Below are positions 1 through 64,000 of a stretch of 64,000 nucleotides of DNA, in pieces (positions within the stretch are counted from its first letter, which is position 1; every line of letters starts with the position of its first letter). The notes beneath the pieces were generated by a model, which did not search any database, had not been told where the DNA came from, and worked only from the letters and a program-made list of their open reading frames with translations. This DNA is from Nodosilinea sp. P-1105 (GTDB lineage: Bacteria > Cyanobacteriota > Cyanobacteriia > Phormidesmidales > Phormidesmidaceae). The stretch lies in assembly GCF_012911975.1 (NCBI RefSeq), contig NZ_SMDQ01000007.1, forward strand, positions 1 to 64,000, written 5' to 3'. Both the position numbers and the translations under genes were made by a program.

Positions 1-115
1 TCTCCCCCATCTCCCCACTTCCCCCATCTCCCCCATCTCCCCACTTCCCCCATCTCCCCACTTCCCCCATCTCCCCATCCACCCCTTCACCCATCCACTC
101 CCCCACCTTCCCCAC
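1..115. repeat. CT-rich microsatellite
   Basis: Seen directly: an irregular tandem array built from short units such as CCCCCATCTCCCCACTTC, running from the window edge to about base 115. The same sequence style recurs at about 34610-34645 downstream of radA. It has no coding signal and may extend beyond the window. It probably arose by replication slippage. Confidence 0.85.
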
Positions 116-182
116 CTGGCCCTAAACCTAGGCGTCAAGCTAAGATGCCAAAGACCTGTTACAAAACTTGAGGTTTCTCAGT

Positions 183-704
183 ATGCTGAGATCACTATTG
201 TCGCTGGTGTTAACCACCGCCCTGACCCTCGGTGTCCTGGTCGGCCTGGCCCAGCCTGTTCACGCTATCCCCACAAATCCTATGCATCTCGCTGCTTTAC
301 CGATTATTGGCAACTTATTTGCCGGTCAACGCCCCGACAATCTGGGAGTAACCGATGGCAAACTAGCCCCCTGCCCCAGCTCCCCCAACTGTGTGGTCAG
401 CCAGGGTGACCCTGACGCGGAACATGCGATCGCGCCTTTGGAATACGAGGGTGATCCAGCGGCGGCTATGGAAAAGTTAGGGGCTGTGGTTAAAGCAATG
501 CCGCGCACCACGATTATCGAGCAGACCAACGACTACCTCTATGCTGAGTTTGCCAGTCAGCTGATGGGCTATGTGGACGATGTGGAATTTTACTTAGACC
601 CAGCGACATCGGCCATTCAGGTGCGATCGGCGTCTCGTTTAGGTCAGTCTGACCTGGGAGTAAACCGCAAGCGAATTGAAGCGATTCGCAGCGAGTTTAG
701 CTAA
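183..704 (+). CDS. DUF1499 family secreted protein
   Basis: A 173-residue protein with an N-terminal hydrophobic signal sequence of about 28 residues ending in a VHA-type cleavage motif. The mature part contains the CPSSPNCV block and the later aromatic stretch (YLYAEF, DDVEFYLD) characteristic of DUF1499. The family is common in cyanobacteria and chloroplasts and its biochemical role is not established; export to periplasm or thylakoid lumen is inferred from the signal. The ATG at 183 is preferred over an upstream TTG at 168 because GAGG at 170-173 lies 9 bases before it. It stands alone, with no obvious operon partner. Confidence 0.85.
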   Translation: MLRSLLSLVLTTALTLGVLVGLAQPVHAIPTNPMHLAALPIIGNLFAGQRPDNLGVTDGKLAPCPSSPNCVVSQGDPDAEHAIAPLEYEGDPAAAMEKLGAVVKAMPRTTIIEQTNDYLYAEFASQLMGYVDDVEFYLDPATSAIQVRSASRLGQSDLGVNRKRIEAIRSEFS

Positions 705-1099
705 TCGGTCGGTAGTGCTCTACTTCAGGCGTGATGCTGGCCTGAAACTTCTTGACGGCCGGCATTTGAGTACTCAATATCGCGATCATGAACTACGGAG
801 CACTACCCACTGGTCTATTACGCTGCCGGATAAGTCGGCTGATCATGCCTGACACCTATCCCCTGACCCCTGATCCTTGCCCTAGGGTGTTCACTTTGTT
901 GGAATTCTGGGGCTAAAGCTCATGCGCATTCTGAGTCAATTGCAAAGACTGTAACCCTTACACAGTTAGGGTTACGAGAGATGACGCAAAACCTGATCAT
1001 GAATTGTGCATGAACTGGGAAAAAGCCCCAAAATCAACAGCCTATCCTTGCCCCCCTCAGCCAAGGTGGTCATTTTTCTGCCAGCCAATGCGAGCCATG
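705..1099. other. Intergenic region with a weak terminal inverted repeat
   Basis: No convincing gene. GGTAGTGCTC at 711-720 is repeated in inverted orientation at 798-807, and inside it TTCAGGC/GCCTGAA at about 723-745 can form a smaller hairpin, so 711-807 may be a decayed palindromic element. A 31-base stretch at 1056-1086 (CTCAGCCAAGGTGG...) recurs at 33878-33908 with three mismatches. An open frame on the plus strand at 1006-1230 has no family resemblance and is antisense to the small gene at 1100-1210. Confidence 0.5.
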
Positions 1100-1210
1100 C
1101 TACCCGCCGAAGCCAGCGGCAATCAGGAAAATGGCCCCAGCTAAGGCTAGTAGCGATAGAACCAGTCCAGCATTCCAGCTACCTTTCCAAGAATAGTTTT
1201 TGTCTGCCAT
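1100..1210 (-). CDS. 36-residue single-span membrane peptide
   Basis: A short reading frame starting with ATG at 1210 and ending with TAG at 1100. The predicted peptide begins MADKNYSWKGSWNAG, continues with about 18 hydrophobic residues (LVLSLLALAGAIFLIAA) and ends GFGG. The minus-strand sequence just upstream reads AGAGGATGACC before the ATG, a good Shine-Dalgarno at correct spacing. The design (polar aromatic N-terminus, one span, glycine-rich end) resembles small subunits of photosynthetic or respiratory membrane complexes. I do not recognise it as any named Psb, Psa, Pet or Ndh subunit, so no function is assigned. Its length is below common gene-calling cut-offs. Confidence 0.65.
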   Translation of the reverse strand: MADKNYSWKGSWNAGLVLSLLALAGAIFLIAAGFGG

Positions 1211-1343
1211 GGTCATCCTCTGTGTGGTAATCCTTTAGGGAAAACAGTTATTCAGTGGTTAGATTGTAACGAACCACGAATTTGGGTGCAGAGCTACTCT
1301 CGGCTCCCCCATGGAGCACAGGGACCGCAGACCGTCACCCGCC

Positions 1344-2123
1344 CTAGAGAATCTGAGAGAGGAACTGCTTGGTTCGCTCTTCTCGGGGCTGGTTGAAAAA
1401 CGCTTGGGGAGTGTTTTGCTCGATCAAACAACCACCATCCATCAGCACCACTCGGTCGGCTACTTCCCGAGCAAAGCCCACCTCGTGGGTAACACACACC
1501 ATGGTCATGCCGGACTTGGCCAGTCCTCGCATCACATCCAACACTTCCCGTACCATTTCAGGATCCAAAGCTGAGGTTGGTTCATCAAACAGCATCACTT
1601 TGGGCTGCATGGCTAGGGATCGGGCGATCGCCACCCGCTGCTGTTGTCCCCCCGATAATTGCCCTGGAAACTTGTGGGCCTGTTCTAAAATGCCAACCCG
1701 CTCAAGCAGTTGCATGGCGACTTCCTGGGCTTTGGACTTAGGCCAGCGACGCACCCAAATCGGTGCCAGGGTCACATTTTGCAAGACCGTCAGGTGGGGA
1801 AACAGGTTGAACTGTTGGAACACCATGCCCACCTCTTGGCGGATCGCTTCGATGTTTTTTAGGTCATGGGAAATGGTAATGCCATCCACTTCAATGCTGC
1901 CCTTTTGGTACGGCTCTAGGGCATTAAAAGTCCGGATAAAAGTGGATTTACCAGACCCAGACGGCCCCATGACCACCAGCACTTCCCCCTTGTAGACCGT
2001 CATGCTGACGCCCTTCAGCACATGGAAACCATTGTCGTACCACTTTTCCACATCCCTGGCGACAATTACAGGCTCGGTGCTCGGGGTTTGGGTGGATGAT
2101 TGCTCTGTCTGAGGTTGTGTCAT
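1344..2123 (-). CDS. aapP: Polar amino-acid ABC transporter ATP-binding protein
   Basis: A 259-residue ABC ATPase that energises uptake of polar amino acids through the two permeases encoded upstream. Visible motifs: Walker [10 protein letters not shown] (about residues 54-62), Q-loop FQQFNLFPH, signature LSGGQQQR, Walker [15 protein letters not shown], and switch histidine in VCVTHEVGF. These match the HisP/GlnQ/AapP group. AGGAAAAC lies upstream of the ATG at 2123. It is the last gene of the minus-strand order aapJ-aapQ-aapM-aapP, separated from aapM by about 150 bases. Substrate specificity cannot be read from the ATPase; the aap/bzt name reflects operon type and is an inference. Confidence 0.9.
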
Positions 2124-2271
2124 AACTTTGTTTTCCTGTATGGAGACTCCTGCGTTTACCCCATCAGGGGCAGGGGGACAGCGTATTGTGCGAGATTCAA
2201 TTTGTTAACCCTACGGGGTTTCAGGCACCCAAGCTGTTAGCGGCTACACGGAGCAGAAATCTATCCTGGAC

Positions 2272-3492
2272 CTAGCGCTCATCAGTATTCAGCTTGTCTT
2301 CAATTTTGCGGCTAGCTAAGGACATGGCATAGCAAAAGAACCAGTAAATCACTCCCAGGAATAAGTAAACTTCGGCATAGCGGCCCAAATAGCTGGGATT
2401 AGCCAGAATCGATCGTCCTATCCCCAGCAATTCCGCTAAGCCGACAATGGCCAGTAGGGTAGTGTCTTGAAATAGGCTGATAAACTGTCCCACAATGGCT
2501 GGAATCGCAATCTTTAAGGCTTGGGGCAAGATAATCAACCCTAGGGTGGTGGGGGTATTCAGCCCTAGGGACATGGCCGCTTCCCGTTGGCCGCGGGGCA
2601 CAGCCTGCAAACCAGCCCGCACATTTTCGGCCAGATAAGCGGCACTAAATAGGGCCAGGGCAATAATTGCCCGCAAGATGCGATCGGGCCGGGTTCCTGC
2701 CGGCAAAAACAGGGGAATCAACACTTGCCCCATAAACAAAAAGGCTACCAACGGTACCCCCCGGACGACTTCGATATAGGCCGTAGACAGCCACCGCACA
2801 ACGGGCAGTGCGCTGCGACGCCCCAAAGCCAGCATCAGCCCCAGGGGAAAACACAGGGCAATGCCACTCACAGCGGCTAATAGAGTTAGCATCAGGCCGC
2901 CCCAATCGTTGGTAGAAACTGGGGTGAGTCCCAAACCACCCCCAATCAGCCACAGGGCCACAAAATACGAGAGAAACCAAAGCAGCGATACCCACTTGCC
3001 GATACCTGGCCGCTGGCGCCCAGCCTGACGGCCGATCGCCGCCATCCCAGCTACCATAGCCACCATGGGGAGTAGCTTCAGGGAACTGGGGCGGGTGGGT
3101 GGAAACAGCACAATAAAGGCGCAGATAGCCCCGATGCCGATCAGCACATTGCGGCTAAATAGGGTTGACAGGTTACGGCTTAATACCCCCCACGACAGCC
3201 CGGCCAGCAAGCAAATCATCGCTAATAAGGCCCACACTCGGGCATACAGACTGGAGGGATAGGTCCCCGTCATGAACAACCCAACATTATTTGGAATCAC
3301 CTGCCACTGGGCTGTGGTTAAGGCCCAGTTGGCCAGTCGGAAGATGAGCCAGCCTAAAATGGTCACCAACACGACCGTTAGCAGGCTGTTAAACCAGTCA
3401 CTAAATAGGTTCTTTTTGGCCCAGGCCCAGGGACTTAGCCCCACCACCTCGGGACGGGTTGAGGATAAAGAGTCAGGGGTGACGGTGGTCAT
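2272..3492 (-). CDS. aapM: Amino-acid ABC transporter permease, AapM type
   Basis: A 406-residue inner-membrane permease of the HisM/GlnP family. It has several N-terminal hydrophobic spans and a C-terminal permease core (from about residue 200) containing the EAA-type loop with ENVRAGLQAVPRGQREAAMSLG, the contact site for the ATPase. The extra N-terminal spans are typical of AapM/BztC-type permeases, which are longer than HisM. The gene begins 3 bases after the aapQ stop, with GGAG about 9 bases before its ATG, so the two permeases are translationally coupled and should form a heterodimeric channel. Confidence 0.9.
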   Translation of the reverse strand: MTTVTPDSLSSTRPEVVGLSPWAWAKKNLFSDWFNSLLTVVLVTILGWLIFRLANWALTTAQWQVIPNNVGLFMTGTYPSSLYARVWALLAMICLLAGLSWGVLSRNLSTLFSRNVLIGIGAICAFIVLFPPTRPSSLKLLPMVAMVAGMAAIGRQAGRQRPGIGKWVSLLWFLSYFVALWLIGGGLGLTPVSTNDWGGLMLTLLAAVSGIALCFPLGLMLALGRRSALPVVRWLSTAYIEVVRGVPLVAFLFMGQVLIPLFLPAGTRPDRILRAIIALALFSAAYLAENVRAGLQAVPRGQREAAMSLGLNTPTTLGLIILPQALKIAIPAIVGQFISLFQDTTLLAIVGLAELLGIGRSILANPSYLGRYAEVYLFLGVIYWFFCYAMSLASRKIEDKLNTDER

Positions 3493-3495
3493 GGG

Positions 3496-4674
3496 TTAGC
3501 GCTCCTTAAATTGCACGGCCCGGTTGAGTTGGTTCATGACCAGGGTGATCAGTAGACAAATCAGCAGATACGTAGCGATTAGGACCAGAAAGACTTCCAC
3601 CGGGCGACCGGTTTGGTTGTAGGTGGTGGTGGCCACGGAGTACATTTCAGGAAAGGCGATCGCAAAGGCCAAGCTCGTATTTTTCGTCAAGTTCATATAC
3701 TCGCTGTTCATGGGGGGAATAATTACCCTCAGCGCTTGGGGAAACACGACCAGTTGCATGACGGCACTCGCCTTTAGCCCCAGGGCATGAGCCGCTTCCC
3801 ACTGGCCCTTGGATACAGACTGAATGCCCGCCCGCACAATTTCTGCCACAAAAGCAGCCGTATAAAACACCAGGGCCGATAAGGCGGCCACATATTCCCG
3901 CGACAGCCGCAGGCCGCCACTGACTCCACCGCCGTCAATCCCCGTGGGAATGGTCCAGTCTATGCCTAGGGTCAGTAGCCCGATCAACATCACTCCCAGT
4001 AGCCCCAAGGCAACCAGCTGCTGCTGTCCACCCGTGCCGGTTTCTACCCGCACTTTGATCCGCCATTGCCATAGATAGATAGCCGCGATCGCCGCTAAAA
4101 CCGTAGCCGCAATGCCCAAAAGGGCCAGGCCAGCACTGCTAGCCCAAGGAATATACACCCCTCGGTTATTTAAGAAGGCTATCCCCAGCAGCTCAAGTTG
4201 GTTGGCGGGGTTGGGTAGCATGCCGTAGATGGCAAAATACCAGAAAAAAAGCTGTAGCAGCAGCGGAATATTGCGCACCAGCCCCACGTAGCTGCGACTG
4301 AGCTTAAATAGCAGCCAGTTCTTAGAAAAGCTGGTGACCCCCGCTGCCACTCCCAATAGCGTCGTCAGCACAATGCCAGCAGCCACGAGACTAATGGTGT
4401 TACTCAAGCCAACGGTGAGGGCCTTCCAATAGGGATCATTGGGGCGGTATTGAATCAGGCTTTCGCCAATGCTAAAACCAGCCTGGTTAAGCAAAAAGCT
4501 AAACCCAAATACCCGCCCCTGCTGGGCCATGTTGCGCGTTAAGTTGCCGATAAAAAAGCTGGCCAGGGCCACCACCACTGCCAGGGTAATTACCTGAAAG
4601 GCAATTTTCCAAAAGCGTTCGTCCCGAAGCATTGCTTTCAGGTCAAATGACCTGTTGCCGCTATCTTGGGCCAT
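3496..4674 (-). CDS. aapQ: Amino-acid ABC transporter permease, AapQ type
   Basis: A 392-residue inner-membrane permease paired with AapM. It has an N-terminal span (about residues 25-48), a long insert between early transmembrane segments characteristic of AapQ/BztB, and the EAA loop EIVRAGIQSVSKGQWEAAHALG near residue 285. The ATG at 4674 has no strong Shine-Dalgarno, suggesting translation at a lower level than the binding protein. It lies about 360 bases from aapJ, with a terminator hairpin in the gap. Confidence 0.9.
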   Translation of the reverse strand: MAQDSGNRSFDLKAMLRDERFWKIAFQVITLAVVVALASFFIGNLTRNMAQQGRVFGFSFLLNQAGFSIGESLIQYRPNDPYWKALTVGLSNTISLVAAGIVLTTLLGVAAGVTSFSKNWLLFKLSRSYVGLVRNIPLLLQLFFWYFAIYGMLPNPANQLELLGIAFLNNRGVYIPWASSAGLALLGIAATVLAAIAAIYLWQWRIKVRVETGTGGQQQLVALGLLGVMLIGLLTLGIDWTIPTGIDGGGVSGGLRLSREYVAALSALVFYTAAFVAEIVRAGIQSVSKGQWEAAHALGLKASAVMQLVVFPQALRVIIPPMNSEYMNLTKNTSLAFAIAFPEMYSVATTTYNQTGRPVEVFLVLIATYLLICLLITLVMNQLNRAVQFKER

Positions 4675-4856
4675 GAAAATACCTATACCGAAAACGCGAT
4701 CGAGCTTTAACGGAATTCCACCTCAAAACTATCCTTGGTAAAGGACTAGCCCCAGGGGGAGCCTCGCCAATTATCTGGATAAAGCATGAATGGAATACTC
4801 TAAGCAAAATAATCTAGGAGAGATGTCAAGAAAAGTTCAATTTGTTACAAGGTCTG

Positions 4857-4884
4857 ATGAAAAAGGCACGGCAGTACCGTGCCT
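4857..4884 (-). terminator. Intrinsic terminator after aapJ
   Basis: In the minus direction GGCACGG, a 5-base loop and CCGTGCC form a perfect 7-bp stem followed by TTTTTCATC. It sits between the binding-protein gene and the permease genes. It probably ends most transcripts after aapJ and allows partial read-through to aapQMP, giving excess binding protein. Confidence 0.8.
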
Positions 4885-4910
4885 TGGGTGATTTATACCA
4901 AGTTCAGCTT

Positions 4911-4952
4911 GAGATCTGGAGTTTTCCCACAGGCAGAATTCCAGGTCTGGAC
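4911..4952. repeat. Dispersed hairpin element, copy 1
   Basis: CTGGAGTTTT (4916-4925) pairs with AGAATTCCAG (4935-4944) around the loop CCCACAGGC. The same element lies at 27724-27765, with four differences in about 41 bases; the stem is kept, with a G-U pair here where the other copy has G-C. Position is immediately downstream of aapJ. Confidence 0.6.
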
Positions 4953-5035
4953 TGGAATTTGATTTAGATCATCGCCCAGCTTATAGCTTGCAGACCAAGG
5001 TAGCCTTGCAAGCACTGAAGTCTGGAAACAATCCA

Positions 5036-6091
5036 TTAGCGGAAGGGAGGCGAGTATAGCAATCCACCATCGGTCCAAAGCGCATTTTGGCCCCGCTCTA
5101 AATTGAATTGGGAACCACTGCCCAGGTTGCGATCATAAATTTCGGCGTAGTTACCGACCTGGCTAATCACCTGATACATGAAGTCGTTAGGTAGCCCCAT
5201 GTCAGAACCTAAGGTACCTTCTTCTCCCAAAAAGCGGGCAATGTTTGGGTCTTCGCTACCCTCAAAGGAGTCGATGTTCTCAGACGTAATGCCAAACTCT
5301 TCCGCTTGCATGAGTCCAAAGGTGACCCACTTAACGACATCAAACCAAGTGGAGTCATTGTTTAGCGTTGCCGGTCCTAGTGGTTCTTTAGACATGGTGA
5401 CCTCCAACAGCATATGGGCGTCAGGGTCTGGCAGGGTACTTTGACGGGCAATTAATTGTGACTTATCAGACGTCATCCCCTCACAACGGCCCTCATCGTA
5501 AGCCGCATAGGCCGCATCCGCATCCTGGAAGACCACGGGTTCAAAGTCCACATTGAGTTGGCGCATCTGGTCCGTCAGGTTGAGTTCGGTGGTGGTACCC
5601 GTTTCCACACATACCGCTAGACCTTCAAAGTCTTCTAACGTGGTGATACCGCTGTCGGTACGTACCATCATGCCTTGGCCGTCATAGAACGTCGTCGGGG
5701 CGAACTCTAGTCCTACGCTGGTGTCGCGGCTAATGGTCCAGGTAGTGTTGCGAGACAGCATATCCACCTCACCACCAGCCAGGGCTGTAAACCGTTCGGT
5801 CGAATCTAAGCGGCGATACTCTACGGCATCGGCGTCGCCAAAAACAGCCGCTGCTACAGCCCGACAGACATCTACATCTAGCCCTGAATAGCTTCCCGTG
5901 TCATCTAGAAAGCTAAAACCAGGAATACCCCCATCTACTCCGCAGATTAACTGGCCCCGTTGTTCCACCACATTCATGCGGCTACCCCCCGAGGCACCTG
6001 CCTCTCCTCCATTGGTCGCTGTATCGATATCCCCACCACAGGCGACTATGGTCAGCCCTAAGCTAGCAGCCAGCAAACCCGACTTGCGCAT
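5036..6091 (-). CDS. aapJ: Amino-acid ABC transporter substrate-binding lipoprotein
   Basis: A family 3 periplasmic binding protein of about 351 residues that captures amino acids for the AapQMP complex. It begins MRKSGLLAASLGLTIVACGG, a lipoprotein signal with the lipobox cysteine near residue 19, so it should be anchored by lipid. Mature-part signatures include RGQLICGVDGGIPGFSFLDD, SGLDVDVCRAVAAAVFGD and SRNTTWTISRD, as in AapJ/BztA. The ATG at 6091 is preferred over a GTG at 6109 because GAGG precedes it at good spacing and the signal then starts directly. It is the first gene of the transporter cluster. A weak NtcA-like sequence (GTA-N8-GAC) lies at 6187-6200, well upstream, and is not claimed as a site. 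Confidence 0.9.
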   Translation of the reverse strand: MRKSGLLAASLGLTIVACGGDIDTATNGGEAGASGGSRMNVVEQRGQLICGVDGGIPGFSFLDDTGSYSGLDVDVCRAVAAAVFGDADAVEYRRLDSTERFTALAGGEVDMLSRNTTWTISRDTSVGLEFAPTTFYDGQGMMVRTDSGITTLEDFEGLAVCVETGTTTELNLTDQMRQLNVDFEPVVFQDADAAYAAYDEGRCEGMTSDKSQLIARQSTLPDPDAHMLLEVTMSKEPLGPATLNNDSTWFDVVKWVTFGLMQAEEFGITSENIDSFEGSEDPNIARFLGEEGTLGSDMGLPNDFMYQVISQVGNYAEIYDRNLGSGSQFNLERGQNALWTDGGLLYSPPFR

Positions 6092-6275
6092 AAACCACAC
6101 CTCACTCACAAAAGCATCATTGGGACAACTTAAACAGACAAAGTGTTTAGTCTGCTTAACATTCCAATAAGTTGAGGTTTAACTTTGTATCCGAGGCGAC
6201 ACTATCTCTCTAAAGAAGGATGATCGAGTCGAAGTCAATAATCCGAAGTAGCTGATGCCACCATCGTTGAATGGC

Positions 6276-6485
6276 TTACCGCTCTTGAGTCAAGTCACGA
6301 ATCAGGGGAATTTTGGCGCGAATATAACGACTTAGCTGATCGGTTTCAGAGGGATTAATCGGTCGCTGCCCAGCAAACTGTTCTATAAGCCAGTGCACAA
6401 GGCTATTGTCATCCAAGGCCAAGAGCTGACTCCTTTGAGTCCGATCTACTAAAGACCATAGATGGTGCAAGAGCTGAGGATTCAT
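6276..6485 (-). CDS. Small hypothetical protein (69 residues)
   Basis: A compact, mostly helical, soluble protein starting MNPQLLHHLWSLVD and containing LALDDNSLVHWLIEQF and a basic C-terminus. The pattern resembles small cyanobacterial proteins of unknown function, but no named family is recognised. No strong ribosome binding site precedes the ATG at 6485. It stands alone between aapJ and the LCP genes, separated by an AT-rich gap at 6486-6634. Confidence 0.55.
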   Translation of the reverse strand: MNPQLLHHLWSLVDRTQRSQLLALDDNSLVHWLIEQFAGQRPINPSETDQLSRYIRAKIPLIRDLTQER

Positions 6486-6634
6486 AGCAGCACTTAATAA
6501 TTTCTTTAGATTTATCCTAATGGAATTAGTCAGTCTGGGGAACCAAAATGTGGGATTATTAATTTTATTTTCTCAGGCAAAAAAGAGTGGTAGAATAGAA
6601 AACTTATTGACCTGAGGCGTCTGACCTGAGGCGC

Positions 6635-8062
6635 CTACAGTGCCTTCCTGTGGCTGTTAACCCAGTCTTGTCCGAGCTGAATCGTGATGTCGGAGTCAAG
6701 TACCCCAGTACTTTCTACTCGCACCTCGCCAATGCCCAAAAAGCGGTGCATCATTTCGGCATTGGCGACATCCCCCTGCTGGGCAACGATGCGGCTAACG
6801 GGTAGGGGGGTAGGGAGGCTTCTGTCGACATAAATGTTGGTATAACCGCTCTCCCTTAGGGCCTGAGTCAGGGACTGAATAGCCAGGGTGTCGTTGGTGC
6901 TATCTTGAATAGCTATCCGTATGTGGCTCGGGTTGCTGCGGGTATTTGCTTGTTGGGTGCCAAGGCCAAAGTACTGGTTGACCATTGTGTCGATATCGCC
7001 ATAGTCCGGCAGCCAGTAACTGAGGGCAAAGTCCTGGGGACGACTGAAGTTGCCGGGCAGCATCAGCAATTGCACATTGGCGCGATCGGTTTGGGCTCCG
7101 TACCCAGCTAAAGCCAGCAGTTCTTCTACCGATAGATTGGTGTCTACGTTCGACTGAATCACCGAGAGAATCTTGGGTAACCGAGCAATGGTGGCCGGGT
7201 TAAGGACCTGTTCGCTCAGGGCCCGCAGGAACATCTGCTGGCGCTGAATGCGGCCAATATCGCCGTAGGCATCATAGCGGAATCGCAAAAATTGCAGCGC
7301 CTTGTTGCCATCCAGGGTTTGTTCCCCGGCTTTGAGGTTGATATATAGGTGCTGACTGTCGTCCTGGTAGCGCATGTCCTGGGGCACATTGACAGTTACC
7401 CCGCCCAGGGCGTCGATTAGTTTTTCGACCCCTTGCACGTTGATCCGCACATAGCGATCGATCGCCACCCCACCGAGTAAGTCGCTGACCGATTCGGCTG
7501 CCAGGGCCGGTCCACCATCGCGGTTGGCTTCGTTTAGTTTGGTTAACCGACCTCGCACATAGGTACGAGTATCTCTGGGCAACGAGAGCACCACAAGCTG
7601 CCCGGTCTGGGGATTAAACCGCAGCAGCAGCATCGAGTCTGATAAACCATCAAAGGAGTTAACCAGGGCATGGTAGCCCAGGTCTTGGAGCTCGGGAGGC
7701 ACCTCGCTCAGGTCAGAGGTCAAGACTTTGACCCCTAACACCAGAATATTCACGGGACGGGTGAGGCGGGGTAGGCGCAGGGCACCGCCTGTCAGCATGG
7801 GGGCATCTTGGCTGAATACCCCAGCATCTTCGCTGCTGAGTTGCTGCTGCTGAAGGGGGGTGGCCGATAGAGAAACTGCCAGTAAGGCTCCCCCTACCGC
7901 CGCTAAACTGGCGATCGCTGTTAGCAGCACTCCCACCCCTAACCAGCGACCTATGGCCGGTCCCTTGGTCGCTGGCCGACGAGGCACAGGGGAACCAGAC
8001 CATCCCTGGGGCGGGGGGGATGCTGGTCGGGAAGAGCGGGGCTGGGATTTACGGGGGGCCAC
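6635..8062 (-). CDS. LytR-CpsA-Psr (LCP) family glycopolymer transferase, copy 1
   Basis: A 475-residue membrane-anchored enzyme of the family that transfers polyprenyl-phosphate-linked glycopolymers to peptidoglycan. Order of parts: Pro/Arg-rich cytoplasmic tail, one transmembrane span (about residues 42-68), LCP domain from about residue 97 (VNILVLG, DSMLLLRF, VLSLPRDTR, KLNEAN, LRFRYDAYGDIGRIQRQQ), then a C-terminal LytR_C-like domain (IRIAIQDSTND to the end). The Arg and Asp residues that bind the pyrophosphate are present. Start is GTG at 8062 with GAGG just upstream. It is a tandem duplicate of the next gene, 91 bases away, so both probably share a transcript. Confidence 0.9.
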   Translation of the reverse strand: MAPRKSQPRSSRPASPPPQGWSGSPVPRRPATKGPAIGRWLGVGVLLTAIASLAAVGGALLAVSLSATPLQQQQLSSEDAGVFSQDAPMLTGGALRLPRLTRPVNILVLGVKVLTSDLSEVPPELQDLGYHALVNSFDGLSDSMLLLRFNPQTGQLVVLSLPRDTRTYVRGRLTKLNEANRDGGPALAAESVSDLLGGVAIDRYVRINVQGVEKLIDALGGVTVNVPQDMRYQDDSQHLYINLKAGEQTLDGNKALQFLRFRYDAYGDIGRIQRQQMFLRALSEQVLNPATIARLPKILSVIQSNVDTNLSVEELLALAGYGAQTDRANVQLLMLPGNFSRPQDFALSYWLPDYGDIDTMVNQYFGLGTQQANTRSNPSHIRIAIQDSTNDTLAIQSLTQALRESGYTNIYVDRSLPTPLPVSRIVAQQGDVANAEMMHRFLGIGEVRVESTGVLDSDITIQLGQDWVNSHRKAL

Positions 8063-8153
8063 TAGCGACCTCGCCTGGGATAACAGTGCAGGTCAGCGCA
8101 TTATAGGCGAAATTGTGGGTTGTGGGAGGCAGTAAGCTAGTTGGTTCGCTGGG

Positions 8154-9557
8154 CTATAACGCTTCGCCAAAGGTATCGACCCAGTCTTGCCCCAGCTGAA
8201 TCGTAATGTCGGAATTTAGTGCCCCAGTGCTTTCCACCCGTACTTCGCCAATGCCCAGGAACCGATGCACCATTTCAGCACTGGCCATATCACCCTGTTG
8301 AGCCACGATGCGGCTGATTGGCAGAGGATTATTTAAAGTCTGATCCACATAGATATTGGCATAGCCGCTATCTTGCAGGGCTCGGGTTACGGCTTGCACA
8401 GCGGATTGATTGCCCGTGCTGTCTTGAATGGCCACCCGGGTGCGGTGGGGCGATGGGGCGCTAGCCACCGACCGGTTGCTCCCCACACCAAAGTACTGGC
8501 TGACCAGGGTATCAATCTCCCGGTGATTAGGTAGCCAATAACTGAGAGCATAGTCTTGGGGGCGACTAAAGGTACCCGGCAGCATCAGCATTTGCACGTT
8601 AGAGCGATTGATTTGAGCCCCGTAGCCCACCAGTGCTAGCAGTTCCTCTACCGAAAGATTGGTGTCCACGTTGGACTGAATCACCGAAAGAATTTTAGGT
8701 AGCCGGGTAATGGTGGCCGGGTTCAGGGCTTGCTCGGTCAGGGCCCGCATAAACATCTGTTGCCGCTGCACCCGCCCAATATCCCCCTGGCGGTCGTAGC
8801 GAAACCGCAGAAATTGCATGGCTTTATCGCCATCCAGGGTTTGTTCCCCTGCCTTGAGGTTGATATAGAGGTGCTGACTATCGTCTTGATAGCGCATGTC
8901 CTGGGGGACGTTGACCGTCACCCCCCCCAAAGCATCGATCAGCTTTTCTACCCCCTGCACATTAATTCGCATATAGCGATCAATTGCCACACCCCCCAGC
9001 AAATCGCTCACTGATTCCGCCGCTAGGGCGGGGCCACCATAGTAGTTAGCTTCGTTTAGCTTGGTGAGCTGGCCGCGCACATAGGTGCGGGTATCTCGGG
9101 GTAACGACAGCACCACCAACTGCTCGGTCTGCGGGTTAAACCGCAGCAGCAGCATCGAATCGGAACGGCCGTCGAAGGAGTTAACCAGGGCGTGGTAGCC
9201 CAGGTTACGCAGCTCGGGGGGAACATCGTTGAGATCTGAGGTGAGCACCTTGGTACCCAACACCAGGATATTCACTGGGCGGGTCAGGCGCGGCAGCCGC
9301 AGAGTGCTGTCTGTGGCGATGGGTACATCCTGGCTAAAGACGCTGGCTTCTTCGGGGGTAAGGGACCCCTGCATCAGGGGAGTCGAGGTGAGGGACACGG
9401 CTAACAACGCCCCAGCCGTGGCTGAGACACTGGCTACCCCAGCCAGGGCTATACCTAACCCCAGCAAACGGTGAATCCGCCAGGGCGATCGCTTTGACTT
9501 GCCAGGGCGACTAGACATGGTTGGGGATTTAAGATCTTGAGACCTGCGATTGGACAC
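8154..9557 (-). CDS. LytR-CpsA-Psr (LCP) family glycopolymer transferase, copy 2
   Basis: A 467-residue paralogue of the gene at 6635-8062, with the same order: short basic tail, transmembrane span (about residues 33-57), LCP domain and LytR_C-like C-terminus. Long blocks are identical between the copies (for example LGYHALVNSFDG and VLSLPRDTRTYVRG), while the N-terminal tails and the linker before the C-terminal domain differ. The annotated GTG start at 9557 could be replaced by ATG at 9518. Two LCP proteins in series suggest either attachment of different polymers or dosage; the sequence does not say which. Confidence 0.9.
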   Translation of the reverse strand: MSNRRSQDLKSPTMSSRPGKSKRSPWRIHRLLGLGIALAGVASVSATAGALLAVSLTSTPLMQGSLTPEEASVFSQDVPIATDSTLRLPRLTRPVNILVLGTKVLTSDLNDVPPELRNLGYHALVNSFDGRSDSMLLLRFNPQTEQLVVLSLPRDTRTYVRGQLTKLNEANYYGGPALAAESVSDLLGGVAIDRYMRINVQGVEKLIDALGGVTVNVPQDMRYQDDSQHLYINLKAGEQTLDGDKAMQFLRFRYDRQGDIGRVQRQQMFMRALTEQALNPATITRLPKILSVIQSNVDTNLSVEELLALVGYGAQINRSNVQMLMLPGTFSRPQDYALSYWLPNHREIDTLVSQYFGVGSNRSVASAPSPHRTRVAIQDSTGNQSAVQAVTRALQDSGYANIYVDQTLNNPLPISRIVAQQGDMASAEMVHRFLGIGEVRVESTGALNSDITIQLGQDWVDTFGEAL

Positions 9558-9728
9558 CGACTACCTCACACGCCACTAACTGCACTTGCCCAAAGGGCTT
9601 GGCCTAGTTATATCTTGCAAGCAGACAAGGGGACTGTGCAGCAGCATAGTACCAGCCCCTAAAGCGTCTGCCCCGTCATTATGAAGCAGGTTAACCGAAA
9701 TGACGCGATTTTTTTAAGATTTTCCCCC

Positions 9729-9838
9729 TGAGAGCATCGGTACAGAGACCCGGTTTCCCAGCCAGCGGACCAATCGTGCTGTTAGTGCAGCGACTCAGAA
9801 ATTGAGTTTTTAGGCATACTGTACCGATCCTCGCTCAG
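9729..9838. repeat. Palindrome-ended element related to the 107-bp MITE family
   Basis: GAGCATCGGTACAG at 9732-9745 and its partial inverse CTGTACCGAT at 9819-9828 bound about 75 bases; outer flanks CCCTGAG/CTCAGGG also pair. The ends match those of the MITE family at 13738, 22458 and 50271, but the interior is unrelated to theirs. It overlaps the 3' end of the next minus-strand gene by a few bases. Confidence 0.55.
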
Positions 9839-10194
9839 GGAAGCCGCCGACTAAATTGGCTAAACCCCGGCAACTTCACACTTTTGCCCTGCAGCAGACG
9901 GACCATCAACACCAGGTTGGTGAGGGTATAGCCCGTAGTGACTAGGGTGTTGGTAATCAACAATCTGAGGGAAAGGCCTGGGGCCAAATGGCTGCCGGTA
10001 CTCAGCAGTCCGTAAAGGATCACCCAGGTAAGGGCCAGGGTGACGACCAACCGACTGACAGACTGTTCTTGGGGACTGCCCTGCTTGGTGACCAAGCTGT
10101 ACAGAGAAGGGACAACGCCAAAGATGGGCACCAGATAAATCATCAGCTTCAGGCGCTCTAGGGTGTCACCGGGTTGAGAGGAGGGGTGCTTCAT
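9835..10194 (-). CDS. Small conserved membrane protein (119 residues)
   Basis: Unrecognised protein with three hydrophobic stretches: LKLMIYLVPIFGVVPSLYSLV, LVVTLALTWVILYGLLS and LLITNTLVTTGYTLTNLVLM. The loops are short and the C-terminus is basic and soluble. The ATG at 10194 is chosen because GGGAG lies about 9 bases upstream; an ATG at 10218 adds eight residues. Its last codons reach into the palindrome-ended element at 9729-9838, so its C-terminus may have been altered by that insertion. Confidence 0.65.
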   Translation of the reverse strand: MKHPSSQPGDTLERLKLMIYLVPIFGVVPSLYSLVTKQGSPQEQSVSRLVVTLALTWVILYGLLSTGSHLAPGLSLRLLITNTLVTTGYTLTNLVLMVRLLQGKSVKLPGFSQFSRRLP

Positions 10195-10492
10195 CGGGCT
10201 AAATCTCCCTGAGAACATTGGTCAATTGGTGAAGGCCATGATAGGTTATGGCCAGTTTTGCCTAAATAGCCAGTTTTGCCTAATAAACGCAGTGGGGCAA
10301 ACGTAGTGGGGATGGGTCGGTTCTGCCATCGTCAGGGATGTTTTTGGCTATGGCTACCCTGACCAGGACATAACCTGACAATTAAGCCCCTAAGGCAACT
10401 CTCTCTATAACCTTGGTCGTTACCGTCATGCCTGGATCCTGGTCGTCTCTGTCATACACAGATAAGGTCATACATAAGGAAGGAGGGACATT

Positions 10493-11311
10493 TTGGATAA
10501 TCTGAGTGGATGGATAGCTACCCTGCAAGAAATGGTCACTGAATTTGGCCTAAGTTTGCTTGCGGCTCTGGTTATTTTTATCGTTGGTCGCTGGATCGCC
10601 CAGTTTATCGGCCGTACCACTAAAGGGATGATGGTCAAGCAGGGGGTCGATCCGACCCTGGTCAACTTTACCGCCAACTTGGTTTACTACGTCCTGTTGG
10701 CGTTTGTGCTGATTGCTGCCTTGAATCGGTTGGGCATTCAAACGGCCTCGTTTATTGCTGTATTAGGGGCCGCAGGTCTGGCCATTGGTCTAGCCCTGCA
10801 AGGGTCGCTCTCTAACTTTGCTGCTGGGGTGCTGATGATTATCTTTCGTCCCTTTAAGGTGGGGGACTTTATTGAGGGGGGCGATACTCTAGGCAGTGTG
10901 GAAGAAATTCACCTGTTTACCACCTCTATTATTACCCCAGACAATGCCAGGGTGGTTGTACCTAATTCCAAACTGGTTGAAGGCAACGTCACTAATTTTA
11001 CAGCCAAGCCCACCCGCCGGGTGGAAACCATCATCGGCATTAGCTACAGTGACGACATCGAACAAGCCCGTCAGGTAATTTTGGCCGAAATTGCTAAGGA
11101 TTCCCGTATTTTGACTGATCCTGCCCCCACGATCGGGGTGGTCGATCTGGCGGACAGCAGCGTCGACCTACGGGTGTGGGTCTGGACCAAAACCCCCGAC
11201 TTTTTGGCCGTTACTATGGCCTTGCCTGAGCGTGTTAAAACCCGGTTTGATGCAGAGGGCATCAACATTCCCTTTCCCCAGCGGGATGTGCATATGTTTC
11301 AACAGAATTAG
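10493..11311 (+). CDS. MscS family mechanosensitive ion channel
   Basis: A 272-residue small-conductance mechanosensitive channel protecting cells from hypo-osmotic shock. Three N-terminal spans are visible, the third being the glycine/alanine-rich pore helix (AVLGAAGLAIGLALQGSLSNFAAG, about residues 90-113). The MscS beta domain follows, with FRPFKVGDFIEGG and VVPNSKLVEGNVTNF, and a C-terminal alpha/beta domain ends at the short tail of classic MscS. Start is TTG at 10493, supported by a near-perfect AAGGAGG about 6 bases upstream. It is monocistronic. A direct repeat of AGCCAGTTTTGCCTA lies upstream near 10250-10280. Confidence 0.92.
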   Translation: MDNLSGWIATLQEMVTEFGLSLLAALVIFIVGRWIAQFIGRTTKGMMVKQGVDPTLVNFTANLVYYVLLAFVLIAALNRLGIQTASFIAVLGAAGLAIGLALQGSLSNFAAGVLMIIFRPFKVGDFIEGGDTLGSVEEIHLFTTSIITPDNARVVVPNSKLVEGNVTNFTAKPTRRVETIIGISYSDDIEQARQVILAEIAKDSRILTDPAPTIGVVDLADSSVDLRVWVWTKTPDFLAVTMALPERVKTRFDAEGINIPFPQRDVHMFQQN

Positions 11312-11329
11312 GGGGCTATCGGGTTGGCG

Positions 11330-11390
11330 GTTCACGGTTAGCGGCTTTTCCTTGCACCGTAGACCGTACACCTTGCACCGTTCACTTCGC
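11330..11390. repeat. Dispersed ACGGTGCAAGG-type repeat, copy 1
   Basis: In the 3' gap between mscS and coaBC the sequence is built from units such as CCTTGCACCGTAGACCGTAC and CCTTGCACCGTTCAC. The inverse units (GGTCTACGGT, ACGGTGCAAGG) occur at 61767-61796 after glnB. It is a small shared intergenic repeat without coding content. Confidence 0.5.
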
Positions 11391-12602
11391 CTAGAGCGCA
11401 TCAAAAATCTGGTGAGCCATGGAGAGCTTAGAGCAAGGGGGAATAGTCGTTTGCTTGCCGGTGCGGGTGATGATGATGGCTTGATTGCGATCGCTGCCAA
11501 AGCCACTGTTGGCCACATCCACTGGGTTAGCCACAATCGCGTCTAGCCCTTTGCGCCGCAGTTTATCTAGGGCGGGGGGAACGATATCACCGGTTTGGGC
11601 GGCAAAGCCAATCAGTTTTTGATGAGGCTGACGCCGCTGGGCCAGGTCAGCCACGATATCGGGCACGGGGGCTAGGGGCAGTAAAGCTGGCAAGTCTGCC
11701 TTGGCCAGTTTATGATCTGCCTGGGTGGCTGGTTTCACATCAGCCACAGCGGCCGCCATAATTACCCAGTCTGCCTGGGGCAAATGGTTGATCATGGCCC
11801 GATGCATCTCGGCCGCTGAGGTAACCCCAATGGTTTGGACCGAGCCCAGACGCGATCGCAGCGAATCCGCCATAGGGCCATGTACCAGGGTAACGTTGGC
11901 CCCCCGGTGAAGAGCAGCCAGGGCCAGAGCCACCCCCATTTTGCCGGTGGAGGGGTTGCCAATAAACCGAACTGGATCTAAATGTTCCCGAGTACTGCCC
12001 CCACTGATTAAGACCTGCTGACCCGCCAGATCCCGTTGGCCCCCAGTGTGCAATAGAGACTCAATCGCCATCAGCATGTCGTCCGGTTCAGCCATTTTGC
12101 CGGTGCCGACGCGATCGCAGGCCAGCATTCCGTTACCGGGCTCAATGCCGTGATAGCGAGCATCTTGCATCACCAGCTGCCAATTGCGCTGCACCGCCCG
12201 CTGCTGCCACATGTCAGTATTCATGGCTGGGGCCAGCAGCACCGGACAGGTGGAGGCTAAGACGGTATTCGTTAATAAATTATCCGCCAGGCCATAGGCC
12301 AGCTTTCCTAACGTATTGGCACTGAGAGGAGCAATCACCAGCAGTTCTGCCCATTCTCCCAACGCAATATGTAAAGGACGGCCTTGGTCGGACTGCCAAA
12401 AACCGTCATCGGTGTAGGCCTGGTGGCGAGAGAGGGTAGCCACCGTTAAGGCTGGCATAAAGGCTTGACCCCGCTGAGTCAAAATGCAACGCACCTCTAC
12501 CCCAGCCTTGGCCAGGGTAGAGATGACATAACCTACTTTGTAGGCGGCAATGCCACCGCATATACCCAGTAGCACCCGCCTTGGGGTGTGCAATGATGTC
12601 AC
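11391..12602 (-). CDS. coaBC: Bifunctional phosphopantothenoylcysteine decarboxylase/synthetase
   Basis: A 403-residue fusion catalysing two steps of coenzyme A synthesis. The N-terminal FMN-dependent CoaC half has GICGGIAAYK, the catalytic histidine region, and the PAMNTDMW motif at about residues 130-137. The C-terminal CTP-dependent CoaB half starts near residue 190 with VLISGGSTREHLDPVRFIGN and includes STGKMG and the KK-type loop. Length is normal for the fused enzyme. Start is GTG at 12602, 12 bases after the stop of the upstream small DUF2555-like gene, so the two likely share a transcript. Confidence 0.95.
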   Translation of the reverse strand: MTSLHTPRRVLLGICGGIAAYKVGYVISTLAKAGVEVRCILTQRGQAFMPALTVATLSRHQAYTDDGFWQSDQGRPLHIALGEWAELLVIAPLSANTLGKLAYGLADNLLTNTVLASTCPVLLAPAMNTDMWQQRAVQRNWQLVMQDARYHGIEPGNGMLACDRVGTGKMAEPDDMLMAIESLLHTGGQRDLAGQQVLISGGSTREHLDPVRFIGNPSTGKMGVALALAALHRGANVTLVHGPMADSLRSRLGSVQTIGVTSAAEMHRAMINHLPQADWVIMAAAVADVKPATQADHKLAKADLPALLPLAPVPDIVADLAQRRQPHQKLIGFAAQTGDIVPPALDKLRRKGLDAIVANPVDVANSGFGSDRNQAIIITRTGKQTTIPPCSKLSMAHQIFDAL

Positions 12603-12614
12603 CCTAGACCCTAC

Positions 12615-12827
12615 TTAAGACTCATCATAGGGTTCTAAATCCAGCAGATGGATGTACGACTCGACCAGTTCCGGGCGCTGAAATGCCAACGCCCTGAGCA
12701 GATGCCAATCCTGTAGACCTTCAAAGGCGCTATCGTAGGCATCGGTCTCTAACCGACGGGCCAATTCGTCTACGGTATCGGGTGTCATTTCAGACACTGT
12801 CTGCTGGGACACATGTAGGCTTAGCAT
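12615..12827 (-). CDS. DUF2555-like small cyanobacterial protein
   Basis: About 70 residues from MLSLHVSQQT to LDLEPYDES. It is acidic and helical, with DTVDELARRLETDAYDSAFE and WHLLRALAFQRPELVESYIHLLD, a pattern that fits the cyanobacteria-specific DUF2555 family (assignment from memory, not a search). ATG at 12827 is preferred to 12842 because GGGGA precedes it. It is immediately upstream of coaBC on the same strand. No molecular function is known to me. Confidence 0.7.
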   Translation of the reverse strand: MLSLHVSQQTVSEMTPDTVDELARRLETDAYDSAFEGLQDWHLLRALAFQRPELVESYIHLLDLEPYDES

Positions 12828-12920
12828 AGTCTTTTCCCCCATAGCGATATCTGCACCGGACTATAACAGCCATAGCCTATGCAGCTCACCTCTCTATCCT
12901 AAAGGGTTGGGTCCGGTCTG

Positions 12921-13628
12921 CTAGAGCGTTTGCCGCAAATCTTCGCAAAATCCCGCCATTATCTGGAGGGTCTGGGGTGTAACTTCATGGCCCATGGGAA
13001 GTTCCTGAAAAGTAACGGGCTGCCCTTGCTGATCTAGGGCGGCTCTAGCTCGGTGGGCTTGTTCAATGGGTACGACCGGATCAAACGAGCCGTGGACCAT
13101 CAGCAATGGACGGGGACTCATGGGCGGGCGGGCTGTACCATGCAAATAACCACTCAAACAAATTTGCCCCGCCAAGGGTAGCTGACCACCCACATCCAGG
13201 GTCATGGCTCCCCCTTGGGAAAATCCGGCCAGAACTGTGCGTTCTAAGGGAATCTGACTGGTGTCTGCCAGGTCTGCCAGCCAGACAGTGAGTTGTTGCC
13301 GACTGGTTTGCAGGTCGGCCTGGGCCTCAAAATCTGGGGGAGTACGGAAGTCATACGCTGCCGGGAAGCCATACCACATACGTCCCCCAGGCACTTGGGG
13401 ATGGGGCAGGGGGGCATCGGGAAACACCATGGCCGTATTCGTGAGCTGCAAGTAGGGGGCAAGCCCGGCTAAGTCAGCGGCACTAGCTCCCCAACCGTGG
13501 AGGATGACAAGCTGGAGATCGGTCGGGGTCTCTCCGGGGGCAGGGTAGGCGAGGGCCTGAAGTGTCGACAACATTGGCAGTGTGAGCGTAATGAATAATG
13601 CCCGGTGGGCGAGGATAACCTGATTCAT
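12921..13628 (-). CDS. Alpha/beta hydrolase, phospholipase/carboxylesterase family
   Basis: A cytosolic serine hydrolase of the carboxylesterase-2 type (YpfH/Est group). Seen motifs: LHGWGASAADLAGLAPYL near the N-terminus (oxyanion region), GRMWYGFP, the nucleophile elbow GFSQGGAM (Ser), and the acid and base in MVHGSFDPVVP and MGHEV. The substrate is unknown; the family hydrolyses short acyl esters or lysophospholipids. The start is uncertain: ATG at 13628 gives 235 residues, while ATG about 19 codons later (MLSTLQALAYP) would give the usual family length. It is monocistronic on the minus strand. Confidence 0.85.
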   Translation of the reverse strand: MNQVILAHRALFITLTLPMLSTLQALAYPAPGETPTDLQLVILHGWGASAADLAGLAPYLQLTNTAMVFPDAPLPHPQVPGGRMWYGFPAAYDFRTPPDFEAQADLQTSRQQLTVWLADLADTSQIPLERTVLAGFSQGGAMTLDVGGQLPLAGQICLSGYLHGTARPPMSPRPLLMVHGSFDPVVPIEQAHRARAALDQQGQPVTFQELPMGHEVTPQTLQIMAGFCEDLRQTL

Positions 13629-13737
13629 TCCTACTGTAATGCCCTCCAGACAAATTAGTCTGGAGGGTAGACGGGCTAATCCCACAATTAGTTGAAGGAT
13701 TTACCCGTTAAGGGATTCGTCTGAAGAAAACGTTTTC

Positions 13738-13844
13738 CTAGAGCATCGGTACAGTATGTCAAGATCCCAGGGTTCTGTCCCTGGATGCCCCAAAAAACGT
13801 GGCCAATCAGCCCAAGAACCCTGGGATCTGAACCGGCGTTCTAG
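13738..13844. mobile_element. 107-bp palindromic MITE-like element, copy A
   Basis: Bounded by CTAG on both sides. The ends are CTAGAGCATCGGTACAG and the partial inverse of it, and a strong inner inverted repeat ATCCCAGGGTTCT/AGAACCCTGGGAT can fold the whole unit into a long hairpin. Its reverse complement aligns end to end with copy B at 22458-22564, which has the same length of 107 bases. It ends 8 bases before the stop codon of the rhodanese-fold gene, where the hairpin could also act as a 3' end structure. Confidence 0.85.
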
Positions 13845-13852
13845 ACAATTGC

Positions 13853-14461
13853 CTAAGCCGTCACTGGCGACGCAAAAGCAGAAATCCCTTCGGTGGAACC
13901 GTTGATGGATTTCCAGGCCGACAGTCCCCCTTGAATCGAGGCTACATGGCGATATCCCACTTGCCGCAGCCGTTCCACAGCCTCGGCAGCCTCGTCATCA
14001 CTATCGCCGTAGATGTAGATATCTCGCGAATACTCCAGGCTTGCTTCAGCGGCCTTGGGCAATTGCCCCATGGGAATGGGGATAGCCCCTTGAATTCGCT
14101 CGTCATTAAAGGCGGACCGGCTGCGCACATCAATGATGGTAAGGGCCGGTTCTCCCCAGTTCAGCCGCTGCAATAGCTCTTGGGGAGCAGCCTGGCTGCT
14201 GGAAATACCAGAAGGGGTGGGTACAGGAGCGGTCACCTTAGATTTCACTGCATCCACTGTGTCAGCGACTTGACTATCAGCATTACTCGCCACAGGCTGA
14301 GGCTGGTTTCCATCGTCCTGACCAGGCTGCTGACCCATGGCCGATTGGACACCGTTGTCGGGCTGCTGTTGCTGATTAGCTTCAGCGGACTCGGGCTGCT
14401 GCTGACCATGCTGCTCGGCAACATTGGGATTGGACTGTTGTTGATCGGAAGGGTTAGTCAT
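13853..14461 (-). CDS. Rhodanese-fold protein lacking the catalytic cysteine
   Basis: A 202-residue protein in two parts. Residues 1-95 are a low-complexity, Gln/Asn/Pro-rich, probably disordered segment. Residues 100-195 form a single rhodanese-like domain (LTIIDVRSRSAFNDERIQGA, GGLSAWKS). At the active-site loop, where catalytic rhodaneses have CxxGxR-type residues, this protein has IYGDSDDEAAEA, so the sulfur-carrying cysteine is absent. It is therefore unlikely to be a sulfurtransferase and may be a binding or regulatory domain. No signal peptide. It is a lone gene with MITE copy A directly downstream. Confidence 0.85.
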   Translation of the reverse strand: MTNPSDQQQSNPNVAEQHGQQQPESAEANQQQQPDNGVQSAMGQQPGQDDGNQPQPVASNADSQVADTVDAVKSKVTAPVPTPSGISSSQAAPQELLQRLNWGEPALTIIDVRSRSAFNDERIQGAIPIPMGQLPKAAEASLEYSRDIYIYGDSDDEAAEAVERLRQVGYRHVASIQGGLSAWKSINGSTEGISAFASPVTA

Positions 14462-14607
14462 TAAGACACCTCCGTAATTGCGTCATTACAACACAACTTA
14501 ACAATTCCACCTGAGGTCTTTCATCCATCAGTGGGGGTAATTTAATTGCTGTTGGAGGTAAAACCCTCGTAGTCTATCAAGACAAACCTGTCGGGGTAGT
14601 GATAAGT

Positions 14608-14747
14608 CCACACAATCAGCAATTCTCAGTATGACTTGACTGATTGATGAAAGACCGATCAGGCTGAGCCTGTCGAAGCCCGTTCACCCTTCGACAGGCT
14701 CAGGGCGAACGGCCAATTTACCAAAATGAGAATTGCTGCCACACAAT
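14608..14747. mobile_element. 122-bp MITE with 9-bp target-site duplication
   Basis: Perfect 12-bp terminal inverted repeats CAGCAATTCTCA (14617-14628) and TGAGAATTGCTG (14727-14738) are flanked on both sides by the direct repeat CCACACAAT (14608-14616 and 14739-14747). This is the signature of a transposed non-autonomous element. The interior carries a REP-type palindrome, CTGAGCCTGTCGAAG and CTTCGACAGGCTCAG, at about 14663-14703. It has no transposase. A 9-bp duplication is found with several transposase families, so the mobilising family is unknown. Confidence 0.88.
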
Positions 14748-14771
14748 AATGGCGCTTGACAGACCGCTAGG

Positions 14772-15254
14772 TTAACCGCCGTAATTCCAACCGGTGCTTT
14801 CTAGCAAGAGGGGATCGCCATCGCGATGCAACTCGGCCCCGACCACTTCCCCCACAAACACCGTATGGTCGCCATATTCAACACTGCCCACAACCCGGCA
14901 TTCTACGTAGCCTAGGGTGTCTTTAATCACTGGACAGCCGGTTTCTGGGGCGAGGTAAAATTCGATGTCTTCAAACTTGTTGCCCACCCGCCGTAGGGGC
15001 TTAAAAAAGTTTTGGGCCATATCCTTTTGACCCGCCTCTAAGAAGCTGAGGGCAAAGACACCACTGGCTTTGACCATGGCATGGGAGATGGAGTCGTTTT
15101 TGACACAGTTCACCACTAGGGGCGGCTGAAATGATGCTTGCATCACCCAACTGGCGGTGAACCCATTCAGGTCGTCGCCATCTTTAACACCACAGACGTA
15201 AAGACCATGGGGAATTTTGCGTAGGAGTGTTTTTTTGGCTTGTTCGTTTAGCAC
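14772..15254 (-). CDS. Flavin reductase-like domain protein
   Basis: About 160 residues with the flavin reductase-like (split beta-barrel FMN-binding) fold: IPHGLYVCGVKDGDDLNGFTAS near the N-terminus, VMQASFQPPLVVNCV, and FALSFLEAGQ followed by GDHTVFVGEVVGAE at the end. Such proteins use NAD(P)H to reduce flavin or bind FMN for a partner oxygenase; the partner is unknown here. The GTG at 15254 (VLNEQAKK) with ACAGG upstream is preferred. A much longer frame to 15386 would overlap the divergent exporter and encodes an atypical basic N-terminus. Confidence 0.85.
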   Translation of the reverse strand: MLNEQAKKTLLRKIPHGLYVCGVKDGDDLNGFTASWVMQASFQPPLVVNCVKNDSISHAMVKASGVFALSFLEAGQKDMAQNFFKPLRRVGNKFEDIEFYLAPETGCPVIKDTLGYVECRVVGSVEYGDHTVFVGEVVGAELHRDGDPLLLESTGWNYGG

Positions 15255-15312
15255 GGATACCTGTCCTTGAAAGTTGCTATGGTTCTTCAGTGTATAGCAC
15301 CCTAAAACCGTC

Positions 15313-16170
15313 TTGCCCTTGCTGCCTCCATCGTTGCGGCTGACCCTGCCGGCCCCCACCCTTGTCTTAGGTTCCATGGCATCCACTCAGTTAGGATCAG
15401 TGGTGGCGAAGAGCTTGTTTGATCAAGTCGGCCCTGGGGGGCTGGTGTTTTTGCGGGTGGGGTTGGCGGCTGTGGTGCTGTTGATCTGGGCCAGGCCCCG
15501 CTGGCGGGGGCACTCCTATCCCAATTACCGACTGATGATCGGGTTTGGGTTGTCCCTGGCGGTGATGAATGGCTTATTCTATAGCGCGATCGCCCGTATT
15601 CCCATTGGCGTCGCCGTGGCTTTGGAATTTTCAGGCCCGCTCACGGTCTCGTTGCTCTATTCTCGACGCTGGTTGGATGGCTTGTGGGTCGCCCTGGCGG
15701 CGACGGGCATTGTGCTGTTGTCCCCCTTGCACACCGCTGACTTAGATGCCTGGGGAGTGGTTTTTGCTCTGGCGGCAGGGGCCACCTGGGGCCTCTATAT
15801 GGTGCTATCAGCCCGCATGGGCCGGGTGTTCCAGGGAATTGACGGCCTAGCGCTGTCGATGGCGGTTGGGGCGCTGCTGCTGTTGCCAGTGGGGCTGATC
15901 GCCGAAGGGGGCGCCCTGTTTACCCCCCTGAGCGTGCTGCTGGGGTTGGGGGTGGCGTTGCTTTCCTCTGCCCTGCCCTACTCCCTAGAAATGTCGGCCC
16001 TGCGACAGCTACCGGTGCATGTGTTTGGCGTTCTGTTGAGTTTAGAACCGGCGATCGCGTCAGTGATTAGCTTTTGGGGGCTAGGGGAAGCTCTGACTTT
16101 ACCGATGATTGGGGCCATTGCCCTGATTACGATCGCGGCGGCTGGTTCGGCCCTATCGCATCCGGCTTAG
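15313..16170 (+). CDS. EamA/RhtA-type drug-metabolite transporter superfamily exporter
   Basis: A 285-residue inner-membrane protein with about ten hydrophobic spans in two EamA repeats. The N-terminal MASTQLGSVVAKSLFDQVGP block and FLRVGLAA match the RhtA (threonine/homoserine exporter) subgroup, including the hydrophobic lead-in before it. RIPIGVAVALEFSGPL and a second repeat with ALRQLPVHVFGVLLSLEP complete the match. Start is TTG at 15313; ATG at 15376 would remove most of the first span. It is divergent from the flavin reductase gene. Export of amino acids is inferred from the subgroup only. Confidence 0.85.
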   Translation: MPLLPPSLRLTLPAPTLVLGSMASTQLGSVVAKSLFDQVGPGGLVFLRVGLAAVVLLIWARPRWRGHSYPNYRLMIGFGLSLAVMNGLFYSAIARIPIGVAVALEFSGPLTVSLLYSRRWLDGLWVALAATGIVLLSPLHTADLDAWGVVFALAAGATWGLYMVLSARMGRVFQGIDGLALSMAVGALLLLPVGLIAEGGALFTPLSVLLGLGVALLSSALPYSLEMSALRQLPVHVFGVLLSLEPAIASVISFWGLGEALTLPMIGAIALITIAAAGSALSHPA

Positions 16171-16224
16171 TTTGGGGGAGTGCGTAGTTTTGAGTTTTGA
16201 GTTTTGAATGGGGGAGGTGGGGGA

Positions 16225-16545
16225 GTGGATGGGTGGTAGACGCGGAGCGGCTTCCCGCAGGGTAGGGTGGATGGGGTGATGGGTGGTAGACGCGGAGCGG
16301 CTTCCCGCAGGGTAGGGTGGATGGGTGGTAGACGCGGAGCGGCTTCCCGCAGGGATGGGTGGATGGGTGGTAGACGCGGAGCGGCTTCCCGCAGGGTTGG
16401 GTGGATGGGTGGTAGACGCGGAGCGGCTTCCCGCAGGGTAGGGTGGATGGGTGGATGGGTGGTAGACGCGGAGCGGCTTCCCGCAGGGTTGGGTGGATGG
16501 GTGGATGGGTGGTAGACGCGGAGCGGCTTCCCGCAGGGTTGGGTG
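16225..16545. repeat. Tandem array of seven GCGGAGCGGCTTCCCGCAG units
   Basis: Seven copies of a core GTAGACGCGGAGCGGCTT followed by CCCGCAGGG (cores at about 16242, 16292, 16333, 16377, 16418, 16468 and 16518) are separated by variable GGATGGGT spacers, giving a period of roughly 40-50 bases. The core is the short-repeat type common in filamentous cyanobacteria. Because units have no stop codons, all three minus frames stay open, giving false frames with peptides such as PCGKPLRVYHPS. It lies between convergent genes rhtA-like and htrA. Confidence 0.9.
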
Positions 16546-16908
16546 GATGCCTGTCCTGAGCGAAGTCGAAGGGGGGGATGGGCGCTGCCCTGAGCTTGTC
16601 GAAGGGTGGATGGGTGATAGACGCGTTTCGCAAGCGACATGGAACGCGAAGCGTGTGCAGCGCACGTAAGCGGCTTCCCGCAGGGTTGGGGTGTCCGGTT
16701 CCCCTCTTGGGAGGCCTGTGCTGTTCGCGTAGCGGCCCCGGAGGGGCAACTTGTCGAAGTAGGCAGGGGTGGGTTTGCGAGAATTTTGGACTTTAGATCT
16801 TGGATTGAGAGGGAATTGGTTGGGGAGTTTTGAATTCTGAATTTTGAATTCTGAATTTTGCTACGCACGGGCTACGCCCTACGTTTTTCTCTTTTCCTTT
16901 TTCGTTCT
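16546..16908. repeat. Composite repeat island
   Basis: Downstream of the tandem array lie, in order, REP-type palindrome pieces (CCTGAGCGAAGTCGAAGG, CTGAGCTTGTCGAAGG), a degenerate array unit, a block containing TTCCCCTCTTGGGAGG and GGGGTGGGTTTGCGAGAAT, AT-rich TTTTGAATTCTGAA motifs, CTACGCACGGGCTACGCCC and a TTCGTTCTTC tract. The same pieces occur in reverse order and orientation at 34371-34640. The copy here carries an extra stretch at about 16711-16766 between two of the pieces. Confidence 0.75.
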
Positions 16909-16990
16909 TCAGCTACGTAGGGGCGGACCCGGGTGTACGCCCTGGCGGGGAATGGGTAACGGGGGTGGAAGGGAAACGGAAAAAACCCAA

Positions 16991-17018
16991 TAAAAAGGCG
17001 TAGCGTGAATGCTACGCC
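16991..17018 (-). terminator. Intrinsic terminator of htrA
   Basis: In the minus direction GGCGTAGC, a 6-base loop and GCTACGCC make a perfect 8-bp stem followed by TTTTTATT. It sits about 60 bases after the htrA stop codon. Confidence 0.85.
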
Positions 17019-17077
17019 TGGGTTGGTAGATGAGATGGGATTACCAGGGTTAACTTTGGCAATCCCAGGCAGATGCA

Positions 17078-18313
17078 TTACTGGCTGGGTAGATTACCAG
17101 GGCGAACCGTTAAGGTTTGCTCCCGTCCATTACGGCGTAGGGTAATCTCCAAAGGTTGACCAACAGAGGAACGTTCTACCACTTGCTGTACCTCAGAACT
17201 CTCTTTAACTGGGGTGTCGCCCACCGACAAAATGATATCCCCAGCTTGTAGCCCCCCCTGGGCGGCGGGGGAGTTAGATACCACCCGGGCAATGAGTACC
17301 CCTTCCTCTTCCTCCACTGTCAGCGGGCTGTTGGGGTTGCTGTTGATGTTTTCTTTCATTTCGGGGGATAGGGTGACCATTTGAATGCCCAGGTAGGCAT
17401 GCTCGACCCGACCGTTTTGAATCAACTGGGTGCTGATCCGCTCGACGGTGTTAATCGGGATAGCAAAGCCTAACCCCTGAGCCCCCTGGATGATGGCGGT
17501 GTTGACCCCAATTACCTCGCCATTCAAGTTGAGCAATGGTCCCCCAGAATTACCGGGGTTGATGGCGGCATCGGTTTGAATGAAGTCGACCCGTTTATCG
17601 GGGACGCCCACTTCACGACTGGTGCGCCCAGTGGCACTGATGATGCCAGCGGTGACGGTGCTGTCGAGGCCGAGGGGGTTACCAATGGCGATCGCCCATT
17701 CCCCTGGCTGAATCTGGTTAGAGTCGCTGATGGCGACGGTGGGTAGATCCTGGGCATCAATTTTAATCACAGCAATGTCGGTGACCGAGTCGGCCCCAAT
17801 CACTTCTCCGGTAAAGCTGCGCCCATCTTTAAGAGTGACTTGCACCTGATCCGCACCGGCTACCACATGGGCATTGGTAATAATTTGACCATCGGCGGTG
17901 GTAATAAAGCCAGACCCTACCCCCCGCTGGGTGCGTTCACTGGGGACAGAGGGGATATTGTCGCCAAAGAACTGACGGAAGAAGGGATCTTGAAACGCGG
18001 CTGGCAATCGACTCTGCACCGTGCGCGACGCATCAATCCGAACGACTGAAGGCCCCACCTGGCGCACAATATCGGCAATGATATTGGGATTAGACACAGA
18101 GGGGGCCACAGCCACAGGATTGCCTTGCTCCCAATTGCTGCCTTCGGAGCGATCGCTGAGGGAGGCTACAGCAGGGGACTGCACCAGAGCATTAAAGGCC
18201 GAAACGCCCTGAGTGCCAACGGTTGCAACCCCAGCTCCCAACAGTACTAGCGCCAGCGACTTAGCCATCGCCCCCATGGGCTGCTTGACTTGCTCTGAAC
18301 CGTCTTTGACCAT
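17078..18313 (-). CDS. HtrA/Deg-type trypsin-like serine protease with PDZ domain
   Basis: About 411 residues, a cyanobacterial HtrA/HhoA/HhoB homologue for degradation of damaged envelope or lumen proteins. N-terminal hydrophobic anchor or signal ([19 protein letters not shown]), protease domain with catalytic His in TNAHVV, Asp in DSVTDIAVI and Ser in NPGNSGGPL, then one C-terminal PDZ domain (LGIQM to VRPGN) with [16 protein letters not shown]. The single PDZ fits the HhoA-like group, but which of the three paralogues it represents cannot be settled by eye. ATG at 18313 is preferred over 18319 because AGAGG is then correctly spaced. The gene has its own terminator. Confidence 0.92.
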
Positions 18314-18538
18314 AGCCATTACCTCTAATATCCTGACGTGGTTGATATATGAATGCGATTGATTTAACTATAGGAACATGATATTGCGGGTCAGTGGCAA
18401 GGGGATGACGAAGCTGTGACACTTCTTGGCGATTGACACAGTTACAAGCCGTAACCCCACCCGATTCTCTAGTTAGCAGTGGCGTTGTGTTTATTCTCCT
18501 GGCATTATTAAAGATGAGGTCTAGAAAATTTAGACGTT

Positions 18539-19942
18539 TTGCGATCATCGCAACCTGCTGATCGAAAGCCCTTAGGGTTTTTGCAAATTTTAAATATGAG
18601 TGCCGGTTTTTTCGGCATCCAATTTGGCTGGGGCCTACAAATGGCTAATACCAGCGCCATTTTTGAGCGGCTGGGGGCCAACCCCCACCAGATCCCCATC
18701 CTGTGGCTGGCGGCCCCATTGACGGGGCTGATTGTGCAGCCGATTATTGGCAACCTGAGTGACAACACCTGGGGCTGGCTGGGACGGCGGCGGCCTTACT
18801 TTTTAGTGGGAGCTATTCTCAGTTCGTTGGCTTTGGTGCTAATGCCCAACTCCTCTAGCCTGTGGATGGCGGCGGGGTTACTCTGGCTGCTGGACACCTC
18901 CGTCAATATCACCATGGAACCCTTTCGGGCCTTTGTGGGGGATTTGCTTCCTGCCAATCAACGCACCAAAGGGTTCGCGATGCAAAGCCTGTTGATTGGC
19001 CTGGGGTCTGTGATTGCTGCGATTCTGCCCTGGCTGTTAACCCACTGGTTTAAGTTGGGGGACCTGACTGGTCGGGGGGAAATTCCCTTAGTGATTAAGT
19101 TGTCGTTCTACAGTGGGGCGGCGGTGTTTTTGGGTACTGTCTTATGGACGGTGTTGTCAACAGAGGAAAAGCCGCCTAAGGATATGGCTGCGTTTGAGCG
19201 GCAGCAAGAGCGGCGGCTAGGGGTGGGGGCCACCCTGCGAGAAATTAGCGATGCCATTCGCCACATGCCCCCCACCATGCGCCAGTTAGCTTGGGTGCAG
19301 GGCTTTAGCTGGCTGGGTATGTACTGTATGTTTTTGTACTTTCCTCCGGCGGTGGCCCACGATATTTTTGGGGCCTACAACGAAAGTGCTCCCCTCTATG
19401 CGGATGGGATTGAGTGGGCCGGGGTCTGCATTGCCATGTACAACGCCGTGTGCTTTGTGGTTTCCTTAGGCCTACCCCGTGTGGCCCGTCGCCTCTCCCG
19501 CCAAGTTACCCATGCCCTATGCCTGATTGCGGGTGGGGTGGGGCTAATGTCACTACAACTGGTCCACGATCGCTACACGTTATTGATCTCGATGGTGGGA
19601 GTTGGGTGCGCCTGGGCCAGCATGTTAGCGATGCCCTATGCCATGTTGGTGGGGTCGTTGCCGGCTAAGAAGGGGGGCATTTATATGGGTATCTTTAATG
19701 CTTTTATTGTGCTACCGGAGATTGTGGCCTCGTTGGGGCTGGGTTGGATGATGCAGCATTGGATGAACGATGACCGACTGCTGGCGGTGGTGCTAGGGGG
19801 AGGCTCGATGGTGCTAGGGGCGATCGCTACCCTGCGGGTCCAAGAAGGCGGTAGCCCGATTCCCACAGAAAATAGCGCTGCAATGGCTGATGAGAGCAAC
19901 GATCCTGTGCCGGAGGCCTTATCTACCGGCCAAGAAACCTGA
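18539..19942 (+). CDS. MFS transporter, SLC45/glycoside-pentoside-hexuronide-like
   Basis: A 467-residue carrier with about twelve hydrophobic spans. The opening [20 protein letters not shown], the loop [18 protein letters not shown] between spans 2 and 3, and the acidic [16 protein letters not shown] segment are typical of SLC45-like sugar carriers. This suggests proton-linked sugar transport, though the substrate is unproven. The C-terminus is a hydrophilic acidic tail. The start is TTG at 18539 because the family's conserved N-terminus lies before the first ATG at 18596; no clear ribosome site is seen. It is divergent from htrA. Confidence 0.85.
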
Positions 19943-19943
19943 C

Positions 19944-20780
19944 CTACGGCTGGTCCTGCACTCGAATGATCTGGGCCAGCACCCGGCGAATTTCAAAGGC
20001 ATCGGCGGCGTCAGGCCGCTCGATCAAATAGCGATCTAAGTCGCGATAGGCGTCGTCTAGCAATCCTTGCTGGTAGTAGAGTAGCCCGCGATCGCGCAAC
20101 TCGCCCATGGCACCGGGAGCAATCAGCATGATCCGATCGATGGCCTGTAGGGCTTTGAAGACATCCCGCCGCTGCACATAGATCATTTTTAGGTTGGCCA
20201 ACATGCGCACCAAAAAATCCGTGGGGGAAATGGGCTCCAGAACCTGTGGATCTAGCCGGGCTGATTCCCCAAACATCTGCCGCACTCGGTCTCGGCAGTC
20301 TTGCTCAAATAGCACTTCCCCCTGGTTAAAGGGATCGACAAACAGCACCATGTCTGGGAGGGTGGGGCGAATTAAAAAATGTCCCGGCAGACCGACTCCA
20401 GCCATGGGAAACCCTACTCGCTTAGCCAGTTCTAGATAGACCAACGATAGGGTGATGGGAATTCCTAGTCGTCGTTCTAACACCTCATTCAGAAAACTAT
20501 TGCGGGGGTCGTAATAGTCCAGCTCGCTGCCTCGAAAGGTCAGCTCTTCAAACAGGTAACGATTGATGGCATGAATGATTTTGAGGGGATAGTCCTCTGG
20601 GGGTAGCCGCCGCTGCAGGGCCTCGGCCATCTGGTCTAGGGTAGCTAGCGGCTGATCGACATCTAAATCTGGGTACTCTTCCTGGGCTAGATACAGGGCC
20701 GCCTTAGCCAAATCCACCTGGTCGCTGGGCTTTTGCAGTTCCTGGCACAGCAATTCTCGGGGTAATGCAGTGTTCATCAT
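19944..20780 (-). CDS. SirB1 family protein (transglutaminase-like core 2 plus TPR)
   Basis: A 278-residue cytosolic protein. Residues about 40-190 contain the UPF0162/SirB1 core with ERRLGIPITLSLVYLELAKR and VGLPGHFLIRP; the C-terminal third is a TPR-like helical segment (RRDVFKALQAIDRIMLIAPG, LLDDAYRDLDRYL). The family has a transglutaminase-like fold with no agreed reaction. Its ATG follows the cruP stop with no gap (TAAATG), so it is the second gene of a two-gene operon with cruP. Confidence 0.88.
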   Translation of the reverse strand: MMNTALPRELLCQELQKPSDQVDLAKAALYLAQEEYPDLDVDQPLATLDQMAEALQRRLPPEDYPLKIIHAINRYLFEELTFRGSELDYYDPRNSFLNEVLERRLGIPITLSLVYLELAKRVGFPMAGVGLPGHFLIRPTLPDMVLFVDPFNQGEVLFEQDCRDRVRQMFGESARLDPQVLEPISPTDFLVRMLANLKMIYVQRRDVFKALQAIDRIMLIAPGAMGELRDRGLLYYQQGLLDDAYRDLDRYLIERPDAADAFEIRRVLAQIIRVQDQP

Positions 20781-22328
20781 TTAGTCGGTATAGTCTTGGC
20801 CGCTGCCATAGATTAAAGCGTCTTGCCAACGATGACTATAGTATCGCTGAACCGGGGGTAGCGACTCAACCACTGGGGCTAATGCCTGGGCCAACGGAGC
20901 TAGGGCACTGTATTCGGCTAGCTTGCCATAGTGCCCTAGCCAACGGGCTAAGGCCCCTGGTCCCACCTGGGGAATAATCTGAGTCACCAGGGCCGGATGC
21001 CTAAGGGCGGTGACGACCAGGGTTTTTGCCAGGGCCGGAAACTGCACCACATCTTGCAAGAAGGGTCTAAGGGTGTCGTCCCCTAGGCTAGCCATGTCGG
21101 CAAAGATGGTCCCCAACAAGGTATTAATCTGATTCTCCGGCAGAGTTTGATCGATGCCAACGCTCATGGAGCGTTGAAACAGCCAGGTGACCGATAGGTT
21201 GGGCTGATAGGGTTGCAGCTGACTCAGGGCTTTGGCCCCTAAAACATCCTCCCTCAGAGCTTCGTCTAGACCCTGTACCAATCGTTTGAGGTGGCGAATC
21301 ATCGCCCCAAAGCCACCAAAACTAAGGGGTGACTGGTTGCCACTGCTGTCTCCCACCGCCAGGGTACGGGGCCAGGGATACCGCAAGGGGCTCTGGCGAT
21401 AGCAGGGGAAAAAACCAAATAGGGCCCGCTGCACCGCCAGGGCCTCTAGGTCGACCTGTTGGTACTTGGGCAATAGGGTCCAGTACTCCTCAAACAGTTC
21501 CGCCAGACTCAGTCGCCGTGGATCGGCATCCATGTAGGTAAATAGGTACGTGGTGCGGCCATCCCGGGCTGGAAACGCCTCCCAGAAATATTGGCACTGG
21601 TGGCGGATGGGGGTAAATGACACCATCAGATCCCCCGTCTCGTTGGCCGGAAAGCCCTGGGCACAGGTGCCCACCACCAGACAGATGCTGTCTGGCTTCT
21701 CTGAGTCTCGCGATTGCCGGGCGATGGGCGAAAAGTGGCCCATGGCATCCACCAGTAGCCGGGTTTTGAGGGGCTGCTGCGCTGTTACCAGAACCCCGTC
21801 GGAGTGAATCCACGCCCCTTCAAAGGAGGTGTTTTCTAGCAGCTTGCCCCCCGCTGCCAAAAATTTTGCCTTCAGGGTGTCTAGCAAGGCCACTGGATCG
21901 ACGCCGATGTTCAGCACGTCGGTGATCCACACCGGATCATGACCCAAAAACTGAATGCGGGCCGGATTATAGGCAGATGCGATCGCCTGTTCCAACTCGT
22001 CATCGGTCAGTAGTCCCAGATCCGTCAACGCCTCTAGTTCTTGGCGGGAAATGTTCCATTCTTGATCCCGCCCCCGCAGAACACCGCGCTCTACCAGCGC
22101 AACCCGCCAACCCCGCTGGGCCAACCCAGCCCCCAGCAAAATGCCCAGGGTCCCCCCGCAGATCACCACATCCCAATCGGTCTCGCCCAGGGGCTCGGAG
22201 CTGGATTGAATCGGCGCCGACTCGGGTAGTTGGTCGGTGCGATAGCGTAGCCATAGCTCATCGGCCTTGGCCAAACCCTGCAATGGGTTGCCCGGCAGGT
22301 CAGCCAGCATTTGCTCGGTCAAAGTCAT
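20781..22328 (-). CDS. cruP: CruA/CruP family FAD-dependent oxidoreductase
   Basis: About 515 residues. An FAD-binding Rossmann motif DVVICGGTLGILLGAGLAQ is followed by VERGVLRGRDQEWNISR, the signature of CruA/CruP proteins (lycopene cyclase CruA and its paralogue CruP, which is also found in plants). Later blocks RLLVDAMGHFSP, CLVVGTCAQGF and VGDSSGNQSPLSFGGFGAM agree. I place it closer to CruP by the GGTLG and NISR blocks, which is from memory; lycopene cyclase activity is therefore not asserted. The in-frame start could be TTG at 22376; ATG at 22328 is used. It is divergent from an ABA4-like gene. Confidence 0.82.
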   Translation of the reverse strand: MTLTEQMLADLPGNPLQGLAKADELWLRYRTDQLPESAPIQSSSEPLGETDWDVVICGGTLGILLGAGLAQRGWRVALVERGVLRGRDQEWNISRQELEALTDLGLLTDDELEQAIASAYNPARIQFLGHDPVWITDVLNIGVDPVALLDTLKAKFLAAGGKLLENTSFEGAWIHSDGVLVTAQQPLKTRLLVDAMGHFSPIARQSRDSEKPDSICLVVGTCAQGFPANETGDLMVSFTPIRHQCQYFWEAFPARDGRTTYLFTYMDADPRRLSLAELFEEYWTLLPKYQQVDLEALAVQRALFGFFPCYRQSPLRYPWPRTLAVGDSSGNQSPLSFGGFGAMIRHLKRLVQGLDEALREDVLGAKALSQLQPYQPNLSVTWLFQRSMSVGIDQTLPENQINTLLGTIFADMASLGDDTLRPFLQDVVQFPALAKTLVVTALRHPALVTQIIPQVGPGALARWLGHYGKLAEYSALAPLAQALAPVVESLPPVQRYYSHRWQDALIYGSGQDYTD

Positions 22329-22457
22329 AGGCCAGGGGGCAGTACAGTATCGTCTGTTCTCATCGTACAGAATCAACTGCCCTGAGGGATGATCAGGACT
22401 GAAGTAGGGCGATCGCCCCGGCCACCCAGGCCATCCCCTACACTGAGAGTATTCCAG

Positions 22458-22564
22458 CTAGTGCGCCGATACAGATCCCAGGGTTCTTGGGCTGGTTGGC
22501 CAGGAATTTTGGGGTATCCGAGGGCAGAACCCTGGGATCTTGACATCCTGTACCGATGCTCTAG
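22458..22564. mobile_element. 107-bp palindromic MITE-like element, copy B
   Basis: Same length as copy A and matching its reverse complement throughout: left end CTAGTGCGCCGATACAG, core with TTGGGCTGGTTGGCCAGG and ATTTTGGGGTATCC, right end CTGTACCGATGCTCTAG. The inner arms ATCCCAGGGTTCT and AGAACCCTGGGAT form a long stem. It occupies most of the gap between divergent cruP and the ABA4-like gene, ending 21 bases before the latter's start codon, so it must influence or contain promoter sequence. Confidence 0.85.
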
Positions 22565-22585
22565 TCTTATCTATTCACTATCTGC

Positions 22586-23059
22586 ATGACTGTCGATCTC
22601 TCCTTACTAAACCTACTGTTCAACGGTGCTAACCTGTTTGTGCTGCCCTTTTGGACGTTGATGGTGCTAGTGCCTAACGCCAAACTGACCCGCACTGTGA
22701 TGGGCTCACTGTTGCCGTTTGCCGCCCTGGCTGGCCTCTATTTGTTTTTGTTTGTCACCAGCTTTAACAATGTGCAGGGGATTGAGGCCCTGTCCGATCC
22801 CAACTTGAGTCTGGTGGATTTGGCCGCCCTCTTCGCCAACCCCCATGTTACGGCTACCGGTTGGGTGCATTTTGTTGCCTTTGACCTGTTTGTCGGTCGT
22901 TGGATCTATTGGCAAGGCCAAGACAGTGGTGTCTTCACCCGCCATTCTCTGGCCTTGTGCTTATTTGCCGGCCCGCTGGGGCTCCTTTGCCACCTACTCA
23001 CCGACGCCCTATGGCAGCGATTTAGGTCGCCTGCTGAATCGGTCGCAACTGCCGAATAA
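22586..23059 (+). CDS. ABA4-like (DUF4281) membrane protein
   Basis: A 157-residue protein with four hydrophobic spans. The block TGWVHFVAFDLFVGRWIYW and the later LALCLFAGPLGLLCHLLTDAL are the hallmark of the ABA4-like/DUF4281 family; plant ABA4 is needed for neoxanthin formation. Cyanobacterial members lack a settled role. Its position back to back with cruP suggests a carotenoid-related function, which is inference. MITE copy B ends just upstream. A REP-type CCTGAGCGGAGTCGAAGG lies just after the stop at about 23081. Confidence 0.85.
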   Translation: MTVDLSLLNLLFNGANLFVLPFWTLMVLVPNAKLTRTVMGSLLPFAALAGLYLFLFVTSFNNVQGIEALSDPNLSLVDLAALFANPHVTATGWVHFVAFDLFVGRWIYWQGQDSGVFTRHSLALCLFAGPLGLLCHLLTDALWQRFRSPAESVATAE

Positions 23060-23263
23060 CCGCTCAACCAGCGAAGTAGGCCTGAGCGGAGTCGAAGGGC
23101 GGATCATGGATCAGTCCCTAATTGTGTCCATGTACTTATGTTGAAGCTCTCCTGAGGCTCTAGTCTCCGACGCTAAACGTAGATAGCCGCGGGGCAGTTT
23201 TTATGTCTGCTTACCCCCAAAGGTGATACAACTAGGCCAGTGTTGGCCAGTTAGATAAACGCG

Positions 23264-24925
23264 ATGAATGTTTTGGGATTACGGTTACGTCGGGTAAAAC
23301 ACGCCTGGGGACGACGACGGTGGCGGCGAACGGCCCAGCTAGTGGGGATGTTTGGGCTGTGCTTTGCGATCGCTTTAGGTTGCACCCCAGACGCTGAGCC
23401 AGATCCGGGCGCGCCCACTGGAAATGGCCGGATTAGCATGGGCACCACCCTCACCGCCCGCACCCTAGACCCGGCGGATGCCTACGAAACGTTTCCGGGA
23501 ATTTTGCTCTACAACTTGGGCGATCGCCTCTATACCTACGAACCTGGCACCACCAATCTGGTGCCCCAACTGGCTACGGCCATGCCCACCATCAGCGACG
23601 ATGGCCTCACCTACACCATTCCCCTGCGCGACGATGTCACCCTGCACGATGGCACCCCTTTCAATGCCGAGGTGATGGCCTTTTCCATTCAACGGTTTAT
23701 GGAGAACGGCGGCCGTCCAGCCTACTTGCTCTCCGACAAAATTGTTTCCGCCGAGGCCACGGCAGAGTATGAACTCACCCTCACCCTCAGCGCCCCCTTT
23801 GCGGCGTTTCCGGCTCTGCTTAGCTTTTCTGGGGTGACCCCAGTGTCCCCCGAGCAGTATGAGATTGGGGCCGGCCAGTTTCGCCCCGATCAGTTTGTGG
23901 GCAGCGGCCCCTATAAGCTAGCGGCGTTTACCAGTGATTCCATCAGGCTTGACCCTAACCCCGACTACTGGGGGGAGGTTCCCGCTAACCAGGGGATTGA
24001 CATCCAAATTTTCACCAGCCCAGCCAACCTCTACAACACCTTTCGCACTGGCGGGCTGGATGTGGCCTACCAGACCCTGGACCCAGAGCAAGTGGCCAGC
24101 CTGGAGCGCGAAGCGGCCTCTGGGGGGTGGCAGGTGATTGAAGCGGGCACCAATGTGATCAACTATATGTCTTTGAACCAAACCATTGAGCCCTTGGATG
24201 ATGTGCGAGTCCGCCAGGCGATCGCGGCTATGATCGACCGTCCGTTGATTAACGAGCGGGTGTTCCAGGGCCAGGCGGAACCCCTTTACAGTCTGATTCC
24301 TGCCAGTTTTGATGTGGCTGAACCCGTCTTCCAGGAGGCCTATGGCGATGGCAACTTTGAGCTGGCGGAGGACCTGCTGACCGAGGCCGGATTCAGCGAA
24401 GATAACCCCCTCACCATCGAGGTGTGGTACCCTTCTGCTTCTACTCCTCGCAGTATTGTGGCCAATACCCTGAAAGAGTCCATCGAGACCGCCCTACCCG
24501 GCTTGGTCACCGTGGAGGTGCAGAACACGGAAGGGGCCACCCTGTGGGAGAACGTGGGCCGGGGTATTTACCCAATTATTTTGTCCAACTGGTATCCCGA
24601 CTACTACGACCCCGACACCTTTATCCAGCCATTTTTGGGCTGTGAGAATGGCACCCCAGATGGTTGTGTGGAAGGGGCATCCCAAGCCAATGGATCGTTT
24701 TACTACAGTGCCGAGGCCAATGACCTGATTGCCCAACAGCGGGCCGAGCCGGATCCCGCCACCCGCCAGGCCATAATGGCTGAGTTGCAGCAGATGATGG
24801 CTGCTGATGTGCCCTATGTGCCCCTATGGCAAAACAAAGACTATGTGTTTGCCCAAGAGGATGTCGATCAGGTGTCCATTGAGCCCACTCAGCAATTTTT
24901 ATTGGGGAAAATTGTCCGTCGCTAG
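23264..24925 (+). CDS. Family 5 ABC transporter substrate-binding lipoprotein
   Basis: A 553-residue extracytoplasmic binding protein of the oligopeptide/nickel type. The N-terminus has an arginine-rich stretch, a hydrophobic segment and the lipobox IALGC near residue 40, so it should be lipid-anchored. SBP_bac_5 features include SMGTTLTARTLDPADAYE, LRDDVTLHDGTPFNAEVMAF, YINYMSLNQ-type and LDDVRVRQAIAAMIDR blocks, and the C-terminal PYVPLWQNKDYVF. No permease or ATPase genes are adjacent, so partner subunits must be encoded elsewhere. The ligand is not predictable. Confidence 0.9.
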   Translation: MNVLGLRLRRVKHAWGRRRWRRTAQLVGMFGLCFAIALGCTPDAEPDPGAPTGNGRISMGTTLTARTLDPADAYETFPGILLYNLGDRLYTYEPGTTNLVPQLATAMPTISDDGLTYTIPLRDDVTLHDGTPFNAEVMAFSIQRFMENGGRPAYLLSDKIVSAEATAEYELTLTLSAPFAAFPALLSFSGVTPVSPEQYEIGAGQFRPDQFVGSGPYKLAAFTSDSIRLDPNPDYWGEVPANQGIDIQIFTSPANLYNTFRTGGLDVAYQTLDPEQVASLEREAASGGWQVIEAGTNVINYMSLNQTIEPLDDVRVRQAIAAMIDRPLINERVFQGQAEPLYSLIPASFDVAEPVFQEAYGDGNFELAEDLLTEAGFSEDNPLTIEVWYPSASTPRSIVANTLKESIETALPGLVTVEVQNTEGATLWENVGRGIYPIILSNWYPDYYDPDTFIQPFLGCENGTPDGCVEGASQANGSFYYSAEANDLIAQQRAEPDPATRQAIMAELQQMMAADVPYVPLWQNKDYVFAQEDVDQVSIEPTQQFLLGKIVRR

Positions 24926-24980
24926 GGAAAATCCGTATGATTTGGGGTAGTTACTGTACCCTATAGGCGATCGCTACCCC

Positions 24981-26687
24981 GTGGACCGGTCTTTTCAGCC
25001 CCAGGTCAATCCGTCCGAAGCATTTAGGCAACGAGCTGATCTGCAGCGACAGGCTAAAGCGGGGGATGTAAGGGCGATCGCCCAGCTCCTATCAGCCACG
25101 CTGGGGGACAGCAGCCTGGATTTGGAAGTCTCTAGACGCCATCACATCCTCTATGTCTTTTTGACCACCGCCGACCTGGATGCTCCAGAGATTTATGGCC
25201 GGATCATCTACGGAGAAATTGTCGCCCTCAACCTAGCTGGAATCCGTCAACTCCAGGTGGTGGATGGCCGCAATCAGCCCTTTCCCCAGCGCTGGCAGCA
25301 GGTTTTTGCCCTAACGCCAGGGGCCGATCGCCCCCTGAATCCGCCAGTCGATACCGCTGTGATCGATGTTGCGGCCCCTTCTCCCCCTCCGCCCCCCGCT
25401 TCAGTGCCCGTGGCCCCAAGTACTGCCCGCCGCCGCTGGCGACGGTGGATCATCCTACCGGCAACGATAGCCTTGGGGTTTGGCCTGGGGGCAGGGGTAA
25501 CCCAGTGGCGCTATGCCCAGCAATCTGCCCAAGTCGAGACCAGTGTAGACGCGCCAGAAGCGATCGTCGCCGACACTGACCGCCCCCTGGGGGACGATCT
25601 GCCCCCAGAACAGCTGACCCAGGAGAATGCTTCCCCCCCGGATACTCCGCCATTTATGCCAATGCTGTCCACAGACCAGGCCGCCGCCCTGATCCCCAGT
25701 TCCCTGGAAGCGCCGCCCCGGATTACAGTGAAAGCCGTCGGCGATATTATCCCTGGTACCGATTACCAGACCTATCGCCTGCCCCAGGATTGGCGCTATC
25801 TGTTCCGCAGCATTCAATACCATCTGGGGGATGCTGATATCGTCTTTGGCAACTTTGAAAGCACCCTCACCGACGTCCCCCGCAGCGCCAAAGACACCAG
25901 TCGCCCCATGACCTTTGCCTTTCGCACCCCGCCCTGGTACGCCAGCGTACTCAAAGTCGCCGGGTTTAATGTGCTGAGTGTGGCCAATAACCACAGCTTC
26001 GACTTTTTTGAGCAGGGATTTGAAGACACTGTGGCCCACATCGAGGCGGAGGGGATGAAGGCCGTAGGTCGCAAAGGCGACATCACCCTGATGCAGGTGC
26101 AGGGAATCACGGTGGCCGTGATTGGCTTTAGCACCCTCAGCCACCACAACACCGTCCATGACCTGGATACCGCCATTCACCTGGTACAAACCGCTCAGCA
26201 ACAGGCCGATTTGGTGATTGTCTCGTTCCATGCGGGCAAAGAAGGGACTGACGCCATCTACACCCGCAACGAAACCGAATTTTTCCATGGCGAAAATCGC
26301 GGCAATGTGGTGCAGTTCTCCCGCACGGTTGTTGACCATGGGGCTGACCTGGTGTTGGGCCACGGCCCCCATGTGCCCCGTGCCATCGAGCTCTATAACG
26401 ACAAGTTAATTGCCTATTCCCTGGGCAACTTCTTGGGCTATCGCACCCTGTCTACCCAAGGCCCTTTGGGGGTGTCGCTAATTTTGGAGGTGCACTTGAA
26501 CGCCCAGGGTGACTTCGTCAACGGCCGGATTATTCCCGTCGCCCTCGATCGCAATGGCGTTCCCTACCTGGATGATCATTTTCAAGGGGTGGTGCTGGTG
26601 CGCCACTTTACCCAGCGCGACTTTCCCGATACTCCCTTGAGGATTGATGATTTGGGCTACATTTGGCCCAGTGATTCTGGGGAATAG
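24981..26687 (+). CDS. CapA family protein with N-terminal extra domain and membrane span
   Basis: 568 residues. Residues 1-115 are a soluble domain (AGDVRAIAQLLSATLG, LYVFLTTADLDAPEIYGRII) that I do not recognise by name. A Pro-rich linker and one transmembrane span (about 155-175) follow, then from about 245 the CapA/PgsA metallophosphatase-like domain: VKAVGDIIPGTDY, FGNFESTLTD, VANNHSFDFFEQGF, SFHAGKEGT and GHGPHVPRAIELY. Metal-binding Asp, Asn and His residues appear intact. The CapA domain should face the periplasm. Start is GTG at 24981, 55 bases after the binding-protein gene, so co-transcription is plausible. Poly-gamma-glutamate synthesis is not implied, as no pgsBC genes are nearby. 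Confidence 0.88.
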   Translation: MDRSFQPQVNPSEAFRQRADLQRQAKAGDVRAIAQLLSATLGDSSLDLEVSRRHHILYVFLTTADLDAPEIYGRIIYGEIVALNLAGIRQLQVVDGRNQPFPQRWQQVFALTPGADRPLNPPVDTAVIDVAAPSPPPPPASVPVAPSTARRRWRRWIILPATIALGFGLGAGVTQWRYAQQSAQVETSVDAPEAIVADTDRPLGDDLPPEQLTQENASPPDTPPFMPMLSTDQAAALIPSSLEAPPRITVKAVGDIIPGTDYQTYRLPQDWRYLFRSIQYHLGDADIVFGNFESTLTDVPRSAKDTSRPMTFAFRTPPWYASVLKVAGFNVLSVANNHSFDFFEQGFEDTVAHIEAEGMKAVGRKGDITLMQVQGITVAVIGFSTLSHHNTVHDLDTAIHLVQTAQQQADLVIVSFHAGKEGTDAIYTRNETEFFHGENRGNVVQFSRTVVDHGADLVLGHGPHVPRAIELYNDKLIAYSLGNFLGYRTLSTQGPLGVSLILEVHLNAQGDFVNGRIIPVALDRNGVPYLDDHFQGVVLVRHFTQRDFPDTPLRIDDLGYIWPSDSGE

Positions 26688-27335
26688 GCTGCCTGGCATG
26701 GATGGGTGGAATGGCCTCCCGCAGGGGGCTACTGTGTATACACATTTCTGAATGCCGTGATAGACCCCGCATTTGGCCCCTAGAATTGGGGTATTTAGGG
26801 GGCCAAGCAGGCCCGGTTGGATCGCAGATAACTTATGTATGCCCCCAGCAAAGCCTGGAAAATCATGGGTTTCTCCGCAGCCCAATAATGGATCCCGACT
26901 TCCTTAATCTCGCCATGTTACCTAAGTAACAATGTCTGACTTCTGAGCAGTTTCCAACCCGTCCATATCGTCTAGTTACTGTAGCTAGATCAGTAGTTTC
27001 CCTATATCTTTTCCCAGTTACCACCGATAAAATCATAACTACTTCGACTAGCTAAGGATAACTATCTAATCAAAATTACTTGGTTTGCTGTGAATCTTAA
27101 TCTTGTTTGAGCTGATCCCCAACTTGTTTCGTTCCATGAAGCTGGGTGTGATTACTAAAACCCTCAAGTGTGACTGTACTTAAAGAAAATCTAAAGACAA
27201 TCTTAAGGCAACTTCTTGGTCGCAAGCGTAAATAGACCTGGTGGGAACAGGGTTTGCCGCTCTTTGGATAGATGTTGTTGTGATTTGCCAGGCGCGAAAA
27301 TATTGAAAGTTTCAAACCGCTTTTAGGAAATCACT
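26688..27335. other. 648-base intergenic region
   Basis: Just after the capA-like stop there is a remnant of the array-type repeat (GGATGGGTGG...CCTCCCGCAGGGGG at about 26698-26726). The rest becomes AT-rich toward 27335, with an imperfect palindrome TACTGTAGCTAGATCAGTA near 26979-26997. Short open frames on both strands have no ribosome sites or recognisable composition. An unannotated RNA is possible but not supported by any structure I can name. Confidence 0.45.
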
Positions 27336-27635
27336 ATGAATTCGATGGGGTGTCAAATTACTTGCTGCAGTCGGTGCCGCCATTACACTCCCGAAGGTCG
27401 GCGAGGGGGACAGTGTGGCCAGTTAGGCGTACCCGTGCAAGGCCGTTGGCAGGCCTGTTCCTTGGGCGTTCCTGTATTTTTAACCCCACTACCAGAACTG
27501 GCTACCCTGGAGTTTTTACCAAAGCCGCTCGAAATCCGGGTATTAGAACCGGCAAATACTTCTACAACAACTACAGAATCGACTCCACCAGCGATCGCGA
27601 CCTATGCCCAGCAACCATCATTGCTAGCCTCTTAA
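27336..27635 (+). CDS. Cys-rich small conserved cyanobacterial protein
   Basis: 99 residues. The first 45 carry clustered cysteines in CCSRCRHYTPEGRRGGQCG and a following VPVQGRWQACSLGVPVF. This Cys-x2-Cys...Cys...Cys pattern looks like a small metal or redox site and recurs, in my recollection, in short cyanobacterial proteins of unknown function. The C-terminal half is Pro/Thr-rich and probably disordered. AGGA lies about 7 bases before the ATG at 27336. An alternative frame over the same bases (27350-27769) is a shadow. Monocistronic. Confidence 0.75.
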   Translation: MNSMGCQITCCSRCRHYTPEGRRGGQCGQLGVPVQGRWQACSLGVPVFLTPLPELATLEFLPKPLEIRVLEPANTSTTTTESTPPAIATYAQQPSLLAS

Positions 27636-27716
27636 CTAGCTGCTTGGGCCAAGCTGCTTTGACTAATAAGAGGGGCCAGGCGATCGCACGGCTGACTCGA
27701 GCCATCTACACTAGGT

Positions 27717-27768
27717 CCAGCTTTGGATCTGGAGTTTTTCCACAGGCAGAACTCCAGGGCTGGGCTTA
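27717..27768. repeat. Dispersed hairpin element, copy 2
   Basis: CTGGAGTTTT (27729-27738), loop TCCACAGGC, AGAACTCCAG (27748-27757). It matches copy 1 at 4911-4952 over about 41 bases with four differences and weaker similarity further upstream. Here the stem pair is G-C where copy 1 has G-U. The surrounding gap 27636-27988 contains nothing else recognised. Confidence 0.6.
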
Positions 27769-28012
27769 GATATGGTTTAGTTTGGATTTGGTTGAGTCCT
27801 GACTGGCCGCCATATCGCCCCCTTGGCGGAGTTATCAAGTTCTAGGTGTCAGGGATCAAGGCTGATTGGGATAGGGGCAAGCCCCCTTGACAGCGATGGT
27901 CCATGCAGGGGCAAACCGTTAAGAATGCTGATCGTTCAAGCTCAAAGCCGAGGCAACCTTTCATACTCAAAGCACACCTATTCGCCTGTTGTGCTGTCAA
28001 ACAAGCCCTGCT

Positions 28013-28963
28013 ATGACTGATTCAGCCATTCAAAAAGCGGCCAGCGAGCTACCTGAGCCCCCCGAAACCCTGCTCACCCCAGCCGCTATTCAGCGGGTGC
28101 GAGAGGGGGTAGAAATCGCCCGAGCGCCCATTGTGCGCAAATTTATTGACCAAGACTTGAAGGAACTGAGCGCGATCGCTGACGGTACCGCCGATCACCG
28201 GGTCAGTGGTCGGTTTCGCCGCTGGGTGATGCGGCGGTTTATCAAAACGTTTTTTCGGGTGCGGATTGAAAATACCCAGTACATTCCCACCGAGCCCAAT
28301 GTCCTGGCGGCCAATCACCTCGGGCACGTGGATCCGTTTTTGATTTTGGCGTTTGTGCCACCCCATCCCTATTACTACATCCTGGGGGATGCCCGTACCC
28401 TCTACAACAAATGCTGGAAACGCTGGTTAGTGGGCTGGGCCGGGGGGGTAATTCCCCTAGAGCGATGGTGGAAAGAAGAGATTGCGGTAATGGCGGCAGC
28501 TGAGACCGGTCGGGATGACTTAAAGGATCTAGCCACTGAAATCAAACACGATGTGCCCAACGGGAGCTCAATTCACCAAATGCGCCAAATCGATCAGGCG
28601 GTGCAGGCTCTGCTGGCTCGGGGGGATGGGATTATGCTGTTTCCTGAGGGCCGTCTGGGGCACCAAGAGGCCCAGATGCAATTTCCGCTAAAGCGTGGAA
28701 CTGTGATCTATGCCATGCGATCGGGGGTGCCGATTACCCCCGTGTTTATCATTGGCACCCAGGATCTCTATTGGCGAAAGCGGTTGACCCTACGATTTGG
28801 TCCGCCGGTACACCTTCCCCAGCAGCAGCGGCCTAAGCGGCTGGATATTGACGCGGCCCTAGAGCAAGTTGAGCAGGCCTTTAAAGAATTGATGCCCAGC
28901 GACTATCAAGAACCGCAAGGGCCAAAGTTGTTTCGCTACTGGCTAAATCATCTGTTTTGGTAG
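28013..28963 (+). CDS. PlsC-type 1-acylglycerol-3-phosphate acyltransferase
   Basis: About 316 residues from MTDSAIQKAAS. The acyltransferase domain starts near residue 85 and contains the catalytic NHLGHVD (NHx4D) motif, the substrate site GGVIPLERWW, FPEGRLG, and TPVFIIGTQD. This is the LPLAT/PlsC fold that acylates lysophosphatidate or a related acceptor in membrane lipid synthesis. The roughly 80-residue N-terminal helical extension is longer than in E. coli PlsC, as in several cyanobacterial paralogues. ATG at 28013 is used; an ATG-less extension to 27989 is possible. Acceptor specificity is unknown. Confidence 0.87.
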   Translation: MTDSAIQKAASELPEPPETLLTPAAIQRVREGVEIARAPIVRKFIDQDLKELSAIADGTADHRVSGRFRRWVMRRFIKTFFRVRIENTQYIPTEPNVLAANHLGHVDPFLILAFVPPHPYYYILGDARTLYNKCWKRWLVGWAGGVIPLERWWKEEIAVMAAAETGRDDLKDLATEIKHDVPNGSSIHQMRQIDQAVQALLARGDGIMLFPEGRLGHQEAQMQFPLKRGTVIYAMRSGVPITPVFIIGTQDLYWRKRLTLRFGPPVHLPQQQRPKRLDIDAALEQVEQAFKELMPSDYQEPQGPKLFRYWLNHLFW

Positions 28964-29086
28964 TTCCTGTCCAGGCTGCTTGGGGTAGGCGGGTACTGAC
29001 TGGCAGATATATGGCCACCTTTGCTTAGGGTGTCAGGTATCAGGAATGGTTAGCTGACTTATGTCGCAGAGTACTCAATAGCTTGA

Positions 29087-30379
29087 TTAAGCTAAGGTAC
29101 CCACCACGTTAGTCATCGCCCCGGTGATTTGCCTCAGTTGGTCGGGCTCAATGATGTAGGGGGGCATGGTGTATAGCAGGCGGCCAAAGGGGCGTAGCCA
29201 TACCCCCTGCTGCACCAACTGGGGTTGGGCCACCGCCATATCCAGCGGCTGATGCAGTTCGACGACAGCGATCGCCCCCAGAACCCGCACATCCTTTACC
29301 GCTGGTAGGGTCCGGCAAGGGGTCAACTCCTGTTTGAGTTGCGCTTCAATGTCCTGAATGCGGGCTGCCCAGTCATAGCTGTCTAGCAGGGTCAAGTTCT
29401 CTAACGCCACGGCACAGGCCAGGGGATTAGCCATAAAGGTAGGGCCATGCATGAATACCCCTGCCTCTCCCTGGGCAAAGGTTTCGCTGATGTGGGAGGT
29501 GGTCAGGGTGGCGGCCAACGACATAAAACCACCGGTCAGGGCCTTCCCCACACACATGATATCTGGGGCGATACCCGCATACTCACAGGCAAACCGCTGG
29601 CCGGTGCGGCCAAAGCCCGTGGCAATTTCATCTAAAATCAGCAGCACACCGTACTGGTCGCACAGTTCCCTGGCCCGGCGCACATACTGGGGACTGTAGA
29701 ACCGCATGCCCCCGGCCCCCTGCACCACCGGTTCAAAAATCGCTGCTGCAAGGTCTTGGTGGTGGCGTTCCAGAATGTGCTCAAAACTGACGATATCTGC
29801 GTCGTCCCACACCCCCTCAAAGGGAATCTGGGGGGCGTCAGCAAAGTACTGCTCCACCAAACTATTGCGGAACAGATGATGCATACCATTCACCGGGTCA
29901 CACACCGCCATGGCCGCAAAGGTATCACCGTGGTAACCGTGGCGAATCGTCAAAAAGTGCTGCTTCTGAGACCGCCCCCGGTTATGCCAGTACTGAACGG
30001 CCAGTTTCATCGCCACTTCCACCGACACCGAACCAGAATCGCAAAAAAACACCTGTTGCAAGGGCTCTGGGGTCAGCTGCACCAGTCGCTGGGCCAACTG
30101 CACCGCCGGTTGGTGGGTTAACCCGCCAAACATCACATGGCTCATGCGCTCCATTTGGTCGCGGGCGGCCTGGTTAAGCCGGGGATGGTTGTACCCGTGG
30201 ATGCAGGTCCACCAAGAGGCCATACCGTCCACCAGAGTTTCCCCAGTTTCTAGCTCCAGGTAAACTCCCCGAGCCGCCCGCACCGGAAACATCGGCCCTG
30301 TATTCGGCATCGGCGCATAGGGATGCCACACATGACGGCGATCGAGGTCTAGGAGTTGATCGGTCGGTAGCAAATCCAT
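29087..30379 (-). CDS. bioA: Adenosylmethionine-8-amino-7-oxononanoate aminotransferase
   Basis: About 430 residues; a PLP enzyme using S-adenosylmethionine as amino donor to make 7,8-diaminopelargonate in biotin synthesis. Visible signatures: DRRHVWHPYAPM at the N-terminus, SWWTCIHGYNHPRLN, CDSGSVSVEVAMKLAVQYW, LILDEIATGFGRTG (Asp contacting PLP), and the PLP lysine in CVGKALTGGFM. ATG at 30379 is chosen because AAGGAAAATT directly precedes it; an upstream frame to 30427 lacks a site. No other bio gene is adjacent, as is usual for scattered cyanobacterial biotin genes. Confidence 0.95.
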   Translation of the reverse strand: MDLLPTDQLLDLDRRHVWHPYAPMPNTGPMFPVRAARGVYLELETGETLVDGMASWWTCIHGYNHPRLNQAARDQMERMSHVMFGGLTHQPAVQLAQRLVQLTPEPLQQVFFCDSGSVSVEVAMKLAVQYWHNRGRSQKQHFLTIRHGYHGDTFAAMAVCDPVNGMHHLFRNSLVEQYFADAPQIPFEGVWDDADIVSFEHILERHHQDLAAAIFEPVVQGAGGMRFYSPQYVRRARELCDQYGVLLILDEIATGFGRTGQRFACEYAGIAPDIMCVGKALTGGFMSLAATLTTSHISETFAQGEAGVFMHGPTFMANPLACAVALENLTLLDSYDWAARIQDIEAQLKQELTPCRTLPAVKDVRVLGAIAVVELHQPLDMAVAQPQLVQQGVWLRPFGRLLYTMPPYIIEPDQLRQITGAMTNVVGTLA

Positions 30380-30427
30380 AATTTTCCTTATTTTTAATCC
30401 GGAATAGCAGTGGATGATTGAAAACAA

Positions 30428-30718
30428 TTTTAGGATTGTGTACAGTATTCTGGGTCGTCGGTCGGGTGAACTTGAGATTGTCTATAGGAGCTGTTTGAAG
30501 GACTAGCTGTTTGAAGGCAGGTAAGCTAGATTCTTCGGTTTCTCGGGTTGAGGCTCAAGGTAAACAGTTTGTTTATTTTCTCCCAAAGTCTAGCCGCGAT
30601 ATGGTTGGCTCTAGCTATGTATAGCAGGCCTGACTTGAGTCACCATTAGCCACTTCGTAGCTTGAATTTCTGTATTTTCTTTAGTCTCTGTATTTTCTTT
30701 AGCTTTAGGAAGGATTTC
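30428..30718. other. Leader region with an 18-bp tandem duplication
   Basis: The unit TCTGTATTTTCTTTAG occurs at 30669-30684 and again at 30687-30702, a perfect 18-base period directly before the ribosome site of the next gene. Further up, AGCTGTTTGAAGG is also duplicated at about 30489-30517. No gene is seen. The duplicated tract lies in the 5' untranslated leader. Confidence 0.6.
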
Positions 30719-31384
30719 ATGTCGCAGCAATGCCATCAGTTCTCTCGTCAATGGCTCAGAGCCATCGCGGTAGGGTTCTTTGCCACCCTATTTGTCTTGA
30801 CCGGTCTGTTTAGCTATAGTTCTTCTGCCCTGGCCTCTTCGAAGGGGGCATCCTTGACTGAAACGATGGACCTGGAAATTAGCGAAGCGGCCCAGGAATT
30901 TGTATCTTCGGTGCTGGATGAGTATTCAGATGCCCTGGAGGACTCGTTTAGCGAGGTCTTAAAGCCCCTCAAGTCGGTGACCAAAGATCTCAATAAGCAA
31001 ATTGGTAAGGCGGCAGCGGCTCCCACCTCGATCAGTCAAACGACCTTGGCTCCCAAAGTGGCCGCCGCCCAAGAGGTGCTGACCCTGTCTGCGGAGTCCC
31101 TAGATGCGCTGGTGGCTGAAACCGCTGACTTTAAGGCTACCCTAGGGAGCATTCCTGAACAGCTCACAGCGGCGATTGATGCTGAGTTGGGCCCTAAGTT
31201 TGACGAACTACAGCAAACCTTTGCGGATATTTCTGATACGATCGCGGCCTTATCTGAAGACACCGCTGCCCTAGATGCCACTGACCCCTCTGGTTCAGCC
31301 ACGGCTTTTAGCGAGCATGCTACCCAACTGGCGACTAAGATTGAAGCCGCCAAAGCCGCTATTGAAGCAGCCTTTGATAGTTAA
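30719..31384 (+). CDS. Secreted coiled-coil protein of unknown function
   Basis: About 221 residues with a signal peptide (RAIAVGFFATLFVLTGLF, ending SSSALA). The mature part is acidic, rich in Ala, Glu, Thr and Leu, and shows heptad-like helices (LEDSFSEVLKPLKSVTKDLN, LVAETADFKATLGSIPEQL, TKIEAAKAAIEAAF). No cysteine remains in the mature chain and no family is recognised. ATG at 30719 has AGGAAGG about 6 bases upstream; the longer frame from 30662 is rejected because it reads through the tandem leader repeat. It is followed by an intrinsic terminator, so it is monocistronic. Confidence 0.7.
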   Translation: MSQQCHQFSRQWLRAIAVGFFATLFVLTGLFSYSSSALASSKGASLTETMDLEISEAAQEFVSSVLDEYSDALEDSFSEVLKPLKSVTKDLNKQIGKAAAAPTSISQTTLAPKVAAAQEVLTLSAESLDALVAETADFKATLGSIPEQLTAAIDAELGPKFDELQQTFADISDTIAALSEDTAALDATDPSGSATAFSEHATQLATKIEAAKAAIEAAFDS

Positions 31385-31478
31385 GGCGTTGGTGTGAATC
31401 CCAGGTTGCGTTGCGAATATCGCTGTTGGTGATACTGGCGTAAACCTGTCAACCAGGTTGGCTTAGCGTAATACCTGT

Positions 31479-31514
31479 AAACGATCCTCTCTCTTAGGGT
31501 GGGGATCGTTTTTT
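31479..31514 (+). terminator. Intrinsic terminator
   Basis: AACGATCC pairs with GGATCGTT across a 15-base loop and runs directly into TTTTTT. It lies 95 bases after the stop of the secreted coiled-coil gene. Confidence 0.82.
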
Positions 31515-31682
31515 AAGTCTAGGCGTCAACAGATGGGCTCAATCTCTGAAAGGGCCAGTCTGTAAGCAATCAAGCAGGATACTGTAATTCATCGAACCTG
31601 CTCATGCAGCCCATAGGTATTGGTTTTGGTGCCCAGGTATACCGTTTTGTTAGAGTAATTGTGCAGTCAAATCGGAGGCATT

Positions 31683-31862
31683 ATGTATAACTTGACTTCT
31701 CAACGGTGGACCCCAGAACAGCTGGTGCAACACAGTAATCAATTAGCCCAAGGTTATGGGTTGGGTGCTGCAACAGCTCCCCGCAGCCAGGGCGATCGCT
31801 GGACAGCCCAGCGACATATCCAAGCATCTGCCCTGAAAGCGTTTGCTTATGGCGGTTTTTAA
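31683..31862 (+). CDS. 59-residue hypothetical protein
   Basis: A small basic protein, starting MYNLTSQRWTPEQLVQHS and ending in FAYGGF. It has a good ribosome site (GGAGG, 4 bases before the ATG) and normal codon use, and is followed by a strong hairpin, so it looks like a real gene. There is no signal, span or recognised family. A few N-terminal residues could be added from a start at 31659, but the GGAGG favours 31683. Confidence 0.6.
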   Translation: MYNLTSQRWTPEQLVQHSNQLAQGYGLGAATAPRSQGDRWTAQRHIQASALKAFAYGGF

Positions 31863-31883
31863 ACGGGTCTTCGGCCACAACCA

Positions 31884-31903
31884 CCAGGGAGTGAACTCCC
31901 TGG
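31884..31903. terminator. Possible bidirectional terminator hairpin
   Basis: CCAGGGAG, loop TGAA, CTCCCTGG: a perfect 8-bp stem with a 4-base loop between two convergent genes ending at 31862 and 31919. Neither side has a long U tract, so termination is likely but not certain. Confidence 0.5.
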
Positions 31904-31918
31904 CTCGGCTTAAACTGG

Positions 31919-33742
31919 TTATGGCCCTATTTCAAGTGCATTCAACATCTCTGACTTAGTGCCTTCTGGGCTCCCCCCCTGAATATCAATCCGGTAGCGA
32001 AACGGGGAAAGGTGCCCCTGAATGCCCTTCTCCCGACAGTGGAGATGAAGTTTGCTGAGGGCAACCTGGGAGTTGCTGTCTAACGTATCCAGATAACCGC
32101 TGAACCCTAGAAAAGCTAAACGATAGAGCAACTGCTGACTAAACTGCCCCTCAAAATAGCCCCCATGGACATCGCGTTTGCCTAAACCATAGTCAAGGGT
32201 CAGTAAGAAATAATCCCAAGGTTTAAGCACAGGCTGTCCCTTAGCTCGGGTGAGTAAACCTGTGGGCTGGGTAGAGCAACTATTGTCTTGCAGGTCATAT
32301 TTAATATCAACGTAGTCGGTGCAGTCAAAGTAGGTAAAAAAATCAGCTACGCTGGCACGACTGCTATCGCCATCAGCCTGCACCTTGAATAAGTGGGCGA
32401 GGGTAATGACTCGATTTCGGCGAGACCGTTCTGCGGTTAAAAATAATTCTTCCAAAACATTGTCTTGGGACTGGGCGATGGCTTCCCCAATGGGGATATC
32501 TTTCGGGAAAGACTTATCTAGGTCGGCCAAGTTCACCAAGCCATAGGGATTGCCGGTATCGTAGCGGTTGCGTAGGGCCACATTGCCGAGCCGATAACCC
32601 CTCACTTGGGTCCGACTAGGAAAGGCGATGTAGTTGGCAGCGGTTGAAGCAATACGTAGGGCAATATCGCCTTCGCTTGAGAATAAATAGGATTCAGAAA
32701 ACCGTCTGAGGGAAGAGGCTAAAAAGTTGGCCCGACTGGAAATAATTGTCAGGATCGGAATATCGGGAGAGGCTAAAATTAAGCGTTCTAGACGATAGAT
32801 ATCGCCGATGTCACTACTAGGGTGGCGGCTAACCGAGCGGGGGTCAAACACGTCTGACAAAATACGAATCACATTGGTGACGACAAAAGCCCCCATGCTG
32901 TGACCAATAAAACTGAGCTTGACTTTGGGGTTGGTCTGATTTTGCCAATGTTGCTGGGCTTTGGTGGCGGCCTCTGCCCGTTCTTGATCGGTGCGGGCCT
33001 GGGGAAACATGTCGGCGGCGGTTCGTTGGACCAGGCTTTGGTCAATTTGGCGTAGCAGTTCTACCAGATCTAAGACCCCAAAGTTATCGGCCCGATAACT
33101 ATCGCGAAAGTACACCACTAACCGCAGTACCACCAGGGCCAGCATCAGAACCCCCAAGGTGAAAAGCAGCACCAGAAAGAGGCTGATTAAAAAGCCCCAG
33201 ACCGTCATCCTCAGGGCAAGCAATTCAAACACTAATAACGCCAGAGCTCCGATGCCTCCGGTGATCAGTAAATCTCGGGGGAGTGGCGGTAAAGCGGTCA
33301 GGGCTTGCCAAATTTTTTTGGGGTTGGAAAGGGCAATGTTTTCGGAAGGCCAGCGATAGCCAATAAACAGTCGATTCGAGGGAGGCTGAATGGTGTCATC
33401 TCGTCGATTGACAAACGTAAAGATGGTCTTGTACCAGGCCTCTACCCCTTGACGATCAGTGTTATAGCCATGAACGGCAATGATTAATTCTGCATGGCCA
33501 TCAGGAGATGCAGCCATCATCTGATACAGATGATCGGCCATCTCTTGAATGCCGGCGGCGGCCTTTTGCTGTGTCTCAGGGCTATCTTCTTCGGCTTCTT
33601 CAATGTTAGGAGGGGCACTGCTCATGACAAAGTAACCGGGAACTTGCCCCTCTACGCCGGATGATTCCCCTACCTCGGTAATGGCGGCCCAATTGTCCTT
33701 GCCGAAGACAATCTTTTGGATAATAAATGGAAGCTGTTTCAT
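31919..33742 (-). CDS. Large membrane-associated alpha/beta hydrolase
   Basis: 607 residues. Residues 80-330 hold an alpha/beta hydrolase core: IIAVHGYNTDRQGVEAWY (oxyanion loop), FIGYRWPSEN, then the nucleophile elbow SFIGHSMGAFVVTNVI. Two hydrophobic spans (about 155-210, LLITGGIGALALLVFELL and LISLFLVLLFTLGVLM) interrupt the core between strand and nucleophile, so the enzyme is membrane-tethered. The C-terminal half, about 270 residues, is soluble and unrecognised. The overall look is that of DUF900-like esterases, with unknown substrate. It is monocistronic and convergent with the 59-residue gene. Confidence 0.75.
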   Translation of the reverse strand: MKQLPFIIQKIVFGKDNWAAITEVGESSGVEGQVPGYFVMSSAPPNIEEAEEDSPETQQKAAAGIQEMADHLYQMMAASPDGHAELIIAVHGYNTDRQGVEAWYKTIFTFVNRRDDTIQPPSNRLFIGYRWPSENIALSNPKKIWQALTALPPLPRDLLITGGIGALALLVFELLALRMTVWGFLISLFLVLLFTLGVLMLALVVLRLVVYFRDSYRADNFGVLDLVELLRQIDQSLVQRTAADMFPQARTDQERAEAATKAQQHWQNQTNPKVKLSFIGHSMGAFVVTNVIRILSDVFDPRSVSRHPSSDIGDIYRLERLILASPDIPILTIISSRANFLASSLRRFSESYLFSSEGDIALRIASTAANYIAFPSRTQVRGYRLGNVALRNRYDTGNPYGLVNLADLDKSFPKDIPIGEAIAQSQDNVLEELFLTAERSRRNRVITLAHLFKVQADGDSSRASVADFFTYFDCTDYVDIKYDLQDNSCSTQPTGLLTRAKGQPVLKPWDYFLLTLDYGLGKRDVHGGYFEGQFSQQLLYRLAFLGFSGYLDTLDSNSQVALSKLHLHCREKGIQGHLSPFRYRIDIQGGSPEGTKSEMLNALEIGP

Positions 33743-34010
33743 GGATGCCCTTGGAAAGTCGCGATCGCCGCCTAAGTACCAACCCGTCTAGACGAGGTCT
33801 AGCGATGCCTCGATCAACTACGCTGTGGCATAAGGTGGCCAACCAATGCTGATACCTGCCACCTATAACCGGCCACTCTCAGCCAAGGTGGCCATGTTTC
33901 TGGCAGCCTGTACTCGCTACGGTTGCTAATTGTGGCAACTGTATTCCATAGGGTACTCGACAGTCCTTTCGCTAGGGCTGTCGGTTCATGAAAAGTAGGC
34001 TAAAGACCGG

Positions 34011-34286
34011 CTACTTGGCGACTGACCCAGCCTGCAACAGGGGCTCAACTTCCCCTCGGTCATCCAAGTCAAACAAGTCATCACAGCCACCCACATGGTG
34101 GTCATTGATAAAAATCTGGGGCAGCGATCGCCGTCCATTGGCCCGTTTGGCCATTTCACTACGGGCTACCTCGTCGCCGTCAATGCAGTATTCTGTATAG
34201 TCAATCCCTTTTTGATCTAGCAGGGCCTTGGCCCGAATGCAAAAGGGACAGCGACTCCAGGTGTAAATTTCGACCTTTGGTGTCAT
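34011..34286 (-). CDS. grxC: Glutaredoxin 3
   Basis: A 91-residue dithiol glutaredoxin that reduces disulfides with glutathione. It has the active site YTWSRCPFCIRAKALL with the CPFC motif, RRSLPQIFIND containing the cis-proline, and the glutathione-binding HVGGCDDL. Length and motifs are normal for GrxC. A G-U containing hairpin at about 33958-33985 follows on the minus strand without a U tract. It is monocistronic. Confidence 0.95.
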   Translation of the reverse strand: MTPKVEIYTWSRCPFCIRAKALLDQKGIDYTEYCIDGDEVARSEMAKRANGRRSLPQIFINDHHVGGCDDLFDLDDRGEVEPLLQAGSVAK

Positions 34287-34370
34287 GGGGGTAGCTCCAG
34301 CAATGTTAATTCTTCTTTACATTGTAATCGCTAATTTGTGTTGACACACCGGTCTGCCTCTACGTCTTTG

Positions 34371-34648
34371 AAGAACGAAGAACGAAAAGGGAAGAACGAA
34401 ACCCTTTCTACTCTACGACTTCAATGCAAAATCCAAAATTCAAAATCGCCAATCCAAAATTCTCGCAAACCCACCCCTAGCCCCTCCCAAGAGGGGACCT
34501 AGACACCCCACCTTCCCTACCAAATCACCCTACCCTGCGGGAAGCCGCTCCGCGTCTACCACCCATCCACCCCCTTCGACTTCGCTCAGGACAGGCATCC
34601 ACCCATCCACCCATCCACCTCCCCACCTCCCCATCTCCCCACTCCCCA
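34371..34648. repeat. Composite repeat island, second copy
   Basis: GAAGAACGAAGAACGAAAAG, CAAAATCCAAAATTC motifs, ATTCTCGCAAACCCACCCC, CTCCCAAGAGGGG, one unit CCCTGCGGGAAGCCGCTCCG, a REP piece (CTTCGACTTCGCTCAGG) and a CT microsatellite follow one another. They are the reverse complement, in reverse order, of the island at 16546-16908. The copy here lacks the extra piece present there. It lies between the radA stop and the glutaredoxin start. Confidence 0.78.
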
Positions 34649-36118
34649 TCACCCCTTCAACGCCTGGGCGATCGCATCCACCACCCGGGACACTTCGGTA
34701 ATCGCTAACCCCTCCACCCTGATCATCTGCCCCTTGGGGATGATCGCCCGCTTAAAGCCCAGCTTGGCGGCCTCCTTCAGTCGCAGCTCCATCTGGGAAA
34801 TCGGGCGCACCTGGCCCCCCAGGCCAACTTCGCCAATCAGCACTAGCTCTGGGTCTACTAAGCGATCGCGAAAACTGGCCGCCACCGCAATGGCAATGCC
34901 CAGGTCGGCGGCGGGTTCTCCCACGTTCAGTCCCCCGGACGAGGCCACGTAGGCGTCTAGCTTTGACAGGGGAATGCCCACCCGCTTTTCCAACACCGCC
35001 AGAATTTGCAGCAGCCGGTTGAACTCTATGCCCGTGGTGGAGCGGCGGGGCGAGCTATAGCTGGTGGGGCTAACCAGGGATTGTAGCTCCACCACCAGGG
35101 GCCGGGTGCCCTCGCAAGCGACGATGGTGGCAATGCCGGGGACTTGCTCCTCTCGGTTACCCAAAAACAACGCCGAGGGATTGCTAATTTCCGCTAGCCC
35201 CCGATCGACCATTTCAAACACCCCCAGCTCGTGGGTGGCGCCAAACCGGTTTTTGACTGACCGCAGCAGGCGGTGGCTGGCAAAGCGATCGCCCTCAAAG
35301 TAGAGCACTGTGTCTACCAGGTGTTCGAGCACCTTCGGCCCCGCGATCGCCCCCTCCTTGGTCACATGCCCTACAATAAACAGGGAAATGTTGGACCGCT
35401 TGGCCAACTGCATCAGCGCCGAGGTACATTCCCGCACCTGGGAAACGGATCCAGGCGCCGAGGTCAGTGCCCCGTAGTACAGGGCCTGAATACTGTCGAT
35501 CACCGCCACCGTTGGCTGTAACGACTCCAGCTCCATCAAAATCGTTTCCAGATCGATTTCCGGCAGCAGGTACAGATCCCCCCCCACCGCCTCCACCCCA
35601 GCGGACTCTGGCCCTGTCACCACCCCAACCTCTTCCTTCTTCCTTCTTCCTTTTTCCTCCCCCCTGCCCAGCCGCTGCCAGCGCAGCTTCACCTGTTGCC
35701 CCGATTCTTCTGCGCACACATACAGCACCCGCTGTTGGGCAGCCAACTGGGCAGCCACCTGCAGCAGCAGGGTTGATTTGCCGATGCCCGGATCGCCCCC
35801 CAGCAGCACCAGGGACCCAGGTACAATGCCGCCCCCTAGCACCCGGTCCAGTTCCCCATACCCTGAGGGCAGCCGCGCCTGGGGATGCTCCTGAATTTGC
35901 TCAAGGGTCATGGCCAGGCGGGGTTGGCGAGGGGCAGCTGTTTTCGCGCCCCCGCTGCGACTACGAACCGCCCCAGGCAGCCGGGTGCCCGTCTCCTTAG
36001 CAGGTTGTACCTGCTCTACCAGGGAATTCCAGCTGCTACAGACTGGACAACGCCCATAGTATTGGGACGATTCGGCCCCACACTGGTTACAGACAAAAAT
36101 TGACCGAGACTTTGCCAT
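34649..36118 (-). CDS. radA: DNA repair protein RadA
   Basis: About 489 residues. N-terminal C4 zinc finger (CNQCG...CPVC), RecA-like ATPase with Walker A GGDPGIGKSTLL, the RadA-specific KNRFGATHELGVFEM, and a C-terminal Lon-like domain (SSGGLNVGEPAADLG). RadA promotes branch migration in recombination. Compared with the usual QRLGL...LYLL region, about 25 extra residues (RGEEKGRRKKEEVGVVTG and following) are inserted after QRLG, encoded by the GGAAGAAGGAAGAAGG-type tract at about 35580-35670. ATG at 36118 has AGAGGACT directly upstream; longer frames are not supported. Confidence 0.94.
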   Translation of the reverse strand: MAKSRSIFVCNQCGAESSQYYGRCPVCSSWNSLVEQVQPAKETGTRLPGAVRSRSGGAKTAAPRQPRLAMTLEQIQEHPQARLPSGYGELDRVLGGGIVPGSLVLLGGDPGIGKSTLLLQVAAQLAAQQRVLYVCAEESGQQVKLRWQRLGRGEEKGRRKKEEVGVVTGPESAGVEAVGGDLYLLPEIDLETILMELESLQPTVAVIDSIQALYYGALTSAPGSVSQVRECTSALMQLAKRSNISLFIVGHVTKEGAIAGPKVLEHLVDTVLYFEGDRFASHRLLRSVKNRFGATHELGVFEMVDRGLAEISNPSALFLGNREEQVPGIATIVACEGTRPLVVELQSLVSPTSYSSPRRSTTGIEFNRLLQILAVLEKRVGIPLSKLDAYVASSGGLNVGEPAADLGIAIAVAASFRDRLVDPELVLIGEVGLGGQVRPISQMELRLKEAAKLGFKRAIIPKGQMIRVEGLAITEVSRVVDAIAQALKG

Positions 36119-36423
36119 AGTCCTCTTTACCGATTGCCCTACGATCCCCCTGCCCAGGCCCCCACATAGGGGCCGAGATGGACGCAACTGTCGTAATAAA
36201 CCTTAAAAAACCCTGAATTGCAGCCCCTATCGCCGTTAACCGTGAATCAATAACAAATACACTAGCGTCTGTTTGCCGCTTACCCTGAGTCAGCCCAACC
36301 TCCTGTGGTTTAGCTGTGCTTTACCCGATGCGATCGCGACGTGACTATTTAGCTTTCAAAAGTTAATTATTAAACGTTGAGATTTCTATAGAATATGACG
36401 TTATGTAGGGAGCCTTGAGAACC

Positions 36424-37152
36424 TTGGAAAATCATAAAGAAAAAATCTTAGTCGTTGACGATGAAGCCAGCATTCGGCGCATCCTCGAAACCCGCCTATC
36501 GATGATTGGCTATGACGTGGTCACGGCCGCCGATGGCGAAGAAGCCCTGGAGACCTTTCGCAATACCGACCCCGACCTGGTGGTGCTGGATGTGATGATG
36601 CCAAAGCTGGATGGCTACGGCGTCTGTCAGGAGCTGCGCAAAGAGTCCGACATTCCCATTATCATGCTCACGGCCCTGGGGGATGTGGCTGACCGGATTA
36701 CCGGCTTGGAGCTGGGCGCTGACGACTATGTGGTCAAGCCCTTCTCGCCCAAAGAACTAGAGGCTCGGATTCGCTCCGTCCTGCGTCGGGTGGATAAGAC
36801 CGGTATGACCGGCATCCCCAGCTCTGGGGTGATTTCCGTCAACACCATCCGCATCGATACCAATAAGCGTCAGGTCTACAAAGGAGACGAGCGCATCCGC
36901 CTCACCGGCATGGAATTTAGCCTGCTAGAGCTGCTGGTCAGCCGCTCTGGAGAGCCCTTTTCCCGCTCTGAGATCCTGCAAGAGGTGTGGGGTTATACCC
37001 CCGAGCGCCACGTGGATACCCGCGTGGTCGATGTGCATATTTCTCGCCTGCGAGCCAAGCTAGAAGAAGACCCCAGCAACCCCGAACTGATTCTCACCGC
37101 CCGCGGTACCGGTTACCTGTTTCAGCGAATCGTAGAGCCCGGTGAAGAGTAG
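36424..37152 (+). CDS. rpaB: Response regulator RpaB (OmpR/Ycf27 family)
   Basis: About 243 residues. Receiver domain with ILVVDDEAS, phospho-acceptor Asp in LVVLDVMMPK, and TALGD/K-type switch in VVKPFSPKEL; C-terminal winged-helix DNA-binding domain (RLTGMEFSLLELLV, RHVDTRVVDVHISRLR). It is nearly identical to RpaB of other cyanobacteria, the essential light- and stress-responsive regulator acting with NblS/Hik33 on HLR1 sites. TTG at 36424 gives the usual MENHKEK start and sits 11 bases after GGGAG; TTG at 36415 is too close to it. The gene heads the rpaB-plsX-fabH block. Confidence 0.95.
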   Translation: MENHKEKILVVDDEASIRRILETRLSMIGYDVVTAADGEEALETFRNTDPDLVVLDVMMPKLDGYGVCQELRKESDIPIIMLTALGDVADRITGLELGADDYVVKPFSPKELEARIRSVLRRVDKTGMTGIPSSGVISVNTIRIDTNKRQVYKGDERIRLTGMEFSLLELLVSRSGEPFSRSEILQEVWGYTPERHVDTRVVDVHISRLRAKLEEDPSNPELILTARGTGYLFQRIVEPGEE

Positions 37153-37202
37153 TCGGCTGGGTAGTCTGCTAGAATTTCCTAAGGTTTTTACAGATTTAGC
37201 AG

Positions 37203-38237
37203 ATGGGTTTTAACCAGGCACGCATTGCCATTGATGCCATGGGGGGCGACTATGCGCCCGCTGAAATTGTTGCTGGGGCTATTCGCGCTAGGGCCGAACT
37301 CGATGTGGATGTGGCGCTGGTGGGAGATATCGACAAAATCAAAGCATCAACGGCCAGCATCGATCAGCTGAAGGGCATTGACCTGGTGGCGGCTGAAGGC
37401 AGTATAGAAATGCATGAAGAACCCCTCAGCGCCCTCCGTAAAAAGCCCCAGGCCTCGATTAATGTGGCCATGGACCTGGTTAAACGTAATCAGGCTGATG
37501 CGGTTGTATCGGCAGGGCATTCCGGGGCGGCCATGGCTGCTGCTCTTTTGCGGCTAGGTCGACTGAAGGGAATTGATCGACCCGCCATTGGGGCCGTGTT
37601 CCCCACAGTGATTGCCGACAAATCAGTGTTGATTCTGGATGTGGGTGCCAATGTTGACTGTCGCCCTAAGTATCTAGAGCAGTTTGCCATGATGGGTGCC
37701 ATCTATTCCCGCTATGTGCTGGGGGTAGATAGCCCTCGGGTGGGGTTGATTAACATTGGCGAGGAGCCCAGTAAGGGCAATGAGGCAGCCCTCAAGGCCC
37801 ATCAACTGCTAGAAGAAAATCCTAATATTCCCTTTGCTGGCAATGCTGAGGGGCGGGATATTTTGTCGGGGCAATTTGATGTGGTGGTCTGTGATGGTTT
37901 CGTGGGCAACGTGCTGCTGAAGTTTGCCGAAGCCGTCGGTGAGTCTGTCCTACAAATTTTGCGGGAAGAACTTCCCCAAGGAATTCGCGGTAAAGTCGGT
38001 ACTGCGATTTTGAAACCCAACCTACGCCGCATTAAGCAGCGGGTTGACCATGCCGAACATGGTGGCGGACTGCTGCTCGGGGTCGCTGGGGTGACTGTTA
38101 TTAGTCACGGTAGTTCTCAGGCCCCGTCAGTGTTTAATGCCATTCGCCTGGCCAAAGAGGCGGTCGATAACCGTGTGCTCGATCGCATCCAGGCCCAGTA
38201 CCAGCGGGTGGCCATGCCCGCAGCAGACGGAGAATAG
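37203..38237 (+). CDS. plsX: Phosphate acyltransferase PlsX
   Basis: A 344-residue enzyme making acyl-phosphate from acyl-ACP for phospholipid synthesis. The N-terminus IAIDAMGGDYAPAEIVAGA is diagnostic, followed by SAGHSGAAMAAALLRLGRL, LDVGANVDCRP and FVGNVLLKFAEAV. Length is normal. It lies 50 bases downstream of rpaB and 3 bases before fabH, so it is probably co-transcribed with fabH, joining lipid and fatty-acid initiation. Confidence 0.97.
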   Translation: MGFNQARIAIDAMGGDYAPAEIVAGAIRARAELDVDVALVGDIDKIKASTASIDQLKGIDLVAAEGSIEMHEEPLSALRKKPQASINVAMDLVKRNQADAVVSAGHSGAAMAAALLRLGRLKGIDRPAIGAVFPTVIADKSVLILDVGANVDCRPKYLEQFAMMGAIYSRYVLGVDSPRVGLINIGEEPSKGNEAALKAHQLLEENPNIPFAGNAEGRDILSGQFDVVVCDGFVGNVLLKFAEAVGESVLQILREELPQGIRGKVGTAILKPNLRRIKQRVDHAEHGGGLLLGVAGVTVISHGSSQAPSVFNAIRLAKEAVDNRVLDRIQAQYQRVAMPAADGE

Positions 38238-38240
38238 CTT

Positions 38241-39260
38241 GTGGAACAGTATATGCCCGGTGTGGCGTTAGTGGGCAGTGGGTCGGCTGACCTGCCTGCC
38301 ACCTTAACCAACGATGATTTAAGTCAACTGGTGGATACCTCTGATGACTGGATTGCCAGTCGCACTGGCATTCGTCAGCGTCATTTGGCCGGGGCCGATG
38401 ATTCGTTGGCGTCCTTGGCAGCCGCAGCAGGGAAAAACGCCCTGGCCATGGCAGGACTCGCCCCCGAGGAGGTACAGCTGATTGTGCTGGCCACCTCTAC
38501 CCCCGATGATTTATTTGGCAGTGCTTGTCAGGTGCAGACGTTGCTGGGGGCCAGCCGAGCGGTGGCGTTTGATTTAACAGCGGCCTGTTCGGGTTTTGTC
38601 TTTGCCCTGGTGACGGCTGCCCAGTACATCTACACTGGAGTGTTTCAAAATGTGTTGGTGATTGGCGCCGACGTGCTCTCCCGCTGGACTGACTGGGACG
38701 ATCGCCGTACCTGTGTTCTCTTTGGGGACGGGGCCGGGGCGGTGGTCATGCAGCGACAGGATGATTCCCAGGGGACTGAGGAGCCTGGCAATGGCCTGTT
38801 GGGGTTTGAATTGTGTAGCGATGGCACGCTCAACAACTGCCTGAATTTAAGCTATCAGGTGGCGTCAAAACCCCTGGTTGGCGATCTCACGGTTCAACAG
38901 GGGCAATTTGTGCCGATCACCATGAATGGTCGAGAGGTCTACAAGTTTGCCGTGAGTCGGGTGCCTGAAGTGATTGAAAAAGCCCTATTTCGGGCCAATT
39001 TAACCACCGCTGATGTGGACTGGCTATTGCTGCACCAGGCCAACCAGCGCATTCTCGACGCGGTGGCTGATCGCTTGAAAATTCCCCGCGATCGCGTCCT
39101 CAGCAATATGATCCACCATGGCAACACGTCGGCGGCTTCCATCCCTTTAGCCCTGGATGAAGCGGTGCGATCGGGGCAGGTCCAGCCTGGAGATGTGATT
39201 GCTACGGCTGGCTTTGGGGCTGGGTTAACCTGGGGTGCCGCCATTGTCCGCTGGGGCTAA
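38241..39260 (+). CDS. fabH: 3-oxoacyl-ACP synthase III
   Basis: A 339-residue condensing enzyme that starts fatty-acid synthesis from acetyl-CoA and malonyl-ACP. The catalytic triad is visible: Cys in DLTAACSGF, His in LLHQANQRI, Asn in HHGNTSAAS. The start is GTG, 3 bases after the plsX stop. The N-terminus contains the expected DDWIASRTGIRQRH. Convergent with the pentapeptide gene, 17 bases away. Confidence 0.97.
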   Translation: MEQYMPGVALVGSGSADLPATLTNDDLSQLVDTSDDWIASRTGIRQRHLAGADDSLASLAAAAGKNALAMAGLAPEEVQLIVLATSTPDDLFGSACQVQTLLGASRAVAFDLTAACSGFVFALVTAAQYIYTGVFQNVLVIGADVLSRWTDWDDRRTCVLFGDGAGAVVMQRQDDSQGTEEPGNGLLGFELCSDGTLNNCLNLSYQVASKPLVGDLTVQQGQFVPITMNGREVYKFAVSRVPEVIEKALFRANLTTADVDWLLLHQANQRILDAVADRLKIPRDRVLSNMIHHGNTSAASIPLALDEAVRSGQVQPGDVIATAGFGAGLTWGAAIVRWG

Positions 39261-39277
39261 ACAATGATGCTCTAGAG

Positions 39278-39934
39278 CTATCGATCTAGGATAGTGCCAA
39301 TCAAGCAGGCCCCAGTCAGGCTAACACCGTCAAGCTGAGCACTGCTCAGTTCGGCACAGAGCAAATTAGCCCCGCTTAAAGAGGCCCCGGCCAGGTTAGC
39401 CGCGCGCAGGTCGGCCTCTTCCAGGTTGGCGTTATCGAGTCTTGCCCCGGTCAAGTCAGCTTGGGCTAGATTGGCCCCCTTGAGGTTGGTATCGCTAAGG
39501 TTTGCGCCACGTAAATCGGCTCCCCGCAGGTCAACTCCTTGCAAATTGATGCCCATCAAAGTAGCACCACTTAAAAAAGCTCCCCCCAAGCTGGCTCCTC
39601 CCAGGCGGGCCCCCATCAAGTTAGCGCCCCGCAGATTGGCCCCCCGCAGGTCGGCGCCGCTGAGGTCGCACTGCATCAAGTTGGCTCCCCAGAGGTTGGC
39701 TCGCAGGTCGGCGCTCACTAAACTAGCCCCCATGAGGTTGGCCCCTTCTAGATGAGCCTTGTAGAGAGATGAGCGGTTGAGGTTCGCGCCTACCAGATTG
39801 GCACCGGGCAGGTGAATGTCCCCTAAATCACAGCTGGACAGATCTTCATCTTCCAGATCAGCACCGGGCAGATGGCGCAGTTTTCCAGCCCGAATCGCGG
39901 TCATATCAAGGGCGTCTGTAGGCACGGGCATCAT
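39278..39934 (-). CDS. Pentapeptide repeat protein
   Basis: 218 residues made almost entirely of A(D/N)LxX pentapeptides (for example LRGANLRGANLMGARLGGA), which fold as a right-handed quadrilateral beta helix. About 30 repeats are visible from residue 22 onward. There is no signal or span. Function is unknown; such proteins are very common in cyanobacteria. Its ATG overlaps the stop of the upstream DICT gene by 4 bases (ATGA), so translation is coupled. Confidence 0.92.
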   Translation of the reverse strand: MMPVPTDALDMTAIRAGKLRHLPGADLEDEDLSSCDLGDIHLPGANLVGANLNRSSLYKAHLEGANLMGASLVSADLRANLWGANLMQCDLSGADLRGANLRGANLMGARLGGASLGGAFLSGATLMGINLQGVDLRGADLRGANLSDTNLKGANLAQADLTGARLDNANLEEADLRAANLAGASLSGANLLCAELSSAQLDGVSLTGACLIGTILDR

Positions 39935-41325
39935 TGGCGAGACAATAATTCTGAGGAGGACTGAAATAGCGGAGCTTGATCGTCAAGATCAGGGTTTAAC
40001 AACCCTGATCCCAGGGTAATTCTAGTGGGAATCATCGGTAAACTCATGCCCTGCTGTAATCCCATCACCATTAAACCTAAGATTTCTACTAGCTTTGGAT
40101 CCCATCGTTCTCCGGCCTCGGCCTGACAGCTAGCCAAGACCTGGGTCAATAACGGAGCTTCTGGCGTGGGCTCGGTCGCCTGTTGACGGGCTTGGGCAAA
40201 ACGCCGCTGAAATTCTGCCACTACCCCCAACATTCTGGATTCTAACGGAACCGCATCACCCGCTAACCCTGCCGGGTGCCCCTTGCCATCCCAGCGTTCG
40301 CTTTGATGGGTAATAATGGCAGCGATGGCACGCAGGCGGGGCATCAGTCGCAAAGCCTGCACTTCAGCGACGAGGGGACAACTGGGGGCCTCTGTCTCTA
40401 GGGGGGAGGCGTCGGCCATGGGGGTAATGCGATGCAGCATGCCAGCCAACCGCAGTCGCTGGAGTTGCCAGGCGGGTAACTCCAGCAATTGCCCCATCAT
40501 TTCCAATAGGGCGACGACTTCGCTGGAGGCAAAGGGGTTGACCGGGTCGCACAGATCCACCAGTTGGGCCATCCGCAAAAAGGCTTGCAGTTCGTTAGAG
40601 ATCAGATTTTGATCTAAGTCTTCTAGCAGCTGAAAGGTGCGATCGCCCTGGAGATCCTGCCGCCGGTTTTGCAGGTACTGCACCACCTGGGTGACGGCAT
40701 AGCCCACGTCTGCCGCTTCAGGGTTATCCATGGCTGGGTTTTGCTGGCGCAGGCGAGCCAGGGCCTCCGTCAACTCCGCTGCTAGGGTCGGGTTGTATGG
40801 GTCCACATGGGCGATCGCCAGTTCCACGGTTTCCCGCACCAGGTCCGGTTCAAAGGTCCAAAAGCCGTAGAACTTCCGCTCCAGGTCATTGTCGGGCACC
40901 CCGGCTTTGCCGTAGTCAGCCTCTGATAGCTCTTGGCACAGCACCATGGCCGTGTAGTCTGGGGACAAGATCATCAGGTGCCATTCCTGGGCTACTGGGT
41001 CGTTATCGGCCAAATCCACCAGGGTGACATTGGAGCGCTGGCTAGTGGGGTGGTCATGAAAGCCAGCCTCAGGGGAGGCCATAATTACAATCTTTTGGGC
41101 TTTATCGGCGATCGCGCCGTAGCGATCCGCTTCTTGCAGGTACCACTTCCCTCGCTGAAACGCAGTAACGACGAGGGGGGCGGAACCTGAGGTTAAAATG
41201 TAATCTTCCAGAGCGTGGCAGAGGGCGACCAGAGTATTCTTATAATAAACGCCGTAATTGAGGGGGGTCGTGTCCGGCTCAGTGCGGCCATCAACCAACT
41301 GCTTTAGAATTGACCCCTCCAGCAT
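39931..41325 (-). CDS. DICT-domain regulator with degenerate HD-GYP-like domain
   Basis: 464 residues. The N-terminal half (about 10-180, containing TPLNYGVYYKNTLVALCHALEDY and VVTAFQRGKWYLQEADRYGA) fits the DICT sensory domain found in cyanobacterial light/second-messenger proteins. The C-terminal part resembles HD-GYP: HQSERWDGKGHPAGLAG and ESRMLGVVAEFQRRF, but where the metal-binding HD should be it has GMLHRITPM, so the phosphodiesterase is probably inactive. It overlaps the downstream pentapeptide gene by 4 bases. A sensor role is inferred; the domain assignments rest on motif memory. Confidence 0.75.
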   Translation of the reverse strand: MLEGSILKQLVDGRTEPDTTPLNYGVYYKNTLVALCHALEDYILTSGSAPLVVTAFQRGKWYLQEADRYGAIADKAQKIVIMASPEAGFHDHPTSQRSNVTLVDLADNDPVAQEWHLMILSPDYTAMVLCQELSEADYGKAGVPDNDLERKFYGFWTFEPDLVRETVELAIAHVDPYNPTLAAELTEALARLRQQNPAMDNPEAADVGYAVTQVVQYLQNRRQDLQGDRTFQLLEDLDQNLISNELQAFLRMAQLVDLCDPVNPFASSEVVALLEMMGQLLELPAWQLQRLRLAGMLHRITPMADASPLETEAPSCPLVAEVQALRLMPRLRAIAAIITHQSERWDGKGHPAGLAGDAVPLESRMLGVVAEFQRRFAQARQQATEPTPEAPLLTQVLASCQAEAGERWDPKLVEILGLMVMGLQQGMSLPMIPTRITLGSGLLNPDLDDQAPLFQSSSELLSRQ

Positions 41326-41488
41326 TACAATCCTCTATATTTCACAATTACCCACTTACTCAGGATAATAACAAGCCATCCTAAAGTGCAAACTTAGTTG
41401 TCCCTGAGCGGCCCATGGATGGACTAGTATACCTGGTACGCCTGATTAATCTCGTAAGTCTCATTCCCTGCTAATCCCTTTATTCAGG

Positions 41489-42469
41489 TTATTCAGGAGC
41501 GACCTCAGGCTGATCCCCCGGGAAAGACGTGGCATCACTGACGGCACTAGCGGCCCGTTGACTGAGGGTGCGAAACTGCTCGCTAGCCTCAGATAGGCGG
41601 GCTTTCCATTCTGGGTTGGGGGCTACGCCATCGGTGGCTCGGTGGTAGGCCAATAGGGTAGCGGCCATGGCGTAAGCATCGGACACCGCTAGCTTAAACA
41701 TCCACACCCCAACCAACACTAGAATCCCCAGAAACGTACGCACGGCAGGGACTGGAATGACCGCCCCCAGGGCGATCGCCGGTAGGCCTAGCACCACCAG
41801 GACCACCACCATCTCTAAATAGCTGATAATTGTCAGTGCCACGGCATTGGTCAGCACCGGCTTCCAGGACTGGGCGTAGAGAATCACCCCATCCTCTGCA
41901 ACCGCCCAAACATTTTGTTCTCGCTTTTGGTAGGCGCGACTGAGGATAGCAGCATCAATGTAAGTAATCGAAAATTTGGACACCTGCTCCACAATTTTAT
42001 TCAAATTTTTCATGCCGGGAATGGGAAGTATACGAGTCAAGCGGGCAAAGCTGCGGTTGATCCGTGTCACTACCCCGTATAAGAGCCGATCCACCGCAAA
42101 CAAGATGCTGGTGTCCTTAAAGCGGCTCATCACCTGCTGTTTACCGTATTGCACCTGTCCCCTCTCGGGGCCACGGCCATAGACGATATATTCCGTCATG
42201 ACGGCAATGTGGGCCGCCTGCAATAGGTAAAAGAAATAGCGCTTGGCCCATTGCACTAAGGCCCAGGCACCACCGATGGCCACAAAAAAGACTAGAACTC
42301 CCAAAAAGCCCAAAATCTGCCCTAGCAGCCAAGCTACCCCCGCTGCCACAGCCAAATAAAGCCCTAAGCCTATGCCAAGGAGGGCATAGGTGCCTAGGCG
42401 AATCCAAATAAAGGGCAGCGTTTTGAGCAGCAGCCCCATCGCTTCCCCTAAATAAAGCTTTGCAGTCAT
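41489..42469 (-). CDS. Polytopic membrane protein of unknown function
   Basis: 326 residues with about five hydrophobic spans in two groups: near 15-75 (LGTYALLGIGLGLYLAVAAG, ILGFLGVLVFFVAIGGAWAL) and near 215-265 (ALTIISYLEMVVVLVVLGLP, FLGILVLVGVWMFKLAVSDA). A soluble, basic middle part follows YFFYLLQAAHIAVMTEYIVYG. A C-terminal soluble tail is acidic. I recognise no family. Monocistronic on the minus strand. Confidence 0.75.
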   Translation of the reverse strand: MTAKLYLGEAMGLLLKTLPFIWIRLGTYALLGIGLGLYLAVAAGVAWLLGQILGFLGVLVFFVAIGGAWALVQWAKRYFFYLLQAAHIAVMTEYIVYGRGPERGQVQYGKQQVMSRFKDTSILFAVDRLLYGVVTRINRSFARLTRILPIPGMKNLNKIVEQVSKFSITYIDAAILSRAYQKREQNVWAVAEDGVILYAQSWKPVLTNAVALTIISYLEMVVVLVVLGLPAIALGAVIPVPAVRTFLGILVLVGVWMFKLAVSDAYAMAATLLAYHRATDGVAPNPEWKARLSEASEQFRTLSQRAASAVSDATSFPGDQPEVAPE

Positions 42470-43054
42470 GATGCTAATCCTCGTCTTTCTATCCCAGCTG
42501 GCGGCATTGGCTCCCCAGTGCCGCCGCTACCTTGCCCCAGCAGGCAGCCCTGACCAGGCGACTCAGCGCGTAATGTAGGCCTGCCCCTTTAACACCCTGA
42601 TTCAAAGCAAGCACGGTTAGAACCAGCCCTGTTATAAATGTCACCCAAGTCTTATGGCCGGTTCCCCGAAAGCGGCCTTAACTTGGAACCATCTCAGGGA
42701 ACATCCCTGTAGATTCCCGTGGAAGCCACATGGTTTGATACACGTTCTACCTCAGTAAGGCACCGCCAGGCTAACATTTCGTCGCCCCCGTTGTCAGGGG
42801 GTTGGTTCTACCTAAAGGCCAGCATGGGCGATCGCCTGGTTGGAGGCTATTTAGGAGACTTCCGAGAAAGAAAATCTCGCTTTTGGTCAGCGATCGTAGC
42901 TTTCGTAGGGTGGGCAATGCCCACCACTCGGGAGAAAGCTTCCTAGAAATCACCTTACCTGAGCTGGCAAAAATCCCAGAGTCCTTGGACTTACTATTTT
43001 GTCAGGTCCATCTGTTGACCGTGACAGGAGCTTGACAGGTGATGTTTGGGATGG
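42470..43054. other. 585-base intergenic region with palindromic repeat
   Basis: Contains the palindrome GTGGGCAATGCCCAC at 42910-42924 within GTAGGGTGGGC..., matching the repeat at 58317-58331 almost exactly. HIP1-type GCGATCG motifs flank it. Short frames on both strands have no recognisable product. Nothing else is seen here. Confidence 0.55.
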
Positions 43055-44476
43055 CTAACCTCGTCGCCGGAGTAGACGGTAGGTGAGCCAGGCGAACAGT
43101 ACGCCCATGCTAGCGCTGACCCCAAAGGCGAGGACGGTACTGGCTAAATAGCTGGCTACCGGGGGCTGGGTTTGCCCTTGGGGCGGTGGCATCCACACGG
43201 CTACCAGTTGTTTGGCCTGGTCATTGAAGGTGGCAGCCATCAACGAAGCGGCCCCCAAGCCAGCGCTGGCTGAGGCGATCGTCAGGTTCAGTTTTCGCTC
43301 ATTTTTGCTGTGTTCAATGTCAATGATACCCGCTACCGTTTTGGTGTAATTTTCCAGAGGCTTAAACCCAGCCGTTAAAATCTTTTCATCGGTTTGCAGT
43401 TGGGCCAGGTATTTTTCTTTAGCCAATTCTTCAAACTGCCATAGAAAAGCTAGGTCACAGTCTGAATCCTGCTTTTCTATCACCTGTAACCGACGGCCAT
43501 AGTTTTGGATATTGACCTCAATGGTTGATTCCTGCTCTCTGAAATAGCCCAAATTCGTTTCATAGGCTTGCGAGAGCTGCAGGGCTATTGCTAAATTACG
43601 CTGAAGCTGATCCAGATCTACCTTGGGCTGAGTAATCACCATTGGCAGTGCATCCGTGAGTCGCTGCATAGTGCTGGTTGCAGCTTTGAGGGTAGTTTTT
43701 AGCTGGATACTTTGCTTGTAAACCCATAGGACTTTGTTGCGATAGTGAAACAAGCGCATCAGCTCGCAGTAAAACTGACTCATGATATCCTGTAAGTCGC
43801 CTTTGGAAAGGCAGGCCGGAAACAGGCAAATTAAGGCATAGTGATGCTGATTTTGATTGTCCGGGGTTGAGTCAGGTCGTTGGAATTCAAATAGGGTTGC
43901 TTCCTGGTAGTGCCCTTGCCCACGAAAGTCTTGATCCCAGTTAGGGGAGGAAAACAAAGCCAAATTGTCGTAAAGAAAGTGGGCCGTAGCTTCCGTAGAC
44001 TGGCTGCTATTAGGCAACTGTCCCCAAATCAACCAACTCTGACCTATCTGCCTCGGAATGGAGCGTGCATGGTCTAGCACCCCAGCTTTCATCTGCTGAA
44101 GCTGCTCAGCAAAAGATAAGGCCGGCAAAGTGTCATCCTGTGGTTTGCCAGAACAGTGGACCATGACAGACAAGGTGTCGTCTAGCTTCACCGGATAATA
44201 GTAGCCATCGTAGGGGGACGTAAAGCGCAACCGTTTTTCGGGTAGCAGCTCGATGTATCTCGATATTTTTTTTTCTCGCTCTTTAATCTCTGTCAGGGTA
44301 GCTTCCAGAGCAGTTTCGGTGAGCTGGCCATTCAAAATGCTCTGCCAGATCTGTTGCCGCCTTTGATCAACCGTCGCCGCACTCTCACCTAACCCGTCCA
44401 GCAGATCGTAGAGAAATAAGTCGAGGGCCGGATAGTGCAGGGTCAAGTCGGTCAATGGTTCGTGGTCGATCATCAA
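43055..44476 (-). CDS. Unknown protein with two C-terminal membrane spans (CHAT operon, gene 3)
   Basis: 473 residues, third gene of the TPR-CHAT operon; its start overlaps the previous stop by 4 bases. The first 250 residues are soluble (FTSPYDGYYYPVKLDDTLSV, LFSSPNWDQDFRGQ). Residues about 255-385 are helical and probably coiled-coil, with a conserved-looking NYGRRLQVIEKQDSDCDLAFLWQFEELAK. Two hydrophobic stretches lie at about 394-414 (NLTIASASAGLGAASLMAATF) and 440-465 (ASYLASTVLAFGVSASMGVLFAW), followed by the basic RLLRRRG. This resembles large two-span helical membrane proteins such as CorA in shape only. Its role is unknown; linkage to a caspase-like protease makes it a candidate membrane effector or substrate. 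Confidence 0.8.
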   Translation of the reverse strand: MMIDHEPLTDLTLHYPALDLFLYDLLDGLGESAATVDQRRQQIWQSILNGQLTETALEATLTEIKEREKKISRYIELLPEKRLRFTSPYDGYYYPVKLDDTLSVMVHCSGKPQDDTLPALSFAEQLQQMKAGVLDHARSIPRQIGQSWLIWGQLPNSSQSTEATAHFLYDNLALFSSPNWDQDFRGQGHYQEATLFEFQRPDSTPDNQNQHHYALICLFPACLSKGDLQDIMSQFYCELMRLFHYRNKVLWVYKQSIQLKTTLKAATSTMQRLTDALPMVITQPKVDLDQLQRNLAIALQLSQAYETNLGYFREQESTIEVNIQNYGRRLQVIEKQDSDCDLAFLWQFEELAKEKYLAQLQTDEKILTAGFKPLENYTKTVAGIIDIEHSKNERKLNLTIASASAGLGAASLMAATFNDQAKQLVAVWMPPPQGQTQPPVASYLASTVLAFGVSASMGVLFAWLTYRLLRRRG

Positions 44477-44904
44477 GATTCGCTAGCCTCATTGAGTTGG
44501 CGAATAGTCTGAGGCAGGTTATCTGCGGACAGGATTTGATTAGTCTTGTCTAGATTGGCGTCGATCGCTGCCAGCAATGCTTGAAGTTGACGATTAGCCA
44601 CCCCAGTATCGCGGACCATATTTTCCAGTTCTGGTGGTATTTTGTTGTACTTATCATTCGGGTAAATCTCCCCACTTAGACCCTGTTCGGCGGCCAGGCC
44701 ACTCAACCAGGTACGAATGCTCTGGTAGGTTTCGGCTAGAGAAGTTGCAACCATCGCCTGATGCAATTCCATTACTGAGGCATTAGGGTTTGTGGCAAAG
44801 GCTCGACAGGCGTTGATCAGGTCATCAGGTAATACAGCGTCGTTTTCCTGCAAACCCAGGGTCAGCAAGACCGATCGCAAAGTTCGTTTATCGGTATCTT
44901 TCAT
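44473..44904 (-). CDS. Unknown small soluble protein (CHAT operon, gene 2)
   Basis: 143 residues, mostly helical and acidic, with no signal, span or cysteine. It begins MKDTDKRTLRSVLLTLGLQ and includes PNASVMELHQAMVATSLAE and a C-terminal amphipathic segment LLAAIDANLDKTNQILSADN. It overlaps both the preceding CHAT gene and the following membrane gene by 4 bases, so all three products are made in fixed proportion. The N-terminal helical part has the size of an effector-associated adaptor domain, but no family is recognised and the adaptor idea is inference. Confidence 0.75.
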   Translation of the reverse strand: MKDTDKRTLRSVLLTLGLQENDAVLPDDLINACRAFATNPNASVMELHQAMVATSLAETYQSIRTWLSGLAAEQGLSGEIYPNDKYNKIPPELENMVRDTGVANRQLQALLAAIDANLDKTNQILSADNLPQTIRQLNEASES

Positions 44905-47900
44905 AGCCCAGAGATCGTATAGGCGGCCCAGTAATAGGGATGGCGATAGGGACGGTCCGGCGACCGATGCGACTCTATTGTAGAAGCGGATTGGGAGTTT
45001 GAACCGATGCGCCTGAGTTCATCCTGCAGGGTGAGCCGTAAGGAGCCTTTATCGAGGCCACTGCGATCGATTAGCTCAATGTAGCCCTGGAGAGTCGTTG
45101 CAATTTGATCATAGGTGGCGGTTTTGAGAAAGGCCTGGGCAGCTCGTAATGCCTGGGCCGGGGGATCTCCGGTCAGCAACGCCTGGTAAAACTGGCTGAC
45201 AAAGATCAGACTAGAGCCAGACTCGATGCGCCATAGGGTACTGACCACACAGCCCGCATTAGCTTTGAGGAAGGCGCTGACCAGGCCCACATAGTCATCG
45301 GTAATGGTTTGGTTGCCCGCCACCCCAGTTTCACAGGCGGCCAGGAATACCAGTTGGTAGGGACTCAGGTCGTGGTAGCCCAGGTCGGGGGCAGGGTGGA
45401 CAATATCGGCCAGGGTAAGGCGATCGCCCCCGGTCAAAAACAGACAAGACTGGGCTGGATTACGACTGTTGTAGAGCCCATGACCAGTAAAGTGAAACAC
45501 ATCATGGGTCTGCCCCAGCGCACCTAAGAGGCGATCGTAGGGCACCTGCTGATTTTCCAGCGTGGTGATTCGCCCTGGCTGGTCACCCCCGGACTCTCGG
45601 AATTGTTGACGAATCAGTTCGGCTTCCACCTCAGCAAAGGGCAGTTCATCCAGCTTCTGGGTCAGGGTTTTGACCGTGGCAGTGCTCTTGGGATTTTCTG
45701 CGATTAGCAGGTTTTTATAGACAGGAGGCTCAGTTTGGGATAGACGGTCTAGGCCAACTTTGGCACTCGGCAGGTAGGTGCAGTCGTACCGGTCAAAAAA
45801 GATGTGCAGGGGAAACCGATGCAAATCCCGATGGGGAATCAGCCGCAGCCGCTGGATGGGATAGTCTTGCAAGGCAGCGTGGATCGCCTCAACATTGAGC
45901 AATTGGCCCAGGAATTCTAACCGGCTGTCCATCTGGGTGCGCCAGGGATGTCCCCTCCGCCAGGCTGTAAGGTCTACGGTTTTAGGAGGTTGCTCAAAAT
46001 AATTGGCCTCTCCCAAGTTGTGCCCTTCGACTTCGCTCAGGGCACCCGCTGGCTGAGCGAAGTCGAAGCCAGCGGGCTGCTTATCGGTTTTATTTTGGGC
46101 CGAACTGTAGTTGTCATAATCCTGGTTCCACTGGCTCAGCCAGTCCTCCCAACCGAGGAGTTGCTTCAGCCCCGGGGGGCGTTCGTCGTTGGCTAGGACT
46201 TGGGTAGGATCAACAGCGAGGTCTGGCGGCGGAATCACCACCGGCTCTGTGGCCCCCGGCAGCAGCAAAAAGGTGGTCAGGGCCGCCGGGCTCAGGTGCC
46301 AGTAAACCATCGCCGTGTGCTCATCCACCAGCGCCTGCATCTGCTCGCAGGTAATATCGGGCACCTCATCCAGGTCCAGCAGCCAGCGCAGGCAAACATT
46401 TTTAGCCGTCTCGGCGGTGCTCAGGGCCTTGCGAAAATCTCCTGCCTGGATGGCCGCATCCACGGTCAGTTGCTCGAACTTTGCGAGCCAGAGGCCCAAC
46501 TGGTGCTGACGTTCATGGTTATGGCCAGCCTCCGCCAATACTCGCTGAATGTAGGCCGTCGCCTCTTGTTGCAGGGTCTCAGCTTCCTGGGTTTCCCCGA
46601 TGCCCAGTAAAGCTCGGATCAGGTCTTGCAGGGTTTCAAAATACAGTGTTTCAAACTGGGGTGGTTGTAATGTCTCTAAAGCCCGCCTAAAGCTATTAGC
46701 GGCTTTGCGCCAGTAGGGCCGAGGGCTGACTTGCTTCCGTCCTTCAAAATAATGGGCTCGACCAATGGCGCGATGCAATGTTCCCCAGCCTTCGGGGTGA
46801 GTGTCTTTGCATATAGCTTTCTTTGGTTCGTCTTGGGAGTTTTCCCCCAGTTCGGCTTGATAGCTGTTGAGTTGTCCCTGATAGCCGCCAACTCGTAACT
46901 CGGGCCGGGATCGACTGGGGTGCCGGGCGGCATCATCCGTAATTTTTTGCAGCACATCAGGTAAAACAGGTTGATTAACCAGAAACTGCAATTCCGCCGA
47001 AGTAGGCGCAGCAATGATGACCTCCAGTTCTGGCGAGGGAGGCTGCTGAATCAGGGCTAAGAGCTGAGGGTTGTCAGCATCGACAAAGGTTTGGGATAAT
47101 TGAGTTTTGGATTGTTCCAGAGACTTCAAGACATGTGCTCGGATGGCATCAACATCACGGTTGAAAAAGCTAATTAGAGTGAGGCGGGAGCGGCTATCCA
47201 GTTCTTGTTGAATTTTTAGTCTAAAGAGTGACTCATTGTCAGGGCGATAGCCAGCCAGCCAGGCCACAGTAACGCCTCGGTTGACCCAAACTTCAACAAG
47301 GTCTGGCTGTAAGGAGATGGCCTGGTCATAGCTGGCCAGAGCCTCCTCGTAACGCCCCAGGTTCTTTAAGGTATTGCCTCGGTTGACCCAAACTCTAATG
47401 AGGTCTGGCTGTAAGGAGATGGCCTGGTCATAGCTGGCCAGAGCCTCCTCGTAACGCCCCAGGTCAGCTAAGGTATTGCCTCGATTGAACCAACCTATAG
47501 CATCGTCCGGTTGTAGGGGGATGACTTGGTCATAGCTGACTAAGGCTGCCTCGTGACGCCCAAGCTTATCCAAGGTGATGCCTCGGTTGACCCAAGCTGC
47601 AACATAGTCCGGTTGAAGGGAGACGGCTTGGTCATAGCTGGCCAGGGCTTCCTCATAACGTCCCAGGTCATCTAAGGTGCTGCCTCGGTTGCCCCAAGCC
47701 TTAACATCGTCCGGTTGAAGGGAGATGACTTTGTCAAAACTGGCCAGGGCTGCCTCATAACGCCCCAGATCCTTTAAGGTGATGCCTCGGTTACCCCAAC
47801 TCGCAACATCGTTTGGTTGCAGAGAGATAGCCTGCTCATAGCTGGCCAGAGCCTCCTCGTAACGTTCCAAGTTCTTTAAGGTGCTGCCTCGCATGCCCCA

Positions 47901-49112
47901 GGCCGTAAAATTTTCTGGTTGCAGGGAGATGGCCTGCTCAAAGCTAGCAAGAGCCTCTTCGTAACGCTCTAGGTTATCCAAGGTGAGGCCTCGGTTGCCC
48001 CAGGCCGTAAAATTTTCTGGTTGCAGGGAGATGGCCTGCTCAAAACTGGCCAGGGCCTTCTCATAACGCCCCAGGTTATGTGACAAAATGATGCCTCGAT
48101 TACCCCACGCCATAGCAAGGTCTGGCTGAAGAGAGATGGCCTCCTCAAAGCTGGCCAGGGCCTCCTCATAACGCCCCGGATTATGTGACAAAACGACGCC
48201 TCGATTGTACCAAGCCATAGCATCATCCGGTCGTAAGACAATGACTTGGTCAAAGCTGGCCAGTGCCTCCTCATAACGCTCCAGATTATATAAGGTGTCG
48301 CCTCGGATGTTCCAAGCCTGAGCCTCATCTGGTTGAAGGGAGATGACCTGGTCAATGCTGGCCAGGGCCTCCTCATAACGCCCTAGATATTTTAGGGTGA
48401 GGCCTCGATTGCCCCACGCCATAGCAAGGTCTGGCTGAAGGGAAATGGCCTGGTTACAGCTGGCCAGAGCTTTTTCGTAACGTCCCAGTCTATATAAGGT
48501 GAGACCCCGGATACTCCAACATGTAGCAATGTCGGGTTGGAGAGAGATAACCTGGTCATAGCTGGCCAGAGCCTCTTCATAACGCCCCAAATTAAAGAGT
48601 TTGTCGCCTTGATCTAACCAGTCACTCGCTATCAGAGATTTCGGTTGAGGCGTTAGCGATAAGTCAACGCTTTCTGATTGGTCAACTGTCAGGTCAGGCT
48701 CCAGCACAGAGGCTTGTTTGGGGTTTTGCAAGTTAGCTGCATTCTCAGCAGACTCTGACGTTGCTGAAAACTCCACCGCTGGTGGTGGCTCTGGGCCTTG
48801 GATGATAGCTTGCCCCAGAGTCTTTGCAATCTCTGCCAGGCTACCCTCGGCCACCTCACTCAACCGCAGCAACCCCTGGCCAAACTCGGTCTCGGGCTGC
48901 TGTACCCATTGGCCTCCGTACTGCGTCATCCACTGGGCCACTTGTTCTGGAGTCAGCCCCTGGTTTTGCAGGGTGGCTAAAAGCTTTGGCCAACTGGCCC
49001 CCTGGCTAGCCTGGGTCGCCAAATCCTTCACCAGGCTCTCATACTCTGCCTGGCTTAGTGATTCAGTAGGCGGCGGCTGGGGTTTTCTCCAGCGCTTGAA
49101 CGGGTTCAGCAT
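44901..49112 (-). CDS. TPR-CHAT caspase-like protease (CHAT operon, gene 1)
   Basis: 1403 residues. Residues 1-165: N-terminal region with a Gln-rich helical segment (SLSQAEYESLVKDLATQ). About 170-615: thirteen near-identical 34-residue TPR units (GRYEEALASYDQAISLQPD...AW.NRG). About 615-1010: further helical linker including AETLQQEATAYIQ. About 1030-1403: CHAT domain with catalytic His1211 in FTGHGLYNSR and Cys1260 in FLAACETGVAG. Both catalytic residues are intact, so protease activity is expected. Residues about 1012-1031 are the translation of a REP-type palindrome inserted in frame. The TPR array should sense a protein partner. Such proteins act in programmed-cell-death or defence settings, which is family knowledge rather than proof here. 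Confidence 0.92.
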   Translation of the reverse strand: MLNPFKRWRKPQPPPTESLSQAEYESLVKDLATQASQGASWPKLLATLQNQGLTPEQVAQWMTQYGGQWVQQPETEFGQGLLRLSEVAEGSLAEIAKTLGQAIIQGPEPPPAVEFSATSESAENAANLQNPKQASVLEPDLTVDQSESVDLSLTPQPKSLIASDWLDQGDKLFNLGRYEEALASYDQVISLQPDIATCWSIRGLTLYRLGRYEKALASCNQAISLQPDLAMAWGNRGLTLKYLGRYEEALASIDQVISLQPDEAQAWNIRGDTLYNLERYEEALASFDQVIVLRPDDAMAWYNRGVVLSHNPGRYEEALASFEEAISLQPDLAMAWGNRGIILSHNLGRYEKALASFEQAISLQPENFTAWGNRGLTLDNLERYEEALASFEQAISLQPENFTAWGMRGSTLKNLERYEEALASYEQAISLQPNDVASWGNRGITLKDLGRYEAALASFDKVISLQPDDVKAWGNRGSTLDDLGRYEEALASYDQAVSLQPDYVAAWVNRGITLDKLGRHEAALVSYDQVIPLQPDDAIGWFNRGNTLADLGRYEEALASYDQAISLQPDLIRVWVNRGNTLKNLGRYEEALASYDQAISLQPDLVEVWVNRGVTVAWLAGYRPDNESLFRLKIQQELDSRSRLTLISFFNRDVDAIRAHVLKSLEQSKTQLSQTFVDADNPQLLALIQQPPSPELEVIIAAPTSAELQFLVNQPVLPDVLQKITDDAARHPSRSRPELRVGGYQGQLNSYQAELGENSQDEPKKAICKDTHPEGWGTLHRAIGRAHYFEGRKQVSPRPYWRKAANSFRRALETLQPPQFETLYFETLQDLIRALLGIGETQEAETLQQEATAYIQRVLAEAGHNHERQHQLGLWLAKFEQLTVDAAIQAGDFRKALSTAETAKNVCLRWLLDLDEVPDITCEQMQALVDEHTAMVYWHLSPAALTTFLLLPGATEPVVIPPPDLAVDPTQVLANDERPPGLKQLLGWEDWLSQWNQDYDNYSSAQNKTDKQPAGFDFAQPAGALSEVEGHNLGEANYFEQPPKTVDLTAWRRGHPWRTQMDSRLEFLGQLLNVEAIHAALQDYPIQRLRLIPHRDLHRFPLHIFFDRYDCTYLPSAKVGLDRLSQTEPPVYKNLLIAENPKSTATVKTLTQKLDELPFAEVEAELIRQQFRESGGDQPGRITTLENQQVPYDRLLGALGQTHDVFHFTGHGLYNSRNPAQSCLFLTGGDRLTLADIVHPAPDLGYHDLSPYQLVFLAACETGVAGNQTITDDYVGLVSAFLKANAGCVVSTLWRIESGSSLIFVSQFYQALLTGDPPAQALRAAQAFLKTATYDQIATTLQGYIELIDRSGLDKGSLRLTLQDELRRIGSNSQSASTIESHRSPDRPYRHPYYWAAYTISGL
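46019..46078. repeat. REP-type palindrome inside the CHAT gene
   Basis: CCCTTCGACTTCGCTCAGGG is followed by CTGGCTGAGCGAAGTCGAAG, giving an inverted pair identical in type to the intergenic repeats at 14663-14703, 16552, 23081 and 34565. It lies in frame, between the TPR/linker part and the CHAT domain, and is translated as GFDFAQPAGALSEVEGHN. No frame shift results. Confidence 0.85.
47270..48600. repeat. 102-bp tandem repeats encoding TPR units
   Basis: Thirteen copies of a unit of 102 bases (105 in two of them) are highly similar at the DNA level, with blocks such as GCCAGAGCCTCCTCGTAACG repeated. DNA identity this high across units points to recent duplication or gene conversion, and the copy number should vary between strains. 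Confidence 0.85.
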
Positions 49113-49494
49113 GGTTGCAGCTAAAGTCAGGTGTCATGCGGAATCAGCGTGAGTTAGTAGAACCTGCGCTCTCAGGGGGCAAGAGTCAGGGGAAAGCAGA
49201 AACGACAGCCTGGCTTCTGTGTCCTAACTTCTGCAGTCGGCACAGATTTTTAGTTTGAGCTAGTATCCCCTCCAGATTAAGCCGCATTCCTGACACTGGC
49301 CATGGACCTTCACGGTTTATTTATCAAATTCTGGCACCCAGGCTCTGCCTAGGCGCATTCCTCGAGGCTCCGCCTTGATCACAAGACTTCACCGGTAACA
49401 ACCCGAACAGCAGGGTAACAGCGGCAGGGGACACCCCAGGAAGGAAAGACACACAATCCGTCTGACTCCATTCTTTATCGGGGCGTTCTTAGGT
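49113..49494. other. Gap upstream of the CHAT operon
   Basis: 382 bases with no convincing gene. A 93-residue frame at 49389-49670 is a shadow of the DUF104 gene. The promoter of the CHAT operon should lie here, but no clear -35/-10 pair or operator palindrome was found by eye. Confidence 0.4.
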
Positions 49495-49902
49495 TTACCC
49501 TTGCTGTCGCTGTTGCTGGTAGTAGTCAAATCTTTTGGATAGATCCGTGGGAAGTTTCTCCCATTTTTCCTCAGGGACTTGGGCAGAGAATTGGGCTGCA
49601 AGCTCCCAAATGGGAGTGGCATTGGCATCGAAGGTGAAGGAATTTGAAGAAGCATGCGATTGACCTTCACCGTTCTGAGGTTGAGATCGCTGCTTGGTGT
49701 TAAGCAAGTTCTCCGTATTTAGCGCAGGCTTATGTTCTTTGTGCTGAACCTCATCTGCCAGAGCATTGTCAGGGAGGGGAGCAGGTGTAGTGCCCTGGGA
49801 AGATTGCACCAACAGCTCAACTTCTGTGCCTTCGGGCAGCTCGAAAGCCGTTTGGGGGATGAAGGCGCCGTTACGGTAGATCGCTCGTAAGGATTGAGTC
49901 AT
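49495..49902 (-). CDS. DUF104/AF2212-like antitoxin-type protein
   Basis: 135 residues. The first 35 (SLRAIYRNGAFIPQTAFELPEGTEVELLV) match the AF2212-like/DUF104 domain of type II antitoxins, which normally precede a PIN-domain toxin. Here the remainder is a Gln/Asn/Pro-rich and probably disordered tail ending DLSKRFDYYQQQRQQG. No toxin gene is found directly downstream, so it is an orphan or has lost its partner. ATG at 49902. Confidence 0.7.
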   Translation of the reverse strand: MTQSLRAIYRNGAFIPQTAFELPEGTEVELLVQSSQGTTPAPLPDNALADEVQHKEHKPALNTENLLNTKQRSQPQNGEGQSHASSNSFTFDANATPIWELAAQFSAQVPEEKWEKLPTDLSKRFDYYQQQRQQG

Positions 49903-50120
49903 GGGGTTACCCGTTGGTGGACGGTCTCTTTAAGGATAGCCGATGGGCCATGGACCCAAGCTGTCATAAGCGTTAGGGCTCCCATCTCCTGGCGTTGAGG
50001 CACGTCCTCAGGATGGCATTCAGCTTATCCCTAGGTGGATCTTCCATTGACCAAGCTTGGCCTGTGGCACAGCAAGCGGAGGTCTTTAAATTCCTATTGC
50101 TTTAGCAATGGGGCGAGTGA

Positions 50121-50270
50121 GACGCGATCGCGGGTTATGGAGCTGACAAAGTCAGGCTGGTTGCCCAGGAACGGGGTTTTAATTGGGACGCCATGACCAG
50201 GGAAGAGCAAGAGACCTTGATCGATCGCGTAGTGCATAAAGACTATTTTCGATGTCTGGTATTGGCCAAG
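50121..50270 (+). pseudogene. Gene remnant cut by MITE copy C
   Basis: A reading frame without a start, from after a TGA at 50118-50120: DAIAGYGADKVRLVAQERGF, NWDAMTREEQETLIDRVVHK, then DYFRC and on into the MITE at 50271. The acidic, regular part reads like a genuine small protein C-terminus that is 5'-truncated and interrupted by the MITE. The family is not recognised. This is a low-confidence fossil. Confidence 0.35.
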
Positions 50271-50373
50271 CTAGAACGCCGGTACCGATCCCAGGGTCTA
50301 CCCTGGGATACCCCAAAATTCCTGGCTAATAAGCCCAAGAACCCTGGGATCTTGCCATTCTGTACCGATGCTC
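50271..50373. mobile_element. MITE-like element, copy C, with inverted core
   Basis: The ends (CTAGAACGCCGGTACC at left, CTGTACCGATGCTC at right) have the orientation of copy B, but the core (GGGATACCCCAAAATTCC, AAGCCCAAGAACCCTGGG) has the orientation of copy A. The core has therefore been flipped within its own inverted arms. The right terminal CTAG is lost. Compared with A and B it is 103 rather than 107 bases. Confidence 0.8.
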
Positions 50374-50439
50374 ATACAGCAGGTCTAAGGACAAAACCCT
50401 CCCACGACCTGGAAAGTTAGGGCAAACCCTCAGCGTCGG

Positions 50440-51303
50440 CTACGACTCAGCCGAGATCAAAATAATCCCCAGTAACCCTAGGCCAATGCCTAACCATTGC
50501 AGGCGATGCATCTTCTCAAGCAATAACCAGCGTGCCAACAAGACCGTGGGCACAGGTGAAAGACCCACTAAAACTGCCGAGAGCGAGAGCAGCCCAGAAC
50601 GCAGGGCGAAGAGAAATGCTAGCGTGCCGCCTGATTGCAATAAACCAGCCAACATAACCATCAACCAGTTGGTTTGCGCGAGAGTCGCTAATTTGAAGGT
50701 ATTCCCCTCAGACAGCATCACAATTAATAGAGTGGTGATCAGGGCAGCGAAGGTGGAGCTCAATAATGGCCACAGGGTGCTGCTGGCCCCGGGGAAACTT
50801 AAGCAAATGAAGAAAATACCGAAACAAAGCCCGGCCAAGGTTCCTTCTAGGAATCCTGGGGTCTTGAATAGTTCCTGCGGTTTGGGTTGAGGCTGGCTAC
50901 TGTTGTGGCCATTGGCCGTCAAGCCGATGGCAACTAAGGCGATCACCACACCTAAAATTGCGGTGGGCGATGGGCGATCGCCTAGCAGCAGACCAAAAGC
51001 GACAGGAACAACCGCCGCCCAAACCGCAGTAAAAATGGCGACGATGCCCATAGAACTGACGACAAACCCCCGGTAGTAGCAGGCAAAACCCAGCCCATAG
51101 GCAATTCCAGCGGCAATCCCCCACAGGAGGGCATGGCCGTCTAGGGGTTCTAAAACCAAGAGCAGGGCACCCCCAAAAAGAAGGATGCCGACCAGCTGAA
51201 AACAGAGCACGACTAATAGAGAAGAGCTTTTTCGCGACGCTAAACCGCCCAAAAAATCAGAGGTGCCAAAGCAGATTGCGGCTAGTAGTGCGAAGGTAAC
51301 CAT
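50440..51303 (-). CDS. EamA/DMT family transporter
   Basis: A 287-residue membrane protein with about ten spans in two EamA repeats. It begins MVTFALLAAICFGTSDFLGG and has LLALAISVLW-type repeats ending GIGLGLLGIILISAES. Typical DMT features are FLFALRSGLLSLSAVLVGLSP and VPTVLLARWLL. Substrate unknown. It is monocistronic. Confidence 0.88.
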   Translation of the reverse strand: MVTFALLAAICFGTSDFLGGLASRKSSSLLVVLCFQLVGILLFGGALLLVLEPLDGHALLWGIAAGIAYGLGFACYYRGFVVSSMGIVAIFTAVWAAVVPVAFGLLLGDRPSPTAILGVVIALVAIGLTANGHNSSQPQPKPQELFKTPGFLEGTLAGLCFGIFFICLSFPGASSTLWPLLSSTFAALITTLLIVMLSEGNTFKLATLAQTNWLMVMLAGLLQSGGTLAFLFALRSGLLSLSAVLVGLSPVPTVLLARWLLLEKMHRLQWLGIGLGLLGIILISAES

Positions 51304-51775
51304 GGTTAAGTTCTTTCTCGGTTAAGGCTAACTTGCTTGAATCGAAAATCGCACTTCACTGACTGATGCTGTACTATGCCTCAACTCTGTCAGGATGATG
51401 AAGCCTTCAGGGCTCGTATAGAGAAGTTACTGGCTCAACTGGCAGCACTGAAGGACTTTTTCGCCAAAATGCCCTGGTATGTAGACGGTTTCTGACTTCA
51501 AGGCGTTTAATAGCCGCAGCTTTCCAGAGAGCAAATTCAAAAGGCTCTGTTAAATAGAATGCCAGCTGTTCTGATATTCGCTTCAATGAGGGAAATATGA
51601 ATTACGATGCACGGCATTCCAGAGAGAATGGAGACGGTCATCACCGAAGAGGGTGATGACGTTTTGCTGAAACGTCGAAAGTTCACGGCCCTGAGAATTC
51701 GGTCGGCTCATAGGCACAGGATGTCACAGTCTCAACTGTCCTGTCGCTGACTCAGCCTAAGTTTGAAGTAACATC
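51304..51775. other. Intergenic region with a small frame and hairpin
   Basis: A possible 39-residue frame at 51376-51495 (starting MPQLCQDDEAFRARIEKLL) looks protein-like and helical but has no ribosome site and no known family; it may be a fragment. A perfect 9-bp stem GTCATCACC/GGTGATGAC at 51637-51660, followed by GTTTTG, may be a relic terminator. No transposase signature is recognised. Confidence 0.35.
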
Positions 51776-52351
51776 ATGGTTCTTGATCAACGTCACGCCT
51801 ATTTCAGCCCAGAAGACTATCTGGAAATCGAGCGCATCAGCCCCATCAAACACGAGTATTGGCAGGGGCAACTGGTGGCCATGGCGGGGGCTAGCAAGGC
51901 TCATGTAATCATTGTGGGCAACCTCTCAGCTCTATTGGTGAATCACCTGCGGGGAACGGACTATCTGGCCTATGCCACTGATATGAAAGTGCGGCTGCCA
52001 GCATTGAACCTGTTCTACTATGCCGACCTGGCGGTGACCTGCGACGAGCGAGATAGAAACTCTAATGAGGATTTTATCTTGCACCCAAAGCTGATTGTAG
52101 AGGTGCTCTCTGACTCTACGGAAGCATTTGATCGAGGCGATAAGTTTGCCGACTACCAGACCATTGCTGAGTTGGAAGAGTGCGTGCTAATTCACCAAAA
52201 GCAGGTGTTGGTGGAGCGGTTCTAGCGGTGGTCAGAAAATCTGTGGGTGCCCACTATCTATCAATCCGGGGATGCGGTGGAGCTGGAGAGTATTGGGTTT
52301 ACTGGGGCGATCGCAGACCTCTATACAAACCTCGACCAACTCACTCGCTGA
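51776..52351 (+). pseudogene. Uma2 (DUF820) family protein with in-frame stop
   Basis: Frame of 192 codons if read through a TAG at 52223-52225. The first 149 residues carry the Uma2 family pattern: SPEDYLEIERISPIKHEYWQGQLVAMAGAS, YADLAVTCDERD, KLIVEVLSDSTEAFDRGDK. After the TAG the same frame continues RWSENLWVPTIYQSGDAVEL and ends at TGA at 52349-52351, as expected for the missing C-terminus. One base change thus truncates it. Uma2 proteins have an endonuclease-like fold with Asp/Glu/Lys residues, and are extremely numerous and often decayed in cyanobacteria. Confidence 0.85.
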
Positions 52352-52395
52352 GATCCCTTTGGACCTAGCGAATCTCGCTGGACCTAGAGCCAGGG

Positions 52396-53325
52396 TCATA
52401 CCGTCTGGTTGGGTTCAGTCTGGGGCTGACTGGCCGGGAGTGGATTGAGGCTACGAAAATAGCGACTGCCGACGATCGCCAGAAAGCCCAAGTAGGCCAA
52501 AATTTGTACCAAATACAGGTGGTCGCGGTAGCCCAGTAGAGCCTTGAGGGCGATACCGGGGAATTGTTTGTCGGGCAATAGGCGACTGCCATCCCACACC
52601 AGTGGCCCCAGAACACAGGATGTTTGAGAAAAGCAGAGGTCGGCATTGCGGGGATCGATCTGGCTAATGGCGGCTAGGGCAGCATCTAGGTTCTTAAAGA
52701 CCGAAATCACCAGCCCTCCGACAATCAGCAGCAATAGCACCCCCATCACCTGAAAGAACCGTTTCAGGTTAATGCGCACTCCCCAGCGGAACAGGGCCAG
52801 CCCAATCAGGGCGGCCCCGACCAGACCAGCTAGGGCTCCAGCGATCGCGGCCACACTAGCATCCACATTGGTAAAAATGAACAGTACGGTTTCAAACCCT
52901 TCTCGCAAAACCGCAATACAGATCAAGCTGAAGATGCTCCAGCCAGCGGTTTGGTCGTCTTGGAGGGCCGACTGTACGGTGCCTTCGATATTTCCCTTGA
53001 GGCTGCGGGCCTGGCGGGTCATCCATAGCAGCATCCAGCTCAACATGATAATGGCGATCGCGCCAAATAGACTATTGAGCAATGGCTTCACCACCGTCTG
53101 CACAGTCGGTAGCACCAGTTGCAGCTGCTGCAACCCAGACCCAAGCACAACCCCAATCATAACGCTGCCCACAAGGCCAGCGGCCACCCCCAAGTACACC
53201 CAGGAATTTAGGGACTGGCGATTGGCCTTGGTCAGGCAGGCGAGCACAATGCCCACCACCAGGGCGGCTTCTACCCCTTCGCGTAGGGTAATCAAAAAGG
53301 TGGGCAGGGCAGCAGTAAGATCCAT
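52396..53325 (-). CDS. FTR1 family iron permease
   Basis: A 309-residue membrane protein with about seven spans. Two REGxE-type iron-binding motifs are visible: LREGVEAALVVGIVLACL near the N-terminus and AVLREGFETVLFIF at about residues 140-150. This is the FTR1/EfeU family, taking up ferric or ferrous iron with a partner oxidase. No EfeO or EfeB gene is adjacent. The C-terminal soluble tail is short. Monocistronic. Confidence 0.92.
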   Translation of the reverse strand: MDLTAALPTFLITLREGVEAALVVGIVLACLTKANRQSLNSWVYLGVAAGLVGSVMIGVVLGSGLQQLQLVLPTVQTVVKPLLNSLFGAIAIIMLSWMLLWMTRQARSLKGNIEGTVQSALQDDQTAGWSIFSLICIAVLREGFETVLFIFTNVDASVAAIAGALAGLVGAALIGLALFRWGVRINLKRFFQVMGVLLLLIVGGLVISVFKNLDAALAAISQIDPRNADLCFSQTSCVLGPLVWDGSRLLPDKQFPGIALKALLGYRDHLYLVQILAYLGFLAIVGSRYFRSLNPLPASQPQTEPNQTV

Positions 53326-53513
53326 GCTTGGGGTTAGATAACGGTAAACAGGCGCTTTTTAGTATTGTGTCAGACAAACTCCGCGATCGCCGCTCCGAAA
53401 TGTCTGCCCAGTCAGAACAGTTCGCTGTAACGGTTGCAGATAGGCGATCGCTGCTAGCCTTAGCCTGATAAACGCTGAACTATGCCCGCCCGTCCTATAC
53501 TCTAGAACAATCC

Positions 53514-54047
53514 CTAAAAAGCACTTTGACGATTGATAGTCTCAACCGCCTCACTCCAGCTGCGGGATTTAATGTCAAAAGCTGCTTTAACCGCTTTAAA
53601 TGTGCCATATTTGGCTTTCAGAGCTGACTCAGTCCACCGTTCAGGGGATTTTGGTTGAGACAATTCCGCCAGCTGCTGCTGGGCACTGAAAAGCCGAACT
53701 TGTCGTTCGAGTCGGGTCACCGCCAACTCATCCAGGTGTTGTAATTTGGCTTCAGTGTCCACATAGGCAGTGTAATCTTGCTGCTCTAGGGCTGATTGTC
53801 GAGCGGCAAGCAGGCGGTTGATGATCGGCGTTAAATCCGTCGCAGCCGCAGTCGCAGTCTCATGGTCAGTTTCGCTAGGAGACAGCTGATTGATCGCTGT
53901 CACTTCGTAAGCCTCTGCAAGCGCTTCCAGGGTCGTGGTAAACATTTCCTCATGGGCCTTGGCTGCTTTTACTGTAGACACGCCAGCGTCATAGAGATTC
54001 CTTTGAATCGACTCAAAGTCTTTTTGACGTTCAGAACGTCGTCTCAT
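53514..54047 (-). CDS. Helical protein of unknown function (second of an overlapping pair)
   Basis: About 177 residues from MRRRSERQKDFESIQRNLYD. It is charged, soluble and mostly helical, with no cysteine cluster, span or signal. C-terminal segment SPERWTESALKAKYGTFKAV looks conserved. ATG at 54047 is preferred over 54077 and overlaps the stop of the preceding gene by 17 bases, so expression is coupled. No family is recognised. Confidence 0.7.
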   Translation of the reverse strand: MRRRSERQKDFESIQRNLYDAGVSTVKAAKAHEEMFTTTLEALAEAYEVTAINQLSPSETDHETATAAATDLTPIINRLLAARQSALEQQDYTAYVDTEAKLQHLDELAVTRLERQVRLFSAQQQLAELSQPKSPERWTESALKAKYGTFKAVKAAFDIKSRSWSEAVETINRQSAF

Positions 54048-54594
54048 ACCCCTGCTCTCCTGTGTAATCTTGCTCAAGCTGGTCTAACAGTACTTTCAGT
54101 GACTCGGGTAAGCGAGACCGTAGCTCAAAGTCAACTTGCTGATAAGCCTGAGCGAGTTCCGTCATATCCTGGTCGTACTCTTGCTGTACAGCGTTAATCT
54201 GCTGGTAGGCCTCTCCGAGTTTATCGGTGGTCACTTTGAGTTCCCCCATGACCTGGCGATTTTGGACTGTTAGCGCTTCAACCTGACGAATGGCCCGATT
54301 ACGCTGCATGGTCATATTACCTAGCCGCCCTCGCATGGAGTTACGGGACTTGATGGCGTTCATCAGGCGCTGCAAGAGGTTTTCGTTTTCCCTTTTGCGC
54401 TTGCGAGCTATGGCACTGGCTTTTTCAGCATCTTGCTGCTGCTGCGCTAATTCTTGGTCAGCGGCTTCCAGTCGATTCCACAAGTCATCAACTTGCTTAC
54501 GGCGACTCTCGAGCTCCTCCATATTTTTGGCCAGATTATAGTGATGAACCTGGGTCGCCGACGCCTGGCCTCTGCCTCGCTCAAGCTTTCTCAT
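54031..54594 (-). CDS. Coiled-coil protein of unknown function (first of an overlapping pair)
   Basis: 187 residues with a long coiled coil (ELESRRKQVDDLWNRLEAAD, QQQQDAEKASAIARKRKREN, VTDKLGEAYQQINAVQQEYD). N-terminus is MRKLERGRGQASATQVHHYN. There is no signal or span. It directly precedes and overlaps the second gene of the pair. Structure suggests an oligomeric scaffold; function is unknown. Some similarity in composition to phage-shock or membrane-remodelling coiled-coil proteins exists but no motif supports it. Confidence 0.72.
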   Translation of the reverse strand: MRKLERGRGQASATQVHHYNLAKNMEELESRRKQVDDLWNRLEAADQELAQQQQDAEKASAIARKRKRENENLLQRLMNAIKSRNSMRGRLGNMTMQRNRAIRQVEALTVQNRQVMGELKVTTDKLGEAYQQINAVQQEYDQDMTELAQAYQQVDFELRSRLPESLKVLLDQLEQDYTGEQGYETTF

Positions 54595-54879
54595 AGTGCT
54601 GCCAAATACTGCGTTCTACAAAACCAAGCGATAAGCAGGGTGCGCTTTTTACTCAGCATGGCTTCTAGCATGCCCATGAATCTGGTGGAGGACTGCTGGT
54701 CTAGGGATCTTCTTTAACCCAAGTTCATCGGCAGCCCTGGATGATGCTGGTGCCCTTCACCCTAATTTTAAAGACAACCTCCGGATAGCCAGAAGCTAAT
54801 CGTGCTAGGGCATGTCTGCGGGACTTGTGCAAACCTGTAGGACAGATATTTTCCCTATACGGGCAAAAAGTCCGCTCTA

Positions 54880-55611
54880 TTAAGATTGCCCCTCCATCAC
54901 TAAGTCGCCAGCCGGAACCGGCGGATCGGTGCTCCTTTCAGCGGTAATTAACATCTGCACATCGACATCACCACAGGCTAAATCAGGCAACGCCCACTGG
55001 TTGAAATCTTGGGGCTGTTGAGGATTAAACTCCCCGCAGTAGATCGGGTCGCCGTCTGCGATCGCCCATAGACGATAGACTTCGCGGCTAGATAGGGTAG
55101 GCAGGTCAGTCGTAGTCACCAGTGCGGTTCGATCATTGGGATCAATCACCAGACGGCCACTGGCCTGCGGTTCCACATCAGTGCCTGTGAGGGTATACAG
55201 GCGACTAGCAGGTTGGCTAAAGCTGGCCACGACCGCTTCGGTTTGGCGCAGGGCTAATCGCAACCGTTGGTTTTCTTGCCATACGACAATTAGGGCTAGG
55301 GCGGTGGCGGCCCAACCTAGGCCAAACCCTACCAACCCCCAAGACCAGCGGCGCGCCGGGGTTGTTGCCGCTGGGGCAGCAGGGGTAACCGCTGCTAAAA
55401 TGCGATCGCGCACTAGCGGTGGTGGCGGTTCAATCGGCAAGCTTTCGGGGATCCGGTTCCAGGTAGCTTGCAAGGCATCCAGTTCGGCCGTGACCTCGGG
55501 ATATTGGCTCAGCCACTGATCCACTAGGGCCACCTCTTCGGCGTCCAGATCGTTGAGCACATACCCAGCCAGCAGTGTGCGCCAGTTTTCGGGGAGGGAA
55601 GGTGAGGTCAT
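54880..55611 (-). CDS. RskA-type anti-sigma factor
   Basis: 243 residues. N-terminal zinc-less anti-sigma helical domain (ENWRTLLAGYVLNDLDAEEV, VDQWLSQYPEVTAELDAL), one transmembrane span (about 89-110, GLVGFGLGWAATALALIVVW), and an outer RskA domain (LVIDPNDRTALVTTTDLPTL, YRLWAIADGDPIYCGEFN). It should hold the adjacent ECF sigma factor at the membrane until a signal triggers release. It lies 62 bases after the sigma gene on the same strand. Confidence 0.9.
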   Translation of the reverse strand: MTSPSLPENWRTLLAGYVLNDLDAEEVALVDQWLSQYPEVTAELDALQATWNRIPESLPIEPPPPLVRDRILAAVTPAAPAATTPARRWSWGLVGFGLGWAATALALIVVWQENQRLRLALRQTEAVVASFSQPASRLYTLTGTDVEPQASGRLVIDPNDRTALVTTTDLPTLSSREVYRLWAIADGDPIYCGEFNPQQPQDFNQWALPDLACGDVDVQMLITAERSTDPPVPAGDLVMEGQS

Positions 55612-55673
55612 AGCAAGACGGTTACAGGATGGGGAATGAGGTGTAATGACAATGGTCTAAACTGGGTGGCGCC

Positions 55674-56261
55674 CTACGCTTGATGACGCCTGAGTAAGTC
55701 TCGCAGGCGCAGTAGCCCTTGGCGCGAGCGAGATTTGACGGTTCCCAGGGGAATGCCTAGTTTTTCGGAAATTTGCGACTGACTTAGTCCCTGGAAGTAG
55801 GCAATTTCCAACACCTGTCGCTCGGTGTCTGGAATTTGGGCTAAGGCGGCCCTAAGCTGCTGCTGATCCTCCTGCTGAGACGCATGATCAAAGGGAGTGG
55901 CAGAACGGGAGGAGGCTGCGGTGATGCGCTGAAACCGCTGCAAAATATTGGCTCGCCCACTGCTGACCCGCAGTCGATCCAAAGCCCGAGAGCGGGTATA
56001 GGTGGTTAGGTAACTGCCCACACTGCCTCGGTCTGGGTCGTACTGTCGTCGCTGCCAAAAGTTAACGAATACTTCTTGGGTTAAGTCCTCGGCTTCAGCA
56101 GGGTTAGACAGCATTCTCAAAGCTAGGGTGTAGACCAGAGACGCATAGCGGTCATACAAAATAGCCAGGGCCTCAGTGTGCCCAGCCCATAGGCGGTTGA
56201 TTAGGTCGCGATCGCTGATTTTAGACTCCGGCATCGAATCTGGGGTTGAGAATGGAGCCAT
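55674..56261 (-). CDS. ECF (group 4) RNA polymerase sigma factor
   Basis: About 195 residues. Region 2 with ALAILYDRYASLVYTLALRM and SNPAEAEDLTQEVFVNFWQR; region 4 with LAQIPDTERQVLEIAYFQGL, SQSQISEKLGIPLGTVKSRS. Length and layout are those of an ECF sigma of the SigK/RskA-controlled type. ATG at 56261 has CAGG six bases upstream; a TTG at 56288 would extend it. It is followed by its RskA-type anti-sigma gene. It is divergent from the ferritin-like gene, a plausible target. Confidence 0.9.
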   Translation of the reverse strand: MAPFSTPDSMPESKISDRDLINRLWAGHTEALAILYDRYASLVYTLALRMLSNPAEAEDLTQEVFVNFWQRRQYDPDRGSVGSYLTTYTRSRALDRLRVSSGRANILQRFQRITAASSRSATPFDHASQQEDQQQLRAALAQIPDTERQVLEIAYFQGLSQSQISEKLGIPLGTVKSRSRQGLLRLRDLLRRHQA

Positions 56262-56570
56262 GAAGGACCTGTCAGAAATACGACTCAAGCCTTGATCTGG
56301 ATGATCTCAAAGACAAGGCCCCTAAAGAACTTAACCCATCCCTAGCCCTGGATGAGCGATGTCCCCTGCCATTAGAGAGGCTCGAATAATCTCAAATGAT
56401 AAAAAATACCTGTACCATTGACCAGATTAGTTTACGCAAGCCCCTGAGGTGTCTTCTAGGGCTAAATTCTCAAGTTCAACATCCATCCCTAAAAGCTAGT
56501 CGTATTAGTCATAGGTTCTGAAGCAACACCTAGAGCCTGTGAATAACGTTAGCCCTGCAAGGATGTAACT

Positions 56571-57227
56571 ATGAATCATGATGTAATCCTGACCCCTAAG
56601 GCCAAGCTATCTCGGCGGCGGATTATGGTAAGCGGAGCGATCGCCGGACTGGCTGGCACCGTTGGCTTTTCCGCCCTGACCAAAGGATCAGCCCAGGCCT
56701 ACATGGATGGCAGTGCCGCCGCCAACGATATTGAGGTTTTGAATGGGGCCCTGTACTACGAAAACCAGGCCATCTGGGCCTATGAGACCGCTGCCGGGGA
56801 ACTCAGCGACAGTGATGTGGGTAAGGCGGTACTAGCCATTGCCCTGGCTAACCAGGCCGATCACATGGTTCACCGCGACACCTTGACGGAGATCATTCGT
56901 GACCTGGGGGGTCGCCCGGTGATGGCAGAGTCCAGCTATGACCTCTCCAGCTACCTGGAGCGGGGCGACGGCGGCCTGGATTCTGATGTGAACATTGCCA
57001 AACTAGCCCTGGCCCTGGAAACCGATGCAGCCATTGGCTATGCCAGCGAAATTGCCAAGTTCAAAACTCCGGAATTGGTCACGGCTGGGGCTACCATTGC
57101 CTCCGCTGAAGCGGCTCACGCTACCACCATTCGGGCGGCCTTTGTGTCCTTGGGGATTGATATCCCTGTGGTGGCGGCCCCCTTTGTCAGTGCCGATACC
57201 CGAGACCAGTGGGTGATCGAGGTATAG
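56571..57227 (+). CDS. Tat-exported ferritin-like domain protein
   Basis: 218 residues. N-terminal twin-arginine signal (AKLSRRRIMVSGAIAGLAGT) ending near SAQA. The mature part is a ferritin-like four-helix domain of the Ferritin_2 type: ALYYENQAIWAYETAAGELS, VLAIALANQADHMVHRDTL, AKLALALETDAAIGYASEIA, IASAEAAHATTIRAA. Metal-ligand Glu and His residues are present in the expected helices. A role in extracytoplasmic oxidative or metal stress is inferred, and its location beside the sigma/anti-sigma pair supports it. It has its own terminator. Confidence 0.87.
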   Translation: MNHDVILTPKAKLSRRRIMVSGAIAGLAGTVGFSALTKGSAQAYMDGSAAANDIEVLNGALYYENQAIWAYETAAGELSDSDVGKAVLAIALANQADHMVHRDTLTEIIRDLGGRPVMAESSYDLSSYLERGDGGLDSDVNIAKLALALETDAAIGYASEIAKFKTPELVTAGATIASAEAAHATTIRAAFVSLGIDIPVVAAPFVSADTRDQWVIEV

Positions 57228-57270
57228 AGGGTAGCTGGGCTTAGATCTGTGGTTTAGCTCCTGATTCCCA

Positions 57271-57300
57271 GCCCTAGGCTACTGGCCTAGGGCATTTTTT
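57271..57300 (+). terminator. Intrinsic terminator overlapping the convergent gene
   Basis: GCCCTAGG, a 7-base loop, CCTAGGGC then ATTTTTTG. It ends the ferritin-like transcript. The right arm and U tract are read in the minus direction as the last codons and stop of the fibrillin gene (stop at 57287-57289). Confidence 0.82.
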
Positions 57301-57883
57301 GTAGAACAAACAAGTTACCTTGATTCCCCCGACCAATGCGCAGATCATTGTCCAGGTAGGTGACTTCTAGCCAACCTGACTGGCGATCGCTATTCACCTT
57401 GAAATCAATCCCTTGCAGCCAAGACAGTTTGGGGGTCACTTGCAGCTTTTGGATAAACTGAGCTGGTGTTTCGTACCCCAAAGGTTTCTGTAGCCCGATC
57501 ACCCCCCGGTCAAACCGCACATTCACCCGTCGAGTCGACACTGGCTCCAACCGGGCCGCCACCGTCACCAGACCCGACAACAGCGGTGGACCCTGAATTT
57601 CAGCAATGTTATAAATGCGGTTTTCGGCCAACCGAATACATTGATAAATTGACCCTAAACTCGCCAGGGGAAAGCGATCGATATTTAGCAGCTCCTGGCT
57701 AGTGGTATACAGCAAACGCCAGTCACCGTCGAGGAGGGCTTGGGCCTGTAGAGGGTTTGGGGTAGGGTTGTACTCTTCTAAGCGGGCGGCCGCAGCTTGA
57801 ATGGCCAGCTGATCATCAGCCCTGGCGCTGAGGCCCCGGTTGACTGGAGCAATGGCATCCATCAGTTCAGTTTTGCCCACCAT
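57287..57883 (-). CDS. PAP/fibrillin family protein
   Basis: A 198-residue soluble protein of the plastid-lipid-associated/fibrillin family. Key blocks: LLDGDWRLLYTTSQELLNID, GSIYQCIRLAENRIYNIAEI, and the C-terminal GWLEVTYLDNDLRIGRGNQGNLFVL containing the family-typical Asp-x-x-(L/R)RI(G/S)RGN motif. Members associate with thylakoid membranes and plastoglobules or carotenoid-rich lipids; cyanobacterial members affect photosystem protection. Normal length. It converges with the ferritin-like gene. Confidence 0.93.
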   Translation of the reverse strand: MVGKTELMDAIAPVNRGLSARADDQLAIQAAAARLEEYNPTPNPLQAQALLDGDWRLLYTTSQELLNIDRFPLASLGSIYQCIRLAENRIYNIAEIQGPPLLSGLVTVAARLEPVSTRRVNVRFDRGVIGLQKPLGYETPAQFIQKLQVTPKLSWLQGIDFKVNSDRQSGWLEVTYLDNDLRIGRGNQGNLFVLQKMP

Positions 57884-57959
57884 GATCTTGTCCTATCTCG
57901 CAACACCCTAGCTCTCCGCTACAATAGAATGTCTTGTTTACAGCGGTATATTAGTCGTT

Positions 57960-58205
57960 ATGGCCTCAGAACCTTACAATCCTTCCCTGCGCCAGGTGCC
58001 CCGCAGCGCTAAGGCTCCTATTCTACCTTCCTCTGGGGAGTCGTCGATTTTGGCCTGGCTTGAGGATATTGGCCGCCTCCGCAGCCGCGAACCCCAAGAA
58101 AGTCTGTTTGACGAAGCTGAAAACGAAGAAATCTCCGATTTGATGGGGAATGATGACAATTTTGAGGAGGAGGAAGACAACGATATGGCTATCGAAGACG
58201 ACTAG
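57960..58205 (+). CDS. DUF3134 family small protein
   Basis: 81 residues. The N-terminal part NPSLRQVPRSAKAPILPSSG and SSILAWLEDIGRLRSRE matches the cyanobacterial DUF3134 family. The C-terminus is strongly acidic (DNFEEEEDNDMAIEDD) and probably disordered. No molecular function is known. Short gap (76 bases) from the divergent fibrillin start. Confidence 0.8.
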   Translation: MASEPYNPSLRQVPRSAKAPILPSSGESSILAWLEDIGRLRSREPQESLFDEAENEEISDLMGNDDNFEEEEDNDMAIEDD

Positions 58206-58215
58206 TCGAGGAAGG

Positions 58216-58366
58216 CAGTAGGGCGCAGCCCGTGCGTAGCAGGCAGTAGAGCCTTGCTCGTGCGTAGCAGACAGTGGGGTTTTGCCTGACGATCGTTGCC
58301 AGTCAGCGATCGTAGGGTGGGCATTGCCCACCAATGGGAAAACGTTTACCTGACGATCGTTGCCAG
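58216..58366. repeat. Nested intergenic repeats
   Basis: Begins with AGTAGGGCGCAGCCCGTGCG and a second CGTGCGTAGCAG unit, the former matching (in inverse) 16861-16883. Next, the direct repeat CCTGACGATCGTTGCCAG occurs at 58285-58302 and 58349-58366 and brackets the palindrome GTGGGCATTGCCCAC (58317-58331), also found at 42910-42924. No gene is present between DUF3134 and mraY. Confidence 0.75.
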
Positions 58367-58527
58367 AAGCCACCTCGGCTTATTAAGTCTTGTTAAATTT
58401 TCCTGCCTAGTTTGTGTATATTCGTCTAGGCTTCTTGACTATTTCCTGGCCTAGGTCATGGTCAATATGGAGATCCTCTAGTAGACTCCATGGGTGTGTG
58501 TGGTGTGACGCAATTGAGGAATCATTT

Positions 58528-59622
58528 GTGGATGCGAAGTTTTTTGTCTCAAGGCGGTTAAACCTAAACGGGATGACACTGCTTTGGATGTTAGGGGCTG
58601 GGCTAAGTATCGCTGCGATCGCAGTGGATGCCAGCTTAGGCCATGCCTTTACCCTGGGTGAATCGATCACAATTCCGTTGTTAACAGCCGCCTTAGCCAG
58701 TGGGCTGCTGGGGTTCTGGGTAGTGCCCATGTTGCAGGCCCTGAAGACAGGGCAGTTCATTCGGGAAGAAGGTCCCCAAGGGCACCTGAAGAAAGCCGGT
58801 ACTCCCACCATGGGAGGGGCGTTCTTTATTCCTGTTGCGGTGGCGATCGCGCTGATAGCGACCGGATTTTCCGCTGATGTGTTAGCGGTGTCGCTGCTAA
58901 CCCTGGCCTATGGGGCCATTGGTTGGATTGATGATTGGCAAGTGATTCAGCGGCAATCGAATAAAGGGATTTCGCCAAAAGCCAAGCTGTTTTTGCAGAT
59001 TGCCCTAGCGGTCGTCTTTTGCCTCTGGGTACTGGCTAACCAACCAGCTGAAATCACTACCGTTACGTTACCTTTGGGCCTGGCTTTGCCCTTGGGGCTG
59101 CTGTTCTGGCCCCTGGCTGGTTTTGTGCTCGTAGCCGAGAGTAATGCCACCAACTTAACCGATGGCCTGGACGGGCTTATGGGGGGGACAGGGGCGATCG
59201 CCTTTTTGGGGCTAGCCACCGTCACCGCCTCGGGGCACCCCAATCTGATGGTCTTCTGTGCGGCCATGGCCGGAGCTTGCTTAGGCTTTGTGCTGCACAA
59301 CCACAACCCGGCCCGAGTCTTCATGGGGGATACCGGTTCTTTGGCCCTCGGTGCTGCCCTTGGCGCGGCCGGTATTTTAAGCGGCAACCTGTTTGCCCTG
59401 CTGATCATTACCCTGCTGTTCTTTGCTGAGACCCTATCTGTGATTATCCAGGTGGGCTACTACAAAGCCACCAAAGGGCCTGACGGCATCGGTAAACGCT
59501 TCTTTAAGATGGCGCCGCTACATCATCACTTTGAACTGTCGGGTTGGTCAGAAACCCAGGTGGTGGGGATAGCTTACGCCGTCACCGCTCTGTTAGCGGC
59601 GATCGCGTTTACTTGGGGCTAA
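58528..59622 (+). CDS. mraY: Phospho-N-acetylmuramoyl-pentapeptide transferase
   Basis: About 365 residues with around ten spans; transfers phospho-MurNAc-pentapeptide to undecaprenyl phosphate to form lipid I. Catalytic motifs are present: GTPTMGGAFF, the DD pair in GWIDDWQ, SNATNLTDGLDGL (nucleotide loop), FMGDTGSLALG and the C-terminal APLHHHFELSGW. The GTG at 58528 (DAKFFVSRRL) agrees with the usual cyanobacterial start; an upstream frame to 58414 encodes an atypical basic extension. Confidence 0.96.
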   Translation: MDAKFFVSRRLNLNGMTLLWMLGAGLSIAAIAVDASLGHAFTLGESITIPLLTAALASGLLGFWVVPMLQALKTGQFIREEGPQGHLKKAGTPTMGGAFFIPVAVAIALIATGFSADVLAVSLLTLAYGAIGWIDDWQVIQRQSNKGISPKAKLFLQIALAVVFCLWVLANQPAEITTVTLPLGLALPLGLLFWPLAGFVLVAESNATNLTDGLDGLMGGTGAIAFLGLATVTASGHPNLMVFCAAMAGACLGFVLHNHNPARVFMGDTGSLALGAALGAAGILSGNLFALLIITLLFFAETLSVIIQVGYYKATKGPDGIGKRFFKMAPLHHHFELSGWSETQVVGIAYAVTALLAAIAFTWG

Positions 59623-59639
59623 CCGATCATTAAAGACCT

Positions 59640-60422
59640 ATGACTGCCCCTCACCTTAATCCCCTAGGGACGCCCCCTAATGCCTGGTGGGTCAATGCCC
59701 AGGTGGCTGATATCAGCCGTCAGGAGCCAGCACCACGCCCAGTAAGTTTCCCCACCGACACCAAGCAAATCACCTGCGATCTCAACAAGCTGATCTGCCT
59801 GGTAGTGGACATGCAAAACGATTTTTGTCACCCCGATGGTTGGTTAGCCAGCATTGGGGTCGATGTTACCCCGGCCAGGCAGCCCATCCGCCCCCTACAG
59901 GGATTATTGCCCAGGCTGCGAGCGGCAGCTGTGCCTGTGGTGTGGGTCAATTGGGGCAACCGTCCTGACCTCTTAAACATCAGCCCTGGGCTACGCCACG
60001 TCTATAACCCCACCGGGGCTGGAGTGGGGCTTGCAGATCCCCTACCAGCCAATGGTGCGCTTGTGCTGACGAAGGATAGCTGGGCCGCCGCTGTGGTGGA
60101 TGAGTTAACCCCCGCTTCCCAAGATATTTGGGTTGACAAGTATCGCATGAGTGGCTTCTGGGATACCCCCTTAGATAGCATTTTGCGTAACTTGGGCAAA
60201 ACCACCCTGCTTTTTGCCGGGGTAAACCTGGATCAATGTGTCATGGCGACCTTGCAGGATGCCAACTTTCTGGGCTACGACTGCATTCTATTGCGGGACT
60301 GTAGCGGCACCACATCCCCTGAATATTGTGTCCAAGCCACCATCTACAACGTCAACCAATGCTTTGGCTTTGTGGCAGACTCCCCTGCCCTATACCAGGC
60401 ATTAGACAATGGAGGCGGCTAA
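59640..60422 (+). CDS. Isochorismatase-fold cysteine hydrolase
   Basis: 260 residues. Catalytic triad visible: Asp in LVVDMQNDFCHP, Lys in VDKYRMSGFWDTPL and Cys in AGVNLDQCVMATL. The fold serves hydrolases of amides, such as nicotinamidase, RutB or ureidoacrylate amidohydrolase; the exact substrate is not predictable, though the Asp-Lys-Cys spacing and the N-terminal extension resemble RutB-like enzymes. It follows mraY by 17 bases and may be co-transcribed. Confidence 0.86.
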   Translation: MTAPHLNPLGTPPNAWWVNAQVADISRQEPAPRPVSFPTDTKQITCDLNKLICLVVDMQNDFCHPDGWLASIGVDVTPARQPIRPLQGLLPRLRAAAVPVVWVNWGNRPDLLNISPGLRHVYNPTGAGVGLADPLPANGALVLTKDSWAAAVVDELTPASQDIWVDKYRMSGFWDTPLDSILRNLGKTTLLFAGVNLDQCVMATLQDANFLGYDCILLRDCSGTTSPEYCVQATIYNVNQCFGFVADSPALYQALDNGGG

Positions 60423-60544
60423 TTTAGCCGGGCTATCGAAACTTTCTTGACTAAAGTTGGTTCGATTGCTCTAATTTGAACTACCCTTGGGCAAACCATT
60501 TTTGCATCGTTGCTAATTGTTGTTGAGCGTCGCTGATTGTCTCT

Positions 60545-61243
60545 ATGAATTCGCCCTATTCCTCTGATCCATCGTTCTCGGCTGCCGTCGCCGCCAATAC
60601 TGCTCAAGCTAGCCGCCAAGCCCCCTCGGTACCCATTTCTGTCTACCGTGAGCTAGCCACTGAGCTTCAGGCCACCCAGGGCTTGGTTGATTCGTTAACC
60701 CAGCAAAACCAACAGCTCAGTCAGCAAAACCAGCATCTGCGTCAAGAAATGCTGCGCTTTGCCGATGCAGCTCAGCAGTTACGCCAGGCGATCGACAGTA
60801 GTCAACCAGCCCCCGCTGAGCTAAGAACGTCAGTGTCCCAGTTGGTGGCAATGGAGGGCCCTAGCGAGATGGGTACCCTTAACCACGGGCAAGACGCTGC
60901 CAACTCGTTGCCTGAACGTCTCTCAGGATCTTTAGGGGAGGGGGTGTCTGGGTTAGCCAACCAGTTTGGCAAAATGGTGAAGCCTAAACCCACGGCTAAA
61001 TCCCCAAGAGCAGGGGCCAACGGTCAGGGCCGTCCTCCGGCTAAGCGTCCTCAGCCAGCACCGCCGCCCCAAAGGCTCTACACCGAAGAACGCCTAGAGC
61101 CCTCACGCTCAACCCAACCCAGCGATAAAACCACCGACTTGAGCGGCTTGTGGCTGGCTACGAGCATCTTGTTGATTGTGGTGACGGCGTTTGGGGCTGG
61201 TTTTTTGATTATGAAACCGCTGTTAAACAGCAATACCCGCTAA
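60545..61243 (+). CDS. Coiled-coil protein with C-terminal membrane anchor
   Basis: 232 residues. Residues 15-85 form a coiled coil rich in Gln (LVDSLTQQNQQLSQQNQHLR). A Pro/Lys/Ser-rich linker follows, then one span close to the end (LWLATSILLIVVTAFGAGFL, about 205-225). No signal peptide, so it is probably tail-anchored with the N-terminus in the cytosol. No family is recognised. ATG at 60545; the ribosome site is weak. Lies between the hydrolase and glnB. Confidence 0.72.
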   Translation: MNSPYSSDPSFSAAVAANTAQASRQAPSVPISVYRELATELQATQGLVDSLTQQNQQLSQQNQHLRQEMLRFADAAQQLRQAIDSSQPAPAELRTSVSQLVAMEGPSEMGTLNHGQDAANSLPERLSGSLGEGVSGLANQFGKMVKPKPTAKSPRAGANGQGRPPAKRPQPAPPPQRLYTEERLEPSRSTQPSDKTTDLSGLWLATSILLIVVTAFGAGFLIMKPLLNSNTR

Positions 61244-61299
61244 ACCATTGAGCCAGATGGGCCATAAGTCAGCTTTCCCTGGCGGTAGTTGGCGCTAAG

Positions 61300-61313
61300 G
61301 TAGCTGACGATAC
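61300..61313 (+). promoter_or_regulatory. NtcA-type binding site of glnB
   Basis: GTAGCTGACGATAC fits the NtcA consensus GTA-N8-TAC exactly. A TACACA -10-like sequence lies at 61337-61342, about 23 bases further, which is the spacing of NtcA-activated promoters. Its position 82 bases before the glnB ATG supports nitrogen control of glnB. Confidence 0.75.
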
Positions 61314-61391
61314 AGTATCCTATGACTGAGGCCCGATACACATAGGTCGGCTGCATTAGTGCATAGCAAACGATAGATATCACTGGGTTGA

Positions 61392-61733
<342 letters not shown>

Positions 61734-61762
61734 TGTTCTGTCAGGCCAGGGGTAACGGGTCA

Positions 61763-61825
61763 ACAGGGTCTACGGTATACGGTGCAAGGTCTACGGCTGT
61801 CCTTAAACCGCCTACCGTAAACCCT
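61763..61825. repeat. Dispersed ACGGTGCAAGG-type repeat, copy 2
   Basis: AGGGTCTACGGTATACGGTG and CAAGGTCTACGG at 61767-61796 share units with the repeat at 11330-11390 in opposite orientation. The gap 61734-62021 otherwise holds nothing recognised; no terminator hairpin was found for glnB. Confidence 0.5.
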
Positions 61826-62021
61826 AAGTCGCATCTCTCGTCATTATTTTTTTGACTGACTACTAGAGGATTGGTAAAGCCTCGCTAGATTCCCGGTTTT
61901 TGAGCAGACTATCTGTCATGTCGTCAGTTAGTCGTCTCGGGAGCTGGGTTTTTTGTATGCAGGTCTATTTCCAGCGTTCTAGGGCATCCTGCAGAACTCC
62001 ATGGCTAGGTTGGCTTGAACA

Positions 62022-63872
62022 TCACTCACTGCCTAGAGATTCTCGGTAGCGGGTGAGTAGGGGTAACAGGTAGTCGTACCCATCGACGCCAATCACGGCT
62101 AGAAACTGTTGCCGGTGGTTGGCCATCAAAAGCTGAACATTTTCTGGCCCCAATTGTCCATACAAAATGCTCAGCACCGCCGCAGGCTGACGCCAATCGG
62201 GGGAGTCAATTTGATACAGCAGGTACATGCCCAGACAACCGGTCAGAACGGCCTGCTCCAGGTTTCCCTGGCCCTGGTAAGCAGCAGCTAACTGGGCAAA
62301 GTTGGAGGCCATTAAGAAGCGATCGCCGATCGCCTGGGCCACCCCGAGTCCTTTGGTCAAGGCCTCCACGGCCTGGTCGTAACGGGAGAGTTTTAACTGG
62401 GCAATGCCTAGGCTGTTGGTGCAGAGCGCCTGGCTGGGCAGATCGCCAACCCGCTCGGACAGGGCGACCCCCTGGGTGAGGTACCCCAACAGAGTTTCGT
62501 ATTGCTCTATCGGTAATAGCTGCGATCGCCCCTGGGCCACCTGGCTGTACCCCAGGTTAGCTAAGGCATTGGCTTGGCCGGTGGTATCCCCCTGCTGGCG
62601 GGCTAAAATCAAGGCCCGCTGGCTATAGTCGATCGCCTGATCATAGCGGTCCTGCATGACGTTGGTGCGGCTGAGGTGGTTCAGGTTAGCCACTTCGCAG
62701 GGGTGGTCCTGGGCCTCCCGGGCAATGGTCAACGCCTGCTGATGGAAACGCTCGGCTTGGCTGTAGTCGCCCAGGGCCCGTTGAGAATAGCCCAGCAGGG
62801 TTAAAATTCGGGCTTTGACAGCGGTATTGGGCACCTGCTGCAAGGGTTGATCGAGGTAGTCCAGCAGGGTGCGCAAGGGCTCCCCAGACAGGGCGGTAAA
62901 CAGCCCACCGTACAGGGGGAAGTAGCTCTGGGTGGCAAACTGCCGCAGTACTTGAATGGTCATTTGAAAGGCTCCCTGGGCCAGTTGCCCTTGTCCCAGG
63001 GTCTGTAGACGGCTAGAAATCTGGCTCCAGACCACCGCAAAGGTAAGAAAGGTGGCAATGGATAGCCGCTTACCAGCCTTAGGATCATAGGGCTGACGGT
63101 CGAACCAGCTGACCAGGGCCAGCTGTAACCGCTGCAGCACCACCGCCCAGCTGACCCACTCTGCCACTGGCAGAGTGTCGGGAATGGCCGCCTGAGAGAC
63201 CTGCTGCTGCTGGGCTAACCCCTCAAACAGGGTGGCGAGGGGAGAGCCGGGCACCAGTTTGCCCCAGTGGTACCAGGGACCCGCTTGCTCTTGGGGGGCA
63301 CCAAAGCCTAGGGAGCGTTGCCCTTGGGCATAAATCCAGCTAACCACTTCCCCCTCTAGGCGCTGCCAGGTGACTAGCCCCTGGTCTAGGCCCGCGGCCA
63401 GGGTGGCCAGGGGAGGGGAGTCGTCTGTGGCGGTGCGGTGCGGTGGCGCTTGTTTGAGCGCCTGGGTCAGTTGGCCAATTTGCTGCCGCGATAGGGGTTG
63501 GTCGCGGTTGGGATCTAGGGCCTGTAACAGCTGGGTTAGGCGCTCCTCTGGGGGAGCCTGAATCAAGTTGGTTTCTAGGCTGGTGAAGACGGTTGTGGCC
63601 TGGTTATCGGCCTGCCACCGCTGCCATTCTGATTGAATCATGGCTAAGGCGCGCTGCTGGCGGATGGCTTTAGCCTGTTTGAGGTCGTCCTCGGAGTCTA
63701 GGGCCTGGGCCACCTGGGCCAGCGTCTGATCAAGGCAGCGCTCAAACAGCTCTCCGCTGCCAAGTTCTACCCCCTCTTTGAGCTGCCGGTAAATTTGCTG
63801 TTTGGACTGGATTTTGCCCTTTAGCACAGCGGCGACCAGGGTGTCGATCAGGTCTTGGGAGGAATTGGCCAT
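62022..63872 (-). CDS. TPR repeat protein
   Basis: About 617 residues from MANSSQDLIDTLVAAVLKGK. The N-terminal part includes an unrecognised helical region; the C-terminal 250 residues are TPR units (TLLGYSQRALGDYSQAERFH, NALANLGYSQVAQGRSQLLP, QALCTNSLGIAQLKLSRYDQ). A scaffold role is usual for TPR proteins; no enzymatic domain is seen. ATG at 63872 is used; an extension to 63971 has no site. It is 11 bases after the partial gene at the window edge. Confidence 0.83.
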   Translation of the reverse strand: MANSSQDLIDTLVAAVLKGKIQSKQQIYRQLKEGVELGSGELFERCLDQTLAQVAQALDSEDDLKQAKAIRQQRALAMIQSEWQRWQADNQATTVFTSLETNLIQAPPEERLTQLLQALDPNRDQPLSRQQIGQLTQALKQAPPHRTATDDSPPLATLAAGLDQGLVTWQRLEGEVVSWIYAQGQRSLGFGAPQEQAGPWYHWGKLVPGSPLATLFEGLAQQQQVSQAAIPDTLPVAEWVSWAVVLQRLQLALVSWFDRQPYDPKAGKRLSIATFLTFAVVWSQISSRLQTLGQGQLAQGAFQMTIQVLRQFATQSYFPLYGGLFTALSGEPLRTLLDYLDQPLQQVPNTAVKARILTLLGYSQRALGDYSQAERFHQQALTIAREAQDHPCEVANLNHLSRTNVMQDRYDQAIDYSQRALILARQQGDTTGQANALANLGYSQVAQGRSQLLPIEQYETLLGYLTQGVALSERVGDLPSQALCTNSLGIAQLKLSRYDQAVEALTKGLGVAQAIGDRFLMASNFAQLAAAYQGQGNLEQAVLTGCLGMYLLYQIDSPDWRQPAAVLSILYGQLGPENVQLLMANHRQQFLAVIGVDGYDYLLPLLTRYRESLGSE

Positions 63873-63883
63873 AGACGTATCCG

Positions 63884-64000
63884 CTAGACTTTTCCAGAAA
63901 GTGTTTGATCTATTTTGGCCTTTGTGGCCAGTAATTGCTCGATGGCGGTAACCAGGTCGGCTTGACCCCAATTTTGATACAGGCTGGCGGCGATCGCACA
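63884..64000 (-). CDS. Partial gene at window edge
   Basis: Last 38 codons of a gene continuing beyond 64000; the tail contains SLYQNWGQADLVTAIEQLLA and ends in SGKV and TAG at 63884. The helical, Leu/Ala-rich character is like a TPR or helical-repeat protein, but too little is present to name it. It lies just upstream of the TPR gene on the same strand, so the two may form an operon. Confidence 0.6.
   Translation of the reverse strand, partial: CAIAASLYQNWGQADLVTAIEQLLATKAKIDQTLSGKV

Follow-up and report, generated by a model that had tools for sequence, protein, structure and literature searches.

In a family of MITE-like elements of about 107 bp, a 38-nt core lying between 15-bp inner arms occurs in both orientations. 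We think it probable that the element is non-autonomous and that the hairpin-loop spacer between its short inverted-repeat arms is occasionally inverted when replication switches template, or through a comparable process driven by the structure, the flipped loop being a rare mutation that exploits the structure of the element rather than a programmed switch.

Anatomy of the element and its copies in the window

The window, the whole 64,000-nt stretch that was analysed, belongs to a 6.0-Mb draft genome in 195 contigs and holds three copies of the family: copy A at 13738–13844 (minus strand), copy B at 22458–22564 (plus) and copy C at 50271–50376 (plus). Copy C had at least 41 DNA matches genome-wide, itself counted (E ≤ 4.9e-22; scoring covered 40 of the 159 first-look candidates), 40 of which spanned at least 99 of its 103 nt, a family resemblance far beyond chance. 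The element is MITE-like in being short, multicopy, non-coding and bounded by terminal inverted repeats. From the left it consists of an outer end (CTAGAACGCCGGTAC), an inner arm (AGATCCCAGGGTTCT), a loop of ~38 nt, a second inner arm (AGAACCCTGGGATCT), a short spacer and the other outer end (CTGTACCGATGCTCTAG). The outer inverted repeats are 15–17 bp long in a CTAG/TA context, and the inner hairpin module measures 65–68 bp, each of its 15-bp arms being itself a near-palindrome. Nested within this module is a smaller hairpin, in which the left inner arm also forms base pairs with the beginning of the loop, leaving arms of ~9 bp and a 5-nt loop, TTCTG. The orientation of the ends is defined because the outer ends can be distinguished left from right and the spacer lies on the right side only.

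Both ends were present in 87 elements, most of them 106–107 nt long. CTAG stood at both ends in 50 of the 87 and TA at both ends in 75, with matching tetramers other than CTAG in 5, as either a target-site duplication or a conserved end might give, and 78.6% of outer-repeat pairs were formed. Short, without coding capacity and with terminal inverted repeats and TA at most ends, the element is presumably comparable to the CTAG/TA-bounded MITEs of the IS630/Tc1 type, such as Nezha.

Copy C extends to ~50376, where the final CTAG is degraded to CATA. On the plus strand it comprises the left outer end CTAGAACGCCGGTAC (50271–50285), the inner hairpin module of core and inner arms (50286–50352; arms 50287–50297 and 50341–50351), a small nested hairpin, ATCCCAGGGT / ACCCTGGGAT, with a 2-nt loop (50288–50309), and the right spacer with an outer end of the type of the reverse complement of CTAGAGCATCGGTACAG, its last 4 nt degraded (50353–50376). 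All three copies lie outside long ORFs. Copies A and B sit between ORFs of at least 90 aa; copy C is followed on the right by a transporter-like gene (EamA) and overlaps a 75-aa ORF that had no Pfam match (three ORFs beside C were scanned). Rfam gave no match in the window at gathering scores.

Other repeats were seen in the same window. At 16175–16604 and 34519–34608 there are direct repeats of ~42–50 nt that are matched by an inverted set at a distance of 18 kb (GTAGACGCGGAGCGGCTTCCCGCAGGG), and 47172–48599 holds a two-block array with a 102-bp period and copies 61–79% alike.

Orientation of the core and of the nested loop

The initial annotation had described copy C as having ends in the orientation of copy B and a core in that of copy A, and both parts of this description agree with our alignments. 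The ends of C are B-like on the plus strand (left CTAGAACGCCGG, right CTGTACCGATGCTC at 50360–50373), the right parts of B and C matching directly at 94% and the left ends of A and C inversely at 93%. The core of C is A-like, with a direct match of 81% to A and an inverse match of 90% to B, and copies A and B match inversely as whole elements (88% over 107 nt). The annotation had also read C as the rearranged copy, its middle flipped between the inner inverted arms. A middle flipped in this way relative to the ends is what we find, but in A and B: as the genome-wide HMM classes place C among the forward copies and A and B among the inverted ones, C has the ordinary, majority arrangement.

For the census, two end patterns, a core pattern and the places returned by two DNA searches were merged into 135 places, which were fetched with their flanks. 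An HMM was built from 33 forward copies, a second HMM was the same with its 68-nt inner module reversed, and both were run on 132 loci. L042, L048 and L101, which overlap neighbours, were dropped before counting, and L098, of the second subfamily, was excluded from the inverted class. This scoring of core against end orientation across the family, which had been proposed as a check, separated two groups: the 154 places in the 132 loci comprised 80 forward (C-like) and 14 inverted (A/B-like), leaving 60 unassigned places that were solo ends, partials or members of the second subfamily. Copy C scored as forward by 39.5 bits (100.0 v 60.5), while A and B scored as inverted by 46.7 bits (119.1 v 72.4) and 38.8 bits (110.5 v 71.7), respectively. 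The objection that the core might be too symmetric for an orientation to be assigned fails, as the seven clearest inverted copies were separated by 28.9–46.7 bits. A second genome, the related MAG G018, had 27 forward, 2 inverted and 13 other among 42 distinct places, after removal of 4 duplicate rows.

Flipping the inner hairpin in silico brought individual copies back to their forward relatives. Aligned unaltered, copy A and forward copy L150 differed at 25 of 107 positions, and with the 68-bp inner hairpin of A flipped at only 1 of 107; the flipped module of A (13762–13829, minus strand; arms 13762–13776 and 13815–13829 around a 38-nt loop) is identical to that of L150 over 68 of 68 positions, and A matches L150 and L114 in ends and core alike. 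Copy B differed from forward copy L149 at 31 of 107 positions and at 7 of 107 after flipping back, with a flipped module (22473–22540, plus strand; arms 22473–22487 and 22526–22540) identical to that of L149 at 67 of 68. A flip of the whole interior between the outer repeats was ruled out, since the right-side spacer stood behind the left end in 0 of the 87 elements.

Several longer versions of the element were also observed (L017, L028, L053, L058, L070, L087, L104, L115, L121 and L127; 167–341 nt, most 218–220), with an insert of ~112 nt, of the GTTGACTAACGGCGG... type, within the left inner arm. The insert is partly duplicated in L121, and L115 is a longer version that also has an inverted core.

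The nested 5-nt loop varies in orientation as well. Counted by class, in a test inapplicable to inverted-core copies, the 64 forward elements that have both ends comprised 49 with a TTCTG-type loop, 7 with CAGAA and 8 that were unassigned; one further CAGAA loop was found in an unclassed element. L151, an inverted copy of G018, also has a small-loop flip.

G018 shares loci with the host genome of the window, which allowed orthologous elements to be compared. Long matches between flanks linked 13 pairs of loci. L177/L064, L155/L097, L219/L050, L179/L140 and L159/L016 were dropped as the element was not clearly in the same place, L159/L026 as one side had an end only, and L153/L082 as both sides had the left end only. 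This left six orthologous pairs with an intact or nearly intact element on both sides and aligned pieces 85–94% identical. In three (L208/L095, L176/L030 and L183/L046) the loop of one genome was the exact reverse complement of the other, TTCTG v CAGAA, with all five positions changed and with ordinary scattered substitutions and indels around it. The change ran in both directions, CAGAA being on the side of the host genome in L208/L095 and L183/L046 and on that of G018 in L176/L030. Loop orientation was the same in both genomes for L213/L029, L182/L113 and L185/L057, the last pairing being based on coordinates and sequences. These loci provide direct evidence, at the level of the sequence, for inversion of the 5-nt loop in situ. 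Exact spacer inversion with arms kept at orthologous sites, the pattern looked for under template switching, was therefore found for the 5-nt loop in 3/6 pairs and for the core in 0/6, and the case for the core flip comes from paralogues. At the excluded L159/L026 locus, G018 has nearly the whole element and the host genome the right end only, an apparent one-sided partial deletion.

A second subfamily combines the same outer ends with AGAAACCCGGTTTCT-type arms and a different loop. Nine of its ten examined copies with both ends in the host genome lie in one orientation, and the tenth (L068, a long one) was not assignable. A diverged copy in the window, with AGAAACCCGGTTTCT-type arms and the other core (9738–9832, plus strand), has the usual orientation (forward 25, reverse 11). 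Its left end resembles a right end, with GAGCATCGGTACAG immediately preceding the arm, as though it had been overwritten by the opposite outer end. In G018, copy L209 is turned (forward 11, reverse 66) compared with L227 (forward 48, reverse 15); the second arm and core type flips too.

The plasmid search matched a single record, Kovacikia minuta plasmid pA (NZ_CP083583.1), in which 15 places (L236–L250), 13 of them with both ends, have the same outer ends and very similar copies of 104–106 nt, apparently a young family from a recent burst. The 13 assignable copies all share one core orientation, and the other 2 of the 15 places are without an end pair. This shared orientation indicates that transposition is not accompanied by flipping each time. 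The phages searched gave no match and the viral contigs 0 matches.

Origin of the flipped loops

Under template switching, one strand would fold or switch template at one arm during replication, the switched strand would copy the spacer from the opposite strand, and it would then switch back at the other arm, leaving a precise spacer inversion with the arms unchanged. We infer the polymerase step, the dependence on replication and a flip of the 38-nt core at its own locus like that of the 5-nt loop. Hairpin-mediated template switching was one of two mechanisms raised in the initial annotation, and it is the best supported, by the exactness of the inversion, the retention of the arms, recurrence, the two nested stems and the independence of arm sequence. 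A yeast study describes DNA polymerase template switching at short inverted repeats as giving arm homogenisation and reversible spacer inversion (PMC8604942), and a plastome study describes hairpin loops that flip, their state changing several times on the tree ('flip-plop'; PMC6824564).

Inner-arm pairs were 94.6% formed, with 4 cells changed on both sides, a value reached by 0/500 shuffles. Covariation of the inner arms was 0.048 v 0.026 shuffled (0/500 reached it), but 0.050 with the structure slid by −1 column. This pairing, and the covariation relative to shuffles, are as expected from homogenisation of the arms, or from selection acting on the stem. The small stem showed no excess of covariation (67/500 shuffles reached it).

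We placed the cores on trees to count their changes of orientation. Sixteen rows without recognisable arms were set aside, 12 of which were re-added to a 90-row tree, L016, L030, L057 and L095 being left out. On this tree the 14 inverted cores need 13 changes, against a mean of 13.2 with shuffled labels (286/500 shuffles as low), and the starred branches force 3 changes. With 72 of the 90 rows kept, those of 66–70 nt only, the full-length cores gave 8 orientation changes, and a single clade for the 10 inverted rows was rejected (P = 0.015, AU test). Neither one clade for the 7 strongest inverted cores (P = 0.164) nor L129 and L079 together (P = 0.363) was rejected; identical rows on both sides (L128, L150) were left free in the one-clade tests, and resolution of a single clade is weak because the core alignment has 68 columns. 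Inverted cores lie dispersed through the core tree, so flipping has probably recurred, and more than one origin of inverted cores is well supported. About 8 core flips on a tree of 5.9 × 68, or ~400, substitutions correspond to ~1 flip per 50, a rough figure as the tree is weakly resolved. A single genome here offers dozens of replicate hairpin copies with two nested loops able to flip separately, so spacer inversion, normally observed at individual loci, becomes countable against substitutions.

We considered whether cores were instead replaced by those of other copies, paired in reverse via the palindromic inner arms (ectopic exchange, or gene conversion), which we judge unlikely as an account of the family. 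Reverse pairing between copies is possible because the arms are near-palindromic and common to dozens of copies: exact arm pairs 25–50 nt apart numbered 42 in the host genome and 0 in controls. The ends of copy B are 6 nt off those of L149, its nearest core relative, and forward copies show only moderate linkage of end and core (rho 0.33). Copy A, however, agrees with L150 and L114 over the ends as well as the core, with the 1/107 difference after flipping. Inverted L079 and forward L087 share both a core variant (44/45) and a shortened right spacer, TTGCATACTG, seen in these two of the 87 elements only; this pattern points to flipping within the element, and at least that core would have flipped inside its own ends. 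Apart from their 5-nt flips, the orthologous elements likewise differ by substitutions and indels scattered along them. Five inverted copies qualified for a test of linkage between ends and core, which was clear in copy A only; the mean rho of the inverted copies was 0.20, near the 0.26 of the forward copies, and 32/2000 permutations reached 0.20. Because this test is informative for few copies, exchange is possible for inverted copies other than A, and some, such as B, may possibly have arisen by it.

The inner module also occurs without the rest of the element. Exact arm pairs were found in 7 of 17 other genomes searched, 32 in total (16 in G001, then 6, 5, 2, 1, 1 and 1), all of the same genus, with 0 in three same-genus and seven other-genus genomes; Phormidium sp. 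FACHB-1136 and the Leptolyngbyaceae MAG CSSed165cm_216 are relatives with the same motif, and the Phormidium genome is presumably G001, the places of the matches being identical. In 20 stretches from G001, G002, G004, G006 and G008 (L188–L207), the arms AGATCCCAGGGTTCT/AGAACCCTGGGATCT span 65–68 nt overall around mostly unrelated loops and between mostly unrelated flanks, and CTAG ends are mostly absent, L206 keeping a left end. In G001 and G002 the modules form tandem sets whose flanks are repeated as well, and in G004 two similar modules are adjacent. With paired inverted near-palindromes, fixed spacing, a variable spacer and many copies, the inner module resembles a REPIN. It is conceivable, though quite improbable in our estimate, that the module is a genus-wide REPIN-like unit whose near-palindromes are kept by a trans-acting single-strand enzyme or binding protein, that its capture in CTAG-bounded ends made a composite MITE, and that core flips are by-products of the action of this enzyme on the palindromes instead of polymerase template switching.

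A search for a RAYT flanked by the same palindrome covered 7 Y1_Tnp places in the host genome and gave 0 matches to AGATCCCAGGGTTCT at ≤3 mismatches within stretches of 3.2–3.4 kb; with no subfamily-1 arms near these places, the RAYT link was set aside. The same search returned, at L228, three second-arm-type matches at 3 mismatches, unremarkable and with two of them being one place on both strands, and the best that the seven loci gave for the element ends was two weak right-end matches, each with 4 mismatches. The 3 DDE_3 places had no element end within 4 mismatches, and these IS630-type loci were rejected as the parent transposon for want of shared ends.

An invertase acting on the element, the other mechanism of the initial annotation, would use the inner arms as crossover sites. 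The arms are strongly conserved, also with unrelated loops in same-genus genomes, as the 42 and 32 exact pairs against 0 in controls attest. Flips occur, however, at differing stems, the 15-bp core arms and the shorter small stem of 9 bp, and also between the other arms of the second subfamily, so there is no single shared crossover site, and the 13/13 assignable Kovacikia copies are unflipped. A segment of 38 bp or 5 bp is also very short for two synapsed recombinase sites. The differing stems, the differing arm sequences and the unflipped Kovacikia copies are unlike a site-specific switch, and we regard an invertase as very unlikely.

There is little more to be said for the inner module as an independent, REPIN-like mobile unit inserted into the outer ends in either orientation, to which we attach only a slight probability. 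Exact-arm modules with unrelated loops, mostly without CTAG ends, are scattered over same-genus genomes, including in tandem sets. Against insertion, copy A and forward copies have identical junctions and core (68/68 with L150; 1/107 after the flip), which contradicts it for copy A, and none of the 7 Y1_Tnp loci carries the arm in the stretches examined. Misorientation of the hairpin loop by the assembler of a draft in 195 contigs has a negligible probability, as the flips recur in independent assemblies (the host genome and G018), ordinary substitutions lie around the orthologous 5-nt flips and the 15-bp arms presumably fall short of the length of typical assembly words and reads.

Comparison with known systems

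The spacer-inversion mechanism that we favour is itself already known, being described in yeast (PMC8604942), and what we find, nested loops inverted repeatedly in a family of bacterial MITE-like elements, is a variant of it. In both, short inverted repeats keep their arms while the spacer is inverted exactly, recurrently and reversibly; in yeast the arms are also homogenised, of which the inner-arm covariation relative to shuffles may be the counterpart here. The yeast account differs in concerning single loci in coding genes, with arms of >9 bp and spacers giving substitutions of 2–5 bp, whereas here a multicopy mobile element carries two nested hairpins with loops of 5 and ~38 nt. The small hairpin-loop inversions of plastomes are likewise stem-bounded loops in an A and a B orientation, but at plastome loci rather than in dozens of paralogous copies of a cyanobacterial genome (PMC6824564). 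A narrow literature search returned, among the matches listed, no report that loops flip repeatedly within a MITE family of bacteria.

Among bacterial repeats, the Correia repeat enclosed element of Neisseria, a short MITE-like repeat, is named in a MITE review as reported to invert (PMC10969869). There it is the element itself that is described as inverting; in our family the inner module is turned with respect to the outer ends, and 0 of 87 elements showed a flip of the outer ends. The cyanobacterial Nezha is cited in that review too (PMC10969869). In contrast to IS630/Tc1-type MITEs, our element had no transposase with its ends among the 3 DDE_3 places. As described for them (PMC3116915), REPINs resemble the inner module of the relatives in their two inverted near-palindromes of ~15–16 bp, fixed spacing, poorly conserved spacer and tandem clusters that include flanks; they differ in that no Y1_Tnp gene with these palindromes lay nearby in the host genome, and in that the module here sits inside CTAG-bounded outer repeats.

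Orientation inside small repeats such as these is homoplastic and unsuited to building repeat subfamilies. Apart from the flips, the inner module is noteworthy for recurring across the genus without the outer ends.
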